A DNA stretch of 55,541 nucleotides from Dehalococcoidia bacterium (GTDB taxonomy: Bacteria; Chloroflexota; Dehalococcoidia; Lucifugimonadales; Lucifugimonadaceae), in the NCBI GenBank assembly GCA_022451965.1, contig JAKUNJ010000001.1, positions 1 through 55,541 of the forward strand, in the 5' to 3' direction. This document shows, piece after piece, positions 1 through 55,541 of this stretch. The notes beneath the pieces are model-generated. The model searched no databases, had not been told where the DNA came from, and saw only the letters and a program-made list of their open reading frames with translations. The position numbers and the translations under genes were made by a program. Positions within the stretch are counted from its first letter, which is position 1. Every line of letters begins with the position of its first letter.

Positions 1-117
1 AAGTTCAATTTTGATTTCAGAGGATTATATTCTGATATTTTGGAAGACTGGCTATCTGTAGAATCTAAAGAAATTGTTGGTGGAAACTTTGAAAAGATAA
101 AACCTTTTATAAAATGA
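1..117 (+). CDS. DUF1501 family protein, C-terminal end (partial)
   Basis: The open frame enters from the window edge and ends at TGA 115-117. Its last 38 residues contain DFRGLYSDILEDWL followed by a GG-x-F-E-x-I tail. This resembles the C-terminus of DUF1501 proteins, where a D-F-R-x-x-Y-x-x-x-L-x-x-W-L segment is followed by a short GG-containing end. DUF1501 proteins belong to the alkaline-phosphatase/sulfatase fold and often sit beside sulfatases or DUF1800 genes. The stop overlaps the ATG of the next gene (ATGA), which implies a shared transcript and translational coupling. Only the tail is visible, so the family call rests on a short match. Confidence 0.55.
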   Translation, partial: KFNFDFRGLYSDILEDWLSVESKEIVGGNFEKIKPFIK

Positions 118-1535
118 AGAAAAATTTACTTTTCTTAATGGTTGATCAAATGCATGGTCAAGTTCTAGATAAAGGGAACCCATGTATTACACCAAATCTC
201 GATAGGTTATCCAAAAGCGGAGTTAAGTTTAATAGAGCTCATACAGCAAATCCTGTATGTTCACCAGCTCGAGCTAGTATTATGACAGGTCTCTTGCCTC
301 ATAATCATGGAGTTACTACTGTTACTCATACTGTAGATGAAGATCAATCTAACTTAAGAACTGATAAAGAACATTGGGCTCAGAGGCTTCAAGAAGATGG
401 GTATAAAACAGCTTATTTTGGTAAATGGCATGTTGAAAGATCAAGAAAGTTAGAAGATTTTGGCTGGGATGATTACTCTTTTATTGATGGATTATCTGAT
501 GAATATATAAATGCAAATAAAATACATAAAGAAAGCATCATAGAAGAACTACCGCACTTATATATAGATAATCCACCAGGATACGATAATACACCATTTT
601 ATGGGATTTCAGATATTGATACAGATAAAAGAGTTTTAGGACTAGTTTCCAATGGAGCAAAAGAATACTTAAACCAAGCAGATACCGATAAACCATGGGC
701 TTGCTTTGTTTCTGTTATAGAACCACATGATCCGTTTATTTCTACTAAAAAATACTATGATATGTACGAAAATATTGAGTTAAGGCTTCCTAAGTCATTC
801 AATGACGAATTATTGGATAAACCTAATATCTATAGAAGAGGACAAAAAGTTTTTGAAAATATGACAAAGCAGGATCATATAGAATGCATAAGAAATTACT
901 ATGCTATGGTAACTGAGATTGATCATGAATATGGAAAAATTATTGATTTACTTGAAGAAAAGGGTGAGCTAGAAAATACTATTATTATTTTTACTTCAGA
1001 TCACGGAGAAGCGCTAGCATCACATGGAATTTATGCTAAAAACTTAGCCGCATTTGAAGAAATATATCGAATACCAATGATTATTTCTGGTCCAGGAATA
1101 AAGGAAAATAAGGAATCAGATGACTTGGTCTCAAGCATGGATTTATGTCCAACAATATTAGATTTATTTGATCAAAAAGAAATTTCTAATATTGATTCTA
1201 ACTCTTTTAAGGATATTCTTTGTACTGAAGAAGTGAACACAATCCAAAAAAGCTTTGCAGAATATGATGGCACAAGACTTCAGCTAAAGCAAAGAGTGCT
1301 TTGGTATAAAAATCTAAAATATATATTTAATGGTTTTGATTATGATGAACTTTATGATTTAGATTCAGACCCTAATGAAATGAAAAATTTAATTGATTCA
1401 GATCATCATAAAAATGAAAGACAAATGATGATTAAGTTATATTGGGAAGAATTAAAGAAGAATGGTGACCATAGTATATATAATTTAGATAACAACCCCA
1501 TTATGAAAATAATAGAAATAGGTCCAAATGCTTAA
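114..1535 (+). CDS. Sulfatase (arylsulfatase family, formylglycine-type)
   Basis: This 473-residue protein should hydrolyse a sulfate ester. The sulfatase signature C-S-P-A-R lies at residues 49-53, followed by A-S-I-M-T-G. C49 would be converted to formylglycine by a formylglycine-generating enzyme, which is not seen in the window. D11 near the N-terminus and the S-D-H-G segment at about 295-298 (D296, H297) fit the calcium-binding and active-site residues of the family. There is no signal peptide, so the enzyme looks cytoplasmic. The length is normal for the family. It overlaps the upstream DUF1501 frame by 4 bp and the next gene by 8 bp, suggesting one operon. The substrate cannot be read from sequence; sulfated sugars are a guess from the neighbouring sugar-acid genes. 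Confidence 0.9.
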   Translation: MKKNLLFLMVDQMHGQVLDKGNPCITPNLDRLSKSGVKFNRAHTANPVCSPARASIMTGLLPHNHGVTTVTHTVDEDQSNLRTDKEHWAQRLQEDGYKTAYFGKWHVERSRKLEDFGWDDYSFIDGLSDEYINANKIHKESIIEELPHLYIDNPPGYDNTPFYGISDIDTDKRVLGLVSNGAKEYLNQADTDKPWACFVSVIEPHDPFISTKKYYDMYENIELRLPKSFNDELLDKPNIYRRGQKVFENMTKQDHIECIRNYYAMVTEIDHEYGKIIDLLEEKGELENTIIIFTSDHGEALASHGIYAKNLAAFEEIYRIPMIISGPGIKENKESDDLVSSMDLCPTILDLFDQKEISNIDSNSFKDILCTEEVNTIQKSFAEYDGTRLQLKQRVLWYKNLKYIFNGFDYDELYDLDSDPNEMKNLIDSDHHKNERQMMIKLYWEELKKNGDHSIYNLDNNPIMKIIEIGPNA

Positions 1536-2421
1536 GAAAGTTTTGATTACAGGAGCCAATGGTTATGTAGCTTCAAGAATTATTTCTCATTTAGAAAAAA
1601 ATTTTGAGCTAACATTGGTTGATATTGATTTCAATAAAAAATTTAATTCAAAAACAATTAAATTTGATTTACTAAATGCTTCAATTGAAGAATTAAATAA
1701 AATAACAAAAAATCAAGATGCTATTATTCACCTAGCCTATGTAAGAAGAGATAAATTAAGAGACCCAGAAGACTTAAACGAAGAAATGGATTCTTTTGAT
1801 ACAGAGTATAAGAATGTATTAATGGCAAACAAAATATATAGATCCGCATTTATAAATAAAGTTTCAAGAGTAATAGTTGCTTCATCTAATCATGCTGCAG
1901 ATTGGTATGAGCATCATGAAATTCATTCAAATATTAGAGACATAGTATCAAATAATTTGATCCCATATTCTGATAATTTCTATGGGTGGGCTAAGGCTTC
2001 TTACGAATTATTATCTATCCCTTATGCTTCAGGAAAATTTGGAAGAAAATTAGAATTTGTTCATGTCAGAATAGGATTTCCTAGAGAAATAACCCCTGAG
2101 TTGTCAAATAATAAGTTTATTCCAGGTGAAAATGGAATTGGGATACCAAATATTAAAAGACATTTAGGTGCGTATGTTAGTCAAAGAGACTTATCGCAAC
2201 TTTTTGAAAAATCATTAACTCAAAAAGAAATTATTGGTGATATTGATAATGTGCCTTTTTTGGTTGTCTATGGAGTTAGTAATAATACAAGAAGATTTTG
2301 GTCTCTAGAATCCGCAAGAAAAGGTATTGGGTACAACCCTGAAGATGATTCAGAGTATAAATTCTCAGAAGTTATAGACGTATTTAGAAATGATCCAAAA
2401 TGGGAAGGCAGACTAGGATAA
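1528..2421 (+). CDS. NAD-dependent epimerase/dehydratase, uronate dehydrogenase-like extended SDR
   Basis: The N-terminus carries a Rossmann motif G-A-N-G-Y-V-A at 9-15, variant at the last position (A for G). The catalytic set is S119/S120 and Y152-x-x-x-K156. The C-terminal stretch Y-G-V-S-N-N-T-R-R-F-W, followed by S-A-R-K-G-I-G-Y-N-P-E-D-D, closely resembles bacterial uronate dehydrogenases, which oxidise D-glucuronate or D-galacturonate to aldaric acid lactones. It overlaps the sulfatase by 8 bp, so both are likely co-expressed, which fits desulfation of a sugar before oxidation (inference). At 297 residues it is slightly longer than classical Udh (about 265). Another sugar-nucleotide or sugar-acid SDR role is possible. 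Confidence 0.8.
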   Translation: MLKKVLITGANGYVASRIISHLEKNFELTLVDIDFNKKFNSKTIKFDLLNASIEELNKITKNQDAIIHLAYVRRDKLRDPEDLNEEMDSFDTEYKNVLMANKIYRSAFINKVSRVIVASSNHAADWYEHHEIHSNIRDIVSNNLIPYSDNFYGWAKASYELLSIPYASGKFGRKLEFVHVRIGFPREITPELSNNKFIPGENGIGIPNIKRHLGAYVSQRDLSQLFEKSLTQKEIIGDIDNVPFLVVYGVSNNTRRFWSLESARKGIGYNPEDDSEYKFSEVIDVFRNDPKWEGRLG

Positions 2422-2422
2422 A

Positions 2423-2785
2423 TTAGTCTTCTGTTACTTCAGTGGTACTGCCGCTAACAGTAATAGTAATATGAGACATCGTTGTATTTTCTTTTGCTCC
2501 ATGCCAATGATTTTCTCCGGCATTAATTAAGACCATGTCTCCCTTGATAACATTTAGTTCAACTTCTTCATTACATACCATTCCCTCTCCTTCAGTAATT
2601 ATCAAAATCTGATCACCTGAATGAATATGAAATTTAGTTCTTGTTGACTCAGGAAAATTTACTATAGCAAAATTAAAATTATCACTATCTTCATGTTCTA
2701 AAATTGACTGAGAATAAACTGTATCTGTAAATAAAGATTCGTTTCTAGGTAATTTTGGAATATCATCAAATGTTACCTTTTTCAT
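2423..2785 (-). CDS. Small cupin-domain protein
   Basis: A single-cupin protein of 120 residues. Cupin motif 1 is seen as H-I-H-S-G-D-Q with a following G-E-G, and motif 2 as G-D-M-V-L-I-N-A-G-E-N-H-W-H-G. The paired histidines could bind one divalent metal. A good Shine-Dalgarno (AGGGAGA) lies just upstream of the start on the minus strand, and a TATAAT-like -10 is visible further up (2806-2811). It is convergent with the upstream operon, with 1 bp between the stops. Small cupins of this kind can be isomerases, dioxygenases or sugar-acid binding proteins; nothing here decides which. Confidence 0.8.
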   Translation of the reverse strand: MKKVTFDDIPKLPRNESLFTDTVYSQSILEHEDSDNFNFAIVNFPESTRTKFHIHSGDQILIITEGEGMVCNEEVELNVIKGDMVLINAGENHWHGAKENTTMSHITITVSGSTTEVTED

Positions 2786-2876
2786 ATATATCTCCCTATT
2801 TTTTTGATTATAAGCTTAAGATAATATTTAATTGCAATTAAAACAATTTTATATTCAAAATAAATCAATCAATACT

Positions 2877-4820
2877 ATGAAAAGAAAAATCAAATCTAAT
2901 TACGGATCTTGGGAGTCTGAAATAAGTCCTCAAAAAATAGTAGAAGGAGGATTAATATTTAGCGAAATTAGAACTAATGACTCAAATATTTATTTTTTAG
3001 AAGGAAGACCCTCTGAATCAGGAAGGTACGTCATAGTCAGACAAAATCCTGATGGATCTACAGAGGATATGTTTTCAAAAAATTATAATTCTAGAAATGC
3101 TGTTCATGAGTACGGAGGAGGATCATTTGCAGTTGGTAAAGAAGATATTTATTTTTCTAATTGGGAAGATCAAAGAATTTATTCAATAAAAGGAAAAGAT
3201 ATTACTCCAATTACAGAAGAGTCTGATAATCCAAGAGCTTTAAGGTACGCCGACTTAACATTATCTAATGATGAAAAATGGTTATTTTGTGTAAGAGAAA
3301 CTCATTTTGAAAATAAAGAAGCTAAAAATGAGCTTGTTGCTGTTTCAACAGAAGAACAACTAACAGTGGTTATATCTTCAGGAAGAGATTTTTATTCATC
3401 TCCAAGACAAAACCCCTTAAGTAATGAAATTTGTTGGTTGGAATGGGATCACCCAAATATGCCTTGGGACGGAAGTGAATTATTTGTAGGAGATTTTGAG
3501 TCAAAACCTAATATTGAAAAAAAACTAATTGATGGTTCAAAAAATATAAGCATCATACAACCTGATTGGAGTCAATCTGGAGAATTAATATATATTAGTG
3601 ATGAATCTGGTTGGTGGAATTTATACAAATATATAGAGGGTAAAAAATCTAATATTCTTAATGAAGAATTGGATCATGGAGGTCCATCTTGGCAATTTGG
3701 TTATAGCACTTATTTTATTAAAGATGATTTCATATATCTCAGAGGAAAATCAAAAAAATCAAATAAAGGCTTAATTAGAAAAATCAATTTTTCAGGAGAA
3801 ATAATTGACGAAATAAAAGTTAATCATACTGCAATAAGTTATATTTCTAATATAAATAACAATGTAATTTATATCGGATCTACACCTAATTCTAATAGCG
3901 AGTTAGTATCCTTAAGTCTAATTGAAAAAAATATAAAAACTCTTAAAGAATCTAATCCTGTAACATTTGACTCAGAAGATATTTCAATTGCTGAAGAAAT
4001 ATCATTCCCAACTACCTATAATGAAAAAGCATATGCATACTTTTATAAACCTCAAAATAAAAATTATGAAGGTTTAGAGGAAGAAAAACCTCCTTTGATT
4101 GTTATTAGCCATGGAGGTCCTACTAGCGCGACCAATGATGCCTTAAGTTTATCTATTCAATATTGGACTAATAGAGGTTTTGCAGTTGTAGATGTAAACT
4201 ACAGAGGTTCTACAGGATATGGGAGGGCTTTCAGAGATTCTCTAAAAGGAAATTGGGGAATATATGACACAGATGATTGCATTGCTGCTGCAGACTTTCT
4301 TTCGGAAAATGGTTTAGTTGATTCATCAAGAGTTGCGATTAAGGGAGGTTCAGCTGGTGGTTATACAACAATAAATGCTCTAACATTCCATGATAGATTT
4401 GCTGTAGGAGCAACTTATTATGGAATAGCAGATTTATCTGTTTTTATTGATGATACACATAAATTTGAGTCTAGATACTTAGATACGCTTATAGGTAAGT
4501 ATCCAGAAGAAAAGGAAAAATATTATGATAGATCAGCAATTAACTTTACAGATCAGCTTTCATGTCCAATGATAATTTTTCAAGGTACAGAAGATAAAAT
4601 TGTTCCACCTTCACAAGCTGAGATTATGGCTAAGGGGCTGCAAGATAAGAAAATACCATTCTCATTAATTATGTATGAAGGAGAACAGCACGGATTTAGA
4701 CAATCTAAAAATATTATTTCATCTCTAGAATCAGAATTATATTTTTACAGTAAAGTTTTAGGTTTCAAACCCTTCGATAAATTAAATTCTATAAAGATAG
4801 AAAATTCTGAAAATTTATAA
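2877..4820 (+). CDS. S9 family serine peptidase (acylaminoacyl/dipeptidyl peptidase type)
   Basis: An N-terminal seven-bladed beta-propeller (about residues 1-370) precedes an alpha/beta-hydrolase domain. The nucleophile is in G-G-S-A-G-G (S492, numbering from ATG 2877). The acid is D573 in T-E-D-K and the base H605 in E-Q-H-G. The oxyanion-site segment S-H-G-G-P-T precedes them. The family cleaves oligopeptides from the N-terminus or removes acylated residues. A longer frame opens at TTG 2832, but ATG 2877 gives the usual N-terminus (Y-G-S-W-x-S), so I chose it. There is no signal peptide, so it is probably cytoplasmic. It abuts yaaA directly (stop then ATG), suggesting co-transcription. Confidence 0.88.
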   Translation: MKRKIKSNYGSWESEISPQKIVEGGLIFSEIRTNDSNIYFLEGRPSESGRYVIVRQNPDGSTEDMFSKNYNSRNAVHEYGGGSFAVGKEDIYFSNWEDQRIYSIKGKDITPITEESDNPRALRYADLTLSNDEKWLFCVRETHFENKEAKNELVAVSTEEQLTVVISSGRDFYSSPRQNPLSNEICWLEWDHPNMPWDGSELFVGDFESKPNIEKKLIDGSKNISIIQPDWSQSGELIYISDESGWWNLYKYIEGKKSNILNEELDHGGPSWQFGYSTYFIKDDFIYLRGKSKKSNKGLIRKINFSGEIIDEIKVNHTAISYISNINNNVIYIGSTPNSNSELVSLSLIEKNIKTLKESNPVTFDSEDISIAEEISFPTTYNEKAYAYFYKPQNKNYEGLEEEKPPLIVISHGGPTSATNDALSLSIQYWTNRGFAVVDVNYRGSTGYGRAFRDSLKGNWGIYDTDDCIAAADFLSENGLVDSSRVAIKGGSAGGYTTINALTFHDRFAVGATYYGIADLSVFIDDTHKFESRYLDTLIGKYPEEKEKYYDRSAINFTDQLSCPMIIFQGTEDKIVPPSQAEIMAKGLQDKKIPFSLIMYEGEQHGFRQSKNIISSLESELYFYSKVLGFKPFDKLNSIKIENSENL

Positions 4821-5513
4821 ATGATAATCCTTATTCCACCCAGTGAAGGAAAATCCGATAATAACTCAACTAATACTAAATTCAAGGAAACGAATTTTAT
4901 TTTTGAAAATGAAGTAAAAACTATTCAAAAGAAACTTCAAAATCTAAGTAATGCAGAATTAGAAAAAACATATGGAGTTAATCTTGAAAAGGCAAAAAAA
5001 CTTAACTCATTAAACTTGAATGCTATGGAAAATAATTGTTCATACTCAATAGAACGATACACTGGAGTTGTTTACAACCAAATTGACTGGAAAAATTTAT
5101 CTGATGAGTCACAGTCATATTTTGAAAAAAATATACGAATATTTAGTGGCTTATTTGGAATAGTTGCACCCAAAACACTTATACCTGATTACAAACTAAA
5201 AATGAGTAGCTTATCCCTAACTAAATTTTGGCACCCTATTCTTACAAAATACTTAAGCAAGGAGGATATAATCATTGATTTACTACCTCAAATTCATAGT
5301 AAATCATACTCACATGAAAATATCTTTAGGATAGATTTCAAAATAATTAAAGATGGAAAATTAAATTCTGCTGGTCATATGGGTAAAGTAGTAAAGGGAC
5401 AATTCATAAAATTTTTATGTCAAATACAAGCTAAAGGTTTAGATGAATTAGATAAATTTACATTTGATAATTATAAGTGGGATGGAAAGAATTTTATAAA
5501 AACTATCACTTAA
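4821..5513 (+). CDS. yaaA: YaaA family peroxide-stress protein (UPF0246)
   Basis: The N-terminus M-I-I-L-I-P-P-S-E-G-K is the hallmark of the YaaA family. C-terminal landmarks of the family are also present: L-L-P-Q-I-H-S-K-S-Y and G-H-M-G-K-V-V-K-G-Q-F. In E. coli YaaA limits intracellular iron and oxidative DNA damage and binds DNA. At 230 residues it is slightly shorter than the usual 250-260. The ATG directly follows the peptidase stop codon. The 3' end overlaps the convergent enoyl-CoA hydratase-family gene by 8 bp. Confidence 0.88.
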   Translation: MIILIPPSEGKSDNNSTNTKFKETNFIFENEVKTIQKKLQNLSNAELEKTYGVNLEKAKKLNSLNLNAMENNCSYSIERYTGVVYNQIDWKNLSDESQSYFEKNIRIFSGLFGIVAPKTLIPDYKLKMSSLSLTKFWHPILTKYLSKEDIIIDLLPQIHSKSYSHENIFRIDFKIIKDGKLNSAGHMGKVVKGQFIKFLCQIQAKGLDELDKFTFDNYKWDGKNFIKTIT

Positions 5514-6285
5514 ATTTAGGCGCCCTTTTCTCCAAGAAAGCCTTTACTCCTTCTAAATTATCATAGGAACCTTGTAATTCTTTTTGAATTGATGATTCTA
5601 GCAGGTAAGTTTCATTAAATGATTTATGTTGAATTTCTCTCATTATTTTTTTTGAATGCATCAAGGATTGAGATGATTGTTTTATTATTTTTTTTGCCCA
5701 GTTATCTGTTTCTTTTTCAAGATTTTCATCCATAACAACTTTATTTGCAAGACCAATTTTTAAGCATTCATCTGCAGAAATTCTTTCATTTTCAATTGCT
5801 ATTTGATAAGCCCTTTTATAGCCGAGAATATTATAAAGCAACCAATGGGAACCACCATCTGGTATTAAGCCAATATTACTAAATGGCTGAAGCAAATAAG
5901 ACTTTTCAGACATTATAGTTAAATCGCAAGCCATTGAGTAAGCACTTGCAATTCCAGCTGCAGCTCCTCTGACTGAAGAAATTACTGGCTTTGGCATAGT
6001 GATTATGTTGTCAAATATCGGAAGATATCCCTTATTCAAAGCCTCTTCAGTATCTTTCCATTTTTTTCTATCACCCGAACTTAAGTCTGCTCCCGAAGAA
6101 AAAGCCCTTCCTTCACCACGAAGAATCATACATTTTATTGATTCATCTTTCTTAATTTGTTCTGTTACTGAAGTTAATTCCATAAGCATTGTATAGTTCA
6201 TAGCATTTAGTTTTTCAGGTCTATTTAATGAAACTTTTGCTACTTGATTTTCTAAAGAATAGTTTATGGTTTCGAACTTTTGCAT
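5506..6285 (-). CDS. Enoyl-CoA hydratase/isomerase (crotonase) family protein
   Basis: A 259-residue crotonase-fold protein. The two oxyanion-hole segments are A-F-S-S-G-A-D-L (about 61-68) and R-G-A-A-A-G (106-111). D143 in I-P-D-G-G sits where PaaG-type isomerases carry their catalytic aspartate, and the two glutamates of a true hydratase are not evident. It is therefore more likely an isomerase or ring-type enzyme such as PaaG than a simple beta-oxidation hydratase. A possible -10 (TAAGAT) lies 7 bp before the ATG. It is convergent with yaaA and divergent from the acyl-CoA dehydrogenase-like gene. Confidence 0.85.
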   Translation of the reverse strand: MQKFETINYSLENQVAKVSLNRPEKLNAMNYTMLMELTSVTEQIKKDESIKCMILRGEGRAFSSGADLSSGDRKKWKDTEEALNKGYLPIFDNIITMPKPVISSVRGAAAGIASAYSMACDLTIMSEKSYLLQPFSNIGLIPDGGSHWLLYNILGYKRAYQIAIENERISADECLKIGLANKVVMDENLEKETDNWAKKIIKQSSQSLMHSKKIMREIQHKSFNETYLLESSIQKELQGSYDNLEGVKAFLEKRAPKFK

Positions 6286-6335
6286 TACTCTAATCTTAAT
6301 ATTTTTTTATAATTATATAAAACATAATTGAAATA

Positions 6336-7430
6336 ATGCTCTCAAAAAAATTAATTAGCTTAATAGAAAAGAATATTACAATTATCGATGATTCAAGAGA
6401 AATACCATCTGAAATTATTGATGAATTAGTAAATGAAAACTATTTTAGGCTTCTTTTACCTAAAACCTATGGAGGTTTAGAAATAAACTTTTTGGAGTAC
6501 CTAGAAGTTGTTTCTGAATTTGCTTCTTATGATGCAAGTTTAGCTTGGTGCATTAATCAGAGTAATGTTTTAGCAACAAATGCAGCTTTTATGGATAAAG
6601 TTTTAGCTGAAAAGATTTTTAGTAATAAAAATACCATAATTTCAAATGGTCCACCTGAATTTTTTGAAGTAGAAGATAAATCTGATGGTATTTTAGTATC
6701 AGGTAAATGGTCTTTTAGTAGTGGAATAAAAAATTCAAATTGGGTTTTAGCCATTTATACAGATAAAAATAAAGAAAATAAAAATATCATGATGCCAGTT
6801 AATGAAGTTGTCATGGAAGATGTTTGGAATGTAAGTGGCTTGAGAGGTACAGGTAGTTTTAGCTTTTCAGTAAAAGATAAATTTATAAAGAATGAAAATA
6901 TTTTTTATGATAGAAAAAATCTAATAGAAAAAGGGCCAATATATAAAATTCCTAGAGACTTAAAATTTGCATCAGGCTTTTCAACTATTGCATTATCATT
7001 AGCTAATTCTTCAATAAATTTCGCCCTAAGTTATTCAAAAGATAAAAATAGTGTATCTAAAGACAAACTTTCAGATGAGCAGGTTTTCATTAGAGAAATT
7101 GGAATAATAAAGGGTCTATATAAATCATCAAAATCATTCTTAGACTCTTCTGTAAAAACAATTTGGGAAAAAGCATGTAATGGAGTTCATCTGGATGATG
7201 AGTCACTAGCGGAATTAAGATTATCGTCAACTCATGCTATTAGAACTTCAGAAGAAATAGTAAAAAGAGCTTATACATTACTAGGATCTTCATCGATTTT
7301 TAAGTTCAATGACATTCAAAGATACTTTCAAGATATTTTAGCTATTAGTCAGCAGGTTCAAGGTAGAATGTCACATTATGAAACAGTTGGCAGTTATTAT
7401 ATAAATTCTAAACTAAAGAAAATGGTTTGA
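6336..7430 (+). CDS. Acyl-CoA dehydrogenase-like flavoprotein (two-component monooxygenase type)
   Basis: This 364-residue protein has the N-terminal helical domain (L-L-L-P-K-T-Y-G-G-L), the middle beta domain (S-G-K-W-S-F-S-S-G) and a C-terminal type-2 domain (Y-F-Q-D-I-L-A-I-S-Q-Q). The S-G-x-W-x-F-x-S-G motif is characteristic of HsaA/HpaB-like flavin-dependent monooxygenases built on the acyl-CoA dehydrogenase fold. These use reduced flavin from a partner reductase, which is not in the window. Genuine acyl-CoA dehydrogenase activity cannot be excluded. A CATAAT hexamer lies 7 bp before the ATG and no Shine-Dalgarno is visible, so the transcript may be leaderless. Confidence 0.8.
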   Translation: MLSKKLISLIEKNITIIDDSREIPSEIIDELVNENYFRLLLPKTYGGLEINFLEYLEVVSEFASYDASLAWCINQSNVLATNAAFMDKVLAEKIFSNKNTIISNGPPEFFEVEDKSDGILVSGKWSFSSGIKNSNWVLAIYTDKNKENKNIMMPVNEVVMEDVWNVSGLRGTGSFSFSVKDKFIKNENIFYDRKNLIEKGPIYKIPRDLKFASGFSTIALSLANSSINFALSYSKDKNSVSKDKLSDEQVFIREIGIIKGLYKSSKSFLDSSVKTIWEKACNGVHLDDESLAELRLSSTHAIRTSEEIVKRAYTLLGSSSIFKFNDIQRYFQDILAISQQVQGRMSHYETVGSYYINSKLKKMV

Positions 7431-7434
7431 TTTA

Positions 7435-7511
7435 TGGCGATCCCGAGCAGATTCGAACTGCCGATCTCCTCCTTGACAGGGAGGCGTGTTAGGCCACTAC
7501 ACCACGGGACC
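7435..7511 (-). tRNA. tRNA-Asp (GTC)
   Basis: The reverse complement folds as a complete cloverleaf. The acceptor GGTCCCG pairs with CGGGATC (one G-U). The anticodon stem is CCTCC/GGAGG with loop CTGTCAA, giving anticodon GTC. The T arm is GGCAG/CTGCT with loop TTCGAAT. The discriminator is G and the CCA end is encoded (7435-7437). It lies 4 bp after the stop of the acyl-CoA dehydrogenase-like gene, on the opposite strand. Confidence 0.97.
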
Positions 7512-7625
7512 ACATCATAATAAGTCTTAATTTTAGCAGATGAATTACGAATTTAAGGTTGAAAAAGTTGAAAAAATAGTTGAAATCTTTTTGAACTAGG
7601 TTTATTTGATTAGCCTTAGATGTAT

Positions 7626-7654
7626 TTGAATAATTAGTCTGATTGATTCATAAT
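7626..7654 (+). promoter_or_regulatory. Repeat promoter, copy 1
   Basis: TTGAAT (7626-7631), a 17-bp spacer and CATAAT (7649-7654) form a near-consensus sigma-70 promoter. The 6 bp TAGTGT then lead straight into ATG 7661, placing the predicted transcription start at or next to the start codon. Spacer and hexamers are almost identical in four other intact copies (8412, 9719, 10285, 10656). Confidence 0.7.
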
Positions 7655-7660
7655 TAGTGT

Positions 7661-8377
7661 ATGAAAAAAATACTAATCTTTACTTTAATACTTATAGTTT
7701 CATGTTCACAAGCTGAGTCTATTCTTGAAAAAGAAGATTCTGAATCTGATTCAGCAAACTCCTCAAATGAACCAATAGCTTCAACAAATGATAAATTGAA
7801 ATAAATAAAAGAAAGATTAGCTAAATTAGAATCTACCATTGAAAATAATACTTTAGCTTTATCTACCATTGAAAATAATACTTTAGCTTTAGAGAACCTA
7901 TCAAAAGCTATATCTTCTTCAGGTGCAATATCAGTCGAAAACAATTCTCCTTTAGCTCTAGAAATAGATAAGTCTGATGAAGAAGATTATGGTAAATCTC
8001 CTAATAATCCTGTTAAGTCAGGCAAACCAATGAAAATTAATCTTATGGAGGATTTGTTGCTTTCGTGGGGTGAGGAAAAAATATCACATAATATATATGC
8101 AAATCCTGACGCTACAATTGAATTTGAGGGTATCGATGAAATAACAATTGATTGGAAAAAATATTCTTCCACTTTGTTTTTTAATAATTATGGTTATTTT
8201 GGTGGTGGAAATTTAAAACTTCCGGATACATTTCCTTTACAACCCAATTTCCTTGCTCTAATGAATAATAATATTTTGGAGTTCACTCATACTATTGATT
8301 GTGATGCTGGAGGATGTGATTCAATCAAAAAAATGCTTCACGGACAAACTTTTGAATTTGAGTATATCTTTAAGTGA
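7661..8377 (+). pseudogene. Lipoprotein gene interrupted by an in-frame TAA
   Basis: ATG 7661 opens a frame with a lipoprotein signal (M-K-K-I-L-I-F-T-L-I-L-I-V-S-C, C15) and an acidic Ser-rich linker. It stops at TAA 7802-7804 after 47 residues. The same frame then continues without a stop to TGA 8375-8377. That second part encodes a short coiled coil (I-K-E-R-L-A-K-L-E...), a perfectly duplicated 10-residue segment and a globular domain ending G-Q-T-F-E-F-E-Y-I-F-K. Downstream of the TAA the frame looks conserved in codon use, so this reads as one gene of about 239 codons with a single nonsense change. Internal ATG 8030 could allow a 115-residue product but would lack export signals. I do not recognise the globular domain. 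Sequencing error remains possible. Confidence 0.65.
7831..7890 (+). repeat. Perfect 30-bp tandem duplication inside the lipoprotein frame
   Basis: Positions 7831-7860 and 7861-7890 are identical. The unit is a multiple of three and encodes S-T-I-E-N-N-T-L-A-L twice in the coiled-coil part of the broken lipoprotein gene. Perfect identity suggests a recent slippage event. Confidence 0.95.
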
Positions 8378-8390
8378 AATAATTTAGATT

Positions 8391-8440
8391 GCTAACTCTG
8401 ACATCATGTATTTGAATAATTAGTCTGATTGATACATAAT
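8391..8440 (+). promoter_or_regulatory. Repeat promoter, copy 2, with upstream extension
   Basis: TTGAAT (8412-8417), a 17-bp spacer and CATAAT (8435-8440), then 6 bp to ATG 8447. Homology with copy 3 starts further upstream, at GCTAA (8391), and spans 43 bp (8391-8433 against 9259-9301) with two differences. It lies directly after the broken lipoprotein gene and would drive the membrane protein at 8496. Confidence 0.7.
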
Positions 8441-8446
8441 TTCTCT

Positions 8447-8482
8447 ATGACTAATAATATAAGTCAATTTTTAAAAATTTAA
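8447..8482 (+). CDS. Possible 11-residue leader peptide starting at the predicted +1
   Basis: ATG 8447 lies 6 bp after the -10 of promoter copy 2 and opens a frame of 11 codons (M-T-N-N-I-S-Q-F-L-K-I). Its stop TAA (8480-8482) is embedded in the Shine-Dalgarno TAAGGAG of the next gene. That geometry would suit translational coupling. It could equally be chance sequence; nothing shows it is translated. Confidence 0.3.
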   Translation: MTNNISQFLKI

Positions 8483-8495
8483 GGAGTTTATAAAT

Positions 8496-9125
8496 ATGAG
8501 TACAAAAACCTTAGGGTGGATTTTCACTATTTTTCCTATTCTTGGAATTCTTTCATGGCTAACAGCAGGTGTACCAAGTAGTCCCCCTGGTGAATTTGAA
8601 GGAGGGTACGCAGCTTTTGCAGCGGAGATTGGAAGTGTTTCAGAGAGAATACATGTAAATTTAGGTGTTGCTGCAATTGTATACTCAGTACTTATGGGTG
8701 CTTTTTTAGGACTTAGAGGTAAAATCCTAGATAATGGAAAATCAAACTTTGCATTTTTAGCTGGAATTCTTATTGCCATAGGTTTTGCTGCAACAATAGC
8801 AGAAAATGGGGCCTATTCAGCTGCTGCAAGTCTATCAAACGAAGATTTAGTTCCTGAAGCTATTTCTATGCTAACTTTAGCTAATACTGCTGGCGGATAT
8901 GGAACAGCAATATTAGCATTAGGTATTGGTCTTTTAGGTTATAGTCTCTATAAGAGTAAAACAATTCATCCAATTAGCTCATGTGCTTTTATACTAGTAG
9001 GAATATATGGAGTAATTGGTAGCATTTTATTTTATGACGAAGGATTAATAGCTGCTTATTATTTTGGACTTACACTAACAAGCATAGCTACTGGAATAGA
9101 ACTAATTAGAACAGCTAAAGATTAA
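8496..9125 (+). CDS. Multi-pass membrane protein of unknown function
   Basis: A 209-residue hydrophobic protein with about six membrane segments (near 8-26, 53-72, 82-103, 125-150, 155-175 and 180-200). It is rich in Gly and Ala and somewhat reminiscent of DUF4386-type proteins, though I cannot assign it. A clear Shine-Dalgarno (AAGGAG, 8481-8486) lies 9 bp before ATG 8496. It sits behind promoter copy 2 and a possible leader peptide, and is followed by a strong hairpin terminator. The better G+C content of its Gly/Ala codons simply reflects composition. Confidence 0.75.
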   Translation: MSTKTLGWIFTIFPILGILSWLTAGVPSSPPGEFEGGYAAFAAEIGSVSERIHVNLGVAAIVYSVLMGAFLGLRGKILDNGKSNFAFLAGILIAIGFAATIAENGAYSAAASLSNEDLVPEAISMLTLANTAGGYGTAILALGIGLLGYSLYKSKTIHPISSCAFILVGIYGVIGSILFYDEGLIAAYYFGLTLTSIATGIELIRTAKD

Positions 9126-9132
9126 GCAAGTT

Positions 9133-9164
9133 ATTCAAGGGCTGAAAAATAACAGCCCTTGAAT
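9133..9164 (+). terminator. Rho-independent-type hairpin after the membrane protein
   Basis: A perfect 12-bp stem (9133-9144 with 9153-9164; core CAAGGGCTG/CAGCCCTTG) has an 8-nt loop AAAAATAA. It starts 7 bp after the stop codon. The downstream T tract is weak, with CTTTTTA only at about 9174-9180, but the stem is strong for such AT-rich DNA. Confidence 0.75.
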
Positions 9165-9236
9165 TAATATCGACTTTTTATACTCAAAAATTTATTACTA
9201 TATTCTCTAGAAGGTTATAGTTTGGAGGAGATTAAA

Positions 9237-9263
9237 ATGGTGAAAATCTATACTTTTAGCTAA
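9237..9263 (+). pseudogene. Remnant gene start: strong RBS and 8-codon frame
   Basis: A strong Shine-Dalgarno (GGAGGAG, 9224-9230) precedes ATG 9237, but the frame ends after 8 codons (M-V-K-I-Y-T-F-S). The stop lies at the junction where homology to the promoter repeat begins (9259). This looks like the 5' end of a gene cut off by arrival or recombination of repeat copy 3. A leader peptide is the alternative. Confidence 0.35.
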
Positions 9264-9308
9264 ATCTGACATCATATATTTGAATAATTAGTCTGATTGA
9301 TTTGATTT
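9259..9308 (+). repeat. Repeat promoter, copy 3, degenerate
   Basis: It shares 43 bp (9259-9301) with copy 2 (8391-8433), including TTGAAT (9280-9285) and the conserved spacer. The -10 position reads TGATTT instead of CATAAT, so it is probably dead. It overlaps the 3' end and stop codon (9288-9290) of the minus-strand membrane protein gene, which therefore ends inside the repeat. Confidence 0.7.
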
Positions 9309-9665
9309 TCTTAACTCTGCGATGATAGTAAGAATATTAATTAATGTTGTTAATAACCAAAAGGGTATCAATATGAATGAACCCCAACCAATATGCTCAT
9401 CACCACCATCCTGCAAAGACTCAATCATTTCTGATGAATTAGTTACAAAAATTAATATATAAGCTATTGTTGGAAGGGCGAGTAATGCTGCACCTCTTTT
9501 CCCTTTCAGAAAGTATGCAAGAGCAATTAACGCCCCTATGGGAAGCACAACAATTAGAAAACCTATTCCTTCAACTGCAAAAGCTATATAAATATGAAAG
9601 ATAACAATTATTGCATTAGCAATTGCTGCATTACGTATGTCTGAAAGAAATCTTAGAATTGACAT
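9288..9665 (-). CDS. Small multi-pass membrane protein of unknown function
   Basis: 125 residues with about four hydrophobic segments (near 13-32, 34-52, 58-75 and 93-115). A Gln/Asp/Gly/Glu-rich loop lies between the third and fourth. No family is recognised. Its last codons (S-N-Q-S-D) are provided by degenerate promoter repeat copy 3, so the original C-terminus may have been altered. It is the only minus-strand gene in this part of the patch. Confidence 0.65.
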   Translation of the reverse strand: MSILRFLSDIRNAAIANAIIVIFHIYIAFAVEGIGFLIVVLPIGALIALAYFLKGKRGAALLALPTIAYILIFVTNSSEMIESLQDGGDEHIGWGSFILIPFWLLTTLINILTIIAELRKSNQSD

Positions 9666-9718
9666 ATTTTATTCCTTATAAAATGATTTTACTTTATTTT
9701 ACATAAAACAAATCTAAT

Positions 9719-9747
9719 TTGAATAGTTAGTCTGAATAATACATTAT
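9719..9747 (+). promoter_or_regulatory. Repeat promoter, copy 4
   Basis: TTGAAT (9719-9724), a 17-bp spacer with several differences from the consensus spacer, and CATTAT (9742-9747), then 6 bp to ATG 9754. Homology with copy 5 continues downstream through a mini-ORF up to the Shine-Dalgarno of the next gene (9719-9828 against 10285-10393). Confidence 0.65.
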
Positions 9748-9753
9748 TTCCAT

Positions 9754-9792
9754 ATGAAAAAATTAAACAATAAATTAATATTCGCTATATAA
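9754..9792 (+). CDS. Possible 12-residue leader peptide
   Basis: ATG 9754 stands 6 bp after the -10 of copy 4 and opens M-K-K-L-N-N-K-L-I-F-A-I, then TAA. The paralogous frame at 10320 shares M-K-K-x-N-x-K-L-I-F-A-I but runs eight residues longer. The two may be decayed signal-peptide-like starts or genuine leader peptides. Confidence 0.3.
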   Translation: MKKLNNKLIFAI

Positions 9793-9828
9793 AGTTTATA
9801 TAAAGTAAAAAACTAGTAAGGAAGAAAA

Positions 9829-10239
9829 ATGAGCTTAAAAAGAATAGGTAGCATAAAATACACCACAACACTTAGGGTATTGCCTGCACAAGACGGAAAA
9901 CCAAGGTTAGAGGTAACTGGATTCGGTGGTTCAGGGGATCTTAATGGAAACAAAGTTATTGACTCTTCATCAACTTATAATGCATGGCTTAGAAGTGATG
10001 GAAATTGGCAAGGAGAATGTCCGAATTCTGGAATTATATTTGTTGAAGATGGTATGGTCACATTTTCAGCAACAGGAATAGGAAGCCCTACAGAAGATGG
10101 AGGAAACTCATGGAAAGGGGTTACATATTTTGAAACATCCGCACCGAGTTTAGCTCAACTTAATGGAAAATGCATTGTTTACAATTGGGATGTTGACGCA
10201 CAGGGCGTTGCTGTATGGGAATTATTTGAATATTCATAA
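9829..10239 (+). CDS. Soluble protein of unknown function, 136 aa
   Basis: A Gly/Ser/Thr- and aromatic-rich protein with no signal peptide, probably all-beta. Visible stretches are T-G-F-G-G-S-G-D-L-N-G, a W-Q-G-E-C-P-N-S-G segment and a C-terminal W-D-V-D-A-Q-G-V-A-V-W-E. Alternating short strands with Gly turns recall small beta-barrel (lipocalin or allene-oxide-cyclase-like) proteins, but I cannot assign a family. The Shine-Dalgarno AAGGAAG lies 5 bp before ATG 9829. It follows promoter copy 4 with its conserved 110-bp leader. Confidence 0.7.
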   Translation: MSLKRIGSIKYTTTLRVLPAQDGKPRLEVTGFGGSGDLNGNKVIDSSSTYNAWLRSDGNWQGECPNSGIIFVEDGMVTFSATGIGSPTEDGGNSWKGVTYFETSAPSLAQLNGKCIVYNWDVDAQGVAVWELFEYS

Positions 10240-10284
10240 TTTTTTTTATGAAATAAATTACAAATGTATCATTGTGGCAGGAAT

Positions 10285-10313
10285 TTGAATAATTAGTCTG
10301 ATTGATACATAAT
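10285..10313 (+). promoter_or_regulatory. Repeat promoter, copy 5
   Basis: TTGAAT (10285-10290), the consensus spacer AATTAGTCTGATTGATA, and CATAAT (10308-10313). Then TTCCGT leads directly into ATG 10320. Hexamers and spacer are identical to copy 2. Confidence 0.7.
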
Positions 10314-10319
10314 TTCCGT

Positions 10320-10382
10320 ATGAAAAAATTTAACTATAAATTAATATTCGCTATATATAGTTTAATTCAAGTAAAAAACTAG
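10320..10382 (+). CDS. Possible 20-residue leader peptide
   Basis: ATG 10320 sits at the predicted transcription start of promoter copy 5 and encodes 20 residues with a hydrophobic centre (K-L-I-F-A-I-Y-S-L-I). Its TAG (10380-10382) touches the Shine-Dalgarno AAAGGAAG of the next gene. It is a paralogue of the 12-residue frame at 9754. Translation is not demonstrated. Confidence 0.3.
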   Translation: MKKFNYKLIFAIYSLIQVKN

Positions 10383-10393
10383 AAAGGAAGAAA

Positions 10394-10663
10394 ATGAAAT
10401 TAGTAGGAACATTCGAAGTAACAAAAGGCTACGAACATTGGAAAAAAGCTTTTTTGGCTCATGAATCAAAAAGACAAGAATGGGGAATAAGTACTGTTTT
10501 TACAGGTATGGAAGCTGAGAACAATAATAAAGTTCATGTTTGCATTGAAGTTGAATCAATGGATAAGTTACAAGAGTTTATGCAGATTCCAGATAATGCA
10601 AAAGTTATCGAAGAAGCTGGAGTAAAACTAGAAACTCAAGTAATGATTCCCATAATTGAATAA
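10394..10663 (+). CDS. Small alpha/beta-barrel-like protein of unknown function (89 aa)
   Basis: 89 residues with strands and helices in a beta-alpha-beta-beta-alpha-beta order: G-T-F-E-V, the helix at 12-27, S-T-V-F-T-G, K-V-H-V-C-I-E-V, the helix at 55-66, and the end strand V-M-I-P-I-I. This resembles ferredoxin-like dimeric barrels (ABM/DUF3764-like), which often bind small molecules or act as monooxygenases. I infer the fold only. Its last codons overlap the -35 of promoter copy 6. Confidence 0.65.
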   Translation: MKLVGTFEVTKGYEHWKKAFLAHESKRQEWGISTVFTGMEAENNNKVHVCIEVESMDKLQEFMQIPDNAKVIEEAGVKLETQVMIPIIE

Positions 10664-10684
10664 TTACTCTGATTGATTCATAAT
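10656..10684 (+). promoter_or_regulatory. Repeat promoter, copy 6, facing a convergent gene
   Basis: TTGAAT (10656-10661) overlaps the stop codon of the previous gene. A 17-bp spacer (one change in its AGTCTGATTGA core) and CATAAT (10679-10684) follow, then TTCTAT and ATG 10691. That ATG has only four codons before TGA. The next gene is on the minus strand, so a transcript from here would run antisense into the 3' end of the PstS-like gene. Confidence 0.65.
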
Positions 10685-10697
10685 TTCTATATGAAAT

Positions 10698-12035
10698 CTA
10701 ATTGATATTCCCAGCATCTTTTTCAATTTGGTTCCAAAAATCATCATAATCCAGCTGTGAATATGGATGATAGGCTGGTTCACCGTTAGTAATAAATTCT
10801 TCTGCTGTAATAGTTATTTCTGTAGCATTATTAAGATAATATTCTAAAAAATCATATGTTAATTTATCTGCTACATCATGATTTACATATAAAACTCTTT
10901 GCCACATAAATGGTAACCCTGAATCAGGATTAGATGTATTTTTATAATTTACTTCTTTACAATCCATTGGGTTCCCATTCATATCCCAATTATGTGTAAG
11001 ATCAATTGCCTTGACCATTGGATTTACTTTTGCACTATCTATAAATCCAAAACCTCCGAATAGTTGATTTACAGCAGATATTATTTCAGTATCATTTTGC
11101 TTTTCTACTATTCGTCTTAGATTTTTTGATTGCATATCTCCTGTATGCATATCTCTTACGAAATAATCAGAAATTATAGAATCTAATTTATGCCCAAAAA
11201 ATTGAATTTGTGAAGATGATAATCTTTGCTCTATCTGATTCCAACTATAAAAATTCGATCCTTCAATCCATATCTGAGATAATTTTTTTCGAGTTAAGCA
11301 TTCTAGATTGTTATTTCTATTTACTATAAATGCAATACCAAAATAACTTATAGGTATCTGAGTATAATTTATACCTTCTGCATCCAGTTGATTAAATTCT
11401 CTATCATGCCACTTAGATGAGGCCATTGCTATTTGAATTTCACCATCTAAGAACTTTTCAAATGCTTTATCTTGACCTGTTTGAGTTATCTCAATGTCGT
11501 TATCATTTAAGTTTTTATAAGTATAGTTTTTTAGGGCTTGATTTATATAAGGATAGACCGAATCAGATCCCTCGATTCTTAAGTTGTTTCTATTTAGAAA
11601 AGTATTATTTGGAAATGCTTCTTTAGCCTCTTTTATTTCTTTTTCTGATGAAATAATTAGTGGCATTTCCTCTGAGCTTTTTTCAATATTTGGAGTTTCA
11701 TATTGGATTCTAAGATTATTCAAGCTCATTTGTAAGAGTAAATTTTCTTCCTTGAGGTTATCATTCTTTTCTATTAATTCATTAAGCTGATTTTTTGTTA
11801 TTAGAAGCTCATCACTAAGGTTATTTAGATTTTCATTGAGATTAGATTCATTTTGAATATATGATTCAATCATTTTTTCATGTTGAGAAAAAGTTTCTGA
11901 TAGATCAGATATATCATCTTTATTTGAATTTATGGATTCGTTGGAGCTAGTACTACTAATGTCAATTTCTGAGCTTTCTTCAGTTGAGCAGGCAAGTAAA
12001 AATATAAAAGTAAGAATTAGTAGATATTTTTTCAT
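10698..12035 (-). CDS. PstS-like substrate-binding lipoprotein with coiled-coil tether
   Basis: The 445 residues begin with a lipoprotein signal ending L-L-A-C (C16). An acidic Ser/Asn linker follows, then a predicted coiled coil (about 50-115, with heptad-like L/I/N-E-N-L repeats). A PstS-type periplasmic-binding domain starts near 150 with R-I-E-G-S-D-S-V-Y-P and includes the family-like I-A-M-A-S-S-K and Q-I-W-I-E-G segments. PstS proteins capture phosphate for an ABC transporter, but no pstCAB genes are present. The long coiled coil between anchor and binding domain is unusual; the protein may be a sensor or scaffold instead. It is divergent from the acyltransferase gene across 39 bp. Confidence 0.75.
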   Translation of the reverse strand: MKKYLLILTFIFLLACSTEESSEIDISSTSSNESINSNKDDISDLSETFSQHEKMIESYIQNESNLNENLNNLSDELLITKNQLNELIEKNDNLKEENLLLQMSLNNLRIQYETPNIEKSSEEMPLIISSEKEIKEAKEAFPNNTFLNRNNLRIEGSDSVYPYINQALKNYTYKNLNDNDIEITQTGQDKAFEKFLDGEIQIAMASSKWHDREFNQLDAEGINYTQIPISYFGIAFIVNRNNNLECLTRKKLSQIWIEGSNFYSWNQIEQRLSSSQIQFFGHKLDSIISDYFVRDMHTGDMQSKNLRRIVEKQNDTEIISAVNQLFGGFGFIDSAKVNPMVKAIDLTHNWDMNGNPMDCKEVNYKNTSNPDSGLPFMWQRVLYVNHDVADKLTYDFLEYYLNNATEITITAEEFITNGEPAYHPYSQLDYDDFWNQIEKDAGNIN

Positions 12036-12045
12036 TTAGAATTTA

Positions 12046-12068
12046 GATTGATACATAAATAATATAAT
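12046..12068 (+). promoter_or_regulatory. Promoter region of the acyltransferase gene, partial repeat
   Basis: The 39-bp divergent gap contains GATTGATACATAAAT (12047-12061), which matches the 3' half of the promoter repeat. TATAAT (12063-12068) follows, and 6 bp later comes ATG 12075, the same -10/start spacing as in the repeat copies. No convincing -35 is visible. Confidence 0.45.
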
Positions 12069-12074
12069 TAATTT

Positions 12075-13190
12075 ATGAAACTTGAAAGATTACATTATCT
12101 TGATGCTCTAAGAGCATTTGCTATGTACTTAGGCATAGTTCTTCATGTTTGTATACCTATACTACCATGGTACGAAGATTATGAAATGAAGGAAATTTAT
12201 AGCATTATTTTATTGTTAATCCATGGATTTAGAATGCCGCTATTCATGCTTCTTAGTGGATTCTTTGCACAAATGATAATAAATAGGTATGGATTAATCA
12301 AATTTATAGATAACAGATTAAGAAGAATAGGATTGCCATACTTAGTATTTGTTCCATTAATTACTATTCTATTTATATTTACATTTTTCTTAGGAAATAT
12401 TTTTGTTAATTGGGATTCAGTAAATCTTACGAATGAGATAAAAGAATTAGAAGATAATGACGAGTTTAGTCATGGACATCTATGGTTTATGTATTTTTTA
12501 ATAATTTTCACTTTTCTTTATTCCTTTCTAATTTATATATCTAAAAAGACTAATATAAGAATAAATATAAATTATTCATTATTGGCAATGATGCCAATGA
12601 TTCTAATTTTTTTAATTTTTCAACCAGAAGAAATAATATCTAGGCCAGCAACTGATGTAAGTTTTTTTCCCCACTGGTCAATATTAGGATATTATTTTGG
12701 ATTTTTTTTATTTGGAGCATTATTTTTTAAGCTTGAAAATAACGGATTAAGCTTAATAAGAAGCTTTTCAGAAAAACAGAAATTATTTTATTGGATACCT
12801 GTTGTTTCCTTTATAGTTTGCCTAATTATTTCAGAAAACAAAGTTTATTTGTTAGGAGAAATATTTAATTTTATTTATACTTGGAGTTCAATATTTGTTT
12901 TGGTTCTTATTGCCTATAAACTCATAAATCGTCATCATAATAAGATAAGATATTTATCTGACGCTTCGTACTATATATACATAATTCATATTCCTTTTGT
13001 AATTTTATTTCAAGGAATATTTTCTCGCTTAGAAATCTATCACTTTATAAAATTTTTACTGATTATATCTTTTGTGACAATTTTTTCTTTAATTAGTTAT
13101 CATTATTTTGTTAGAAATACATTTATAGGAACTCTACTAAATGGTAAAAAATCAAATGAGCAAATAAGTGCTTATGAAAAAGAAATTTAA
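12075..13190 (+). CDS. Acyltransferase family 3 integral membrane protein
   Basis: The 371-residue polytopic protein begins L-H-Y-L-D-A-L-R-A-F-A-M, followed by G-I-V-L-H-V, where the histidine matches the family's conserved site. It continues with about ten membrane helices and H-L-W-F-M-Y-F-L near residue 136, typical of acyltransferase-3/OpgC-like enzymes. These O-acylate surface glycans or glucans using cytoplasmic acyl-CoA. There is no Shine-Dalgarno, and ATG lies 6 bp after TATAAT, so a leaderless transcript is likely. Neighbouring glycan genes are absent, so the acceptor is unknown. Confidence 0.85.
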   Translation: MKLERLHYLDALRAFAMYLGIVLHVCIPILPWYEDYEMKEIYSIILLLIHGFRMPLFMLLSGFFAQMIINRYGLIKFIDNRLRRIGLPYLVFVPLITILFIFTFFLGNIFVNWDSVNLTNEIKELEDNDEFSHGHLWFMYFLIIFTFLYSFLIYISKKTNIRININYSLLAMMPMILIFLIFQPEEIISRPATDVSFFPHWSILGYYFGFFLFGALFFKLENNGLSLIRSFSEKQKLFYWIPVVSFIVCLIISENKVYLLGEIFNFIYTWSSIFVLVLIAYKLINRHHNKIRYLSDASYYIYIIHIPFVILFQGIFSRLEIYHFIKFLLIISFVTIFSLISYHYFVRNTFIGTLLNGKKSNEQISAYEKEI

Positions 13191-13269
13191 TCTGAGAAGT
13201 ATTTTAGTTAAGGGTTTAGTTCTATTTTTATTCGCTATAATATCAATCATGATAAGAAGATATACCTAA
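13174..13269 (+). CDS. Small single-pass membrane protein (31 aa)
   Basis: ATG 13174 overlaps the acyltransferase 3' end by 17 bp in another frame. It encodes 31 residues: a basic N-terminus (M-K-K-K-F-N-L-R), a hydrophobic segment of about 16 residues and a basic end (I-R-R-Y-T). Positive residues flank both sides of the helix. Overlap with the upstream gene would allow translational coupling. It is short enough to be chance. Confidence 0.4.
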   Translation: MKKKFNLRSILVKGLVLFLFAIISIMIRRYT

Positions 13270-13293
13270 ACAATTTTATTTAATGAGGAAAAA

Positions 13294-14184
13294 ATGAATA
13301 ATAACGGCGTGCATTTTATGATGCCAACTGTGTTTAATGACTCAGGCAAAATAGATCTAGAATCAATGATGAATATAACCAAATTTGCAAAAGATTCGGG
13401 ATGCGCGGGAATTGTTCTATTAGGGGTTATGGGTGAGGCCCATAGGCTATCTGAAGAAGAAAGAAATTTCCTTATAAAAGAAATTTCTAACTCATCAAAA
13501 AAATTATCATTAATACTCACAATAGGAGTAAGTGCGGAAAGTGGGTATTTAGTATCAAAATATTCAGAAACTGCTTCAAACGCCGGGGCAGAGCAGGTAA
13601 TGGTAGCTCCACCAATAATGAAGAAACCAAATGAAAAGGTTTTATATCGTTATTATGAAGAGGTAAATAATTCAATTGATGATAATACGAAAATTGTTAT
13701 CCAGGATCTTCCCGATCAATCAGGAGTTTACATGTCACCTGAGTTCATGGTTAATTTAGATAAGAGTTTAGAAAAAGTTAATTCTATAAAACTTGAGGAT
13801 CCACCTACTCCTTCTAAAATATCTAAAATTGTAAAAATTAAATCTAAAGACTTAAAAATTTTCGGAGGTCTCGGAGGCTTATTCTTCTTAGAAGAGCTTC
13901 TTAGAGGGGCTTCTGGAACTATGACAGGATTTGCTTTTACAGAAATTTTAGTTCAAATATATAACCTATATAATTCAAAAAAAATAGACGAAGCAAAAAA
14001 AATATTTTATGAGTGGTTGCCTTTGATTAGATATGAAAATACCGCAGGTATATCTCTATCAATAAGAAAAGAGATCTTAAAAAGAAGAAATATAACTAAA
14101 TTTTCTAACTTAAGGTACCCAACTCCAGCTATGGATGAAGATGACAAAAAAGAGTTAGATTTTATACTAAATGACTACATCTAG
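13294..14184 (+). CDS. DapA/NanA-superfamily aldolase-like protein with altered catalytic tyrosine
   Basis: A 296-residue TIM-barrel protein of the dihydrodipicolinate synthase family. The Schiff-base lysine is K166 in S-I-K-L-E-D. The position of the catalytic tyrosine, 28 residues earlier as in E. coli DapA, is D138 (V-I-Q-D-L-P-D-Q-S-G). The DapA G-T-T-G-E-S motif reads G-V-M-G-E-A, followed by the usual H-R-L-S. It is therefore unlikely to be lysine-pathway DapA and more likely a sugar-acid aldolase/dehydratase or a protein of new specificity. The Shine-Dalgarno GAGG lies 9 bp before ATG. It is convergent with the glutaredoxin gene. Confidence 0.82.
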   Translation: MNNNGVHFMMPTVFNDSGKIDLESMMNITKFAKDSGCAGIVLLGVMGEAHRLSEEERNFLIKEISNSSKKLSLILTIGVSAESGYLVSKYSETASNAGAEQVMVAPPIMKKPNEKVLYRYYEEVNNSIDDNTKIVIQDLPDQSGVYMSPEFMVNLDKSLEKVNSIKLEDPPTPSKISKIVKIKSKDLKIFGGLGGLFFLEELLRGASGTMTGFAFTEILVQIYNLYNSKKIDEAKKIFYEWLPLIRYENTAGISLSIRKEILKRRNITKFSNLRYPTPAMDEDDKKELDFILNDYI

Positions 14185-14186
14185 TT

Positions 14187-14429
14187 CTAAGAATTATAAT
14201 TACAACCAATACCTCTAAATCCTATTTCTACAGTTCCGTCAGACTTAACTAGAACAGGCGTAATTCTATCGCCACCAGAAAGTTTCTCAACCTCTTCCCA
14301 GTATTCGGGAGATTTAGATACATCAATTTCTTTGAAATCAAGCCCTTGATCTACAAGCTCTTCTCTTAATAAGTCACAGTATCCGCATGTAGGATGACTA
14401 TACATAATTGATTTTTCTACTTTATCCAT
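14187..14429 (-). CDS. Glutaredoxin-like protein
   Basis: 80 residues with the thioredoxin-fold redox motif C15-G-Y-C18 near the N-terminus (Y-S-H-P-T-C-G-Y-C). R-I-T-P-V carries the cis-proline, followed by a G-F-R-G end segment. It would reduce disulfides or deglutathionylate proteins in the cytoplasm. The length is normal. It is separated from the convergent DapA-like gene by 2 bp. Confidence 0.88.
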   Translation of the reverse strand: MDKVEKSIMYSHPTCGYCDLLREELVDQGLDFKEIDVSKSPEYWEEVEKLSGGDRITPVLVKSDGTVEIGFRGIGCNYNS

Positions 14430-14463
14430 TTATCTATCTTGTTAGAATTCGTTATTATATCTA

Positions 14464-14492
14464 TTGATTATTTATAATATAAAACTTATCAT
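14464..14492 (+). promoter_or_regulatory. Putative rpoB promoter
   Basis: TTGATT (14464-14469), a 17-bp spacer and TATCAT (14487-14492) precede rpoB by about 90 bp. A TATAAT (14473-14478) overlaps the spacer and could serve an alternative start. The transcript would include the hairpin at 14515-14551. Confidence 0.5.
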
Positions 14493-14514
14493 AAAATTAT
14501 ACAAAAAGTTTTAT

Positions 14515-14560
14515 ACCCGCTTTGCGAGCTGACCTAAATCGTGGAGAGGGTTTTTTATTT
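14515..14560 (+). terminator. Possible attenuator hairpin in the rpoB leader
   Basis: ACCC (14515-14518) can pair with GGGT (14548-14551). Inside it TTGCGA (14522-14527) can pair with TCGTGG (14539-14544, including G-U pairs), with loop GCTGACCTAAA. A T-rich run TTTTTTATTTT follows directly from 14551. This is the layout of a transcription terminator placed 20-70 bp before rpoB, and the locally high G+C stands out. Attenuation ahead of rpoBC is known in other bacteria; here it is only a structural inference. Confidence 0.45.
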
Positions 14561-14581
14561 TAAAGATAACTGGAGAAATAA

Positions 14582-17500
14582 ATGGTTATAGCTGATAGAA
14601 ATTCATTGTCATTTGATGACAAAAAGTGGTTCAATAAAATAGAAAATGTAGTGGATGTCCCTAATCTTCTAGAGATACAAACAGAATCCTTCGAATGGCT
14701 TAAAGGAGCAGGAATTAAAGAACTGATCGAAGAAATTTCTCCAATTGAAGACTTTTCTGGAGGTCGTTTCGAAGTTAGGCTAATTGATCACGAAATTAGA
14801 GAGCCAGAATTTAACGAAGAACAATGCAGAGAAAAAGAAATAACCTTTCAAGCACCGTTGTATATAACTGTTCAACTGATAATAAAAGAAACTCAGGAAA
14901 TAAAAGAGCAAGTTTTGTTTTTTGGCCACTTACCTCAAATGACTAAAACAGGAACTTTTATTATAAATGGAGCCGAAAGAGTCATTGTCTCTCAATTAGT
15001 AAGATCACCAGGTGCATATTTCACTACAGAAACAGATCCGGCGACAGGTAGAAGTCTTTGTTCGGCAAAACTTATACCCTACAGAGGAGCTTGGATTGAA
15101 CTAGAAACATCAAATAAAGATATTATTTCAGTAAAAGTCGATAGGAAAAGAAAAGCAAATATTACTACTTTGCTAAGAGCAATTGGTTGGGATACTGATC
15201 AGAAAATCCTCAATGAATTTAAGAACGTTGACGTTGATAATAATCATAAATTTATAAAGTCCACTCTAGCAAGAGAGGGGAAAAATATAACCCAAGATGA
15301 AGCATTAATTGAATTTTATAAAAGACTCCGACCTGGAGAACCACCAAGCGTTGAAAATGCTAAAAATCTTATTGATGGAATGTTTTTCGACCCAAAGAAA
15401 TATGATTTAGGGAAAGTAGGAAGACATAAATTAAGCTCTAAATTGCTAAATACTAAATTTGATATTTCTGCACCTGCAGATGAAAGAACTCTCACCAAAG
15501 AAGATATTGTAGAAATAATTAAAAGATTAATTCAAATCAATAATGGAGAAGCAAAGAAAGATGACATTGATCATCTTGGTAATAGAAGAGTGAGAGGTGT
15601 AGGAGAACTAATTCAAAATCAAATAAGAGTTGGTTTAGTTCGAATGGAACGTGTTGTGAAAGAAAGAATGTCAACTCAAATTGATCCAGCAACCACTACA
15701 CCAGCAGCATTAATTAATATTAGACCAATTGTATCAGCACTTAGAGAATTTTTTGGAGCTTCTCAGCTTTCTCAGTTTATGGATCAAACAAACCCCCTTG
15801 CAGAGCTAACTCATAAAAGGAGATTGTCAGCTCTTGGACCAGGTGGCTTATCAAGAGATAGAGCTGGATTTGATGTTAGAGACGTACATCATTCTCACTA
15901 TGGGAGAATCTGTCCTATAGAAACACCCGAAGGTCCAAATATCGGATTGCTAGGTTCATTATCAACCTTTGGAAGAATTAATCCTTTTGGATTTATAGAG
16001 ACTCCTTACAGAAAAGTTCTAAATGAATGTGAAAGTAACTCAGATGATATTATTGGAAGAATTCCAGTTGAAGATGTTTTAGATGATAAAGGTAAAGTTT
16101 TATGTGAATCAGGCAAGGCTATAACAAAAAGTGCATATGAAGATATTTCAAAAATGTCTAAAACAAAGATAAAAGTTATACCCTTTCCTTCTTCTGATGG
16201 AAATGATGTTGATTATATGACTGCAGATGTAGAGGAAGATCATAATATTGGTCAAGCTACTACTCAAGTTGATTCAAAGGGTCAAATCATTTCAACTCAG
16301 GTGGAAGTTAGAGAAGGTGAAGGTTTTGCCCATGAACCTCCTGAAAATGTAGATTATATGGACGTATCACCTATGCAAATTGTTTCTGTTTCTACAGCAC
16401 TTATTCCTTTTTTGGAACATGATGACGCAAACAGGGCGCTTATGGGATCTAATATGCAAAGACAAGCAGTGCCATGCATAAACCCTCAATCACCTTTAGT
16501 AGGTACAGGGATGGAAAGAAGAGTAGCTATAGACTCAGGCCAAGTAATTGAATCAAGAGCAGAAGGATTAGTTACTAGTGTAACCGCAGAAAATATAATT
16601 GTAACTGATGAAGATGGTAATGACTTCCACCATGAACTATATAAATATAGAAGATCTAATCAAGGAACATGCATAAATCAAATTCCTGTAGTTAGAAAAG
16701 GTCAGAAAGTAGAGCTCAATCAACCATTAGCTGATTCAACCTCGACTGATGGAGCAGAGCTTGCCCTTGGACAAAATCTAACAGTCGCTTTCATGAGCTG
16801 GGAAGGACTAAATTATGAAGACTCTATTGTACTAAACGAAGAATTAGTAAGAAATGATAGATTTACTTCTGTTCACATTGAAAAACATGAAATTGAAGCT
16901 AGAGATACCAAGTTAGGACCTGAGGAAATCACAAGAGATATACCTAATGTTGGTGAAGAAGCCCTAACTAATTTAGACCAAGATGGAATCATAAGAATTG
17001 GTGCAAGAGTTAATCAAGGCGACATTCTTGTCGGTAAGATTACACCAAAAGGTGAAACTGAACTAACAGCTGAAGAAAAGCTTTTAAGGGCTATTTTTGG
17101 AGAAAAGGCAAGAGATGTAAAAGATAGCTCACTAAGAGTACCTCATGGACAGCATGGTAAGGTTACTGATGTGAAAATCTTAACTAAGGAAAATGGAGAT
17201 CAATTGCTTCCGGGAGTCCAAAAAATAGTAAGGGTTTGGATAGCGCATACAAGGAAAATAACTCAAGGTGACAAAATGGCAGGCAGGCATGGAAATAAAG
17301 GGGTTGTTTCAAGAGTTCTTCCGAGAGAAGATATGCCATATCTAGAAGATGGTACGCCGATTGATATCATTCTTAATCCTATTGGAGTACCAAGTAGAAT
17401 GAATTTAGGGCAAATAATGGAAACACACTTAGGGTGGGCTGCTGAAATACTTGGCTTTAAGGCTAGAACCCCTGTTTTTGATGGAGCTACTGATGTAATA

Positions 17501-18478
17501 ATCGAGGATCATCTTGCAAGAGCCTGGTTCATAACTGCATCGAATGCTGTTGATAAAACTAATCTTGATAATAAAGAGGTAGATTGGCAAGTGGTTGATG
17601 AATGGCTTGAAGAAAGAGGTTATCAAAGAGAAAAACTTTGGAGTGATGCAGCATCAAATCAAGGGTCAGCAAGAGATGCTTGTCTTTCAATATGGCTCAA
17701 GGAATATACAGATGAAAAAGCTGATGATCTAAAACCAACTGGACTAATGCAAAAAGCTCTAGAAATCTCAAGGGAAAAAGATTTGTCGGCACCAATATTT
17801 GGTAAACAAAAAGTTTATGATGGTAAAACCGGTATACCTTTCAAAAGTCAAATTACAGTTGGAAGAGTTTACATGATGAAGCTCATACACTTAGTTGAAG
17901 ATAAAATCCATGCAAGATCTACTGGGCCATATTCATTAATTACTCAGCAACCTCTTGGTGGTAAGGCCCAGTTTGGAGGACAAAGATTTGGAGAGATGGA
18001 AGTATGGGCACTTGAAGCATATTCAGCTGCTTATACATTACAAGAGATGCTAACAATTAAATCTGATGATGTTGTTGGAAGAGTAAAGACATATGAAGCA
18101 ATAGTCAAAGGTGAGCAAGTAATCCAACCTGGAGTACCAGAATCTTTCCATGTTTTACTAAAAGAGCTACAAGGTCTAGGCCTTTCAATTGAATTGTTAA
18201 ATAAAAGTATGTCTGAAGAATTACCGCTAGGTTCAGCAGCTCCAACTGGTGAAATAGACTGGAATGATATGTTAGATATTTCTGATTTGGATGATGATTC
18301 AAACGAAGATATGAACCTTTCCTCTGATTCAGATGAAGAATCAGATATAACAGATAAAGAAAGCGAAATAGCAAATAGTAATGAAGAAGTAATTGATGAT
18401 GCTGAAATTTCATTAGAGACTAAGTTTGAAGAAGAAATTGAAGATTCGGAAGACACGGAAGACACGGAAGACAAATAA
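14582..18478 (+). CDS. rpoB: DNA-directed RNA polymerase subunit beta
   Basis: The 1298-residue beta subunit has all the expected landmarks. The rifampicin-pocket segment runs from Q395 (Q-L-S-Q-F-M-D) through H411 and S416 ([12 protein letters not shown]), with wild-type sensitive residues. [12 protein letters not shown] follows, then [12 protein letters not shown] and the C-terminal clamp region ([15 protein letters not shown]). After the normal end it carries about 60 extra residues, very rich in Asp/Glu/Ser, ending in a threefold E-D-T repeat made by 9-bp direct repeats. The Shine-Dalgarno TGGAGAA precedes ATG. It is followed by rpoC after 44 bp, in the same operon. Confidence 0.98.
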
Positions 18479-18522
18479 AAAAAAACTAATTTATAATTTT
18501 AGATTTATAACAGGAGAAAAAA

Positions 18523-21500
18523 ATGACAACTAAATCATCCTCAGATTTTAATTCAATAAGGATCTCACTTGCATCACCTGATCAAATTAAGGCCTGGTCT
18601 TATGGAGAAGTTACAAAGCCAGAAACCATTAATTATAGAACCCTAAGACCAGAAAAAGATGGTTTGTTTTGTGAAAAAATCTTTGGTCCAACGAAAGACT
18701 GGGAATGTTACTGTGGTAAATATAAAAAAATACGTTATAAAGGCGTGATTTGTGACAGATGTGGAGTTGAAGTAACAAGAGCAAAGGTTAGAAGAGAAAG
18801 AATGGGTCACATAAAACTAGCTGCACCTGTTGCTCATATTTGGTTTTCAAAAAGCACTCCTTCAAGACTAGGCTTGTTATTAGATGTTTCTCCCAAAAAT
18901 CTAGAAAGAGTCCTTTATTTTGCACAATATATAGTTACAGAAATTAATGACAATGAAAAATTAGACGCAATAAATTTTTTCAAGCAAGATTCAGAACAGA
19001 AGATAGGTGAAATAAAGTCAAGGCTTGCAAATATATTAGAATCGAAAGAATATCTGGAGGAATTAGAAAGACTTGAAATTAAAGTAAAAAAATCTGATGC
19101 GAAAAAACCTGAAAAACTAGAAGAACTTATAAAAAATACTTATGAAGAAATTATTAATGATGAAGAAACAAAAACTGAAGAAACCATTCAAGACCTTGAG
19201 TCTCTTGAGGTAATGCAACTTCTTACTGAAGCTAAATATAGAGAGTATAGAGATAAATTTGGTCCAGTTTTTGTTGCTGAAATGGGAGCTGAAGCTATAC
19301 TAAAAATTCTCAAAGAATTTGATCTTGATAAAGCTACAGCTGAATTAATCGAAGAAATAAGACAGACCTCTGGTCAGAGAAGAAAAAAAGCAATCAAAAG
19401 ACTAAGAGTGATTGAAAGCTTCAAGCAAAGTGGTAACAAGCCAGAGTGGATGATACTAACAATATTGCCGGTTCTTCCTCCCGAGCTTCATCCTATGGTT
19501 CAGCTTGATGGAGGTAGATTCGCTACTTCAGATTTAAATGATCTTTACCGAAGAGTTATAAACAGAAATAATAGATTAAAGCATCTTTTAGACCTTCAAG
19601 CTCCTGAAATAATAATTAGAAATGAAAAAAGAATGCTACAAGAAGCTGTTGATGCCTTGGTAGATAATGGAAGAAGAGGCAGGCCAATTCTTGGTTCTCA
19701 CAACCATAAACTAAAATCTCTTACAGATTTGTTAAGAGGTAAACAAGGAAGATTTAGGCAAAATCTACTTGGAAAAAGAGTAGATTATTCGGGAAGATCC
19801 GTAATTATATCTGGACCACAATTAAAATTAGACGAATGCGGTCTTCCAAAGAAAATGGCCCTAGAGTTATTTAAACCTTTTGTTATGAACTCCCTAGTTG
19901 TCAAAGGTTATGCTCATAATATTAAATCAGCTAAAAGACTCGCAGAAAAATCCCAGCCTGAAATTTGGGATATTTTAGAAGAAGTTATAAAAGATCATCC
20001 TGTTTTACTTAACAGAGCGCCAACACTTCATAGGTTAGGAATTCAAGCCTTTCAACCAGTTTTAGTTGAAGGATCTGCAATACAATTACATCCTTTAGTT
20101 TGCACAGCTTTTAATGCTGATTTTGATGGCGACCAAATGGCGGTACATGTTCCTCTTTCAAGAGAATCTGTTCTGGAAGCAAAAAAAATAATGCTATCAA
20201 CAAATAATATGCTTGCCCCTAGGTCTGGAGAGCCAATCGTAGCTCCAAACTTAGATATGGTCTTGGGTATATACTATCTAACGGGAGTTGATAATCAATC
20301 AGATGATAATAAAAAAATGAGTTTCAACTCCAAAGAGTCTGCAATTTTTGCATATGAAACTGAAACTCTTGGACTCAGAGATACAATTGTTGTAAAAATT
20401 AATGATGAGTTTATTGAAACAACGATTGGTAGGATACTTTGGAATAATATCATTCCTGAAGAATTAGGTTTTAGAAACATTCAGTTCACCAAATCAACTA
20501 TAGAGGATTTAGTATCTGAGTGCTATGGAATCTTGGGAAAAGATGTTACTACATTAGTTCTTGATGATATTAAGGACATTGGTTTTAAGTTCGCAACGCA
20601 ATCAGGCACAACTATAGCTATAAAAGATATTGTTACACCTCCTCAAAAGCAATCTTTACTTTCTTCTGCAGATCAGAAGATTCGAAGGTTAGATGAACAA
20701 TACATGGAGGGTATGATAACTGAGACTGAGAGATATCAAAGTTCAATTAGTGTTTGGGAAGATGTATCGAAAAAAATGGAAACTGCAGTTTCTGACTCAC
20801 TCCCCAATTATGCAGGAATCTATTCCATGGCAGATTCTGGTGCTAAAGGTAACTTAGCCCAAATAAAACAAATGGCAGGTATGAGAGGCCTTATGTCAGA
20901 TCCCAAAGGTAGAATTATTGAACTTCCAATCAGGTCTTCATTTGCTGAAGGACTTAGTGTTATGGAATATTTTATTTCTACACATGGAGCAAGAAAAGGT
21001 TTGGCAGATACTGCGCTTAGAACTGCTGATTCAGGTTACCTTACAAGAAGACTTGCTGATGTTGCTCAAGATCTCATTATTAACAAAGAAGAAGACGAAG
21101 GAGCTGTTGGTATAAAAATAACAAAAGATACAGACGGAATGGGAAGTACTTTATCTGACAGAATAGTTAGTAGGTTCCCATCAATACCTGTAACTCATCC
21201 AGAAACCGGAGAGGTTATCTGTGACACAGATACAATAATTAGTCCCCAAATAGCTAAAGATATTGAAACAGCCGGAATCGAAGAAGTTTGGTGCTACTCT
21301 CCATTATCATCTAATGCTAAAAAAGGAATTTCTCAAAAAAGCTATGGAGCATCATTAGCAACTGGAAAAACGGCAATGATGGGCGAAGCAGTTGGTATTA
21401 TTGCCGCTCAATCTATTGGGGAGCCGGGTACACAGCTAACAATGAGAACATTCCATACTGGTGGTATTGCTGGATCTGACATTACTTCTGGTCTTCCAAG

Positions 21501-22689
21501 AGTAATAGAACTATTTGAAGCCAGAATACCTAAAGGTGTTTCAATCCTGTCAGAAATATCTGGAATAGTAAAACTTGGAAATGTTGGAGATTTGAGGGTA
21601 GTTAGAGTTGCAAATACAGAAAAAAATTCTATAACTACTCAAATACCAGATACTCACAGGGCTATAGTTAAGTCAGGGCAAAGAATAGGTGTAGGAGAAT
21701 CTATAACTTCCATAAAAAAATCTTTGGTATCAAAACTAAAGAATGATGAAAATTTCGAGCAGCTATCACAAGATATTGTTGCTCCCTATGAAGGGCTTGT
21801 AACAGTAACTAAAGGTGAAATAACTATTACTTGGGAAGATGAGAATGAAAGAGAATATGCAATACCTGCAGCATCAGAGCTATTGGTATCTGATGGACAA
21901 AAAATTATAGCGGGTGACCCAATAACCTCTGGTCCCAAAAATCCTCATGAAATATTAAGAATCCAAGGAGTGGAAGAAGTACAAGCTTATCTTGTCTCTG
22001 AAGTTCAAACAGTTTATAGATCTCAGGGAGTTCATATTCATGATAAACATATTGAAGTTATTCTTAGGCAGATGCTAAGAAAAATTAGAATTGAAAACGC
22101 TGGTGATACTGGTTTACTTCCTGGAGAATTAATAGATAAGTTTGACTTTGATGAGTTAAATGCAAAAATGTTAGAAGAAAATAAGGAGCCTGCTGAAGCG
22201 ATACCTGTATTACTTGGAGTAACCAGAGCTTCTCTAGTTACAGATTCATTTTTAGCTGCAGCTAGTTTCCAAGAAACTGCGAGGGTACTAACTGAAGCTG
22301 CTGTAAATGGTTCAGTTGATCAACTGTCTGGATTAAAAGAAAATGTTATTATTGGAAGGCTAATACCTGCTAGAATGGATCAATCTCCCGAAGGTTTAGA
22401 GCTTTTAGGAATTGACAAAGATAATTCAATGCTGGAAGGTGATAGCCTTACTGGAATGACTGAAGCTCCAGCTACATTTGAAGAGGCATTAGCTGCTATA
22501 GCTAACGATGATTCTGAGGAATCTATAGAAAATTTAGTTTCAGAAACAACAGATAATGTTTCATCGGATAATAAAAATCAGACAGATTTATCTGAAGAAC
22601 TAGATCTTGGTGAAATTGACCTTGGTGAAGTTGACCTTGATGAAGTTGACCTTGATGAAGATATAGATGAAAACCTAGATAAGAAATAG
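18523..22689 (+). CDS. rpoC: DNA-directed RNA polymerase subunit beta' lacking the second zinc site
   Basis: The 1388-residue beta' subunit carries the N-terminal zinc ribbon with C62, C64, C77 and C80 intact. The catalytic motif N-A-D-F-D-G-D has metal ligands D533, D535 and D537. The trigger-loop/bridge region [18 protein letters not shown] is also intact. The second zinc site, which in E. coli uses C814, C888, C895 and C898, is replaced by E859, S930, S937 and S940 with the same 7- and 3-residue spacing in the final three. The C-terminus has an acidic extension of D-L-G-E-I/V repeats from 15-bp tandem repeats. The Shine-Dalgarno CAGGAGA precedes ATG. Confidence 0.98.
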
Positions 22690-22695
22690 CCTATT

Positions 22696-22772
22696 GGGCG
22701 GTTAGCTCAGCTGGCTAGAGCGCGTCGTTGACATCGACGAGGTCACAGGTTCAAGTCCTGTATCGCCCACCA
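22696..22772 (+). tRNA. tRNA-Val (GAC)
   Basis: A complete cloverleaf. Acceptor GGGCGGT pairs with ATCGCCC (one G-U). The D arm is GCTC/GAGC, the anticodon stem CGTCG/CGACG with loop TTGACAT (anticodon GAC), and the T arm ACAGG/CCTGT with loop TTCAAGT. The discriminator is A and the CCA is encoded. It starts 6 bp after the rpoC stop, so it is probably processed from the rpoBC transcript. Confidence 0.97.
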
Positions 22773-22815
22773 GTATCCAGTAAAATATTTATTTATAAAT
22801 TTATGATTAAAGATT

Positions 22816-23664
22816 ATGACATCTAACACATTAGAAATTTTTCAATCAGATAATATTACTATCTTAAATAAATTAGAATCAAATTCTATAGATCTTATAT
22901 ACATAGATCCCCCATTCAATACCGGCAAAGTACAATCAAGAACTAGGATAAAAACAAAAAGATCCTTAAATGGAGATAGGATTGGATTTAAAGGCTATTC
23001 ATACAAAACTGAAATTCTAGGTGAACAAAATTATAAAGATATTTTTGATGACTATATAGGTTTTTTAGAAAAAAGAATTTTAGAATCGAAGCGTATATTA
23101 AAAAGAGAAGGTAGTTTTTTTTTACATTTAGACTATAGAGAAATTCATTATGCAAAAATTCTATGCGATAAAATTTTTGGAAGAGAATCGTTTGTAAATG
23201 AAATTATCTGGTCTTACGATTATGGAGCAAGAAGTAAAAAAAAATGGTCAACAAAGCATGATAATATTCTTTGGTATGCAATGAATCCTAAAAAATATAC
23301 ATTTAATTATGATTCTATTGACAGAATACCATATATGGCACCAGGTTTAGTGGGACCAGAAAAAGCAGCAAAAGGTAAGCCACCTACTGATTCTTGGTGG
23401 CAAACAATAGTTAGTCCAAATAGTAGAGAAAAAACAGGCTACCCTACACAAAAACCCATTGCAATTATGAATAGAATAATAAAAGTCCACTCTAATGAAA
23501 ATGATAAGATTTTGGATTTTTTTGCTGGATCAGGCTCTACAGGTGAGGCGGCTATAGAAAATAATAGAAATGCGATTCTTATTGATAATAACCCTCAAGC
23601 AATTTCAACTATGAAAAATAGATTTAAGAATCATAAAAATGTAATATTTTATGAAAATTTATGA
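22816..23664 (+). CDS. Solitary DNA methyltransferase (beta-class N6-adenine/N4-cytosine)
   Basis: 282 residues. Motif IV Y-I-D-P-P-F (D31-P-P-F34) comes first and the SAM-binding motif I D-F-F-A-G-S-G-S-T-G (about 234-243) last, which defines the beta class. The central part is short, leaving little room for a target-recognition domain. Y-P-T-Q-K-P just before motif I is typical of the family. No restriction endonuclease is nearby, so it is probably an orphan regulatory methylase or a remnant of a system. It lies 43 bp after tRNA-Val and begins a patch of orphan genes. TATGAT lies 8 bp before the ATG and no Shine-Dalgarno is seen. Confidence 0.88.
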   Translation: MTSNTLEIFQSDNITILNKLESNSIDLIYIDPPFNTGKVQSRTRIKTKRSLNGDRIGFKGYSYKTEILGEQNYKDIFDDYIGFLEKRILESKRILKREGSFFLHLDYREIHYAKILCDKIFGRESFVNEIIWSYDYGARSKKKWSTKHDNILWYAMNPKKYTFNYDSIDRIPYMAPGLVGPEKAAKGKPPTDSWWQTIVSPNSREKTGYPTQKPIAIMNRIIKVHSNENDKILDFFAGSGSTGEAAIENNRNAILIDNNPQAISTMKNRFKNHKNVIFYENL

Positions 23665-23678
23665 TTTATTTATTCTTT

Positions 23679-23710
23679 TATTTGAAAATATTTTTTAATT
23701 CATCCATAAT
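23679..23710 (+). promoter_or_regulatory. Promoter with leaderless geometry before the DUF1289 gene
   Basis: TTGAAA, a 17-bp AT-rich spacer and CATAAT (ending at about 23710), then 6 bp TTTTAT and ATG 23717. This repeats the -35/-10/start spacing of the 7.6-10.7 kb repeat family, but the spacer differs in sequence. Confidence 0.6.
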
Positions 23711-23716
23711 TTTTAT

Positions 23717-23896
23717 ATGAAAGACATTTCTTCCCCTTGTATCAAACATTGCACTTATGATTATAGTAATAGTTTTTGTACTGGGTGCCTAAGATCTAAA
23801 GAAGAAATTTCTAAATGGATCTATCTTAGTGAAGAATCAAGATTAGAAATAATGAAATTAATCCCAACAAGAAGAAATAGGCTTGATAATTTATGA
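23717..23896 (+). CDS. DUF1289 family small cysteine-rich protein
   Basis: 59 residues. The pattern S-P-C-I-K-H-C followed by F-C-T-G-C-L-R-S (C8, C12, C21, C24) and E-E-I-S-K-W matches DUF1289, a family of short proteins presumed to bind a metal or an Fe-S cluster through the four cysteines. The C-terminus is basic. The stop overlaps the next start (ATGA at 23893), so the two are translationally coupled. No Shine-Dalgarno is visible and the start sits 6 bp after CATAAT. Confidence 0.8.
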   Translation: MKDISSPCIKHCTYDYSNSFCTGCLRSKEEISKWIYLSEESRLEIMKLIPTRRNRLDNL

Positions 23897-24483
23897 TTTG
23901 GATAAAAAAAATCAAGAATTTCTTTAGAGATAAATCGAGAGATAATTTATGTAAACATTTAAGAACTATAGGCGTAGATGTATCTTTTGCTGAAAGAGGT
24001 ATCCCAGAAGAAAAACTTTTTAATCCATGGCATAGAAGAAGTTTAGGTGTAATTAATATTAATTCAGATTATCTAATAAGTTACATAAATATTATAAAAA
24101 GAGACAGAGGTAAAAATACTCCTCCAAGATGGTGGTATTATTTTGCAATTCCATCAAAAACATCTAAAGATAAAAAAAATTATATTGAAGTGAAATCCAA
24201 AAAAAATAAATCCTTTTTTGGTATTGGTAAAGAAAAAAGTTTTGAGTGGCTATCAAATAATAATGGAGAATATCTAGCAAAAAAGTTTACTAATGATTCG
24301 GAGATTAATTCTCTTGTAAGTTTAGGAAATATAAGAGTACAAAGTTTGCATGAAAAATTTTCTGGCTACAGCATTGAGCTTGAATTTATTGGAAAAGCCA
24401 TAAAAAATAGTACACTAGATATTAATCATTGGAATGCATTAAATAAAATAGCAAGACTATTTATTGAAAATAGAATTGATTAG
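23893..24483 (+). CDS. Hypothetical protein, 196 aa
   Basis: I do not recognise this family. It is basic and Asn/Lys/Ser-rich with no signal peptide or membrane segment. Notable stretches are F-N-P-W-H-R-R-S-L-G (residues about 42-51), a P-P-R-W-W-Y-Y-F segment (about 77-84) and an N-H-W-N-A-L-N-K-I-A end helix. It is coupled to the DUF1289 gene by an ATGA overlap, which suggests the two products act together. It could be a nucleic-acid-binding or phage-like protein, but this is a guess. Confidence 0.65.
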   Translation: MIWIKKIKNFFRDKSRDNLCKHLRTIGVDVSFAERGIPEEKLFNPWHRRSLGVININSDYLISYINIIKRDRGKNTPPRWWYYFAIPSKTSKDKKNYIEVKSKKNKSFFGIGKEKSFEWLSNNNGEYLAKKFTNDSEINSLVSLGNIRVQSLHEKFSGYSIELEFIGKAIKNSTLDINHWNALNKIARLFIENRID

Positions 24484-24516
24484 ATAATAAATAAATAACA
24501 AAAATAAAATTAAATA

Positions 24517-24879
24517 ATGGAGTCTATATTGAATTCAAAGACAGGAAATATTATTAATTCTGTATCACTTATTCTTATGGGGATATGGGGATTTATTGAA
24601 GTTTCCTCACCTACTGCATTTATACCCTCTATATTTGGAATCCTCATATTTATTTGCTACCTTCTATCCAGAAAAAATCATAAACTAAACATAATTTTTT
24701 CTCATATAGCTATAATCTTGACTGTATTGATTTTAGTTGCGCTTGCTGGAACAAGACTTACTACATCAATTGAAGAAGGAGGTTGGGGTTTATTAAGATT
24801 AATTGTGATGCTTGGAACATGCTCATTTTCAATTGTTGTATTTATATATAGTTTTATTCAAGCAAGAAAAAACAAATAG
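24517..24879 (+). CDS. Small membrane protein with four predicted helices (120 aa)
   Basis: Four hydrophobic segments (about 13-30, 32-48, 57-77 and 90-113) with short loops, one of them charged (R-K-N-H-K). No family is recognised. TAAAAT lies 6 bp before the ATG and no Shine-Dalgarno is visible, matching the leaderless pattern. It is followed 5 bp later by another small membrane protein. Confidence 0.65.
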   Translation: MESILNSKTGNIINSVSLILMGIWGFIEVSSPTAFIPSIFGILIFICYLLSRKNHKLNIIFSHIAIILTVLILVALAGTRLTTSIEEGGWGLLRLIVMLGTCSFSIVVFIYSFIQARKNK

Positions 24880-24884
24880 TAGTG

Positions 24885-25028
24885 ATGTATAAAGCTTATA
24901 TTCTCGCTATTTTATATGGATTTTTAGTAGGTGGCTTTTTTGGATTATGGCTAGGACTTGGAGTTTTTATAGGTGTAATTATTGGTATACTAACTGCTGC
25001 ATTAACGATTTACTCAGAAAAAATTAGA
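24885..25028 (+). CDS. Gly-rich two-helix small membrane protein (47 aa)
   Basis: 47 residues, almost wholly hydrophobic, with many glycines in a G-x-x-x-G-like spacing (Y-G-F-L-V-G-G-F-F-G-L-W-L-G-L-G). Positive residues lie near the N-terminus and a short E-K-N tail ends it. It starts 5 bp after the preceding membrane gene and is likely co-translated. It could be a small holin-like, toxin or accessory protein; no function can be assigned. Confidence 0.5.
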
Positions 25029-25134
25029 AAGAAAAATAAAGAATAATAAATATTCAGATATAATTTAAGAGAATACATTATCTTATTTATATTTTCTAAT
25101 AAAATATAAAATAAACAAAATCAGAATATTAATT

Positions 25135-25242
25135 ATGATAAAAAAAGAAGTTTCCAACTCAGTATTAAGTATATTTCTTTCTTATATTGGAGCTATTATA
25201 ATTGGAGCTATTATGGGAATAGCTCTATGTAAATTAGTTTGA
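25135..25242 (+). CDS. Single-pass small membrane protein (35 aa)
   Basis: 35 residues: charged start (M-I-K-K-E), then one helix with a repeated G-A-I-I-I-G-A-I-M-G motif, ending C-K-L-V. The G-A-I duplication comes from a short DNA repeat (GGAGCTATTAT, twice). No Shine-Dalgarno is visible. Weakly supported as a gene; it sits among similar small membrane frames. Confidence 0.35.
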   Translation: MIKKEVSNSVLSIFLSYIGAIIIGAIMGIALCKLV

Positions 25243-25522
25243 GAAATAATTTTTATTTAGGTACTTGAGATCTAGAATAATACTATATTTTATAATGTCA
25301 GTTTTTGTATTTGCTTTTTTCATTGAGCGAATCATTTTCTAATAAGTTGTTAAGTTAACTAAAAATTCATAAATTCATAACTTTGGTCTCTAAGAACTTT
25401 TTGATACTTTTTGATAAAGTTCTTAGAGACCTCATTTTATTTTGGGGTTTTGTTTACCCTAAAGATAAATATAGATATCCAGCGTAAATGGAATAATAAT
25501 TAGTTATAAATAGAGGCAAAAA
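25243..25522. other. Gene-poor AT-rich gap before the second DapA-like gene
   Basis: With 25029-25134 this is the longest stretch in the window without a solid gene. It holds a 15-codon frame at 25295 (judged to be chance), the small palindrome GTTAAGTTAAC, the direct repeat AATTCATA (twice) and the strong inverted repeat at 25385-25431. A promoter for the gene at 25523 is expected here, but I cannot fix its position. Confidence 0.5.
25385..25431. repeat. Perfect 16-bp inverted repeat (hairpin)
   Basis: GGTCTCTAAGAACTTT (25385-25400) is the exact reverse complement of 25416-25431. The 15-nt loop TTGATACTTTTTGAT repeats ACTTTTTGAT from the stem edge. Downstream is TCATTTTATTTTGGGG, a poor U tract, so it may be a bidirectional terminator or an RNA element rather than a classical terminator. 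Confidence 0.85.
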
Positions 25523-26443
25523 ATGAAAAATAAAAAAATAGTTGGAGCAATGGTAGCAGTTGCAACTCCTTTTAATGATGATTTTTCTGTAGATTATAGT
25601 TCTTTTGAAAAGAATATAAAATTTATGATAAGAAGAGGTTTGAGTGAAGGTAATGCTACTTTATTGATTGGTGGAGCCGGAGGTGAGCACCCTGCTTTGA
25701 ATGTAGATGAAAGGATAAAACTAATGGAAGTAGCAGTTAATTCTGCTGAAAATAAAATTCCTGTTCTTACATCAATTCAGCATACTGATTGGAGAGAAAT
25801 AAATAAAATGGCTAGGTCTGCTGAAGAATTAGGTATTTTTGGATGCCAGCTTGGTCCTACTTATTACTATATGCCCACTAGAAATGATGTGCTAGACCTA
25901 TTTAACAGCGTTTCCGACCACTCTAGAGTCAACCTAATGATTTATCATACTTGGTGGGATGGATTTGTTATGGATTTTGAATTATTAGATAAGTTAATAG
26001 AAATACCTAATGTTAATTCAATCAAATGGAGTCATGGTGCTATTGATAAATTTAGAGAAGGACTAACTAGATACTCGAAAGATGTATCTATGATTGATAA
26101 TTCTGGTAATCATGTTTTAAGTCATATCTATGGAGCATCAGGCTTCATTACTCACCTAAGTAGTTTTTGGCCCGAATACCCAAATTCAATTTGGGAAGCC
26201 CTAGAATCAAATAATTATGAAAAAGCTAGAGATTTACTGCTGGGATTTAAGTTTGAATGGATTAATTGGGTAAGAAAGGTAGTCCAGCAAACTGGTGGTG
26301 AAGGGCCTTTTATTAAGGTTGCAATGGAACTAGTTGGACTTAAAGCTGGGCCACCAAGACCTCCATCTAGAATACCATCACAAGAACTAATAAATGAGTT
26401 AGATAAAATATTATCAAAATATAAGGTTCCAAGAGAAAATTAA
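25523..26443 (+). CDS. DapA-superfamily aldolase/dehydratase
   Basis: A 306-residue TIM-barrel protein with the class I Schiff-base lysine K168 (N-S-I-K-W-S-H) and catalytic tyrosine Y141 (L-M-I-Y-H-T-W). The loop G-G-A-G-G-E-H-P-A-L takes the place of the DapA G-T-T-G-E motif. The Trp-rich Y-H-T-W-W-D-G after the tyrosine is not DapA-like, so a sugar-acid substrate, for example a 4-deoxy-5-oxoglucarate or 2-keto-3-deoxy acid, is more likely than aspartate semialdehyde (inference). AGAGGC is a weak Shine-Dalgarno. thrS follows 8 bp downstream. Confidence 0.83.
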   Translation: MKNKKIVGAMVAVATPFNDDFSVDYSSFEKNIKFMIRRGLSEGNATLLIGGAGGEHPALNVDERIKLMEVAVNSAENKIPVLTSIQHTDWREINKMARSAEELGIFGCQLGPTYYYMPTRNDVLDLFNSVSDHSRVNLMIYHTWWDGFVMDFELLDKLIEIPNVNSIKWSHGAIDKFREGLTRYSKDVSMIDNSGNHVLSHIYGASGFITHLSSFWPEYPNSIWEALESNNYEKARDLLLGFKFEWINWVRKVVQQTGGEGPFIKVAMELVGLKAGPPRPPSRIPSQELINELDKILSKYKVPREN

Positions 26444-26451
26444 TATAGTTA

Positions 26452-28179
26452 ATGGATAATATGACAACAGAAAATATTGAAGAATATAGGCATAAACTTA
26501 GACATTCAGCTGCTCATTTATTAGCAGAAGCTGTATTAAAAAGACACCCAGAAGCTAAATTGGCCATAGGACCTCCAATAAATGATGGTTTCTTTTATGA
26601 CTTTGATATAGATAAAACTTTTTCTCCTCAAGATTTAGCAACCATAGAAAGAGATATGAAAAGATCTATAAAAAGGAATACTAAATTTGAGAGAAGAGAA
26701 ATATCTAAAAATGAAGCGTTAGATATATATAAAAATAATCCCTATAAATTAGAGATCATTAATTCTATGCCTGAGGATGAAGTTATAACTGAATACAGTC
26801 ATTCTGACGGGAAATTTATAGATTTATGCGAAGGGGGACACGCAGATAAAACTGGAGATATCAAGGCTATAAAACTTTTATCTACTGCTGGTGCATACTG
26901 GAGAGGTGATGAGAAAAACAAAATGCTTCAGAGAATTTATGGAACAGCCTGGGAATCAGAGGAGCTACAAAAAGATTATCTAGATAAAAGACAAAAAGCC
27001 TTAGAAAGTGATCATAGAAAATTAGGAGTTTCTCTTGATTTATTTTTTCTTGATCCGATAAGTCCCGCAAATCCATTTTTTTTGCCTAATGGAGCATTTG
27101 TTTACAATAAATTGATAGAATTTGTAAGAAATCTCTATGAGAAATATGATTATAAAGAAGTTATAACCCCTCAATTATTTTCAACAGATCTTTGGAAACA
27201 ATCTGGTCATTATGATTTCTATTTAGATAATATGTATATGATGGAGATTGATGATAATGAAGTAGGGATAAAGCCTATGAATTGTCCTGCTCATGCTGTG
27301 ATTTATAGATCTACATTAAGATCCTATAGAGATCTACCTCTCAGGTTGGCAGATTTTGGTAGATTACACCGATACGAAAGATCAGGAGTAACACATGGAT
27401 TAACAAGAGTAAGGTCATTTTCACAAGATGATGCTCATATATTTTGTTCTAGGGAAGATGCAGGAAATGAAATCAAAAAATTTCTTGAGATGCTAAGAGA
27501 ATCATACACAGCTTTTGGATTTGAAGAACCCCGCCTTACTCTTTCACTAAGGCCAGAAAAGAGAGCTGGGGATGATGAAATTTGGGATTTGGCTGAACAG
27601 CAATTAAGAGAAGTACTTAGTGAATTTGATGAAAATTTCGAAGAGATTGAGGGAGAAGGAGCCTTTTATGGGCCGAAAATAGATATTTTTATTCCAGACG
27701 TTATGGGAAGAGAATGGCAACTAGGAACAGCTCAAATGGATTTCTCATTACCAGAAAGATTTAATTTAGAATTTATAAATAGTAAAGGTGAAAAAGAAAG
27801 GCCCGTTGTAATACATAGGGCTATGCTTGGATCAATAGAAAGATTTATTGGTATATTACTTGAACATACCAGTGGAGATCTTCCATTTTGGCTAGCGCCT
27901 AATCAAGTAAATATAATCCCTATATCCGAAAAGCATTTAAGTTATGCAAATAAGTTATGTAACGAATTATTAGAAAGAAAATTTAGAGTTTTGGTTGATG
28001 ATTCTAACGAAAGATTAGGTCAAAAGATAAGAAATAGTGAACTTAAAAAAATTCCTGTGATGATTATAGTTGGAGATAAGGAAATAGAAACAAAATCAGG
28101 ATCAGTCAGAACAAGGAAATATGGAGATTTAGGAAGTTTAGATAAAAATAAGCTTATAGAAAAGCTCTTAACTTTTTAA
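26452..28179 (+). CDS. thrS: Threonine--tRNA ligase without TGS domain
   Basis: A 575-residue class II synthetase. The editing domain begins almost at the N-terminus with H-S-A-A-H and C-E-G-G-H. The catalytic core carries the zinc ligands in M-N-C-P-A-H, D-D-A-H-I-F and V-I-H-R-A-M, plus motif 2 R-L-H-R-Y-E and motif 3 G-S-I-E-R-F. The C-terminal anticodon-binding domain (N-I-I-P-I onwards, about 480-575) is present. The roughly 60-residue N-terminal TGS domain of the E. coli enzyme is missing, a variant known from several phyla. It charges tRNA-Thr in the cytoplasm. Confidence 0.96.
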   Translation: MDNMTTENIEEYRHKLRHSAAHLLAEAVLKRHPEAKLAIGPPINDGFFYDFDIDKTFSPQDLATIERDMKRSIKRNTKFERREISKNEALDIYKNNPYKLEIINSMPEDEVITEYSHSDGKFIDLCEGGHADKTGDIKAIKLLSTAGAYWRGDEKNKMLQRIYGTAWESEELQKDYLDKRQKALESDHRKLGVSLDLFFLDPISPANPFFLPNGAFVYNKLIEFVRNLYEKYDYKEVITPQLFSTDLWKQSGHYDFYLDNMYMMEIDDNEVGIKPMNCPAHAVIYRSTLRSYRDLPLRLADFGRLHRYERSGVTHGLTRVRSFSQDDAHIFCSREDAGNEIKKFLEMLRESYTAFGFEEPRLTLSLRPEKRAGDDEIWDLAEQQLREVLSEFDENFEEIEGEGAFYGPKIDIFIPDVMGREWQLGTAQMDFSLPERFNLEFINSKGEKERPVVIHRAMLGSIERFIGILLEHTSGDLPFWLAPNQVNIIPISEKHLSYANKLCNELLERKFRVLVDDSNERLGQKIRNSELKKIPVMIIVGDKEIETKSGSVRTRKYGDLGSLDKNKLIEKLLTF

Positions 28180-28263
28180 AAATTCACTTGTGATAAGTAT
28201 TTAACTTTGATAACTTCAAAATAAATTATAAAATTATTTTAATTTCAAAATTAAAGGATTATT

Positions 28264-29403
28264 ATGGCTGACAGTGACATATCTCTAAATAGAGGTCTTC
28301 AAGGGATATATCTCGATAGAACTAATACGACTTTCATTGATGGAAAAGAAGGTGTCTTGGAGTACAGCGGCTATAATATTCATGACTTAGCTGAAAATTC
28401 TACATTTGAAGAAACTTCTTATCTTCTAATGTATGGTAATCTTCCAAACACAACTCAATTGGAAGAATTTGACAAATCTTTAAAATCATACAGGAAATTG
28501 CCTCAAAAAACTTACGATATTATTGATATTGTAAAAGATTCTCACCCCATGGATGTATTAAGAACTGCAATATCTTCTTTATCTTCATTTGATGAAGATA
28601 GGGATGATTTTTCTGAAGAAGCAACAATCAGAAAAGGAATAAAATTAACCTCTCAGGTACCTATTATAGTCATGGCTCATAATAGAATGAGAAAAGGCTT
28701 AGATCCTATTGAATCTTCGGATAATTTATCACATGCCGCCAATTTTCTTTATATGCTTCAAGGTGAAGAGCCAAGTGAGGATACTGCAAGATTGATGGAT
28801 ATAGATTTTGTTGTTCATGCAGACCATGGATGTAATGCATCTGCATTTACCACTAGAGTTGTCACAGGAACAAAAGCAGATTTTTATGGTTCTATCACTG
28901 CTGGAATTGCGGCTCTATCTGGGCCTTCCCATGGAGGAGCAGCTGAGGGTGTTATGGAATTAGTAAAAGATGTTGGAACCGCTGATAATGCAGAAAATCA
29001 TGTTAAAAATCTCTTAGCTAGCAGAGAAAGAGTAATGGGGTTTGGCCATAGAGTTTATAAAGCAGCAGATCCCAGAGCAAAACATTTGAAAGAGGGAGTA
29101 AAGAATCTTAGTGAAGAAAAAGGCGAAACTGAATGGTACGATATATTATTAGCTGTTCAAGAAGCAATGACTCCGTATGCTAGAAGAGGAATTCATGCAA
29201 ATGTAGATTTTTTTGCGGGTGCAGTTTATTATCTTTTGGGTATTCCTAAGGATCTTTTTATACCAATATTTGCAGTTGGTAGAATTCCTGGATGGACAAT
29301 ACAAATTCTGGAACAAATGCGCCATAACATACTTATTCGGCCTTTACTTCAATATACTGGTGAAAGATCAAAAGAGTACATACACATTGATAAAAGGGAT
29401 TAG
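28264..29403 (+). CDS. gltA: Citrate synthase
   Basis: A 379-residue class II-type enzyme condensing oxaloacetate and acetyl-CoA. The catalytic triad is visible as H223 (G-P-S-H-G-G), H262 (G-F-G-H-R-V-Y) and D315 (N-V-D-F-F). The D-P-R-A-K segment follows H262. The length matches short bacterial, Gram-positive-type citrate synthases. AAAGGA lies 8 bp before ATG. It begins a plus-strand run through the glycine cleavage genes. Confidence 0.96.
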   Translation: MADSDISLNRGLQGIYLDRTNTTFIDGKEGVLEYSGYNIHDLAENSTFEETSYLLMYGNLPNTTQLEEFDKSLKSYRKLPQKTYDIIDIVKDSHPMDVLRTAISSLSSFDEDRDDFSEEATIRKGIKLTSQVPIIVMAHNRMRKGLDPIESSDNLSHAANFLYMLQGEEPSEDTARLMDIDFVVHADHGCNASAFTTRVVTGTKADFYGSITAGIAALSGPSHGGAAEGVMELVKDVGTADNAENHVKNLLASRERVMGFGHRVYKAADPRAKHLKEGVKNLSEEKGETEWYDILLAVQEAMTPYARRGIHANVDFFAGAVYYLLGIPKDLFIPIFAVGRIPGWTIQILEQMRHNILIRPLLQYTGERSKEYIHIDKRD

Positions 29404-29409
29404 TTAGTT

Positions 29410-30582
29410 ATAACTGATAATTTTGTTATAGAAAAAGTCATTAATCATGGCCGAATTTCTTCTAAAGATTTTATAGATTTATGCCTTTACGGAGAAGAAG
29501 GTTACTATACTTATCAAAGAAAAAGTAGGAATGTTTACTTTAAAGACTATGCTACCTCTCCTTTGACGCATCCTCTTTTTGGATATTTACTATCTAACCT
29601 GATTTCAAATCTAATTGATACTTTCGATAATAAAGAAATAATTAAGATTTCAGAATTTGGTGCAGGTAACGGAACTTTAGCATATGACATAAAAAAATCT
29701 CTTGCGTCATTTGGATATAAGAATTTTTCATATGAAGCTTTTGATCGCTCAATCACAGATTCTGTGGAAAAAGTTGATAGATTCGACCCCAAAAAAATAA
29801 AAAAAGCTAATCGAATAATAATTTCTAATGAGCTATTTGATGCATTGCCTCATCATATTTTTGAAATAAAAAACAAAAAAATCTTTGAAAAATATGTTGA
29901 GTTCAAGAATAATAAACTCATAGAAATATTAGATGAACCTTCTAGTAATTGCAGTTGCATTATTAATAGAATAAATAGATTAAGCAAACCAATAGATAAT
30001 TGTGTGGGAGAAGTATTTTGTTCAAAAAATTCTATATTTCAATCATTTAAGTCCTTGTGTGAACGAGCTTATATAATATCCATAGATTATGGTTTGAATG
30101 AAAAAGATTTGTTTTATAACGGGAAAAAAAAATCTAATGTGAGTGTTATTCACAATCATAGTTTTTATGATAATTATTTTTATAAGCCAGGATACTCAGA
30201 TATAACCTTTCAGGTAGATATTAATGAGTTACTAAATAACTTCGAAAATATTAATTTTAAAATTAATTATCTTGGGAATCAAAGGGAGTTTTTATTTAAC
30301 TTAGGTATCGGAGAAATATTAGGGAAACTAAGTTCTTTATCAACTGCTAATGAAGAAATAAACTACAACAGATATGCAATAAATCAATTAATCAAACCAA
30401 ATGGAATGGGTAATTATTTTGTTACTATTCATTCTAATTTTAATTCTAATTTTAATTTCTTAGATATAAAATATAACAATAAGTTTCTTGAAAAAATCCC
30501 ATTGATTGAAGAATATCCACAAAGATTTGAATTGCCAGGTGTATATAAAAAAAATACTATTATAAAAGAAGACTGGATATAA
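29410..30582 (+). CDS. MidA/NDUFAF7-family SAM-dependent methyltransferase with non-canonical start
   Basis: The protein has the MidA layout. An N-terminal G-R-I-S-S-K-D-F-I-D-L-C-L-Y-G and G-Y-Y come first, then T-H-P-L-F-G, then the SAM site E-F-G-A-G-N-G-T-L-A. N-E-L-F-D-A-L-P follows, with a D-Y-G and Q-V-D-I-N region. The family methylates arginine in respiratory complex I assembly in mitochondria; the bacterial role is unclear. The frame is open from the citrate synthase stop, yet no ATG, GTG or TTG occurs before TTG 29563, which would delete the conserved N-terminus. ATA 29410, 11 bp after AAAAGGG, or ATT 29440 are candidate starts. The 3' end abuts gcvT. Confidence 0.78.
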   Translation: MTDNFVIEKVINHGRISSKDFIDLCLYGEEGYYTYQRKSRNVYFKDYATSPLTHPLFGYLLSNLISNLIDTFDNKEIIKISEFGAGNGTLAYDIKKSLASFGYKNFSYEAFDRSITDSVEKVDRFDPKKIKKANRIIISNELFDALPHHIFEIKNKKIFEKYVEFKNNKLIEILDEPSSNCSCIINRINRLSKPIDNCVGEVFCSKNSIFQSFKSLCERAYIISIDYGLNEKDLFYNGKKKSNVSVIHNHSFYDNYFYKPGYSDITFQVDINELLNNFENINFKINYLGNQREFLFNLGIGEILGKLSSLSTANEEINYNRYAINQLIKPNGMGNYFVTIHSNFNSNFNFLDIKYNNKFLEKIPLIEEYPQRFELPGVYKKNTIIKEDWI

Positions 30583-31656
30583 ATGCTAAAAACAATTTTT
30601 CATGACAAGCACGAATTAAGTAATGCAAAAATGGTCGATTTTGAAGGCTGGAATATGCCCATTAGTTATCCATCAGGAATAATTAAAGAAGCAGGCTTCG
30701 TTAGAAAAAACTCAGGTTTTTTTGATGTATCTCATATGGGAAGGATAGAAATTTTAGGAGAAGATCGAAATGACTTTATTGAAAAAATATTTCCTATTGA
30801 TTTAGATTCTCTAGAATTAGGTTCAGCTAAATATACATTATTAATTAATGAAAATAATGAAATTCTAGATGATCTAATTATTTATAATCTTATTGACCGA
30901 TTTCTAATAGTTATAAATGCTTCAAATACAAATAAAGATTTAGAATGGATCTACTCTAAAATTAAAGGAGATGTCAGAATAAATAACATTACATTAGAAT
31001 CTGGAATGTTAGCTATTCAGGGTCCCGAGGTAATAAAAAAAATAAGTTCAATTAGTAATTCAATAAAAAACTTAGGTAGATATAAATTTAAGAATATTTC
31101 TATTAATGAAAAGAATATATTTGTGGCTAGAACTGGTTACACGGGAGAAGATGGCTTTGAAATAATATTTGATAATTCATCTTCTGACTTTGTATGGGAT
31201 CTTATGAACAAATTAGATATCCCTCCATGCGGACTTGGTGCAAGAGATTTATTGAGAATAGAAGCAGGATTACATTTATATGGACATGAAATCCAAGAAG
31301 ATTATAACCCCATTGATATAGGCCTAGAAAGATTACTTGAAACTAAAAATAAAAGCTATGTTAGCTACGAATATATAAATAGTACAGAAATAAAAAATGG
31401 AGAAAAGTCCATTGCAGGTTTTTTTGTATTAGATAGAGGCATACCAAGAGAAGGTAATGAAATATTTTATGAAGAAAATATAATTGGAAATATTACCTCT
31501 GGAACATATTCACCTACATTAAATAGTTCAATTGCAATAGGAATGATAAATCAGGACTTCAATATTATTAGCAATAAGGTTAGAATTAAAGTAAGAGATA
31601 AATTTTTAGAAGCAGAGATTACAAAACTTCCTTTTTACAGGAGAAAGAAAAAATGA
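30583..31656 (+). CDS. gcvT: Aminomethyltransferase, glycine cleavage T protein
   Basis: A 357-residue tetrahydrofolate-binding T protein. Landmarks are F-E-G-W-N-M-P-I-S-Y, F-F-D-V-S-H-M-G-R, R-T-G-Y-T-G-E-D-G-F-E and G-L-G-A-R-D-L-L-R-I-E-A-G. It transfers the methylene group from aminomethyl-lipoyl-GcvH to THF. ATG directly follows the methyltransferase stop, and the 3' end overlaps gcvH by 4 bp, so it is tightly co-translated. Confidence 0.96.
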   Translation: MLKTIFHDKHELSNAKMVDFEGWNMPISYPSGIIKEAGFVRKNSGFFDVSHMGRIEILGEDRNDFIEKIFPIDLDSLELGSAKYTLLINENNEILDDLIIYNLIDRFLIVINASNTNKDLEWIYSKIKGDVRINNITLESGMLAIQGPEVIKKISSISNSIKNLGRYKFKNISINEKNIFVARTGYTGEDGFEIIFDNSSSDFVWDLMNKLDIPPCGLGARDLLRIEAGLHLYGHEIQEDYNPIDIGLERLLETKNKSYVSYEYINSTEIKNGEKSIAGFFVLDRGIPREGNEIFYEENIIGNITSGTYSPTLNSSIAIGMINQDFNIISNKVRIKVRDKFLEAEITKLPFYRRKKK

Positions 31657-32030
31657 GTGAAATTCCTAAATCATTGAAATATTCCAAAGACCATGAATGG
31701 ATAATTTTAGAAGGTAATATAGCAACAATTGGAATAACTCAACATGCTGCAGAATCCTTAGGTGATATTGTTTATGTTGATATAAATAGTATTGATAAAG
31801 AGCTAAAACAATTCGATAAGTTTGGAGAAATTGAATCTGTAAAAGCAGTCTCTGATTTATATGTCCCCATTTCTGGCAAAGTAATTGAAACAAATGCTGA
31901 ATTAGAATCCAACCCTGAATTTGTTAATGATGATTGCTACGATAAAGGTTGGATTATAAAAGTCCAAATAGAGGATTCAAATGAGTTAAAGAATCTTTTG
32001 GATTCAACAGAATACGAAAAAATAATATAA
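31653..32030 (+). CDS. gcvH: Glycine cleavage system H protein
   Basis: A 125-residue lipoyl carrier. The lipoylation site is K64 in E-S-V-K-A-V-S-D, preceded by G-D-I-V-Y-V-D and followed by P-I-S-G-K-V-I-E-T-N. It shuttles the aminomethyl group between P and T proteins and the hydride to L protein. It overlaps gcvT by 4 bp and gcvPA by 1 bp. A Shine-Dalgarno (AGGAGA) lies inside the gcvT 3' end. Confidence 0.97.
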   Translation: MSEIPKSLKYSKDHEWIILEGNIATIGITQHAAESLGDIVYVDINSIDKELKQFDKFGEIESVKAVSDLYVPISGKVIETNAELESNPEFVNDDCYDKGWIIKVQIEDSNELKNLLDSTEYEKII

Positions 32031-33343
32031 TGACTAGCTCACCCTATATACCCTCAACAGATAAAGATAGAGATGAAATGATTAATGCTATTGGTGTTAA
32101 GAATTTTGATGAACTTTTATCGGATATTCCAAAAAATTTCCTATTCCCAAAATTAAGACTAAAAAGCAAACTGTCAGAACCAGAGCTAGTCGAATATTTC
32201 ACAAAAATAGCAAATAATAATGTTGCTTCCAAAATAAAATCGAGCTTTCTAGGAGGAGGATCCTACAATCACTATATTCCTTCTACAGTTAAATCTATGA
32301 TTCAAAGAGGAGAATTCCTAACAGCTTATACTCCATATCAACCTGAAGCTTCACAAGGTACCTTACAAGTTGGTTTTGAATTTCAAACTATGGTTGCACA
32401 ACTATTTGATATGGATGTATGTAACGCCGGAATGTATGATGGCCCAACTGCATTAGCAGAAGCCGCTCTAATGGCTTGCAGAATTAAGAGAAATAATAAA
32501 ATAGCTGTACATGAAAGCGTTTCAAATAAGCATTTAGAAGTATTGAATTCTTATTCTAAATGGCAAAATATTGAAATAATCAACCTAGAGGAAAAAAATA
32601 TTTCAAAACAAGAAAATTTAGCATGCCTTCTTGTTCAATCTCCTAGTAAATATGGAGAAATAATCGATGTTCAAAGTCTATCTAATTTGATTCATGAAAA
32701 AGAAGGGCTATTGATACAGCACACTTACCCTACTTCTTTAGGACTAATAAAACCACCTGGTGAACTTGATGTAGACATTGCAACTGCAGAAGGTCAATCT
32801 CTTGGGGTTTCTTTGTCTTGTGGAGGACCTTACATAGGTCTCTTGACATGTAAGAAAGAATTTATAAGGCAATTGCCTGGAAGAATAATAGGACAAACTT
32901 TAGATAAAAATGGAAAAATTTCTTATGCTCTTACTCTTCAAACAAGAGAACAACATATAAGAAGAGAAAATGCAACATCAAACATTTGTACAAGCACTCA
33001 ACTTATTGGATTAATGGTTGCTGTGTACCTTTCTACTATGGGGCCAGATGGAATAAAACATATTGCAGAAACTTGTTATCATAGAGCCCACTATATGGCG
33101 AATAAAATTGATCAAATTGAAGGATTTAAAGTGACTTCAACAAACTTTTTTAATGAATTTGTTATTGAATCAAAATTTTCTATAAAAAAAATAAATGCTT
33201 TGCTACTAAAAAATGGTATTGAAGGAGGCATAGATATTTCAAATAGAAATAAAAATCTGATGATGGTTGCCGTTACAGAATTAAACACTCCTTCTCATAT
33301 TGACGAAGTAATTAATGAATTAGGAGCTTTCATTGAAAAATAA
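32030..33343 (+). CDS. gcvPA: Glycine dehydrogenase (decarboxylating) subunit 1
   Basis: 437 residues, the N-terminal half of the split P protein. Landmarks are F-L-G-G-G-S-Y-N-H-Y-I-P near the start, Y-T-P-Y-Q-P-E-A-S-Q-G-T-L-Q, and R-E-Q-H-I-R-R-E-N-A-T-S-N-I-C-T. The split arrangement is found in Firmicutes, Thermus, archaea and Chloroflexota. It overlaps gcvPB by 11 bp. Confidence 0.96.
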   Translation: MTSSPYIPSTDKDRDEMINAIGVKNFDELLSDIPKNFLFPKLRLKSKLSEPELVEYFTKIANNNVASKIKSSFLGGGSYNHYIPSTVKSMIQRGEFLTAYTPYQPEASQGTLQVGFEFQTMVAQLFDMDVCNAGMYDGPTALAEAALMACRIKRNNKIAVHESVSNKHLEVLNSYSKWQNIEIINLEEKNISKQENLACLLVQSPSKYGEIIDVQSLSNLIHEKEGLLIQHTYPTSLGLIKPPGELDVDIATAEGQSLGVSLSCGGPYIGLLTCKKEFIRQLPGRIIGQTLDKNGKISYALTLQTREQHIRRENATSNICTSTQLIGLMVAVYLSTMGPDGIKHIAETCYHRAHYMANKIDQIEGFKVTSTNFFNEFVIESKFSIKKINALLLKNGIEGGIDISNRNKNLMMVAVTELNTPSHIDEVINELGAFIEK

Positions 33344-34775
33344 AAATTTACCGTTATTGATGAATCAATCAAAAAAAGGTAGGAAGGCAATATCTCTGCC
33401 AGATATAGGAGTTGAAAAATCCTCATTACCAAAGACTAACTTTTTGAGAAAAAACATTACTCTTCCTGAAGTAGGACAATTAGATCTTATAAGATACTTT
33501 ACTAATTTATCCTCGATGAATTTTTCAATAGATACAAATTTTTATCCCTTGGGATCCTGCACGATGAAGTATAATCCTAAGATCAATGAACAGCTATCTT
33601 CCATCCAAGGTTTTTCAAATGCACATCCTAATCAAATAGATGAAAACATCCAAGGCTGTCTAGAAATAATGTATGATCTTCAAAACGAGCTTGGAGAAAT
33701 AACTGGACTTCCTGGTGTATCTTTGGCCCCATTAGCAGGAGCTCAAGGAGAATATGCAGGCTTACTCATAGCAAGAGAATTTCACAAGCATAATGGAGAT
33801 CATGAGAAAAACATAGCACTAATTCCAGATTCTGCGCATGGTACTAATCCTGCATCAGCGTCCATGGCTGGGTTAGAGGCTGTTACCATCAAAACAACTC
33901 TTGAAGGAGATATAGACTTATCTGATCTAAAAACTAAAGTTAATGATAAAACTGCTGTTTTAATGCTTACTCTTCCTTCAACACTAGGACTCTTTGAACC
34001 AAATATAATTGAAATAACAGAAATCATTCATGATAATGGAGGTTTAGTTTATGCTGATGGAGCAAACCTTAATGCCCTATTAGGTATAACCAAATTTGGA
34101 GAATTAGGGATCGATATATGTCACTCAAATCTACATAAAACATTTTCTACGCCTCATGGAGGTGGTGGCCCAGGAGCTGGACCAGTAATGGTTACAAAAA
34201 AACTTGAATCGTTTTTACCTTATCCTCATGTGAAAAATAATAATAATAACTTTGAAACATATTCACCAAAAAACTCTATTGGAAGATTGAACGGTTTCTT
34301 AGGGTCATTTGGAATTATTTTGAGAGCTTATTCTTATATAAGAAGCTTAGGATCAGAAGGTTTAAAAGAAATTTCTGAAAATGCAATAATTAATGCAAAT
34401 TATATTCAAGAAAAGCTCAAAGGGCACTATGAATTGACTTCATCAAGGTCTTGTATGCACGAAACAGTATTGTCGGCTATTAAACAAAAAGAAAATGGTG
34501 TCAAGGCATTAGATATTGCTAAGAAATTGTTAGATGAAGGCTTTCATGCACCAACTATGTATTTCCCACTAATAGTTGAAGAGGCTCTTATGATAGAACC
34601 TACAGAAAGTGAATCTAAAGAAACTATTGATCAATTTATAAATTGTATGATTGAGATTAGTGAACTTTCTAAAATTCATCCTGAAGAAATAATTAATGCT
34701 CCTATAAATTTACCAGTTGAAAGGTTAGATGAAGCTCTAGCAGCAAGAAATCCTATATTATCTTGGAAGCAATAG
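33333..34775 (+). CDS. gcvPB: Glycine dehydrogenase (decarboxylating) subunit 2
   Basis: 480 residues, the PLP-binding half. The Schiff-base lysine is K269 in N-L-H-K-T-F-S-T-P, followed by H-G-G-G-G-P-G-A-G-P. Y-P-L-G-S-C-T-M-K-Y-N-P and G-T-N-P-A-S are other family marks. With subunit 1 it decarboxylates glycine and loads GcvH. The start codon is TTG or the nearby internal ATG; I kept 33333 because it fits the overlap. No lipoamide dehydrogenase gene is in the window. Confidence 0.96.
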   Translation: MKNKNLPLLMNQSKKGRKAISLPDIGVEKSSLPKTNFLRKNITLPEVGQLDLIRYFTNLSSMNFSIDTNFYPLGSCTMKYNPKINEQLSSIQGFSNAHPNQIDENIQGCLEIMYDLQNELGEITGLPGVSLAPLAGAQGEYAGLLIAREFHKHNGDHEKNIALIPDSAHGTNPASASMAGLEAVTIKTTLEGDIDLSDLKTKVNDKTAVLMLTLPSTLGLFEPNIIEITEIIHDNGGLVYADGANLNALLGITKFGELGIDICHSNLHKTFSTPHGGGGPGAGPVMVTKKLESFLPYPHVKNNNNNFETYSPKNSIGRLNGFLGSFGIILRAYSYIRSLGSEGLKEISENAIINANYIQEKLKGHYELTSSRSCMHETVLSAIKQKENGVKALDIAKKLLDEGFHAPTMYFPLIVEEALMIEPTESESKETIDQFINCMIEISELSKIHPEEIINAPINLPVERLDEALAARNPILSWKQ

Positions 34776-34776
34776 A

Positions 34777-35955
34777 GTGGAAAAATATTGGATAAAAATA
34801 AAAAAACTAAATTTTTATTCTATTAAGGTTAGAGCAAATACAGAATGGAAGTTTATGGAGTTTATCAGTGATGATGGAATCTCTGGAATTTCAGAAATAA
34901 CTGATACTCAACTTAATTCACCTGTTTCAAAATTAGTCGCAGATTTTTCAAACAGACTAAGAGATGAGAAATTAACAAGTGAAGAAGATTTACTAAGATA
35001 TCTCATAAAAGAAAATAAAAGCTCTAGTACAGACATCATAACAGCTACAGCTTTAAGTGGAATAAGATCTGCTTTTTTAGACATGTTTTCAAAAAGGATG
35101 GATCTAAGGCTATTAGAGTATTTGTCTATAAATAGCGAATTAAATAATAATTTTTCTGAAGAAGTAAAACTGTACGCAAATATAAATAGATCTCTTTTAC
35201 CAAATGACACAGGACCTGTTGATAGATCCCCTGAAAGCTTCTCAAAAAGGGCAGTTGAAATTCAAGATAAAGGATTTGATACCATTAAGTGTGCTCCTTT
35301 CGATGAATGTATCTATCCGTTTAATAATGAAGGATTGCCAAATGAATCAATTATTGGATTAGATAGAATTTCAGAAATATCAAATTCTATTTCCAAAGAT
35401 ACTAAATTATTTGTTGATTGCCATTCCAGATTTGATTTGGAATCAAGCTATCATATTCATGATGAGCTAAAAGATAGGAATGTTAGTTGGTTTGAAGAGC
35501 CAATGGATCCTGAAAAGTTTCCTGAAGAAACAAAAAAAATCAGAAATTATTCAAAAATTGATTTGGCAGGAGCTGAAATGGCTTACGGTTCTGATTTAAT
35601 GAGCAAGCTAATTAATGAAGAGGTTTTGGATATAGTAATGCCTGATGTTAAGTTTTGCGGAGGGCCAATTGAGGTTATAAAGTTGTTTTCATCTATACCC
35701 AATCCTAGGCAAGCTATATCGATGCATTGTCCATCTGGTCCAATTTCGCTTCTCACATCTGCACATATAACTTCAGTTATAAATTCAAATATACCGCTGG
35801 AACATGCTGTAGAAGAAGTTGTTTGGAGAAAAGATCTAATTTACCCTAATGAAAAAATAATAAATGGTCATATTCAAATTCCTAAAGAAAAAGGAATAGG
35901 TGCAATACTGAATTTAGAAATGATAATTAAGAATGGTAAAGTTTGGGAAGAATAA
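34777..35955 (+). CDS. Enolase-superfamily sugar-acid dehydratase (mandelate racemase group)
   Basis: A 392-residue protein with GTG start 1 bp after the gcvPB stop. Catalytic positions of the mandelate-racemase group are visible: K171 (T-I-K-C), metal ligands D214 (F-V-D-C-H), E240 (F-E-E-P) and E267 (G-A-E-M), and base H317 (S-M-H-C-P-S-G-P). The usual K-x-K reads K-C-A. The family dehydrates acid sugars such as glucarate, galactarate or gluconate. It may ride on the glycine cleavage transcript but is functionally unrelated; pairing with the Udh-like and DapA-like genes of this window is an inference. Confidence 0.85.
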   Translation: MEKYWIKIKKLNFYSIKVRANTEWKFMEFISDDGISGISEITDTQLNSPVSKLVADFSNRLRDEKLTSEEDLLRYLIKENKSSSTDIITATALSGIRSAFLDMFSKRMDLRLLEYLSINSELNNNFSEEVKLYANINRSLLPNDTGPVDRSPESFSKRAVEIQDKGFDTIKCAPFDECIYPFNNEGLPNESIIGLDRISEISNSISKDTKLFVDCHSRFDLESSYHIHDELKDRNVSWFEEPMDPEKFPEETKKIRNYSKIDLAGAEMAYGSDLMSKLINEEVLDIVMPDVKFCGGPIEVIKLFSSIPNPRQAISMHCPSGPISLLTSAHITSVINSNIPLEHAVEEVVWRKDLIYPNEKIINGHIQIPKEKGIGAILNLEMIIKNGKVWEE

Positions 35956-35961
35956 AAATAT

Positions 35962-36522
35962 TTATATATTAAGCTTTTTCTTTCTTATTCTAGACGAAAT
36001 AAACAGGTAAATAATTCCACCAAAAAAAATAAATTGTATTATCAAAAACGCATATGAAAAATCACTATTACCAATAGTTCTATTTCTCTCAAAAATTTCT
36101 ATTTGCTCAGAGATAATTGTTTTTTTCTGTCCATCATTTATTTCAAAATCTAATAACCAAAAACCTTTTTTTTCTAATCTTAAGATTGACTGATAATTAC
36201 CTTCCATAATTGAAGTAGATAAAGCTGGAGAAAATTGTTTCTTCTCGTCAAATAGCGGTGTTGCAAAAACATCAATTTTTAAGTCTTTAACTGGATTTTT
36301 TGTTCCTTTTTCTAAAACTTCTATAGAAAAAATCTGTTGACCAACAACTGGCCTAATAGGAGATAGAAATATATTAACTGTATAATCATCTATGTTTTGT
36401 GTAAGAAAGTCTCCATACTGTGAATATCCTTCTCCTTGAGCTAAGATTTTTGATGGCAAAAGAGAATATAGGGAGACCAAAGAAATAAATATAGCTAAAA
36501 ACAAATTAAGTTCTATCTTCAT
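35962..36522 (-). CDS. Exported membrane-anchored protein, YtkA/FixH-like
   Basis: From ATG 36522 the protein has 186 residues: a signal sequence (about 1-27, ending I-L-A-Q-G), a beta-rich extracytoplasmic domain and a C-terminal membrane helix (about 158-177) with a basic tail (R-I-R-K-K-K). S-P-x-R-P-V-V-G-Q-Q followed by a strand, and the G-x-Y-x-x-x-L-x-x-x-G-x-W motif (E-G-N-Y-Q-S...G-F-W), resemble YtkA/FixH-type domains, which bind copper or assist membrane oxidases. The methionine 5 codons upstream is possible. TATCAT lies 6 bp before ATG 36522, the leaderless spacing seen elsewhere here. Confidence 0.6.
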   Translation of the reverse strand: MKIELNLFLAIFISLVSLYSLLPSKILAQGEGYSQYGDFLTQNIDDYTVNIFLSPIRPVVGQQIFSIEVLEKGTKNPVKDLKIDVFATPLFDEKKQFSPALSTSIMEGNYQSILRLEKKGFWLLDFEINDGQKKTIISEQIEIFERNRTIGNSDFSYAFLIIQFIFFGGIIYLFISSRIRKKKLNI

Positions 36523-36561
36523 AATTAAATGATACATTATGAAGATAAAATATTGTAAAAG

Positions 36562-37563
36562 TTATCTCCTAATTCTTCCAGAAATATCTCCATTTGAAAC
36601 GGCTTGAATTTCTTCAATAGTAGCAAGATTATAATCACCGTGAAAAGTATGAGCTAAAGCGGAAGCAGCAACAGCAAAATTCAATGTTTCTTGATTAGAT
36701 AAATCATTCATAATACCATATATTAATCCTGCAGAAAAAGCATCTCCAGCTCCAACTCTGTCAACTATTTGTATTTCATATTTTTTAGATCTGACAATAT
36801 TACCTTTTGAGTAAAAAATACCTGCCCAGTCATTATGATCTGCAGAAAAACTTTCTCTTAATGAAAGACCTACATGCTTGAAATCATATTTTCTAGCCAT
36901 ACTCTCTATCATCTCCTCATAAGAAGTTTGATTTTCATCTTTTGTTTTTTCTCCTAACATTATTTCTGGGTCTTTTTTACCTCCAATTAATATATCTACT
37001 TTATCCATAAGAGGAATCATTGTCTTTTGAGCTTCTTCAGGGGTCCATAAGTTAGAGCGATAATTTAGATCACAAGATATCATTATTTTTCTCTTAGTAG
37101 CTTCATTTATTGCAACTTCAGTTAATTTTTTAGCACTATTTGATAAAGAAGGAGTAATTCCAGAAAAATGAAACAGCTTACAATCATTAAATATTTCTTC
37201 CCAATTAAAAAAGTCTGGCTTTATACTGGAGAAAGAAGAATCTTTTCTGTCATAGACTATATTTGAAGCTCTCATTGAAGCTCCATTTTCTAAATAATAT
37301 ACAGCTAATCTTTCGCCAGATTTTATTATATAGTCGGTATTAACTCCAAATTGCCTTACATGATTTATACATGCATGACCGATAGGATTATCAGGTACAG
37401 AAGTAATAAAAAAAGTATTTTCATTAAAATGAGCAAGAGAAACAGCTACATTACATTCAGATCCAGCATAAGTGATTTCAAAGTTTTTCGATTGCGAAAA
37501 TCTTTCCTTGTTGATCGTAGTTAGCCTGAGTAAAATTTCTCCAAATGTAACTATTTTATTCAT
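36562..37563 (-). CDS. kdgK: PfkB-family sugar kinase, probably 2-keto-3-deoxygluconate kinase
   Basis: From ATG 37563 the protein has 333 residues and begins K-I-V-T-F-G-E-I-L-L-R-L, the normal N-terminus of KDG/fructokinase-like ribokinases. The A-G-S-E-C-N-V-A segment marks the sugar site. The anion-hole/catalytic motif is V-G-A-G-D-A-F with catalytic D274. It would phosphorylate a ketodeoxy acid with ATP in the Entner-Doudoroff/uronate pathway. An in-frame extension to 37635 adds 24 hydrophobic/basic residues not typical of the family, so I reject it. Substrate specificity (KDG versus fructose) is not certain. Confidence 0.8.
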   Translation of the reverse strand: MNKIVTFGEILLRLTTINKERFSQSKNFEITYAGSECNVAVSLAHFNENTFFITSVPDNPIGHACINHVRQFGVNTDYIIKSGERLAVYYLENGASMRASNIVYDRKDSSFSSIKPDFFNWEEIFNDCKLFHFSGITPSLSNSAKKLTEVAINEATKRKIMISCDLNYRSNLWTPEEAQKTMIPLMDKVDILIGGKKDPEIMLGEKTKDENQTSYEEMIESMARKYDFKHVGLSLRESFSADHNDWAGIFYSKGNIVRSKKYEIQIVDRVGAGDAFSAGLIYGIMNDLSNQETLNFAVAASALAHTFHGDYNLATIEEIQAVSNGDISGRIRR

Positions 37564-37654
37564 TTCTTTAAAAAAACCCTTTTTATTTCTGTATTTATTC
37601 AAATATACAATTATGATTTGAAAAATAAAATACATATTCTTTCATAAAAAAAAT

Positions 37655-38557
37655 TTGTCAATAAATTTAGAAAAACGAATAAGCCCAGATAAGAAGGGAA
37701 TAACTTTAGCATTTATATTGTCAATACTTTGGTCAGGTAACCCTATATCTATAAAAGTTGGACTAGAAGATGCACCTCCCTTAAGGCTTGGATGGATGAG
37801 ATTTGTACTTGGAGGAATAGTAGCAATATTATGGTCTTTATATAACAAGGAGACTGTAAAGTTCAAAAAAAGTGATGTTATCCCATTGATTGGAACAGGA
37901 TTATTATTTTCAGTACAGTTAGGATTTATGAATATTGGTCAAAATTATACCTCAGGGGGTCATGGTGTAATTATGATTACAACCTTTCCATTGTGGGCAT
38001 CGATTTTTTCTCATTTATTTATTCCAAACGATAAATTAACTAGATTTAAGATTTTTGGAATGATTATTGCTTATATAGGGGTAATAATTCTTTTTTGGGA
38101 GTCAATTTCAAACTCAAGTAATAATTATCTAATTGGAGATCTTCTAATGTTAACTTCGGCAATGTTACTTGGGGCAAGACAAATTTATATTTCACAAATA
38201 TCACAAGGCTTAAATCAGGCAGAAATTAAGATTTTATATACCCAAGCCTTCGTTGGAACCTTTACTTTTTTTATTTTTTCTCAACTATTTGAAAATTCAA
38301 ATTTCTCGATTTCATATAACCTTGTAATTGCCCTACTCTATCAAGGAGTTATTATTGCAGGTTTCGGATTTATAGGACAAACATGGCTTATGAAAAAATA
38401 TTTGCCTTCAAGAATATTGATTATTAATATTTCTCAACCTGTTTTCGGTGTTATATTAGCTTGGGTCGTTTTAGGTGAAATTCCTGGATTTGAACTTGTT
38501 TTTGCAACTATCTTTGTTTTATCAGGTTCTTATTTAGCTTTTAAAAATAGACAGTAA
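37655..38557 (+). CDS. EamA/DMT-superfamily permease
   Basis: The 300-residue protein has about ten membrane helices in two EamA repeats (first about 13-145, second about 155-297). The repeat end motifs are recognisable (G-M-I-I-A-Y-I-G-V and P-V-F-G-V-I-L-A-W-V-V-L-G-E). It is likely an exporter of amino acids or other small metabolites. The start is TTG 37655; CATAAA lies 6 bp upstream and TTGAAA is at 37618-37623, so it too lacks room for a Shine-Dalgarno. It is divergent from the kinase gene. Confidence 0.85.
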   Translation: MSINLEKRISPDKKGITLAFILSILWSGNPISIKVGLEDAPPLRLGWMRFVLGGIVAILWSLYNKETVKFKKSDVIPLIGTGLLFSVQLGFMNIGQNYTSGGHGVIMITTFPLWASIFSHLFIPNDKLTRFKIFGMIIAYIGVIILFWESISNSSNNYLIGDLLMLTSAMLLGARQIYISQISQGLNQAEIKILYTQAFVGTFTFFIFSQLFENSNFSISYNLVIALLYQGVIIAGFGFIGQTWLMKKYLPSRILIINISQPVFGVILAWVVLGEIPGFELVFATIFVLSGSYLAFKNRQ

Positions 38558-38595
38558 TGTAGAAATATTATGATCAGATTATCTAAAATATAAAT

Positions 38596-38832
38596 ATGAA
38601 AGAGATTTCTAAAAAAATTAAGCTTGCATCTAATCCAAGATTTTCAGGCCCTAAAGTACAAAATAAAATCTTATGCATTCCAGAACATTGTGGTTATTTT
38701 TATGCTTGTTTTATAAGCACCAAACGTCCAAACAAAGTTGAAGAGAGAAAATGCTTACGATTTCAATCAGAAAAAAGAAAACCAAAATTAAAATTATCTA
38801 TTTATTCGCAAAAAATATTAAGTAGTTATTAA
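38596..38832 (+). CDS. Basic hypothetical protein, 78 aa
   Basis: It is Lys/Arg-rich with a Cys/aromatic middle (L-C-I-P-E-H-C-G-Y-F-Y-A-C-F) and has no recognised family. TAAAAT lies 6 bp before the ATG, the same geometry as other apparently leaderless genes of the window, which favours a real gene. It overlaps the 3' end of the convergent CoA-transferase gene by 4 bp. It may be a small nucleic-acid-binding protein, but that is only suggested by charge. Confidence 0.5.
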   Translation: MKEISKKIKLASNPRFSGPKVQNKILCIPEHCGYFYACFISTKRPNKVEERKCLRFQSEKRKPKLKLSIYSQKILSSY

Positions 38833-40118
38833 AGATTTTTCCCTATGATTTTTTTTGATATCAAGTCTTCTATATATGAATCCTCATAGCCAATTGAACT
38901 AAGAACTTCTTTTGTATTTTCACCTAATAAAGGAGCACTAGATAATTTTGCATTACCTGTGGATACATTAAATATCGGACCACTCGATCTAACTTTTCCT
39001 CCTGTTTTATGATCAAGCTCAATAACATATTTATTTTTTATAGCTTGCTTATTATCAAGTAACTCTTCTGTGAATTGCATGGGCTCACAAGGTATATCAT
39101 GGGACCTTAAAAACTTAATCCATTCATCTGTATTTTTTTTAAGAAATTTTGACTCCATTTTAGATTCAAATTCTTTTCCAATTTTTAGCAGCTCTTCTTC
39201 TGAAAACTTTTTTGAAAGATCGAATCTAACGTCTTCTAGATCAAATAAACTACTTATTCTTTTTCTAGCATGCATAGCCAAACACCCAAGAGCTAAAGCA
39301 CCATTTTTAGTTTTATAAGCTCTATAATATTGGGCTATTTGAGGCGCTCCAGCTTGGGAAATATAGTCTTCTTGTATATCTTCAAAAGGTGTTTCATTTT
39401 TTATCATGTTATCTTTTTTATTTTCTAGCCATTTCTGTGCAGGGCTTAAATCGTTTTCTATTTCAGCAACTTGCATGGCTTGCATCGATAATGCTTGAGC
39501 TAGCAAGCTTGTTTGTAATAAGACTCCTTGACCAGTTAATCTAGCTTGATGAACACCAGAAACAACTCCTAGTGCCATTGCATAACCTGTAGAATAATCA
39601 ATGTATGAAGATGATTTTACTGCACTTGGTGCTCCATGATAAATTTTGTTTTCCGTCGACATAATTCCTGTGTATGCTTGCATAATTAGATCAAAACCTG
39701 GTTCTGCTGCCTTATCACCTAAAGAGCCGTATGCTGTTGATTCTACATACACTAATTTTGGATTTATTTTAGATAGAGATCTATAATCATACTTTAACTT
39801 TTCTGAGGTATCTTTTCTGTTATTAGATATAACAGCATCCGCTTCGGAAACTAAACGGTGGCAAACTTCCTGCCCTTCTTCTGACTTTAAATCTATGCAT
39901 ACACTCTTTTTCCCTCTATTCAGTGCAATAAATAGCCTGCTTTCTCCAGGTGGTACAGAAGGGGAAGCATGTCTCCAAGGCTCTCCCATAGGTGGTTCAA
40001 TCTTAATTACATTTGCCCCTAAATCAGAAAGAAGTTGACCTGCTGTGGGCCCAGCAACAAAATTTCCAAACTCTAAAACAGTTATATCTGATAGCGGACC
40101 ATTAGATTTCATTTTCAT
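38829..40118 (-). CDS. CaiB/BaiF family (class III) CoA-transferase
   Basis: 429 residues. The N-terminal landmarks are L-E-F-G-N-F-V-A-G-P and G-A-N-V-I-K-I-E-P-P-x-G-E-P-W-R. The probable catalytic aspartate is D143 in P-G-F-D-L-I-M-Q-A-Y-T-G. Such enzymes move CoA between organic acids (formyl-, succinyl-, carnitine- or mesaconyl-type). This family is abundant in marine Chloroflexota. No dedicated partner acid pathway is adjacent, so the substrate is open. Confidence 0.9.
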   Translation of the reverse strand: MKMKSNGPLSDITVLEFGNFVAGPTAGQLLSDLGANVIKIEPPMGEPWRHASPSVPPGESRLFIALNRGKKSVCIDLKSEEGQEVCHRLVSEADAVISNNRKDTSEKLKYDYRSLSKINPKLVYVESTAYGSLGDKAAEPGFDLIMQAYTGIMSTENKIYHGAPSAVKSSSYIDYSTGYAMALGVVSGVHQARLTGQGVLLQTSLLAQALSMQAMQVAEIENDLSPAQKWLENKKDNMIKNETPFEDIQEDYISQAGAPQIAQYYRAYKTKNGALALGCLAMHARKRISSLFDLEDVRFDLSKKFSEEELLKIGKEFESKMESKFLKKNTDEWIKFLRSHDIPCEPMQFTEELLDNKQAIKNKYVIELDHKTGGKVRSSGPIFNVSTGNAKLSSAPLLGENTKEVLSSIGYEDSYIEDLISKKIIGKNL

Positions 40119-40156
40119 ATTTCCTATAAATAATTTTATAGAATTATACTAAAAAT

Positions 40157-41356
40157 TTATAATGATTCCATTTTTTTTGATACTGTTTCTAGATCTTTAT
40201 CGCCTCGACCAGAGAGTAAAAAAAGAATTGTCTGTTCTTTAGGTATTTCTTTTGACCAATTTGTCAAAAATCCTAGAGCGTGAGCTGGCTCTAAAGCAGG
40301 AATTATTCCTTCCTCTACTGACAATAACTTAAAGCCTTTCAAAGCTTCAGTATCAGTAGCAGAGTAATATTGTGCTCTTTCAATATCTTTAAGGTTTGAA
40401 TGCTCAGGGCCAACACCTGGATAATCAAGACCTGCTGAAATTGAGTGCGCCTCCTGAATTTGTCCAAATTTATCTTGCAATACATAGCTTAGGGATCCAT
40501 GTAATATTCCAGGAGTTCCTTTAGTTAAGGTTGCAGCATGTTTTTGGGTGTCTATACCTTCTCCACTCGCCTCTATCCCTATGAGTGATACATCTAAATC
40601 ATCTATAAAAGCGGAGAAAATTCCAATTGCATTAGAACCTCCCCCAACACAAGCTAAAACATAATTAGGAAGGCTTCCTGTTTTTTCTATAATTTGTTTT
40701 CTAGATTCAATGCCTATAATAGACTGAAATTCTCTAACAATATATGGGTATGGATGAGGCCCTACTGCACTTCCAATAATATAATATGTACTTTCCACAT
40801 TAGTGACCCAATCTCTAATCGCTTCATTTACAGCATCTTTTAATGTTTTAGAACCAGAGGTAACAGGTACAACTTTTGCTCCAAGCATTTCCATTCTATA
40901 AATATTAGGAGCTTGTCTTTTAATATCTTCTTCACCCATATATACAATACATTCAAGGTTTAGCATCGAACAGGCTGTGGCTGTGGCAACTCCGTGTTGA
41001 CCAGCACCTGTTTCTGCAATTATTCTTTTTTTCCCGATTCTTTTTGCAAGCAAGGCTTGGCCAATTGCATTATTAATTTTATGAGCACCTGTATGAGCTA
41101 AATCTTCTCTTTTAATCCAAATTTTTTGGTTTAGCTTTTCTGATAAGTTTTTTGCGTAATATAATGGAGTAGGCCTACCAATAAAGTCATTTTGTAAGTC
41201 GGTTAGTTCCTCCCAAAAAGAATTGTCTTTAGAATATTTTTCATAAGCTTCTTCAATTTCTTTGAGTGAAGACATTAGTGTTTCTGGCACAAACTTACCA
41301 CCAAATTTACCAAATCTTCCATTGATGGACGGTTTATTTATATTTTTTGAAGTCAT
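40157..41356 (-). CDS. trpB: Tryptophan synthase beta subunit
   Basis: A 399-residue PLP enzyme. [13 protein letters not shown] opens it and the Schiff-base lysine is K93 in [17 protein letters not shown] and the C-terminal S-G-R-G-D-K-D phosphate region are intact. It joins indole and serine. No trpA or other trp gene is adjacent. It appears to be the TrpB1 type by length and start, normally paired with TrpA, which must lie elsewhere. Confidence 0.96.
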
Positions 41357-41404
41357 AATTTTAATTCTTTATACTTTCAGGATATCAAACTAATAAATTA
41401 ATTT

Positions 41405-42316
41405 TTATAGATTTATTTTTGATAAATCGAAATTTCCAAAATAAGGTAGTGCATCTATTGGATTCTTTCCATCAAATTGAATTTTATTAATAATTATTTT
41501 TGTAGTTTTAGTATCTACTAGAATACTACTCTTCAATTTACTAATTTTTCCACTAAACTCAGATAAATAATCAGTTACTTTCATATCCAAAATCTTAAAT
41601 CTTTTATTGTTATGAAAAGAATATACTTGAGGCCAACTATAGAAAGCTCTAAATTTAGCCTCTATTTTTTCAGCGCTATCTTGCCAATCTATATGGCCCT
41701 CATGTTTTTTTATAATTTTGGTATATGATGCTTGTTTATCTTCTTGTTTTTTTATGTTTTGGTTCTTTACCAAATTTTCTATAGCCGAATTAATGCCTTT
41801 TGATGATTCGTAAAGAAGAATATTTAATAAATCTTCATATTTTTCATTTTTATTCAATTTTATAGGTTGGCTTCTATATAATATATCGCCTGTATCAATG
41901 CCTTTATCCATTTTTATGATTGAATATCCTGATTCCTTATCAAGATTTAGTATAGAGCTTTGAATAGGTGATGGTCCTCTATATTTAGGTAACAAAGATG
42001 GATGAATATTTATGGATCCAAATTTAGGAATATTAATGATTTTTTCAGGTAATATAGAGCCATATGCACATACAAGAAAAATATCAGGATTAAGTTTTCT
42101 TAATTCACTTGAAAAACTTTCATCAATTTTGGTTGGATCAAAATAAGGAATATTTTTCTGATTTGAAAATCTTTTCAATTCAGATTCTTTGAATTTTCTT
42201 CTTTTTGTTTTTTTTGGAACTTTTTTTGACACTATTCCTATAATTCTGTGATTTGTAATAACAGAATCTAAAATAGGCTTAATTGATGGAGGCGTTCCAA
42301 AAAAAACAATGTTCAT
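41405..42316 (-). CDS. fmt: Methionyl-tRNA formyltransferase
   Basis: 303 residues. I-V-F-F-G-T-P opens it, and the catalytic core shows C-A-Y-G-S-I-L-P and the signature N-I-H-P-S-L-L-P-K-Y-R-G-P-S-P-I-Q. G-I-D-T-G-D-I-L follows. A short C-terminal tRNA-binding domain follows (Y-S-W-P-Q-V). It formylates initiator Met-tRNA. TATAAT lies about 12 bp before the start on the minus strand. It is Lys/Ile-rich even for this genome. Confidence 0.95.
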   Translation of the reverse strand: MNIVFFGTPPSIKPILDSVITNHRIIGIVSKKVPKKTKRRKFKESELKRFSNQKNIPYFDPTKIDESFSSELRKLNPDIFLVCAYGSILPEKIINIPKFGSINIHPSLLPKYRGPSPIQSSILNLDKESGYSIIKMDKGIDTGDILYRSQPIKLNKNEKYEDLLNILLYESSKGINSAIENLVKNQNIKKQEDKQASYTKIIKKHEGHIDWQDSAEKIEAKFRAFYSWPQVYSFHNNKRFKILDMKVTDYLSEFSGKISKLKSSILVDTKTTKIIINKIQFDGKNPIDALPYFGNFDLSKINL

Positions 42317-42621
42317 AAATCATTAATAATTATATTTAACTCTTATTATTATAATGGCGCTAATGTCTCAATAATTAATATCTCAAATTGAGAATTACTA
42401 TTTTTATTCAAATTCTTTTGTTTTTGCTAAAAACTCATCAATTATATGAATTTAAAAGGCTTTTATTTAAAATAATTAATGAATATTATTTCTTTTATGC
42501 GGACTTTAATCTTCATTTCTTGATTTAGGTTTTATATAAATTTTTTTTCAAAAAATACTTCGTCGCAGATGGTCGCTACTTACAAAAATTTATTTGTATT
42601 TAATTTGTTCTTAAGGGGTTT
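42317..42621. other. Intergenic region between fmt and dnaA
   Basis: About 305 bp with no credible gene on either strand. It holds divergent promoters for fmt and dnaA, the small palindrome TCTCAAATTGAGA and, nearer dnaA, a short higher-G+C island CGTCGCAGATGGTCGCTAC. I see no TTATCCACA-type DnaA boxes. The dnaA Shine-Dalgarno AAGGGG lies 6 bp before ATG 42622. Confidence 0.5.
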
Positions 42622-43929
42622 ATGCTGGATAATATATTGGCGAATAAAGTATGGTCTGCCTCATTAGGATACCTTGAGATGGTAGTCCCTGAAACTACGT
42701 ATAAAACTTGGTTAGAAAATACAGAGGGAGTTTCTATCTCTGGAGACTTATTAGTGGTTTCTACTCAAAGTATATTTGCTATTGAAATGCTATCTCAGAG
42801 ATTAAATAAAACTATTAAGGATGCAATTTATCAAACAAGTAATAAAAATTATCAAATCCAATACACCTTGAGTGGAGATGAGAAAAATAACAGATCTAAG
42901 ACAACTCAAGGTGCAATTGAGGGAAGTTGGATAAACCCTAGATTTGATTTTAAGTCTTTCATAACCGGAAGCTCCAACTATTTAGCTTATGCTGCTGCTA
43001 AAAAAATATGTGAATTACCAGGAGAGATCTACAATCCTTTATACTTATATAGTGAATGGGGTCTTGGTAAAACTCACTTGATACAATCTATTGCTAAAAC
43101 CTTAAAGACAAAAGGACTCAAGGTGTTATCAGTTTCAGGAGAAACTTTTGTTAATGAATTCGTAAAATCAATTAAAAACAAATCTCCACAAAAAATGAAT
43201 AAGTATAGAGAGGCAGATGTTTTCATTCTTGATGATATAGACTTCTTTGTAGGGAAAAAACAAACCATTGAATTATTTATTCACATAATAAATCAACTAT
43301 CAATATCAGGGAAACAAATAGTTGTCACCTCATATAACCATCCAAGCAAACTAGATGTATCAAAGAGACTAACCTCCATATTGAAATCAGGCCTTATAGT
43401 AAAAATACAAACACCTGACAAAGAAACCTCTAAAAAATACATTACTAAATCTTTCAAAAAGAACGGTGTGAATATTTCTGAAGAATTAATTGATTTTATA
43501 GGTAGTAAAAAATATGATTCTTTCTCTGAAATTGAAGGAATTATTAAGTCACTTGTAGCGCATTCTGATTTATTAAATACAGAAATTACCGAAAGTATGG
43601 TTAGAAGCATTCTTCATGACTATAAGCTTGAAAATATTAAAGATATTAATATTTCTAAAGAGAAAATATTTGGTCTTATAAAATATATGTTTGGGATAAC
43701 TGAGAGAGAAATAATTGGAAGAAAAACTGATAAAAAAACAAGCTTTGCAAGGCAAGTGGCAGCATATTTATTGATTGAAAAGTCAAATTTTTCTATGGCT
43801 CAGGCAGGAAAAGTCTTAGGTAATCGTAATCACTCGACCATTATATATTCTGTAAACAAAATTAAGAAAATTATGTTGAAAGATGTTGAACTTAAGCAAG
43901 AAATAGAGAAATCTTTAATTCAAAATTAA
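42622..43929 (+). CDS. dnaA: Chromosomal replication initiator protein DnaA
   Basis: 435 residues. Domain I is at the N-terminus (W-x-x-x-L-G-Y-L) and the AAA+ core carries Walker A as S144-E-W-G-L-G-K-T151, where the first glycine of G-G-V-G-L-G-K-T is serine. Walker B is V-F-I-L-D-D-I-D-F. Domain IV contains R-Q-V-A-A-Y-L and the signature G-N-R-N-H404-S-T-I. The usual base-contacting D-H-T-T is N-H-S-T here, which may alter the recognised box. It opens unwinding at oriC. It heads a run into obg-nadD-pyrE. Confidence 0.95.
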   Translation: MLDNILANKVWSASLGYLEMVVPETTYKTWLENTEGVSISGDLLVVSTQSIFAIEMLSQRLNKTIKDAIYQTSNKNYQIQYTLSGDEKNNRSKTTQGAIEGSWINPRFDFKSFITGSSNYLAYAAAKKICELPGEIYNPLYLYSEWGLGKTHLIQSIAKTLKTKGLKVLSVSGETFVNEFVKSIKNKSPQKMNKYREADVFILDDIDFFVGKKQTIELFIHIINQLSISGKQIVVTSYNHPSKLDVSKRLTSILKSGLIVKIQTPDKETSKKYITKSFKKNGVNISEELIDFIGSKKYDSFSEIEGIIKSLVAHSDLLNTEITESMVRSILHDYKLENIKDINISKEKIFGLIKYMFGITEREIIGRKTDKKTSFARQVAAYLLIEKSNFSMAQAGKVLGNRNHSTIIYSVNKIKKIMLKDVELKQEIEKSLIQN

Positions 43930-44057
43930 TTTCTAAAAGTTTTTCCAACTCTTTCAACAAATTTATAAACAGTTTTGAACAAATAATTTTATACTTAATA
44001 TAAATGGGTTCATAAACAATTTGAACACACTTAATTAATACAATTAAATTTAAATAT
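43930..44057. other. Candidate replication-origin-like repeats between dnaA and obg
   Basis: Two imperfect direct repeats occur: TTTATAAACA followed by TTTTGAACAAA (43962-43982), and TTCATAAACA followed by TTTGAACACA (44009-44029). TTATAAACA differs from the DnaA box TTATCCACA at two positions. The same two words, TTTTGAAC (49313-49320) and TTTATAAAC (49347-49355), recur in the gyrB upstream gap. The region is AT-rich. A role as oriC is a guess. Confidence 0.3.
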
Positions 44058-45317
44058 ATGTATATAGATAAAGTAATAATAAATATTAAATCTGGTGATG
44101 GAGGAAAAGGTTCCATAAGTTTTAATCAAGATTCAAAAAACTCTAGAGGTGGACCTGATGGTGGAAACGGAGGAAAAGGTGGAAGTATTTGGATTATGTG
44201 TGATAAAAACATGTCTTCCTTAAATTCCTTTAGACATTCTAAATTTTTCAATGCTGAAAACGGAGGAAATGGTTCAGATCAAAAAAAAACTGGTTTGAAC
44301 GGTAAAGATCTATTTATAAAAGTACCAGATGGGACCCTTATTCGTGATGTAAAAAAAGAAAAAAATCTTATAGCAGTAATTACTACTGAATCTGAGCCCA
44401 TAGAGCTATTCAAAGGAGGAAAAGGTGGAAGAGGAAATGTTGCTTTTGTAACCTCTAAAAATAAAGAACCACTTCTTGCAGAAGCAGGAGAAAAAGGTTC
44501 AAACTATCAACTTGAATTAGATTTGAGGTTTTTTTCAAATGTGTGCCTTATAGGTCGACCAAATTCAGGAAAATCAAACATTATTCGAAATATATCAAAT
44601 GCAAAGGTAGAGGTAGCTGAATATCCTTTTACTACAAAACAACCAGTATTGGCTTCAATTAGTAGAGGTTTTAAAAATATTAAAATAGCAGAAATACCTG
44701 GCCTTGTTTCTCATAATGAAAAAAATTTAGCATCAGGAAATAACTATCTTAAGCATTTGCTAAGAACCAATACCATAGTCATGGTTATTGATATAAATAA
44801 TGATATTTTGAAGGAAATAAAATTTTTATTGGATATAGTCAATAATTTTAACCCAATATTGTCTAAAAAAAATATAGGGTTGATAATATCAAAGTATGAT
44901 TCAAAGTCCAAACTAAATATCTCTCAATTATTATCAGAAATAATCAATAATTTTAATTTCTTCAAGAATAAGATTTTTTTATTATCTAAGAGTTTTGATA
45001 AACAAACCGAAGAATTTTTAGCTTTTGCATATAATTCAATTAACAGTTCTGAAAATAAATTTGATATCGATTTGCCAATTATTAGTCTTAAAAAAAATAA
45101 TGATAAAAGGGTTGTTTATGATGGAGATTCTTTTATTATAAAAGACAAACAATTTGTTCAACTAGCAGAAGGATCTAACCTTAACAATTGGAAAACGCTT
45201 ATCCAATTTCAATATAAATTAAAATCATCGAAGATCTCCAAAGAACTCGAAAATATTGGTATAAAAAGAGGTGATACCTTAAAAATAGGAGAATATTCAT
45301 TCAACTGGGAAGAGTAA
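44058..45317 (+). CDS. obg: GTPase Obg/CgtA with C-terminal OCT-like domain
   Basis: 419 residues. The glycine-rich Obg fold comes first (K-S-G-D-G-G-K-G, R-G-G-P-D-G-G-N-G-G-K-G). The G domain has G1 G-R-P-N-S-G-K-S and G3 E-I-P-G-L. The C-terminal about 75 residues fit the OCT domain found in Gram-positives and Chloroflexota. It associates with the 50S ribosome and stringent response. The G4 motif is not the textbook N-K-x-D (I-S-K-Y-D), a mild divergence. ATG lies 2 bp after TTTAAATA; no Shine-Dalgarno is evident. Confidence 0.95.
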   Translation: MYIDKVIINIKSGDGGKGSISFNQDSKNSRGGPDGGNGGKGGSIWIMCDKNMSSLNSFRHSKFFNAENGGNGSDQKKTGLNGKDLFIKVPDGTLIRDVKKEKNLIAVITTESEPIELFKGGKGGRGNVAFVTSKNKEPLLAEAGEKGSNYQLELDLRFFSNVCLIGRPNSGKSNIIRNISNAKVEVAEYPFTTKQPVLASISRGFKNIKIAEIPGLVSHNEKNLASGNNYLKHLLRTNTIVMVIDINNDILKEIKFLLDIVNNFNPILSKKNIGLIISKYDSKSKLNISQLLSEIINNFNFFKNKIFLLSKSFDKQTEEFLAFAYNSINSSENKFDIDLPIISLKKNNDKRVVYDGDSFIIKDKQFVQLAEGSNLNNWKTLIQFQYKLKSSKISKELENIGIKRGDTLKIGEYSFNWEE

Positions 45318-45318
45318 T

Positions 45319-45882
45319 ATGCTAAAAAGTATATTTTTTGGAGGAACATTTGACCCTGTTCACAATGGACATATAGAAGTAATAAAATACATAAAAAATA
45401 ATTTTAAGTTTAAAAAAATATTTATAGCTCCAGCTGGTAACCAATATATGAAAATTGTTCCCCCAATAGCCACTCCAATTCAAAGATATGAGATGTGTAA
45501 ACTAGCATTTGCTGATAACGATATTGAATTAGTTGATTATGAAATCAATAAATTATCTCCAAGTTATACTATTGATACTCTAAATTATATAAATAAAAAT
45601 TATCCAGATTCTAATATCTCTAGTATAGTATTAGGTTCTGATGCATTCGAAGAAATAAATTTATGGAAGAAGGGTTCTTATCTATTAAGTAAATATAAAT
45701 TCATCGTTTTCTCTAGAAATGACTTATACCAAACCTCTAAAGAAAATGTAAATATAGTAAAAAAATTATCTAATTTGAACTCTTCTGATATTAGAAAAAA
45801 AATAAAAGAAAATAAATCTGTTTTATCTTTTACACCGATTGAAATACAAGAATATATAAAGGAAAATAATTTATATAGATGA
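45319..45882 (+). CDS. nadD: Nicotinate-nucleotide adenylyltransferase
   Basis: A 187-residue nucleotidyltransferase. G-G-T-F-D-P-V-H-N-G-H (8-18) contains the H15-x-G-H18 motif. S-S-D-I-R-K-K near residue 155 matches the second nucleotide-binding motif I-S-S-T-x-I-R. It makes deamido-NAD from NaMN and ATP. It starts 1 bp after obg and overlaps pyrE by 4 bp. The obg-nadD pairing is common in Gram-positives and Chloroflexota. Confidence 0.95.
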   Translation: MLKSIFFGGTFDPVHNGHIEVIKYIKNNFKFKKIFIAPAGNQYMKIVPPIATPIQRYEMCKLAFADNDIELVDYEINKLSPSYTIDTLNYINKNYPDSNISSIVLGSDAFEEINLWKKGSYLLSKYKFIVFSRNDLYQTSKENVNIVKKLSNLNSSDIRKKIKENKSVLSFTPIEIQEYIKENNLYR

Positions 45883-46432
45883 TGGATAATAATATAAAAA
45901 AAAGATTACTGAAACGAGCAATTGAATTAAAAGCTATTGAATATGGTGAATTTACTTTGGCAAGTGGAATGAAGTCTAATTTTTATTTCGACGGAAGATT
46001 ACTTTCCTTAGATCCAGAAAGTTCTAGCATTATTTCTGATTGGGTTCTTGGAAAGCTTATGGAGCTACAAGTAAACTATATTGGAGGTCCAGCAGTGGCT
46101 GCTGTCCCAATTATCGGATCTACAGTATATAACGCTTTTATTAAAGGTTATTCTCTTTCAGGTTTTTTTATAAGATCAGAAAGAAAAGATCATGGTCTTC
46201 AAAAAAAAATTGAAGGGAATCTTCCAAATAATTCATCAGTTGTTATCATTGATGACACCATGTCAACTGGAGGCTCTTTAATAGATTCAATGAATGCAGT
46301 AAAAGAAAATAATTGTGAAATCTTACAGGTTTTGACCGTTCTAGATAGGAAGCTTGGTGGTTCAGAAAAACTTCTAAGTTTAGGCTATAATTATTCTACT
46401 ATTTTAGAGGTTAATTCATCAGGAGAAATAAT

Positions 46433-46436
<4 letters not shown>
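45879..46436 (+). CDS. pyrE: Orotate phosphoribosyltransferase
   Basis: 185 residues. F-T-L-A-S-G-M-K-S-N-F-Y-F-D is the orotate-side motif. The PRPP-binding loop is V-V-I-I-D-D-T-M-S-T-G-G-S (about 121-133, D125-D126). It converts orotate and PRPP to OMP. ATGATGG overlaps the nadD stop by 4 bp. No other pyrimidine gene is in the window. Confidence 0.94.
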
Positions 46437-49240
<2,804 letters not shown>

Positions 49241-49424
49241 CTATGCCTAAATACTATATTATAGAAAAGAAAATATATAGTGAGATGACTTAAATTTCAA
49301 ATTTAGATGAAATTTTGAACTAAAAATTTTTTTTATAAAAAAACAGTTTATAAACTTGACTTAATTATTTCCCAAGATGAAGATATTTCCCAAGAGATTA
49401 AAAATTATTAGGAATATTCATAAA

Positions 49425-50414
49425 ATGGAAATAACCAAGGAAATTCAAAAGCTAATGCTTGAAAGAATGTGGACAATTAGATCTTTTGAAGAAAAAGTAA
49501 TTGAAGTTCATGAAGCAGGAGAGTTTGTTGGCCCAGCACATCCTTATATTGGTGAAGAAGCAGTTGCTGTAGGCGTATGTTTGGCATTGAAAGATACTGA
49601 TTATATTGCTGGCAATCATAGATCTCATGGTCATCCACTTGCTAAGGGCGGGAGCATAAAAAAAGCTATGGCTGAAATTTATGGAAGAGTAGATGGCTAC
49701 TGTAAAGGAAAAGGCGGCTCAATGCATCTGGCAGACTTTTCTGTAGGTATACTAGGAGAGTCAGGAATAGTTGGTTCTTCTGTTCCTGTTGCTACTGGAG
49801 CTGGCTTAGCTTCTAAAATGGGGAAAAAAGATTTTGTTTCGGTTGTTTTTTTTGGAGACGGCGCTTCTAATCAGGGGGCTTGTCACGAATCAATGAATCT
49901 CGCTTCTATCTGGAAGCTTCCAGTCATATTTGTTTGTGAAAATAATCAATATGCCATAACCAATTCATATGAAAATTCAGTAGCTGTGGATAATGTTTCG
50001 GATAGGGCAGTTGCTTATAATATGCCAGGAATTTTAGTCGATGGGCAAAATGTTGAAGCCATGTATGAGGCAACATCAGAAGCTGTTAAGAGAGCAAGAA
50101 ACGGAGAAGGGCCTACTCTCATAGAAGGTTTGACATATCGTTTCGAAGAGCATTCTCTTGGCTTGGGAAAGATCAGAAGAGGAGAGTATAGAGACAAGTC
50201 AGAAATAGATAAATGGAGAGAAAGAGACCCTATAGATATTCTTACAAAAAAATTAATAGACAGAGGAATTCTTACTAACGAAGATTGTAAAAAGATTGAA
50301 AATAATTCTAGGTTAGAGATAGAAGAGGCAGTTAACTTTGCAAGAAAAAGTGAATTTCCTGGACCAGATGATTTATTCGAAGGAATGTGGGCAAATCCTA
50401 TACCAAAACCTTAA
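49425..50414 (+). CDS. acoA: TPP-dependent 2-oxoacid/acetoin dehydrogenase E1 alpha
   Basis: From ATG 49425 the protein has 329 residues. The TPP/Mg motif runs from G-D-G (144-146) to N-N (173-174) in G-D-G-A-S-N-Q-G ... C-E-N-N-Q-Y-A. H-R-S-H-G-H and the phosphorylation-loop-like Y-R-F-E-E-H-S are also present. An earlier in-frame ATG (49377) adds 16 basic residues not seen in the family. It works with the next gene as the E1 component; AcoX-like synteny favours acetoin over pyruvate. Confidence 0.9.
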   Translation: MEITKEIQKLMLERMWTIRSFEEKVIEVHEAGEFVGPAHPYIGEEAVAVGVCLALKDTDYIAGNHRSHGHPLAKGGSIKKAMAEIYGRVDGYCKGKGGSMHLADFSVGILGESGIVGSSVPVATGAGLASKMGKKDFVSVVFFGDGASNQGACHESMNLASIWKLPVIFVCENNQYAITNSYENSVAVDNVSDRAVAYNMPGILVDGQNVEAMYEATSEAVKRARNGEGPTLIEGLTYRFEEHSLGLGKIRRGEYRDKSEIDKWRERDPIDILTKKLIDRGILTNEDCKKIENNSRLEIEEAVNFARKSEFPGPDDLFEGMWANPIPKP

Positions 50415-50431
50415 TTAAACGGAGTAATTTA

Positions 50432-51397
50432 ATGGCAGAAAAATTATTTGCTGATGCTATAAATGAAGCTATAGCTGAAGAAATGAGAAGAGACCCTAAT
50501 GTATTTATTATGGGAGAAGATATAAGATTATCTATTTATGGAGCTACCAAAAATTTATATAAAGAATTTGGAGAGGAAAGGGTTTTAGATACGCCTTTGT
50601 CTGAAAATGGTTTTTTTGGAGCAGCAATAGGTGCTTCATTAGTTGGCATGAGGCCTATCGTAGAAACAGTAACTAGCTTTATGTGGGTGGCAATGGATCA
50701 ATTAATATCACAAGCTGCAAAAATGAGATATATGTTTGGAGGCCAAGCAACATTACCGGTTGTTTATAGAGCATCAATGGCTTATGGTGCAGGTTCGGCT
50801 GCTCATCATTCTGATAGAAACTATCCAATGTTTATGAATATGCCAGGAGTAAAGATCGTTGTTCCAGCGACATCTGCTGATGCTAAAGGGCTACTAAAGA
50901 CTGCTATCAGAGACGATGATCCTGTAATAATTTTTGAAGATACAAACTTAATGGGAACTAGAGGAGATGTAACAGAAGAAGAAATACCATTTGGTAAAGC
51001 TGAGATATTAAAAAAAGGTAATGATTGTACAATAGTAGGAATAGCTGGTTCGGTAAAGCTTGCATTAGAAGCAGCTAATAAACTGGAAAAAGAAGGAATA
51101 TCTTGTGAAGTAATAAATCCAAGAACCTTAGTTCCTTTGGATAAACAATTAATTTTATCTTCAGTTGAAAAAACAGGTCGGCTGGTAATTGCTGATCCTG
51201 CACATAAAGTATGCTCAGCTGCTTCTGAAATTTCTTCAATTATTGCTGAAGAAGGGTTTTGGTTTTTACAGTCTCCAATTATAAAAGTAGCTTCTGAACA
51301 AGTTCACATACCTTATGCCCAGACTCTAGAGGCATTAGTTTATCCTAATATTGAAAAAATTTCAAAAGCCGTTAAAGAAACAATGGAAATAGAATAA
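50432..51397 (+). CDS. acoB: TPP-dependent 2-oxoacid/acetoin dehydrogenase E1 beta
   Basis: From ATG 50432 the protein has 321 residues, opening A-D-A-I-N-E-A-I-A-E-E-M and containing G-E-D-I-R, T-P-L-S-E-N-G-F-F-G and the C-terminal G-R-L-V-I. A clear GGAG lies 7 bp before this ATG, while the longer frame from 50387 overlaps E1 alpha. It forms the alpha2-beta2 E1 that decarboxylates the substrate and loads the lipoyl E2. The HAD gene follows without a gap. Confidence 0.9.
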   Translation: MAEKLFADAINEAIAEEMRRDPNVFIMGEDIRLSIYGATKNLYKEFGEERVLDTPLSENGFFGAAIGASLVGMRPIVETVTSFMWVAMDQLISQAAKMRYMFGGQATLPVVYRASMAYGAGSAAHHSDRNYPMFMNMPGVKIVVPATSADAKGLLKTAIRDDDPVIIFEDTNLMGTRGDVTEEEIPFGKAEILKKGNDCTIVGIAGSVKLALEAANKLEKEGISCEVINPRTLVPLDKQLILSSVEKTGRLVIADPAHKVCSAASEISSIIAEEGFWFLQSPIIKVASEQVHIPYAQTLEALVYPNIEKISKAVKETMEIE

Positions 51398-52105
51398 ATG
51401 ATAAAAGCTCTAACATTTGATTTGTTTGGCACTATTTTAGATTTAGAAAAAAGTACTTATCCGTCTATAAAAAATATTTTAGATAATAATAAATCTTCAG
51501 TAACCCCTCAAGAATTTTGGGCCTTCTTACGTCACAGACAAAGAATAGAACAATATCAAGATAATATTCTTGATCTTGGTCACAGCGGTTATCTTATAAC
51601 TGTCAAAAATGCATTTAAGTATACTTCTAGAAAATTTAATATGGAGCCGTCATTAAGTGAGTTAGAATTATGGGATGATAATTGGCAGAATTTAATTCCA
51701 TTTGATGATATTTCTGAAAATCTAAAGTTATTGAAAAAAAATTTTTCCTTAATTGCTTTATCTAATGGTAATAAGTCATTCTTAGACCATTTGGCAAAAA
51801 ATAGAATTCAGTTTGATTTTGATAATATTATATCTGTTGAAGATGTCGGAGCCTTTAAGCCTTTTTCAGGAGTGTATAGAAAAGCTTCTTTAATTTCAGG
51901 ATATAATTTATCAGAGATATTAATGGTATCTGCTAATTCATTTGATGTTATGGGAGCAAAAAGCTGTGGAATGATAGGAGCTTATATTGACAGATATAAT
52001 TTGCCTTATGAAGAATGCCATAAAATGTTAAAACCAGATGTTATAGTAAGAGATTTCAATCAACTTTTTGAAAAACTTGACAATCAAGGAGTTATAAATG
52101 CCTAA
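51398..52105 (+). CDS. HAD-superfamily hydrolase, haloacid dehalogenase-like
   Basis: 235 residues. The nucleophile motif F-D-L-F-G-T-I (D8) is of the L-2-haloacid-dehalogenase type. S-N-G-N appears mid-protein, and the C-terminal K-P-F-S-G-V-Y and V-S-A-N-S-F-D-V-M-G-A match that subgroup. It could hydrolyse 2-haloacids or phosphate esters. Its place inside a dehydrogenase operon, with the start directly at the E1 beta stop and an 8-bp overlap with E2, is unusual and implies a linked role, for example clearing an inhibitory acid (inference). Confidence 0.85.
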   Translation: MIKALTFDLFGTILDLEKSTYPSIKNILDNNKSSVTPQEFWAFLRHRQRIEQYQDNILDLGHSGYLITVKNAFKYTSRKFNMEPSLSELELWDDNWQNLIPFDDISENLKLLKKNFSLIALSNGNKSFLDHLAKNRIQFDFDNIISVEDVGAFKPFSGVYRKASLISGYNLSEILMVSANSFDVMGAKSCGMIGAYIDRYNLPYEECHKMLKPDVIVRDFNQLFEKLDNQGVINA

Positions 52106-53255
52106 AGAAATAAAACTTCCTCAGTGGGGGATGAATATGAATGATGGAACTGTAGTGAAGTGGTTAAAATCAATAGGAGAAGATGTCTCAAAAGGTGATG
52201 ATCTTGTAGAAATAGAATCAACAAAAGTAAATGCAGCAGTAGAAGCTACTGAGGCTGGTAAACTGGGCAGAATAGATATAAAAGAAGGAGATTTAGTTCC
52301 TGTTGGAACTGTTTTGGGAATGATTTTATTAGAAGGTGAGTCTGAAAGTGATATACCAGATAAATTAATAGATAATAAAGAGGAAAATAATGAAATAAAA
52401 CCAAAAGAAAATATTATTTTAAACAAAAAAGTAATAGCTTCACCTAGAGCAAGGAGCTTGGCTAAAAAGCTAGAAATAGATATCTCAGATCTACTAGGTA
52501 CTGGTCCATCTGGAAGAATAACTGAAGAAGATGTGCGTTTATTTTCAGAAAATTTAAATATTTCAGACAAAACAATTTATTCCATCAAAGAGTCCATTCC
52601 TAGCACTGGAATTAGGCAAATTATTGCAAAAAGAATGTTTGAAAGTGCTCAAAATCCTCAAGTAACCTTAAATACAGTTGCCTGTGTAGATAGTTTGTTT
52701 GAATTACAAAAAACCTTGATATCAAACTGGAGAAGAGAAAAAATAAGACCCCAGGTGAATGACATATTATTAAAAATAGTTTCAGACACATTAATAACTA
52801 ACCCAAAACTAAACGCTCACTATAACAATCAATCTTTGGACTTGATAGAAAATATAAATTTGGGTGTGGCTATGGCAGTTAAAGATGGTCTTGTAGTCCC
52901 AGTTATAGTAGATTCACAAAAAAAAGATTTTCTTGAAATAAGTAAAGAAATCAGAACTTTTTCTAAAAAGATCAAAAGTAATCAACTTTTACCAGATGAT
53001 ATTACTGGTTCAACTTTTACTATTTCTAACTTATCTTCCTATAATGTTGAGTACTTTAATCCAATAATTAATCCACCTGAAGTTGCTATTTTAGGAGTAG
53101 GTAAAATTTCTAATAAAATAGACTTAGATGAAAATAAAGAGGTAGTTGTAAAAAAAATTATTCATTTATCCTTAACTTTTGATCACAGGGCATTAGATGG
53201 CGTTCCTGCTTCTAATTTTTTAGATAGCTTGGTTAAAAATATAGAAAGCATTTAA
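52098..53255 (+). CDS. acoC: Dihydrolipoamide acyltransferase (E2)
   Basis: 385 residues. The lipoyl domain carries K43 in E-S-T-K-V-N. An E3/E1-binding domain lies at about 112-150 (S-P-R-A-R-S-L-A-K-K... G-S-G-R-I-T-E-E-D-V type), separated from the lipoyl domain by an Asn/Lys/Glu linker. The catalytic domain ends with D-H363-R-A-L-D367-G. It passes the acyl group from E1 to CoA. One lipoyl domain only. No E3 (dihydrolipoamide dehydrogenase) is in the window. Confidence 0.92.
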   Translation: MPKEIKLPQWGMNMNDGTVVKWLKSIGEDVSKGDDLVEIESTKVNAAVEATEAGKLGRIDIKEGDLVPVGTVLGMILLEGESESDIPDKLIDNKEENNEIKPKENIILNKKVIASPRARSLAKKLEIDISDLLGTGPSGRITEEDVRLFSENLNISDKTIYSIKESIPSTGIRQIIAKRMFESAQNPQVTLNTVACVDSLFELQKTLISNWRREKIRPQVNDILLKIVSDTLITNPKLNAHYNNQSLDLIENINLGVAMAVKDGLVVPVIVDSQKKDFLEISKEIRTFSKKIKSNQLLPDDITGSTFTISNLSSYNVEYFNPIINPPEVAILGVGKISNKIDLDENKEVVVKKIIHLSLTFDHRALDGVPASNFLDSLVKNIESI

Positions 53256-53256
53256 T

Positions 53257-54222
53257 TTGTATAAAGTAGGTATAATTGCTAATCCGTCTGCTGGAAAAGA
53301 TATAAGAAGACTTGTGGCATCTGGAAGAGTTATTTCGAATCAGGAAAAAGCAAATATTATTACTAGATTTATAAGAGGTCTTATATTCAAGGGAATTAAG
53401 AATTTCTATTTCATGCCTGATAAGTCAGGTCTATATAGACCATCTATTGAAGAATTTAAGAATGATATAAATTCATTTATTTTAGATACAAAATATTATG
53501 ATGGCCCTGATCAAACACTTTTTTCTGCAGAGCTAATTAGTAAATTAGGTTGCGATTGTGTTTTAGTTTTAGGTGGTGATGGTACTAATAGATTAGTAGC
53601 AAAAAAAATTGGTAAAATCCCTATTATTCCATTATCAACTGGTACAAATAATGCATTTCCTATTGATATTGATCCAACTATTGCTGGACTTGCATCAGCA
53701 TATTATATTTTGAATAAAAATAATAAAAAATTGTTACAACAAAAACCTTTATTAAAAGTAGTTATAGATAAAGAAATAGAAGAAATTGCTTTAGTAGATT
53801 TGGCTATTAGTAAGCAAAACTTTGTTGGATCAAAAGCTATATGGGATCCAGAAGTGATTTCTGAATTATTCCTCACCCAATCTAACCTAACCTCAATCGG
53901 ATTATCTTCTATTGGTCAAAAAATTTCAAAGATACCAAAGAATTATGGTCTCAAAATCCAATTTGGAAAAAGAGGGAAAGAAATTTATGCCCCAATTGCT
54001 CCAGGCTTGATATCTAATATCACAGTTAAGAACTATGAACTTTTTTCTTATGGTAAAAAATATATTATTAAGAATTTAATTGGAACAATTGCCTTAGATG
54101 GTGAAAGAGAACTAGAAATATATAAAAAAAATTTGATAGAAATTTCACTTCATAAATCAGGTCCCTTCGTAGTAGATGTTATAGAATCAGTAAAACAAGA
54201 AAACTTGTCTTATATAAATTAG
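53257..54222 (+). CDS. acoX: AcoX-like NAD kinase-family protein
   Basis: 321 residues, TTG start 1 bp after the E2 stop. I-I-A-N-P-S-A-G-K-D-I-R-R (about 6-18) and the G-G-D-G-T motif (106-110) are both typical of AcoX/ATP-NAD kinase fold proteins. S-T-G-T-N-N-A-F-P follows. acoX is a conserved, poorly understood member of acetoin-catabolic operons; NAD kinase-like activity is suggested only by fold. Its presence is my reason for calling this operon acetoin-type. Confidence 0.85.
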   Translation: MYKVGIIANPSAGKDIRRLVASGRVISNQEKANIITRFIRGLIFKGIKNFYFMPDKSGLYRPSIEEFKNDINSFILDTKYYDGPDQTLFSAELISKLGCDCVLVLGGDGTNRLVAKKIGKIPIIPLSTGTNNAFPIDIDPTIAGLASAYYILNKNNKKLLQQKPLLKVVIDKEIEEIALVDLAISKQNFVGSKAIWDPEVISELFLTQSNLTSIGLSSIGQKISKIPKNYGLKIQFGKRGKEIYAPIAPGLISNITVKNYELFSYGKKYIIKNLIGTIALDGERELEIYKKNLIEISLHKSGPFVVDVIESVKQENLSYIN

Positions 54223-54232
54223 GAGGAAGCTT

Positions 54233-54625
54233 ATGCCTTATAAGGTCAATCACATCCACATAAAATCTAAAGATCCTAAAATTACAGCTGAATGGTTTGT
54301 AAAAGCATTTAATGTAAAAATAATTTCAGAAGTGGTAAGGCCAGTGGGAGATCAATTCATAGTAACTCAAACTGAAGGAGGTCTAGCAATTAATATTTCT
54401 AGTGAAAGAGATAATGAAGTCTTAGGGCCTGCTGATGATGATGCTCATTATGGACTCGAACATTTTGGGTTTGATACTGAAGACATTGATGCTGACATTG
54501 AAAGACTAGTATCATTAGGGGCTATTCATAAAGAGGGCCCAATGGAGCAACCTGATGGAAGAAAAATAGGCTTTATAGCGGCTCCAGGTGGAATAAGAAT
54601 AGAACTTATTCAACAAGTCCCATGA
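54233..54625 (+). CDS. VOC-superfamily (glyoxalase/epimerase-like) protein
   Basis: 130 residues in two beta-alpha-beta-beta-beta modules. The metal ligands likely include H7 (V-N-H-I-H), H in L-E-H-F-G-F and E in I-R-I-E-L-I. G-R-K-I-G-F-I and P-G-G near the end fit the family. It may be a glyoxalase, methylmalonyl-CoA epimerase-like enzyme or dioxygenase. A good Shine-Dalgarno (AGGAGG) precedes ATG 54233, 10 bp after the acoX stop. It may belong to the same operon. Confidence 0.82.
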   Translation: MPYKVNHIHIKSKDPKITAEWFVKAFNVKIISEVVRPVGDQFIVTQTEGGLAINISSERDNEVLGPADDDAHYGLEHFGFDTEDIDADIERLVSLGAIHKEGPMEQPDGRKIGFIAAPGGIRIELIQQVP

Positions 54626-54629
54626 TATC

Positions 54630-55541
54630 TTAGCCCTTGCGAGTCCAGGGAATTTCTCTATTTTCATTAATTGATTGTAATCCTGCAGTTATGTATCCAT
54701 AACAAAATGCAAAGGCCACTCCGGATTTATTTGATCCAGAAATTTCAGGAACATGATCAGGCATTAACATATATTTGTAACCAACTTCTTTATAAGTCTT
54801 TAGTGCCTCGATCATATCCACTGAACCCTCATCTGGAAATACTTCCATAAAATCAAGTTTTTTACCTAAGATATTTCTAAAGTGAACATTAAATATTTTT
54901 TTTCGTTTGCCGAAATATCGAATTACATCAAATATTTCTTTTCCTGGATCTTCAAGCATTTCACAAATTGTACCTTGGCAAAAGTTTAGTCCGTGATAAT
55001 CACTTTCATGCATATTTATAAATTTTTTTAAGCCCTCAACTGTTCCTAAGACTCGAGTTACTCCCTTGTAACCATTTGGTGTATAAGGATCATGTGGATG
55101 GCAGGCTAGTCTGACTCTTAATTCTTCTGCCACAGGAACTATTCTTTCTAAAAAGTAATCTATTCTCTCCCAATTAGTTTCCTCGTCTAAAATTCCAACT
55201 ATTCCAGGCTTTTCATCCTGATTAATTTTTTCCCATCTAAAAGTAGAGTTTATGGAGCCACCTCTTCCTTTTTCATTTTCGGATCTAGGTATCCCAATTA
55301 TATTCATATTGTACTTAACTGCAGGTATTCCCACTTTTGAACATAGTTCTATAATTTTTTGTATAGATTCTATTTCTATATCTCTTTCTGGAGATTTTCC
55401 AAGCATTATATTAGGGCTTTGTGATTCTTCTAATGGACGGGAAGACAATGGTATTTGAACCATGTCTAATTTTAGTCCATTTTTTTCTATAACTTCAATA
55501 TGCTTCTCTAAAATATCTAAGGTCCAATCATGTGGATTTAT
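54630..55541 (-). CDS. uxuA: Mannonate dehydratase-like TIM-barrel protein (partial at 5' end)
   Basis: The frame stays open to the window edge; ATG 55463 is internal to it, since 26 more codons (N-P-H-D-W-T... L-K-L-D) continue upstream. C-H-P-H-D-P-Y, G-L-N-F-C-Q-G-T, I-F-N-V-H-F-R-N and M-P-D-H-V-P-E resemble the metal-binding residues of UxuA (H and C ligands, final D-H). UxuA dehydrates D-mannonate to 2-keto-3-deoxygluconate, the substrate of the KDG-kinase-like gene at 36562. An alternative is another xylose-isomerase-like sugar-acid enzyme. The true start lies outside the window. Confidence 0.75.
   Translation of the reverse strand: MNPHDWTLDILEKHIEVIEKNGLKLDMVQIPLSSRPLEESQSPNIMLGKSPERDIEIESIQKIIELCSKVGIPAVKYNMNIIGIPRSENEKGRGGSINSTFRWEKINQDEKPGIVGILDEETNWERIDYFLERIVPVAEELRVRLACHPHDPYTPNGYKGVTRVLGTVEGLKKFINMHESDYHGLNFCQGTICEMLEDPGKEIFDVIRYFGKRKKIFNVHFRNILGKKLDFMEVFPDEGSVDMIEALKTYKEVGYKYMLMPDHVPEISGSNKSGVAFAFCYGYITAGLQSINENREIPWTRKG

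Follow-up and report, generated by a model that had tools for sequence, protein, structure and literature searches.

Integrons are the main known means for bacteria to store up individual genes in the form of exchangeable cassettes. The consensus of integron sites is GTTRRRY. How cassettes originate from plain genes is, to our knowledge, poorly understood. In marine bacteria with small genomes, tycheposons hold hypervariable cargo adjoining tRNA genes; such tRNA islands are defined by a tyrosine recombinase within the element and a direct repeat of the tRNA 3' end. Acinetobacter plasmids carry pdif modules, single genes between 28-bp sites, and the dif or pdif site consists of two 11-bp arms with an inner palindrome around a 6-bp centre (PMC6449649). 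Integrons also occur in Chloroflexota (PMC8618304).

We analysed a window of 55,541 nucleotides (contig JAKUNJ010000001.1, assembly GCA_022451965.1) from a Dehalococcoidia bacterium of the family Lucifugimonadaceae. Genomes of this lineage measure about 1.3 Mb and belong to small-genome Chloroflexota from marine MAGs. All genomes compared here are assemblies, mostly fragmented, and one (G001) contains many N.

A conserved 30-bp repeat and the arrays it forms

One strand of the window carries six copies of a 30-bp core, TTTGAATAATTAGTCTGATTGATTCATAAT, between positions 7625 and 10684, far more than chance would place there. The original prediction of TTGAAT, a 17-bp spacer and CATAAT at five positions held up: both hexamers are exact at 7626, 8412, 10285 and 10656, the copy at 9719 has one hexamer change (CATTAT), and the copy at 9280 is degenerate in its right part. 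The spacer is conserved beyond chance, as had been proposed, with four matches to AATTAGTCTGATTGATACATAAT against 0.00 expected; the hexamer pair alone is not significant (31 matches at up to 2 mismatches versus 29.8 expected). A weight matrix of the core, applied at a threshold of 12 bits, recovered all six copies and none of 569,480 positions of reversed control sequence. A partial copy previously placed at 12047 fell below the threshold and was left out of the counts. Frequently (for example at 8411 and 9279) an upstream extension of about 20 bp, GCTAAYTCTGACATCATGTA, lengthens the repeat to about 50–65 bp.

The core extends beyond the patch to which it had first been assigned, and is restricted to few genera. 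Searching the whole genome gave five forward matches and no control match, and a second array lies on another contig, C9. With about 10 sites in 1.25 Mb, the core is no generic promoter of this genome. Extending the search to relatives, as had been suggested, found it in all nine genomes of the genus and in one other among 250 genomes of the order (2 of 97 genera). The exact 22-bp core had no match among 2.9 million viral contigs, and an Rfam scan returned nothing over threshold except tRNA. We rejected one Clostridiales match (L006) as a chance 19-bp match within unrelated sequence.

Copies lie mostly in tandem arrays adjoining tRNA genes (Table 1). Between them stand mostly single small genes, rarely two, on either strand. 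The sites are all co-oriented within each array of at least two copies, and those in tRNA-adjoining arrays point away from the tRNA. The tRNA-Asp gene, identified with ARAGORN, flanks the array in five genomes of the genus. In relatives the leader repeat beside it reads GTTGGATAA and is present in 3–5 copies. Genus-wide, this pattern occurs only on the tRNA-Asp or tRNA-Ala side of arrays (9 matches in 6 genomes versus 1 control match), adjoining these tRNA genes in six of the nine genomes.

Table 1. Features of the array and its flanks in the window
Feature	Position	Strand	Evidence or remarks
tRNA-Asp(GTC), fixed array flank	7435..7511	-	ARAGORN; Rfam tRNA 62.4 bits
Leader direct repeats GTTGAAAAA GTTGAAAAAATA GTTGAAAT	7558..7586	+	genus-wide pattern search
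Site 1 (joint 1)	7625..7654	+	49.1 bits, weight matrix
Cassette 1, lipoprotein, apparently broken	7661..8377	+	short ORF from ATG 7661, then ORF 8030-8377
Site 2	8411..8440	+	47.2 bits; upstream tail GCTAACTCTGACATCATGTA at 8391-8410
Cassette 2, protein of 209 aa, no Pfam match	8496..9125	+	G006 has a 92.9% identical cassette
Site 3, right half degenerate	9279..9308	+	17.1 bits
Cassette 3, 125-aa protein, opposite strand	9288..9665	-	92.4% identical in G004, other neighbours there
Site 4	9718..9747	+	34.2 bits
Cassette 4, 136-aa protein, without Pfam match	9829..10239	+	Pfam search
Site 5	10284..10313	+	47.2 bits
Cassette 5, DUF3764 protein	10394..10663	+	stop codon (GAA TAA) inside site 6
Site 6	10655..10684	+	43.7 bits
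Cassette 6, PBP-like lipoprotein, opposite strand	10698..12035	-	90% identical in G006, different upstream cassette there
Acyltransferase (Acyl_transf_3), fixed far array flank	12075..13190	+	in G000, G002, G004, G006, G007

The genes between cores are mobile cassettes

The genomes compared show cassette structure, mobility, a precise one-cassette difference and restriction to the genus. The same cassettes stand between different neighbours in different genomes. Their identity is 89–97%, against 68–79% for the housekeeping Xer loci in each of these pairs of genomes: 97.3% versus 69.4% for a 76-aa cassette, 92.4% versus 71.0% for the 125-aa, 94.6% versus 79.2% for a 34-aa, 91.3% versus 72.9% for an 84-aa, 89.3% versus 68.7% for ppnP and 92.9% versus 79.0% for the 209-aa cassette. 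The DUF3764 gene plus its site has a 93.1% identical counterpart in another genus (G032). Cassette 1 is related to a lipoprotein of 229 aa in G008, and matches L050 at 70% over 193 bp.

One pair of sister genomes, G008 and G005 (93.6% identical), shows a precise difference at the first site, namely a single 359-bp cassette: G008 reads leader, site, lipoprotein, and G005 reads leader, site, 76-aa cassette, site, lipoprotein, with an identical right flank (37/37). A second comparison comes from the tRNA-Ala locus, where the leader of G006 runs uninterrupted through GTTGGATAATTAG|TTGGATAGC and the 49-aa cassette of the genome under study (G000) ends exactly at ...TTTGAATAATTAG|TTGGATAGC; the left flank of this pair is unclean, with about 50 bp extra in G000. 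The original prediction of unrelated flanking genes is borne out, and gene content differs between genomes. Its proposal of a duplicating promoter cassette was right that something moves, but what moves is the gene that two copies enclose rather than the promoter alone.

Exchange takes place inside the core. Sequence to the left of a joint, the tail, goes with the upstream gene and sequence to the right, the leader, goes with the downstream gene, which places the exchange within the core; breakpoints fall in these 30 bp also at joints with unrelated tails and leaders. Among the site-bearing contigs of G001–G008, 11 of 17 have a site within about 320 bp of a contig end, as would be expected if arrays vary within populations. 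A cassette array would explain both the gene-content differences between close relatives and the assembly breaks at this locus.

Promoter geometry and a model of the joint

The core has the layout of a promoter, as had been predicted. It combines TTGAAT-17-CATAAT with a downstream start codon, as in a sigma-70 promoter, and the ATG lies exactly 6 bp past CATAAT in 18 of 37 copies, any other offset being used by at most three. This geometry fits a leaderless promoter put together across the joint, with promoter activity suggested by the layout. Enrichment of leaderless promoters genome-wide in this organism is weak and uninformative (72 genes).

The repeats had also been read as a local regulon, in which duplication spread a sigma-70-like promoter whose spacer holds an operator, and this promoter controls local genes. 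The promoter geometry and the fixed ATG distance fit this, as do the adjacent cassettes at 9718 and 10284, which share a 5' leader of about 80–90 bp ahead of unrelated genes. But the core also occurs in half-copies, at the ends of arrays and before genes on the opposite strand. The module 5' of the core stays with the upstream gene rather than the gene it would regulate. With gene content that is unrelated and varies between genomes, we regard a regulon as highly improbable.

On balance, we instead read the repeat as the recombination joint of a chromosomal, integron-like gene-cassette array built on a previously undescribed site, at which Xer or a trans-acting enzyme would act. Each cassette would comprise one small gene, rarely two, with a right half-site, TTAGTCTGATTGATTCATAATT, at its start and a left half-site, often GCTAAYTCTGACATCATGTA followed by TTTGAATAA, at its end. 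The full site of about 30 bp would be rebuilt wherever one cassette is joined to another or to the leader, with the exchange point probably around GAATAA/TTAGT. New cassettes would enter chiefly next to the leader, whose 3–5 direct repeats beside tRNA-Asp or tRNA-Ala resemble an integron attI in layout. The upstream cassette would contribute the -35 element TTGAAT, and the downstream cassette the -10 element CATAAT and the ATG, of a leaderless sigma-70-type promoter. Given this promoter geometry, a gene captured in the matching orientation would be expressed immediately.

Candidate recombinases and competing explanations

No dedicated recombinase lies in or near any mapped array, and neither serine recombinases nor Y1 transposases were found in the nine genomes. 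Eight genomes of the genus have two tyrosine recombinases each, and G007 has four matches, individually unscanned; in nearly all, the only ones are XerC- and XerD-like. G000 encodes just two, both of the housekeeping XerC/XerD type. The joint would most likely be recombined by a tyrosine recombinase, either host XerC/XerD or one supplied in trans.

As a special case of the integron-like array, the site may be a variant dif at which XerC and XerD move cassettes, as in the single-gene pdif modules of Acinetobacter plasmids (PMC6449649). The near-exclusive presence of XerC/XerD fits, as does a core of about 28–30 bp with 7 of 9 positions matching between its arms TTTGAATAA and TATGAATCA (8 of 11 for dif-style 11-bp arms). 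However, this symmetry is not significant (2,254 of 20,000 shuffles were equally good), the core has no match to the dif consensus, and the sites are all co-oriented rather than in inverted pairs. The search for a chromosomal dif to compare it with was negative: a consensus pattern gave 15 matches in G000 versus 12 in the control, and two candidates were discarded as not conserved in the genus. We hold the dif reading to be possible but doubtful.

The architecture also matches an integron remnant, or CALIN, whose sites would be attC sites that have diverged strongly and on which an integron integrase acts in trans. Chloroflexota include integron carriers (PMC8618304), the leader repeats contain GTTGGAT, which fits GTTRRRY, and one array-end joint reads G|TTGGAT. 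Against this, the core contains no R box (RYYYAAC/GTTRRRY), neither of its strands folds better than shuffled sequence (z -0.1 to 1.2), and the two tyrosine recombinases of G000 score 124 and 128 bits on the IntI model TIGR02249, versus a cut-off of 265. We consider a CALIN very unlikely.

Alternatively, the repeats could be shared homology only, with RecA-type recombination or microhomology between promoter copies doing without a dedicated recombinase. None was found, and flanks of 30–50 bp in common could allow rare RecA exchange with similar products. Some joints also resemble microhomology: GATGAATAA, the native end of ppnP in G001, has become a site in G008. Homology alone is nonetheless unlikely, if less so than a CALIN, given breakpoints in the core despite unrelated tails and leaders, perfect co-orientation, cores kept at opposite-strand boundaries and specific leader repeats on the tRNA side.

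The integron-like array may even represent a separate class of cassette capture, which we propose tentatively. Its site would be a split leaderless promoter rebuilt with each insertion, capture could occur at stop codons that look like the left half-site (GAA TAA), and housekeeping Xer or an unknown enzyme, rather than an integron integrase, would supply the activity. The site is short enough to occur partially by chance at gene ends; cases like ppnP and DUF3764, which have their stop codons within it, would allow cassette birth to be tested directly. A lineage without integron integrase seems to have an integron equivalent with a promoter built into the joint. We found no description of cassette arrays in Chloroflexota/SAR202 in a literature search to which subscription journals and preprints were mostly external.

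The array shares features with three known systems and departs from each. Like integrons and CALINs, it comprises tandem, mostly single-gene cassettes with one co-oriented site each, exchanged between species, and a fixed leader with direct repeats; gain would likewise fall next to the leader. Unlike them, it has no IntI in or near it and many opposite-strand cassette genes; its site of about 30 bp is nearly fixed in sequence, lacks an attC fold and GTTRRRY, and itself carries promoter elements, and its leader adjoins a tRNA gene. With Acinetobacter pdif modules it shares sites of about 28–30 bp around single genes, with XerC/XerD at hand, but it is chromosomal, tandem, in one orientation and not dif-like, has leader repeats, and in the data seen is not carried by plasmids. 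Tycheposons and tRNA-targeted islands likewise place variable cargo beside tRNA genes in marine small-genome hosts, whereas here the tRNA is intact, neither split nor duplicated as a fragment in the array, the arrays yielded no integrase, and each unit is a single-gene cassette that carries a site of its own.

The core repeat and its arrays

The window carries a 30-bp core, consensus TTTGAATAATTAGTCTGATTGATTCATAAT, in six co-oriented copies. These are the copies that the original prediction had placed at 7626-10684; a partial copy proposed at 12047 scored below threshold. The predicted conservation of the spacer holds: it lies far beyond chance, whereas the bare hexamer pair matches 31 times in AT-rich DNA against 29.8 expected. 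In a weight-matrix control, no position of the reversed sequence reached 12 bits or more. About half of the genus copies share a further stretch of ~20 bp upstream, GCTAAYTCTGACATCATGTA.

Features and their coordinates (window unless a genome, contig or locus is named)
Feature	Location	Observation
Core copy	7625	core search
Core copy	8411	core search
Core copy	9279	core search; degenerate
Core copy	9718	core search
Core copy	10284	core search
Core copy	10655	core search
First cassette	7661-8377	resembles a disrupted version of the 229-aa lipoprotein that G008 carries intact (L050)
Common 5' leader	9748-9831	
Common 5' leader	10314-10396	
tRNA-Ala-leader-like stretch	G000:C9:24250-24328 (L055 around 14250)	no tRNA; 77% identity to leader query
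panB + panC	G000, L055:12575-14175	array edge
panB + panC	G001, L040:748-2353	array edge
DUF3764 cassette	G032, L155:9752-10097	site after, weak site before; different chromosomal context

Arrays extend beyond this patch. The proposed search for outside copies turned up one further array in the window's own genome (G000, 1.25 Mb, 97.8% complete), on contig C9. All nine genomes of the genus carry the core; across the order (250 genomes, 97 genera, up to two mismatches), it occurs outside the genus only in G032, from another genus. Two relatives with names, Chloroflexi bacterium TMED70 and Dehalococcoidia bacterium SAT203, are MAGs. A viral collection held no exact match to the central 22 bases, TTGAATAATTAGTCTGATTGAT, and an open-access literature library yielded no description of such arrays in this group.

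Arrays with a visible start adjoin a tRNA gene: tRNA-Asp in G000 (window), G001, G003, G005 and G008, tRNA-Ala in G000, tRNA-Lys in G008 and tRNA-Gly in G005. Next to some single-site or short arrays, no tRNA is visible. On the tRNA-Asp and tRNA-Ala sides, a leader ahead of the first site repeats GTTGGATAA, or a variant of it, three to five times in direct orientation at 8-12 bp spacing; a pattern search of the nine genomes confined the triple repeat to these leaders, with one match in the control. Sites within an array share one orientation, directed away from an adjoining tRNA. Between sites lies mostly one small gene, on either strand, with products including lipoproteins, small membrane or unknown proteins, nucleoside phosphorylase PpnP, cytochrome c, P-loop kinases, DUF3764 and an NAD(P)-binding protein. 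The far end is the same acyltransferase in five genomes, preceded by differing cassettes. The edge genes panB and panC (named from translations) are only ~70% identical between G000 and G001, whose Xer loci are 78.6% identical.

Cassette exchange

Cassettes of the same type have differing neighbours across genomes. They are 89-97% identical, whereas the Xer loci in those genome pairs reach 68-79%; the 76-aa cassette (named by protein size) reaches 97.3% across 329 bp in the comparison of G002 with G005, against 69.4% for Xer. DUF3764, taken together with the site 3' of it, shows 93% identity to the copy in G032. At tRNA-Asp, G005 and G008 (93.6% identical) differ, within the stretch covered by both, by exactly one cassette, a 359-bp unit adjoining the leader in G005. 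The left flank in G008 is that of G005 site 1, with small indels among leader repeats, and its right flank is that of site 2 (37/37). At tRNA-Ala, G006 reads GTTGGATAATTAG straight into TTGGATAGC; G000 has a 49-aa cassette ending TTTGAATAATTAG before TTGGATAGC, with a less clean left side (~50 extra bases).

Sites also lie within ~320 bp of a contig end in 11 of the 17 site-bearing contigs of G001-G008, with fewer than one expected by hand estimate from contig sizes. A 30-50-bp repeat alone seldom breaks an assembly, so these sites hint at variation inside populations.

To the left of the core, sequence tracks the gene upstream in the 76-aa, DUF3764 and 125-aa cassettes; to its right, sequence tracks the gene downstream in the case of the 209-aa, 34-aa, PBP, lipoprotein and 84-aa cassettes. 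Breakpoints therefore fall within the core. At array ends, half-copies retain the left half plus TTAGT, the right half being the target's own. The core's GAA TAA is the stop codon of DUF3764 and of PpnP in G008. The G001 PpnP gene has the same end, GATGAATAA, without a site, and this single pair points to a possible capture of gene ends that look like the left half-site.

Promoter geometry

TTGAAT-17-CATAAT has sigma-70 geometry. Among the 37 high-scoring copies whose downstream sequence is available, ATG follows CATAAT by exactly 6 bp in 18; any other offset occurs in at most three. Judged from this distance, transcripts would start at the ATG, making the putative promoter leaderless; genome-wide, evidence for leaderless promoters is weak. 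The upstream cassette would supply the -35, and the downstream cassette the -10 and start codon. Two adjacent cassettes with unrelated genes have in common an ~80-90 bp 5' leader, in which a short ORF (MKKLNNKLIFAI / MKKFNYKLIFAIYSLIQVKN) precedes an AAGGAAGA ribosome site. This stretch may represent a leader peptide or a reused 5' module.

Recombination mechanism and known systems

The array is most likely a site-specific recombination array driven by a tyrosine recombinase, either Xer or an enzyme acting in trans. No integron integrase, serine recombinase or Y1 transposase could be recognised in genomes of the genus. Two tyrosine recombinases are present, one beside topA and the other beside uvrC/lgt/recJ (neighbours named from translations); their best models are XerC and XerD, at scores below strict cut-offs. 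The core has the size of a Xer site, its symmetry is not significant and it lacks the dif consensus; a search for a dif to compare with it found none. Since Xer action is itself one version of the favoured explanation, the likelihood given to that explanation overlaps with the one given to Xer as a rival. The main rival to site-specific recombination is exchange by RecA. Separately, G007 has four tyrosine recombinase matches (L063, L072, L079, L080) against two in the others; the extra matches may be contamination or an additional enzyme.

Two known systems invite comparison. pdif modules are defined by a dif-like palindrome, which tests did not detect in the core. Integrons share the array layout, but their defining features, IntI and the attC fold, were looked for and not found in the array genomes and in the core, respectively. 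The array seems to work like an integron, yet need not be one.
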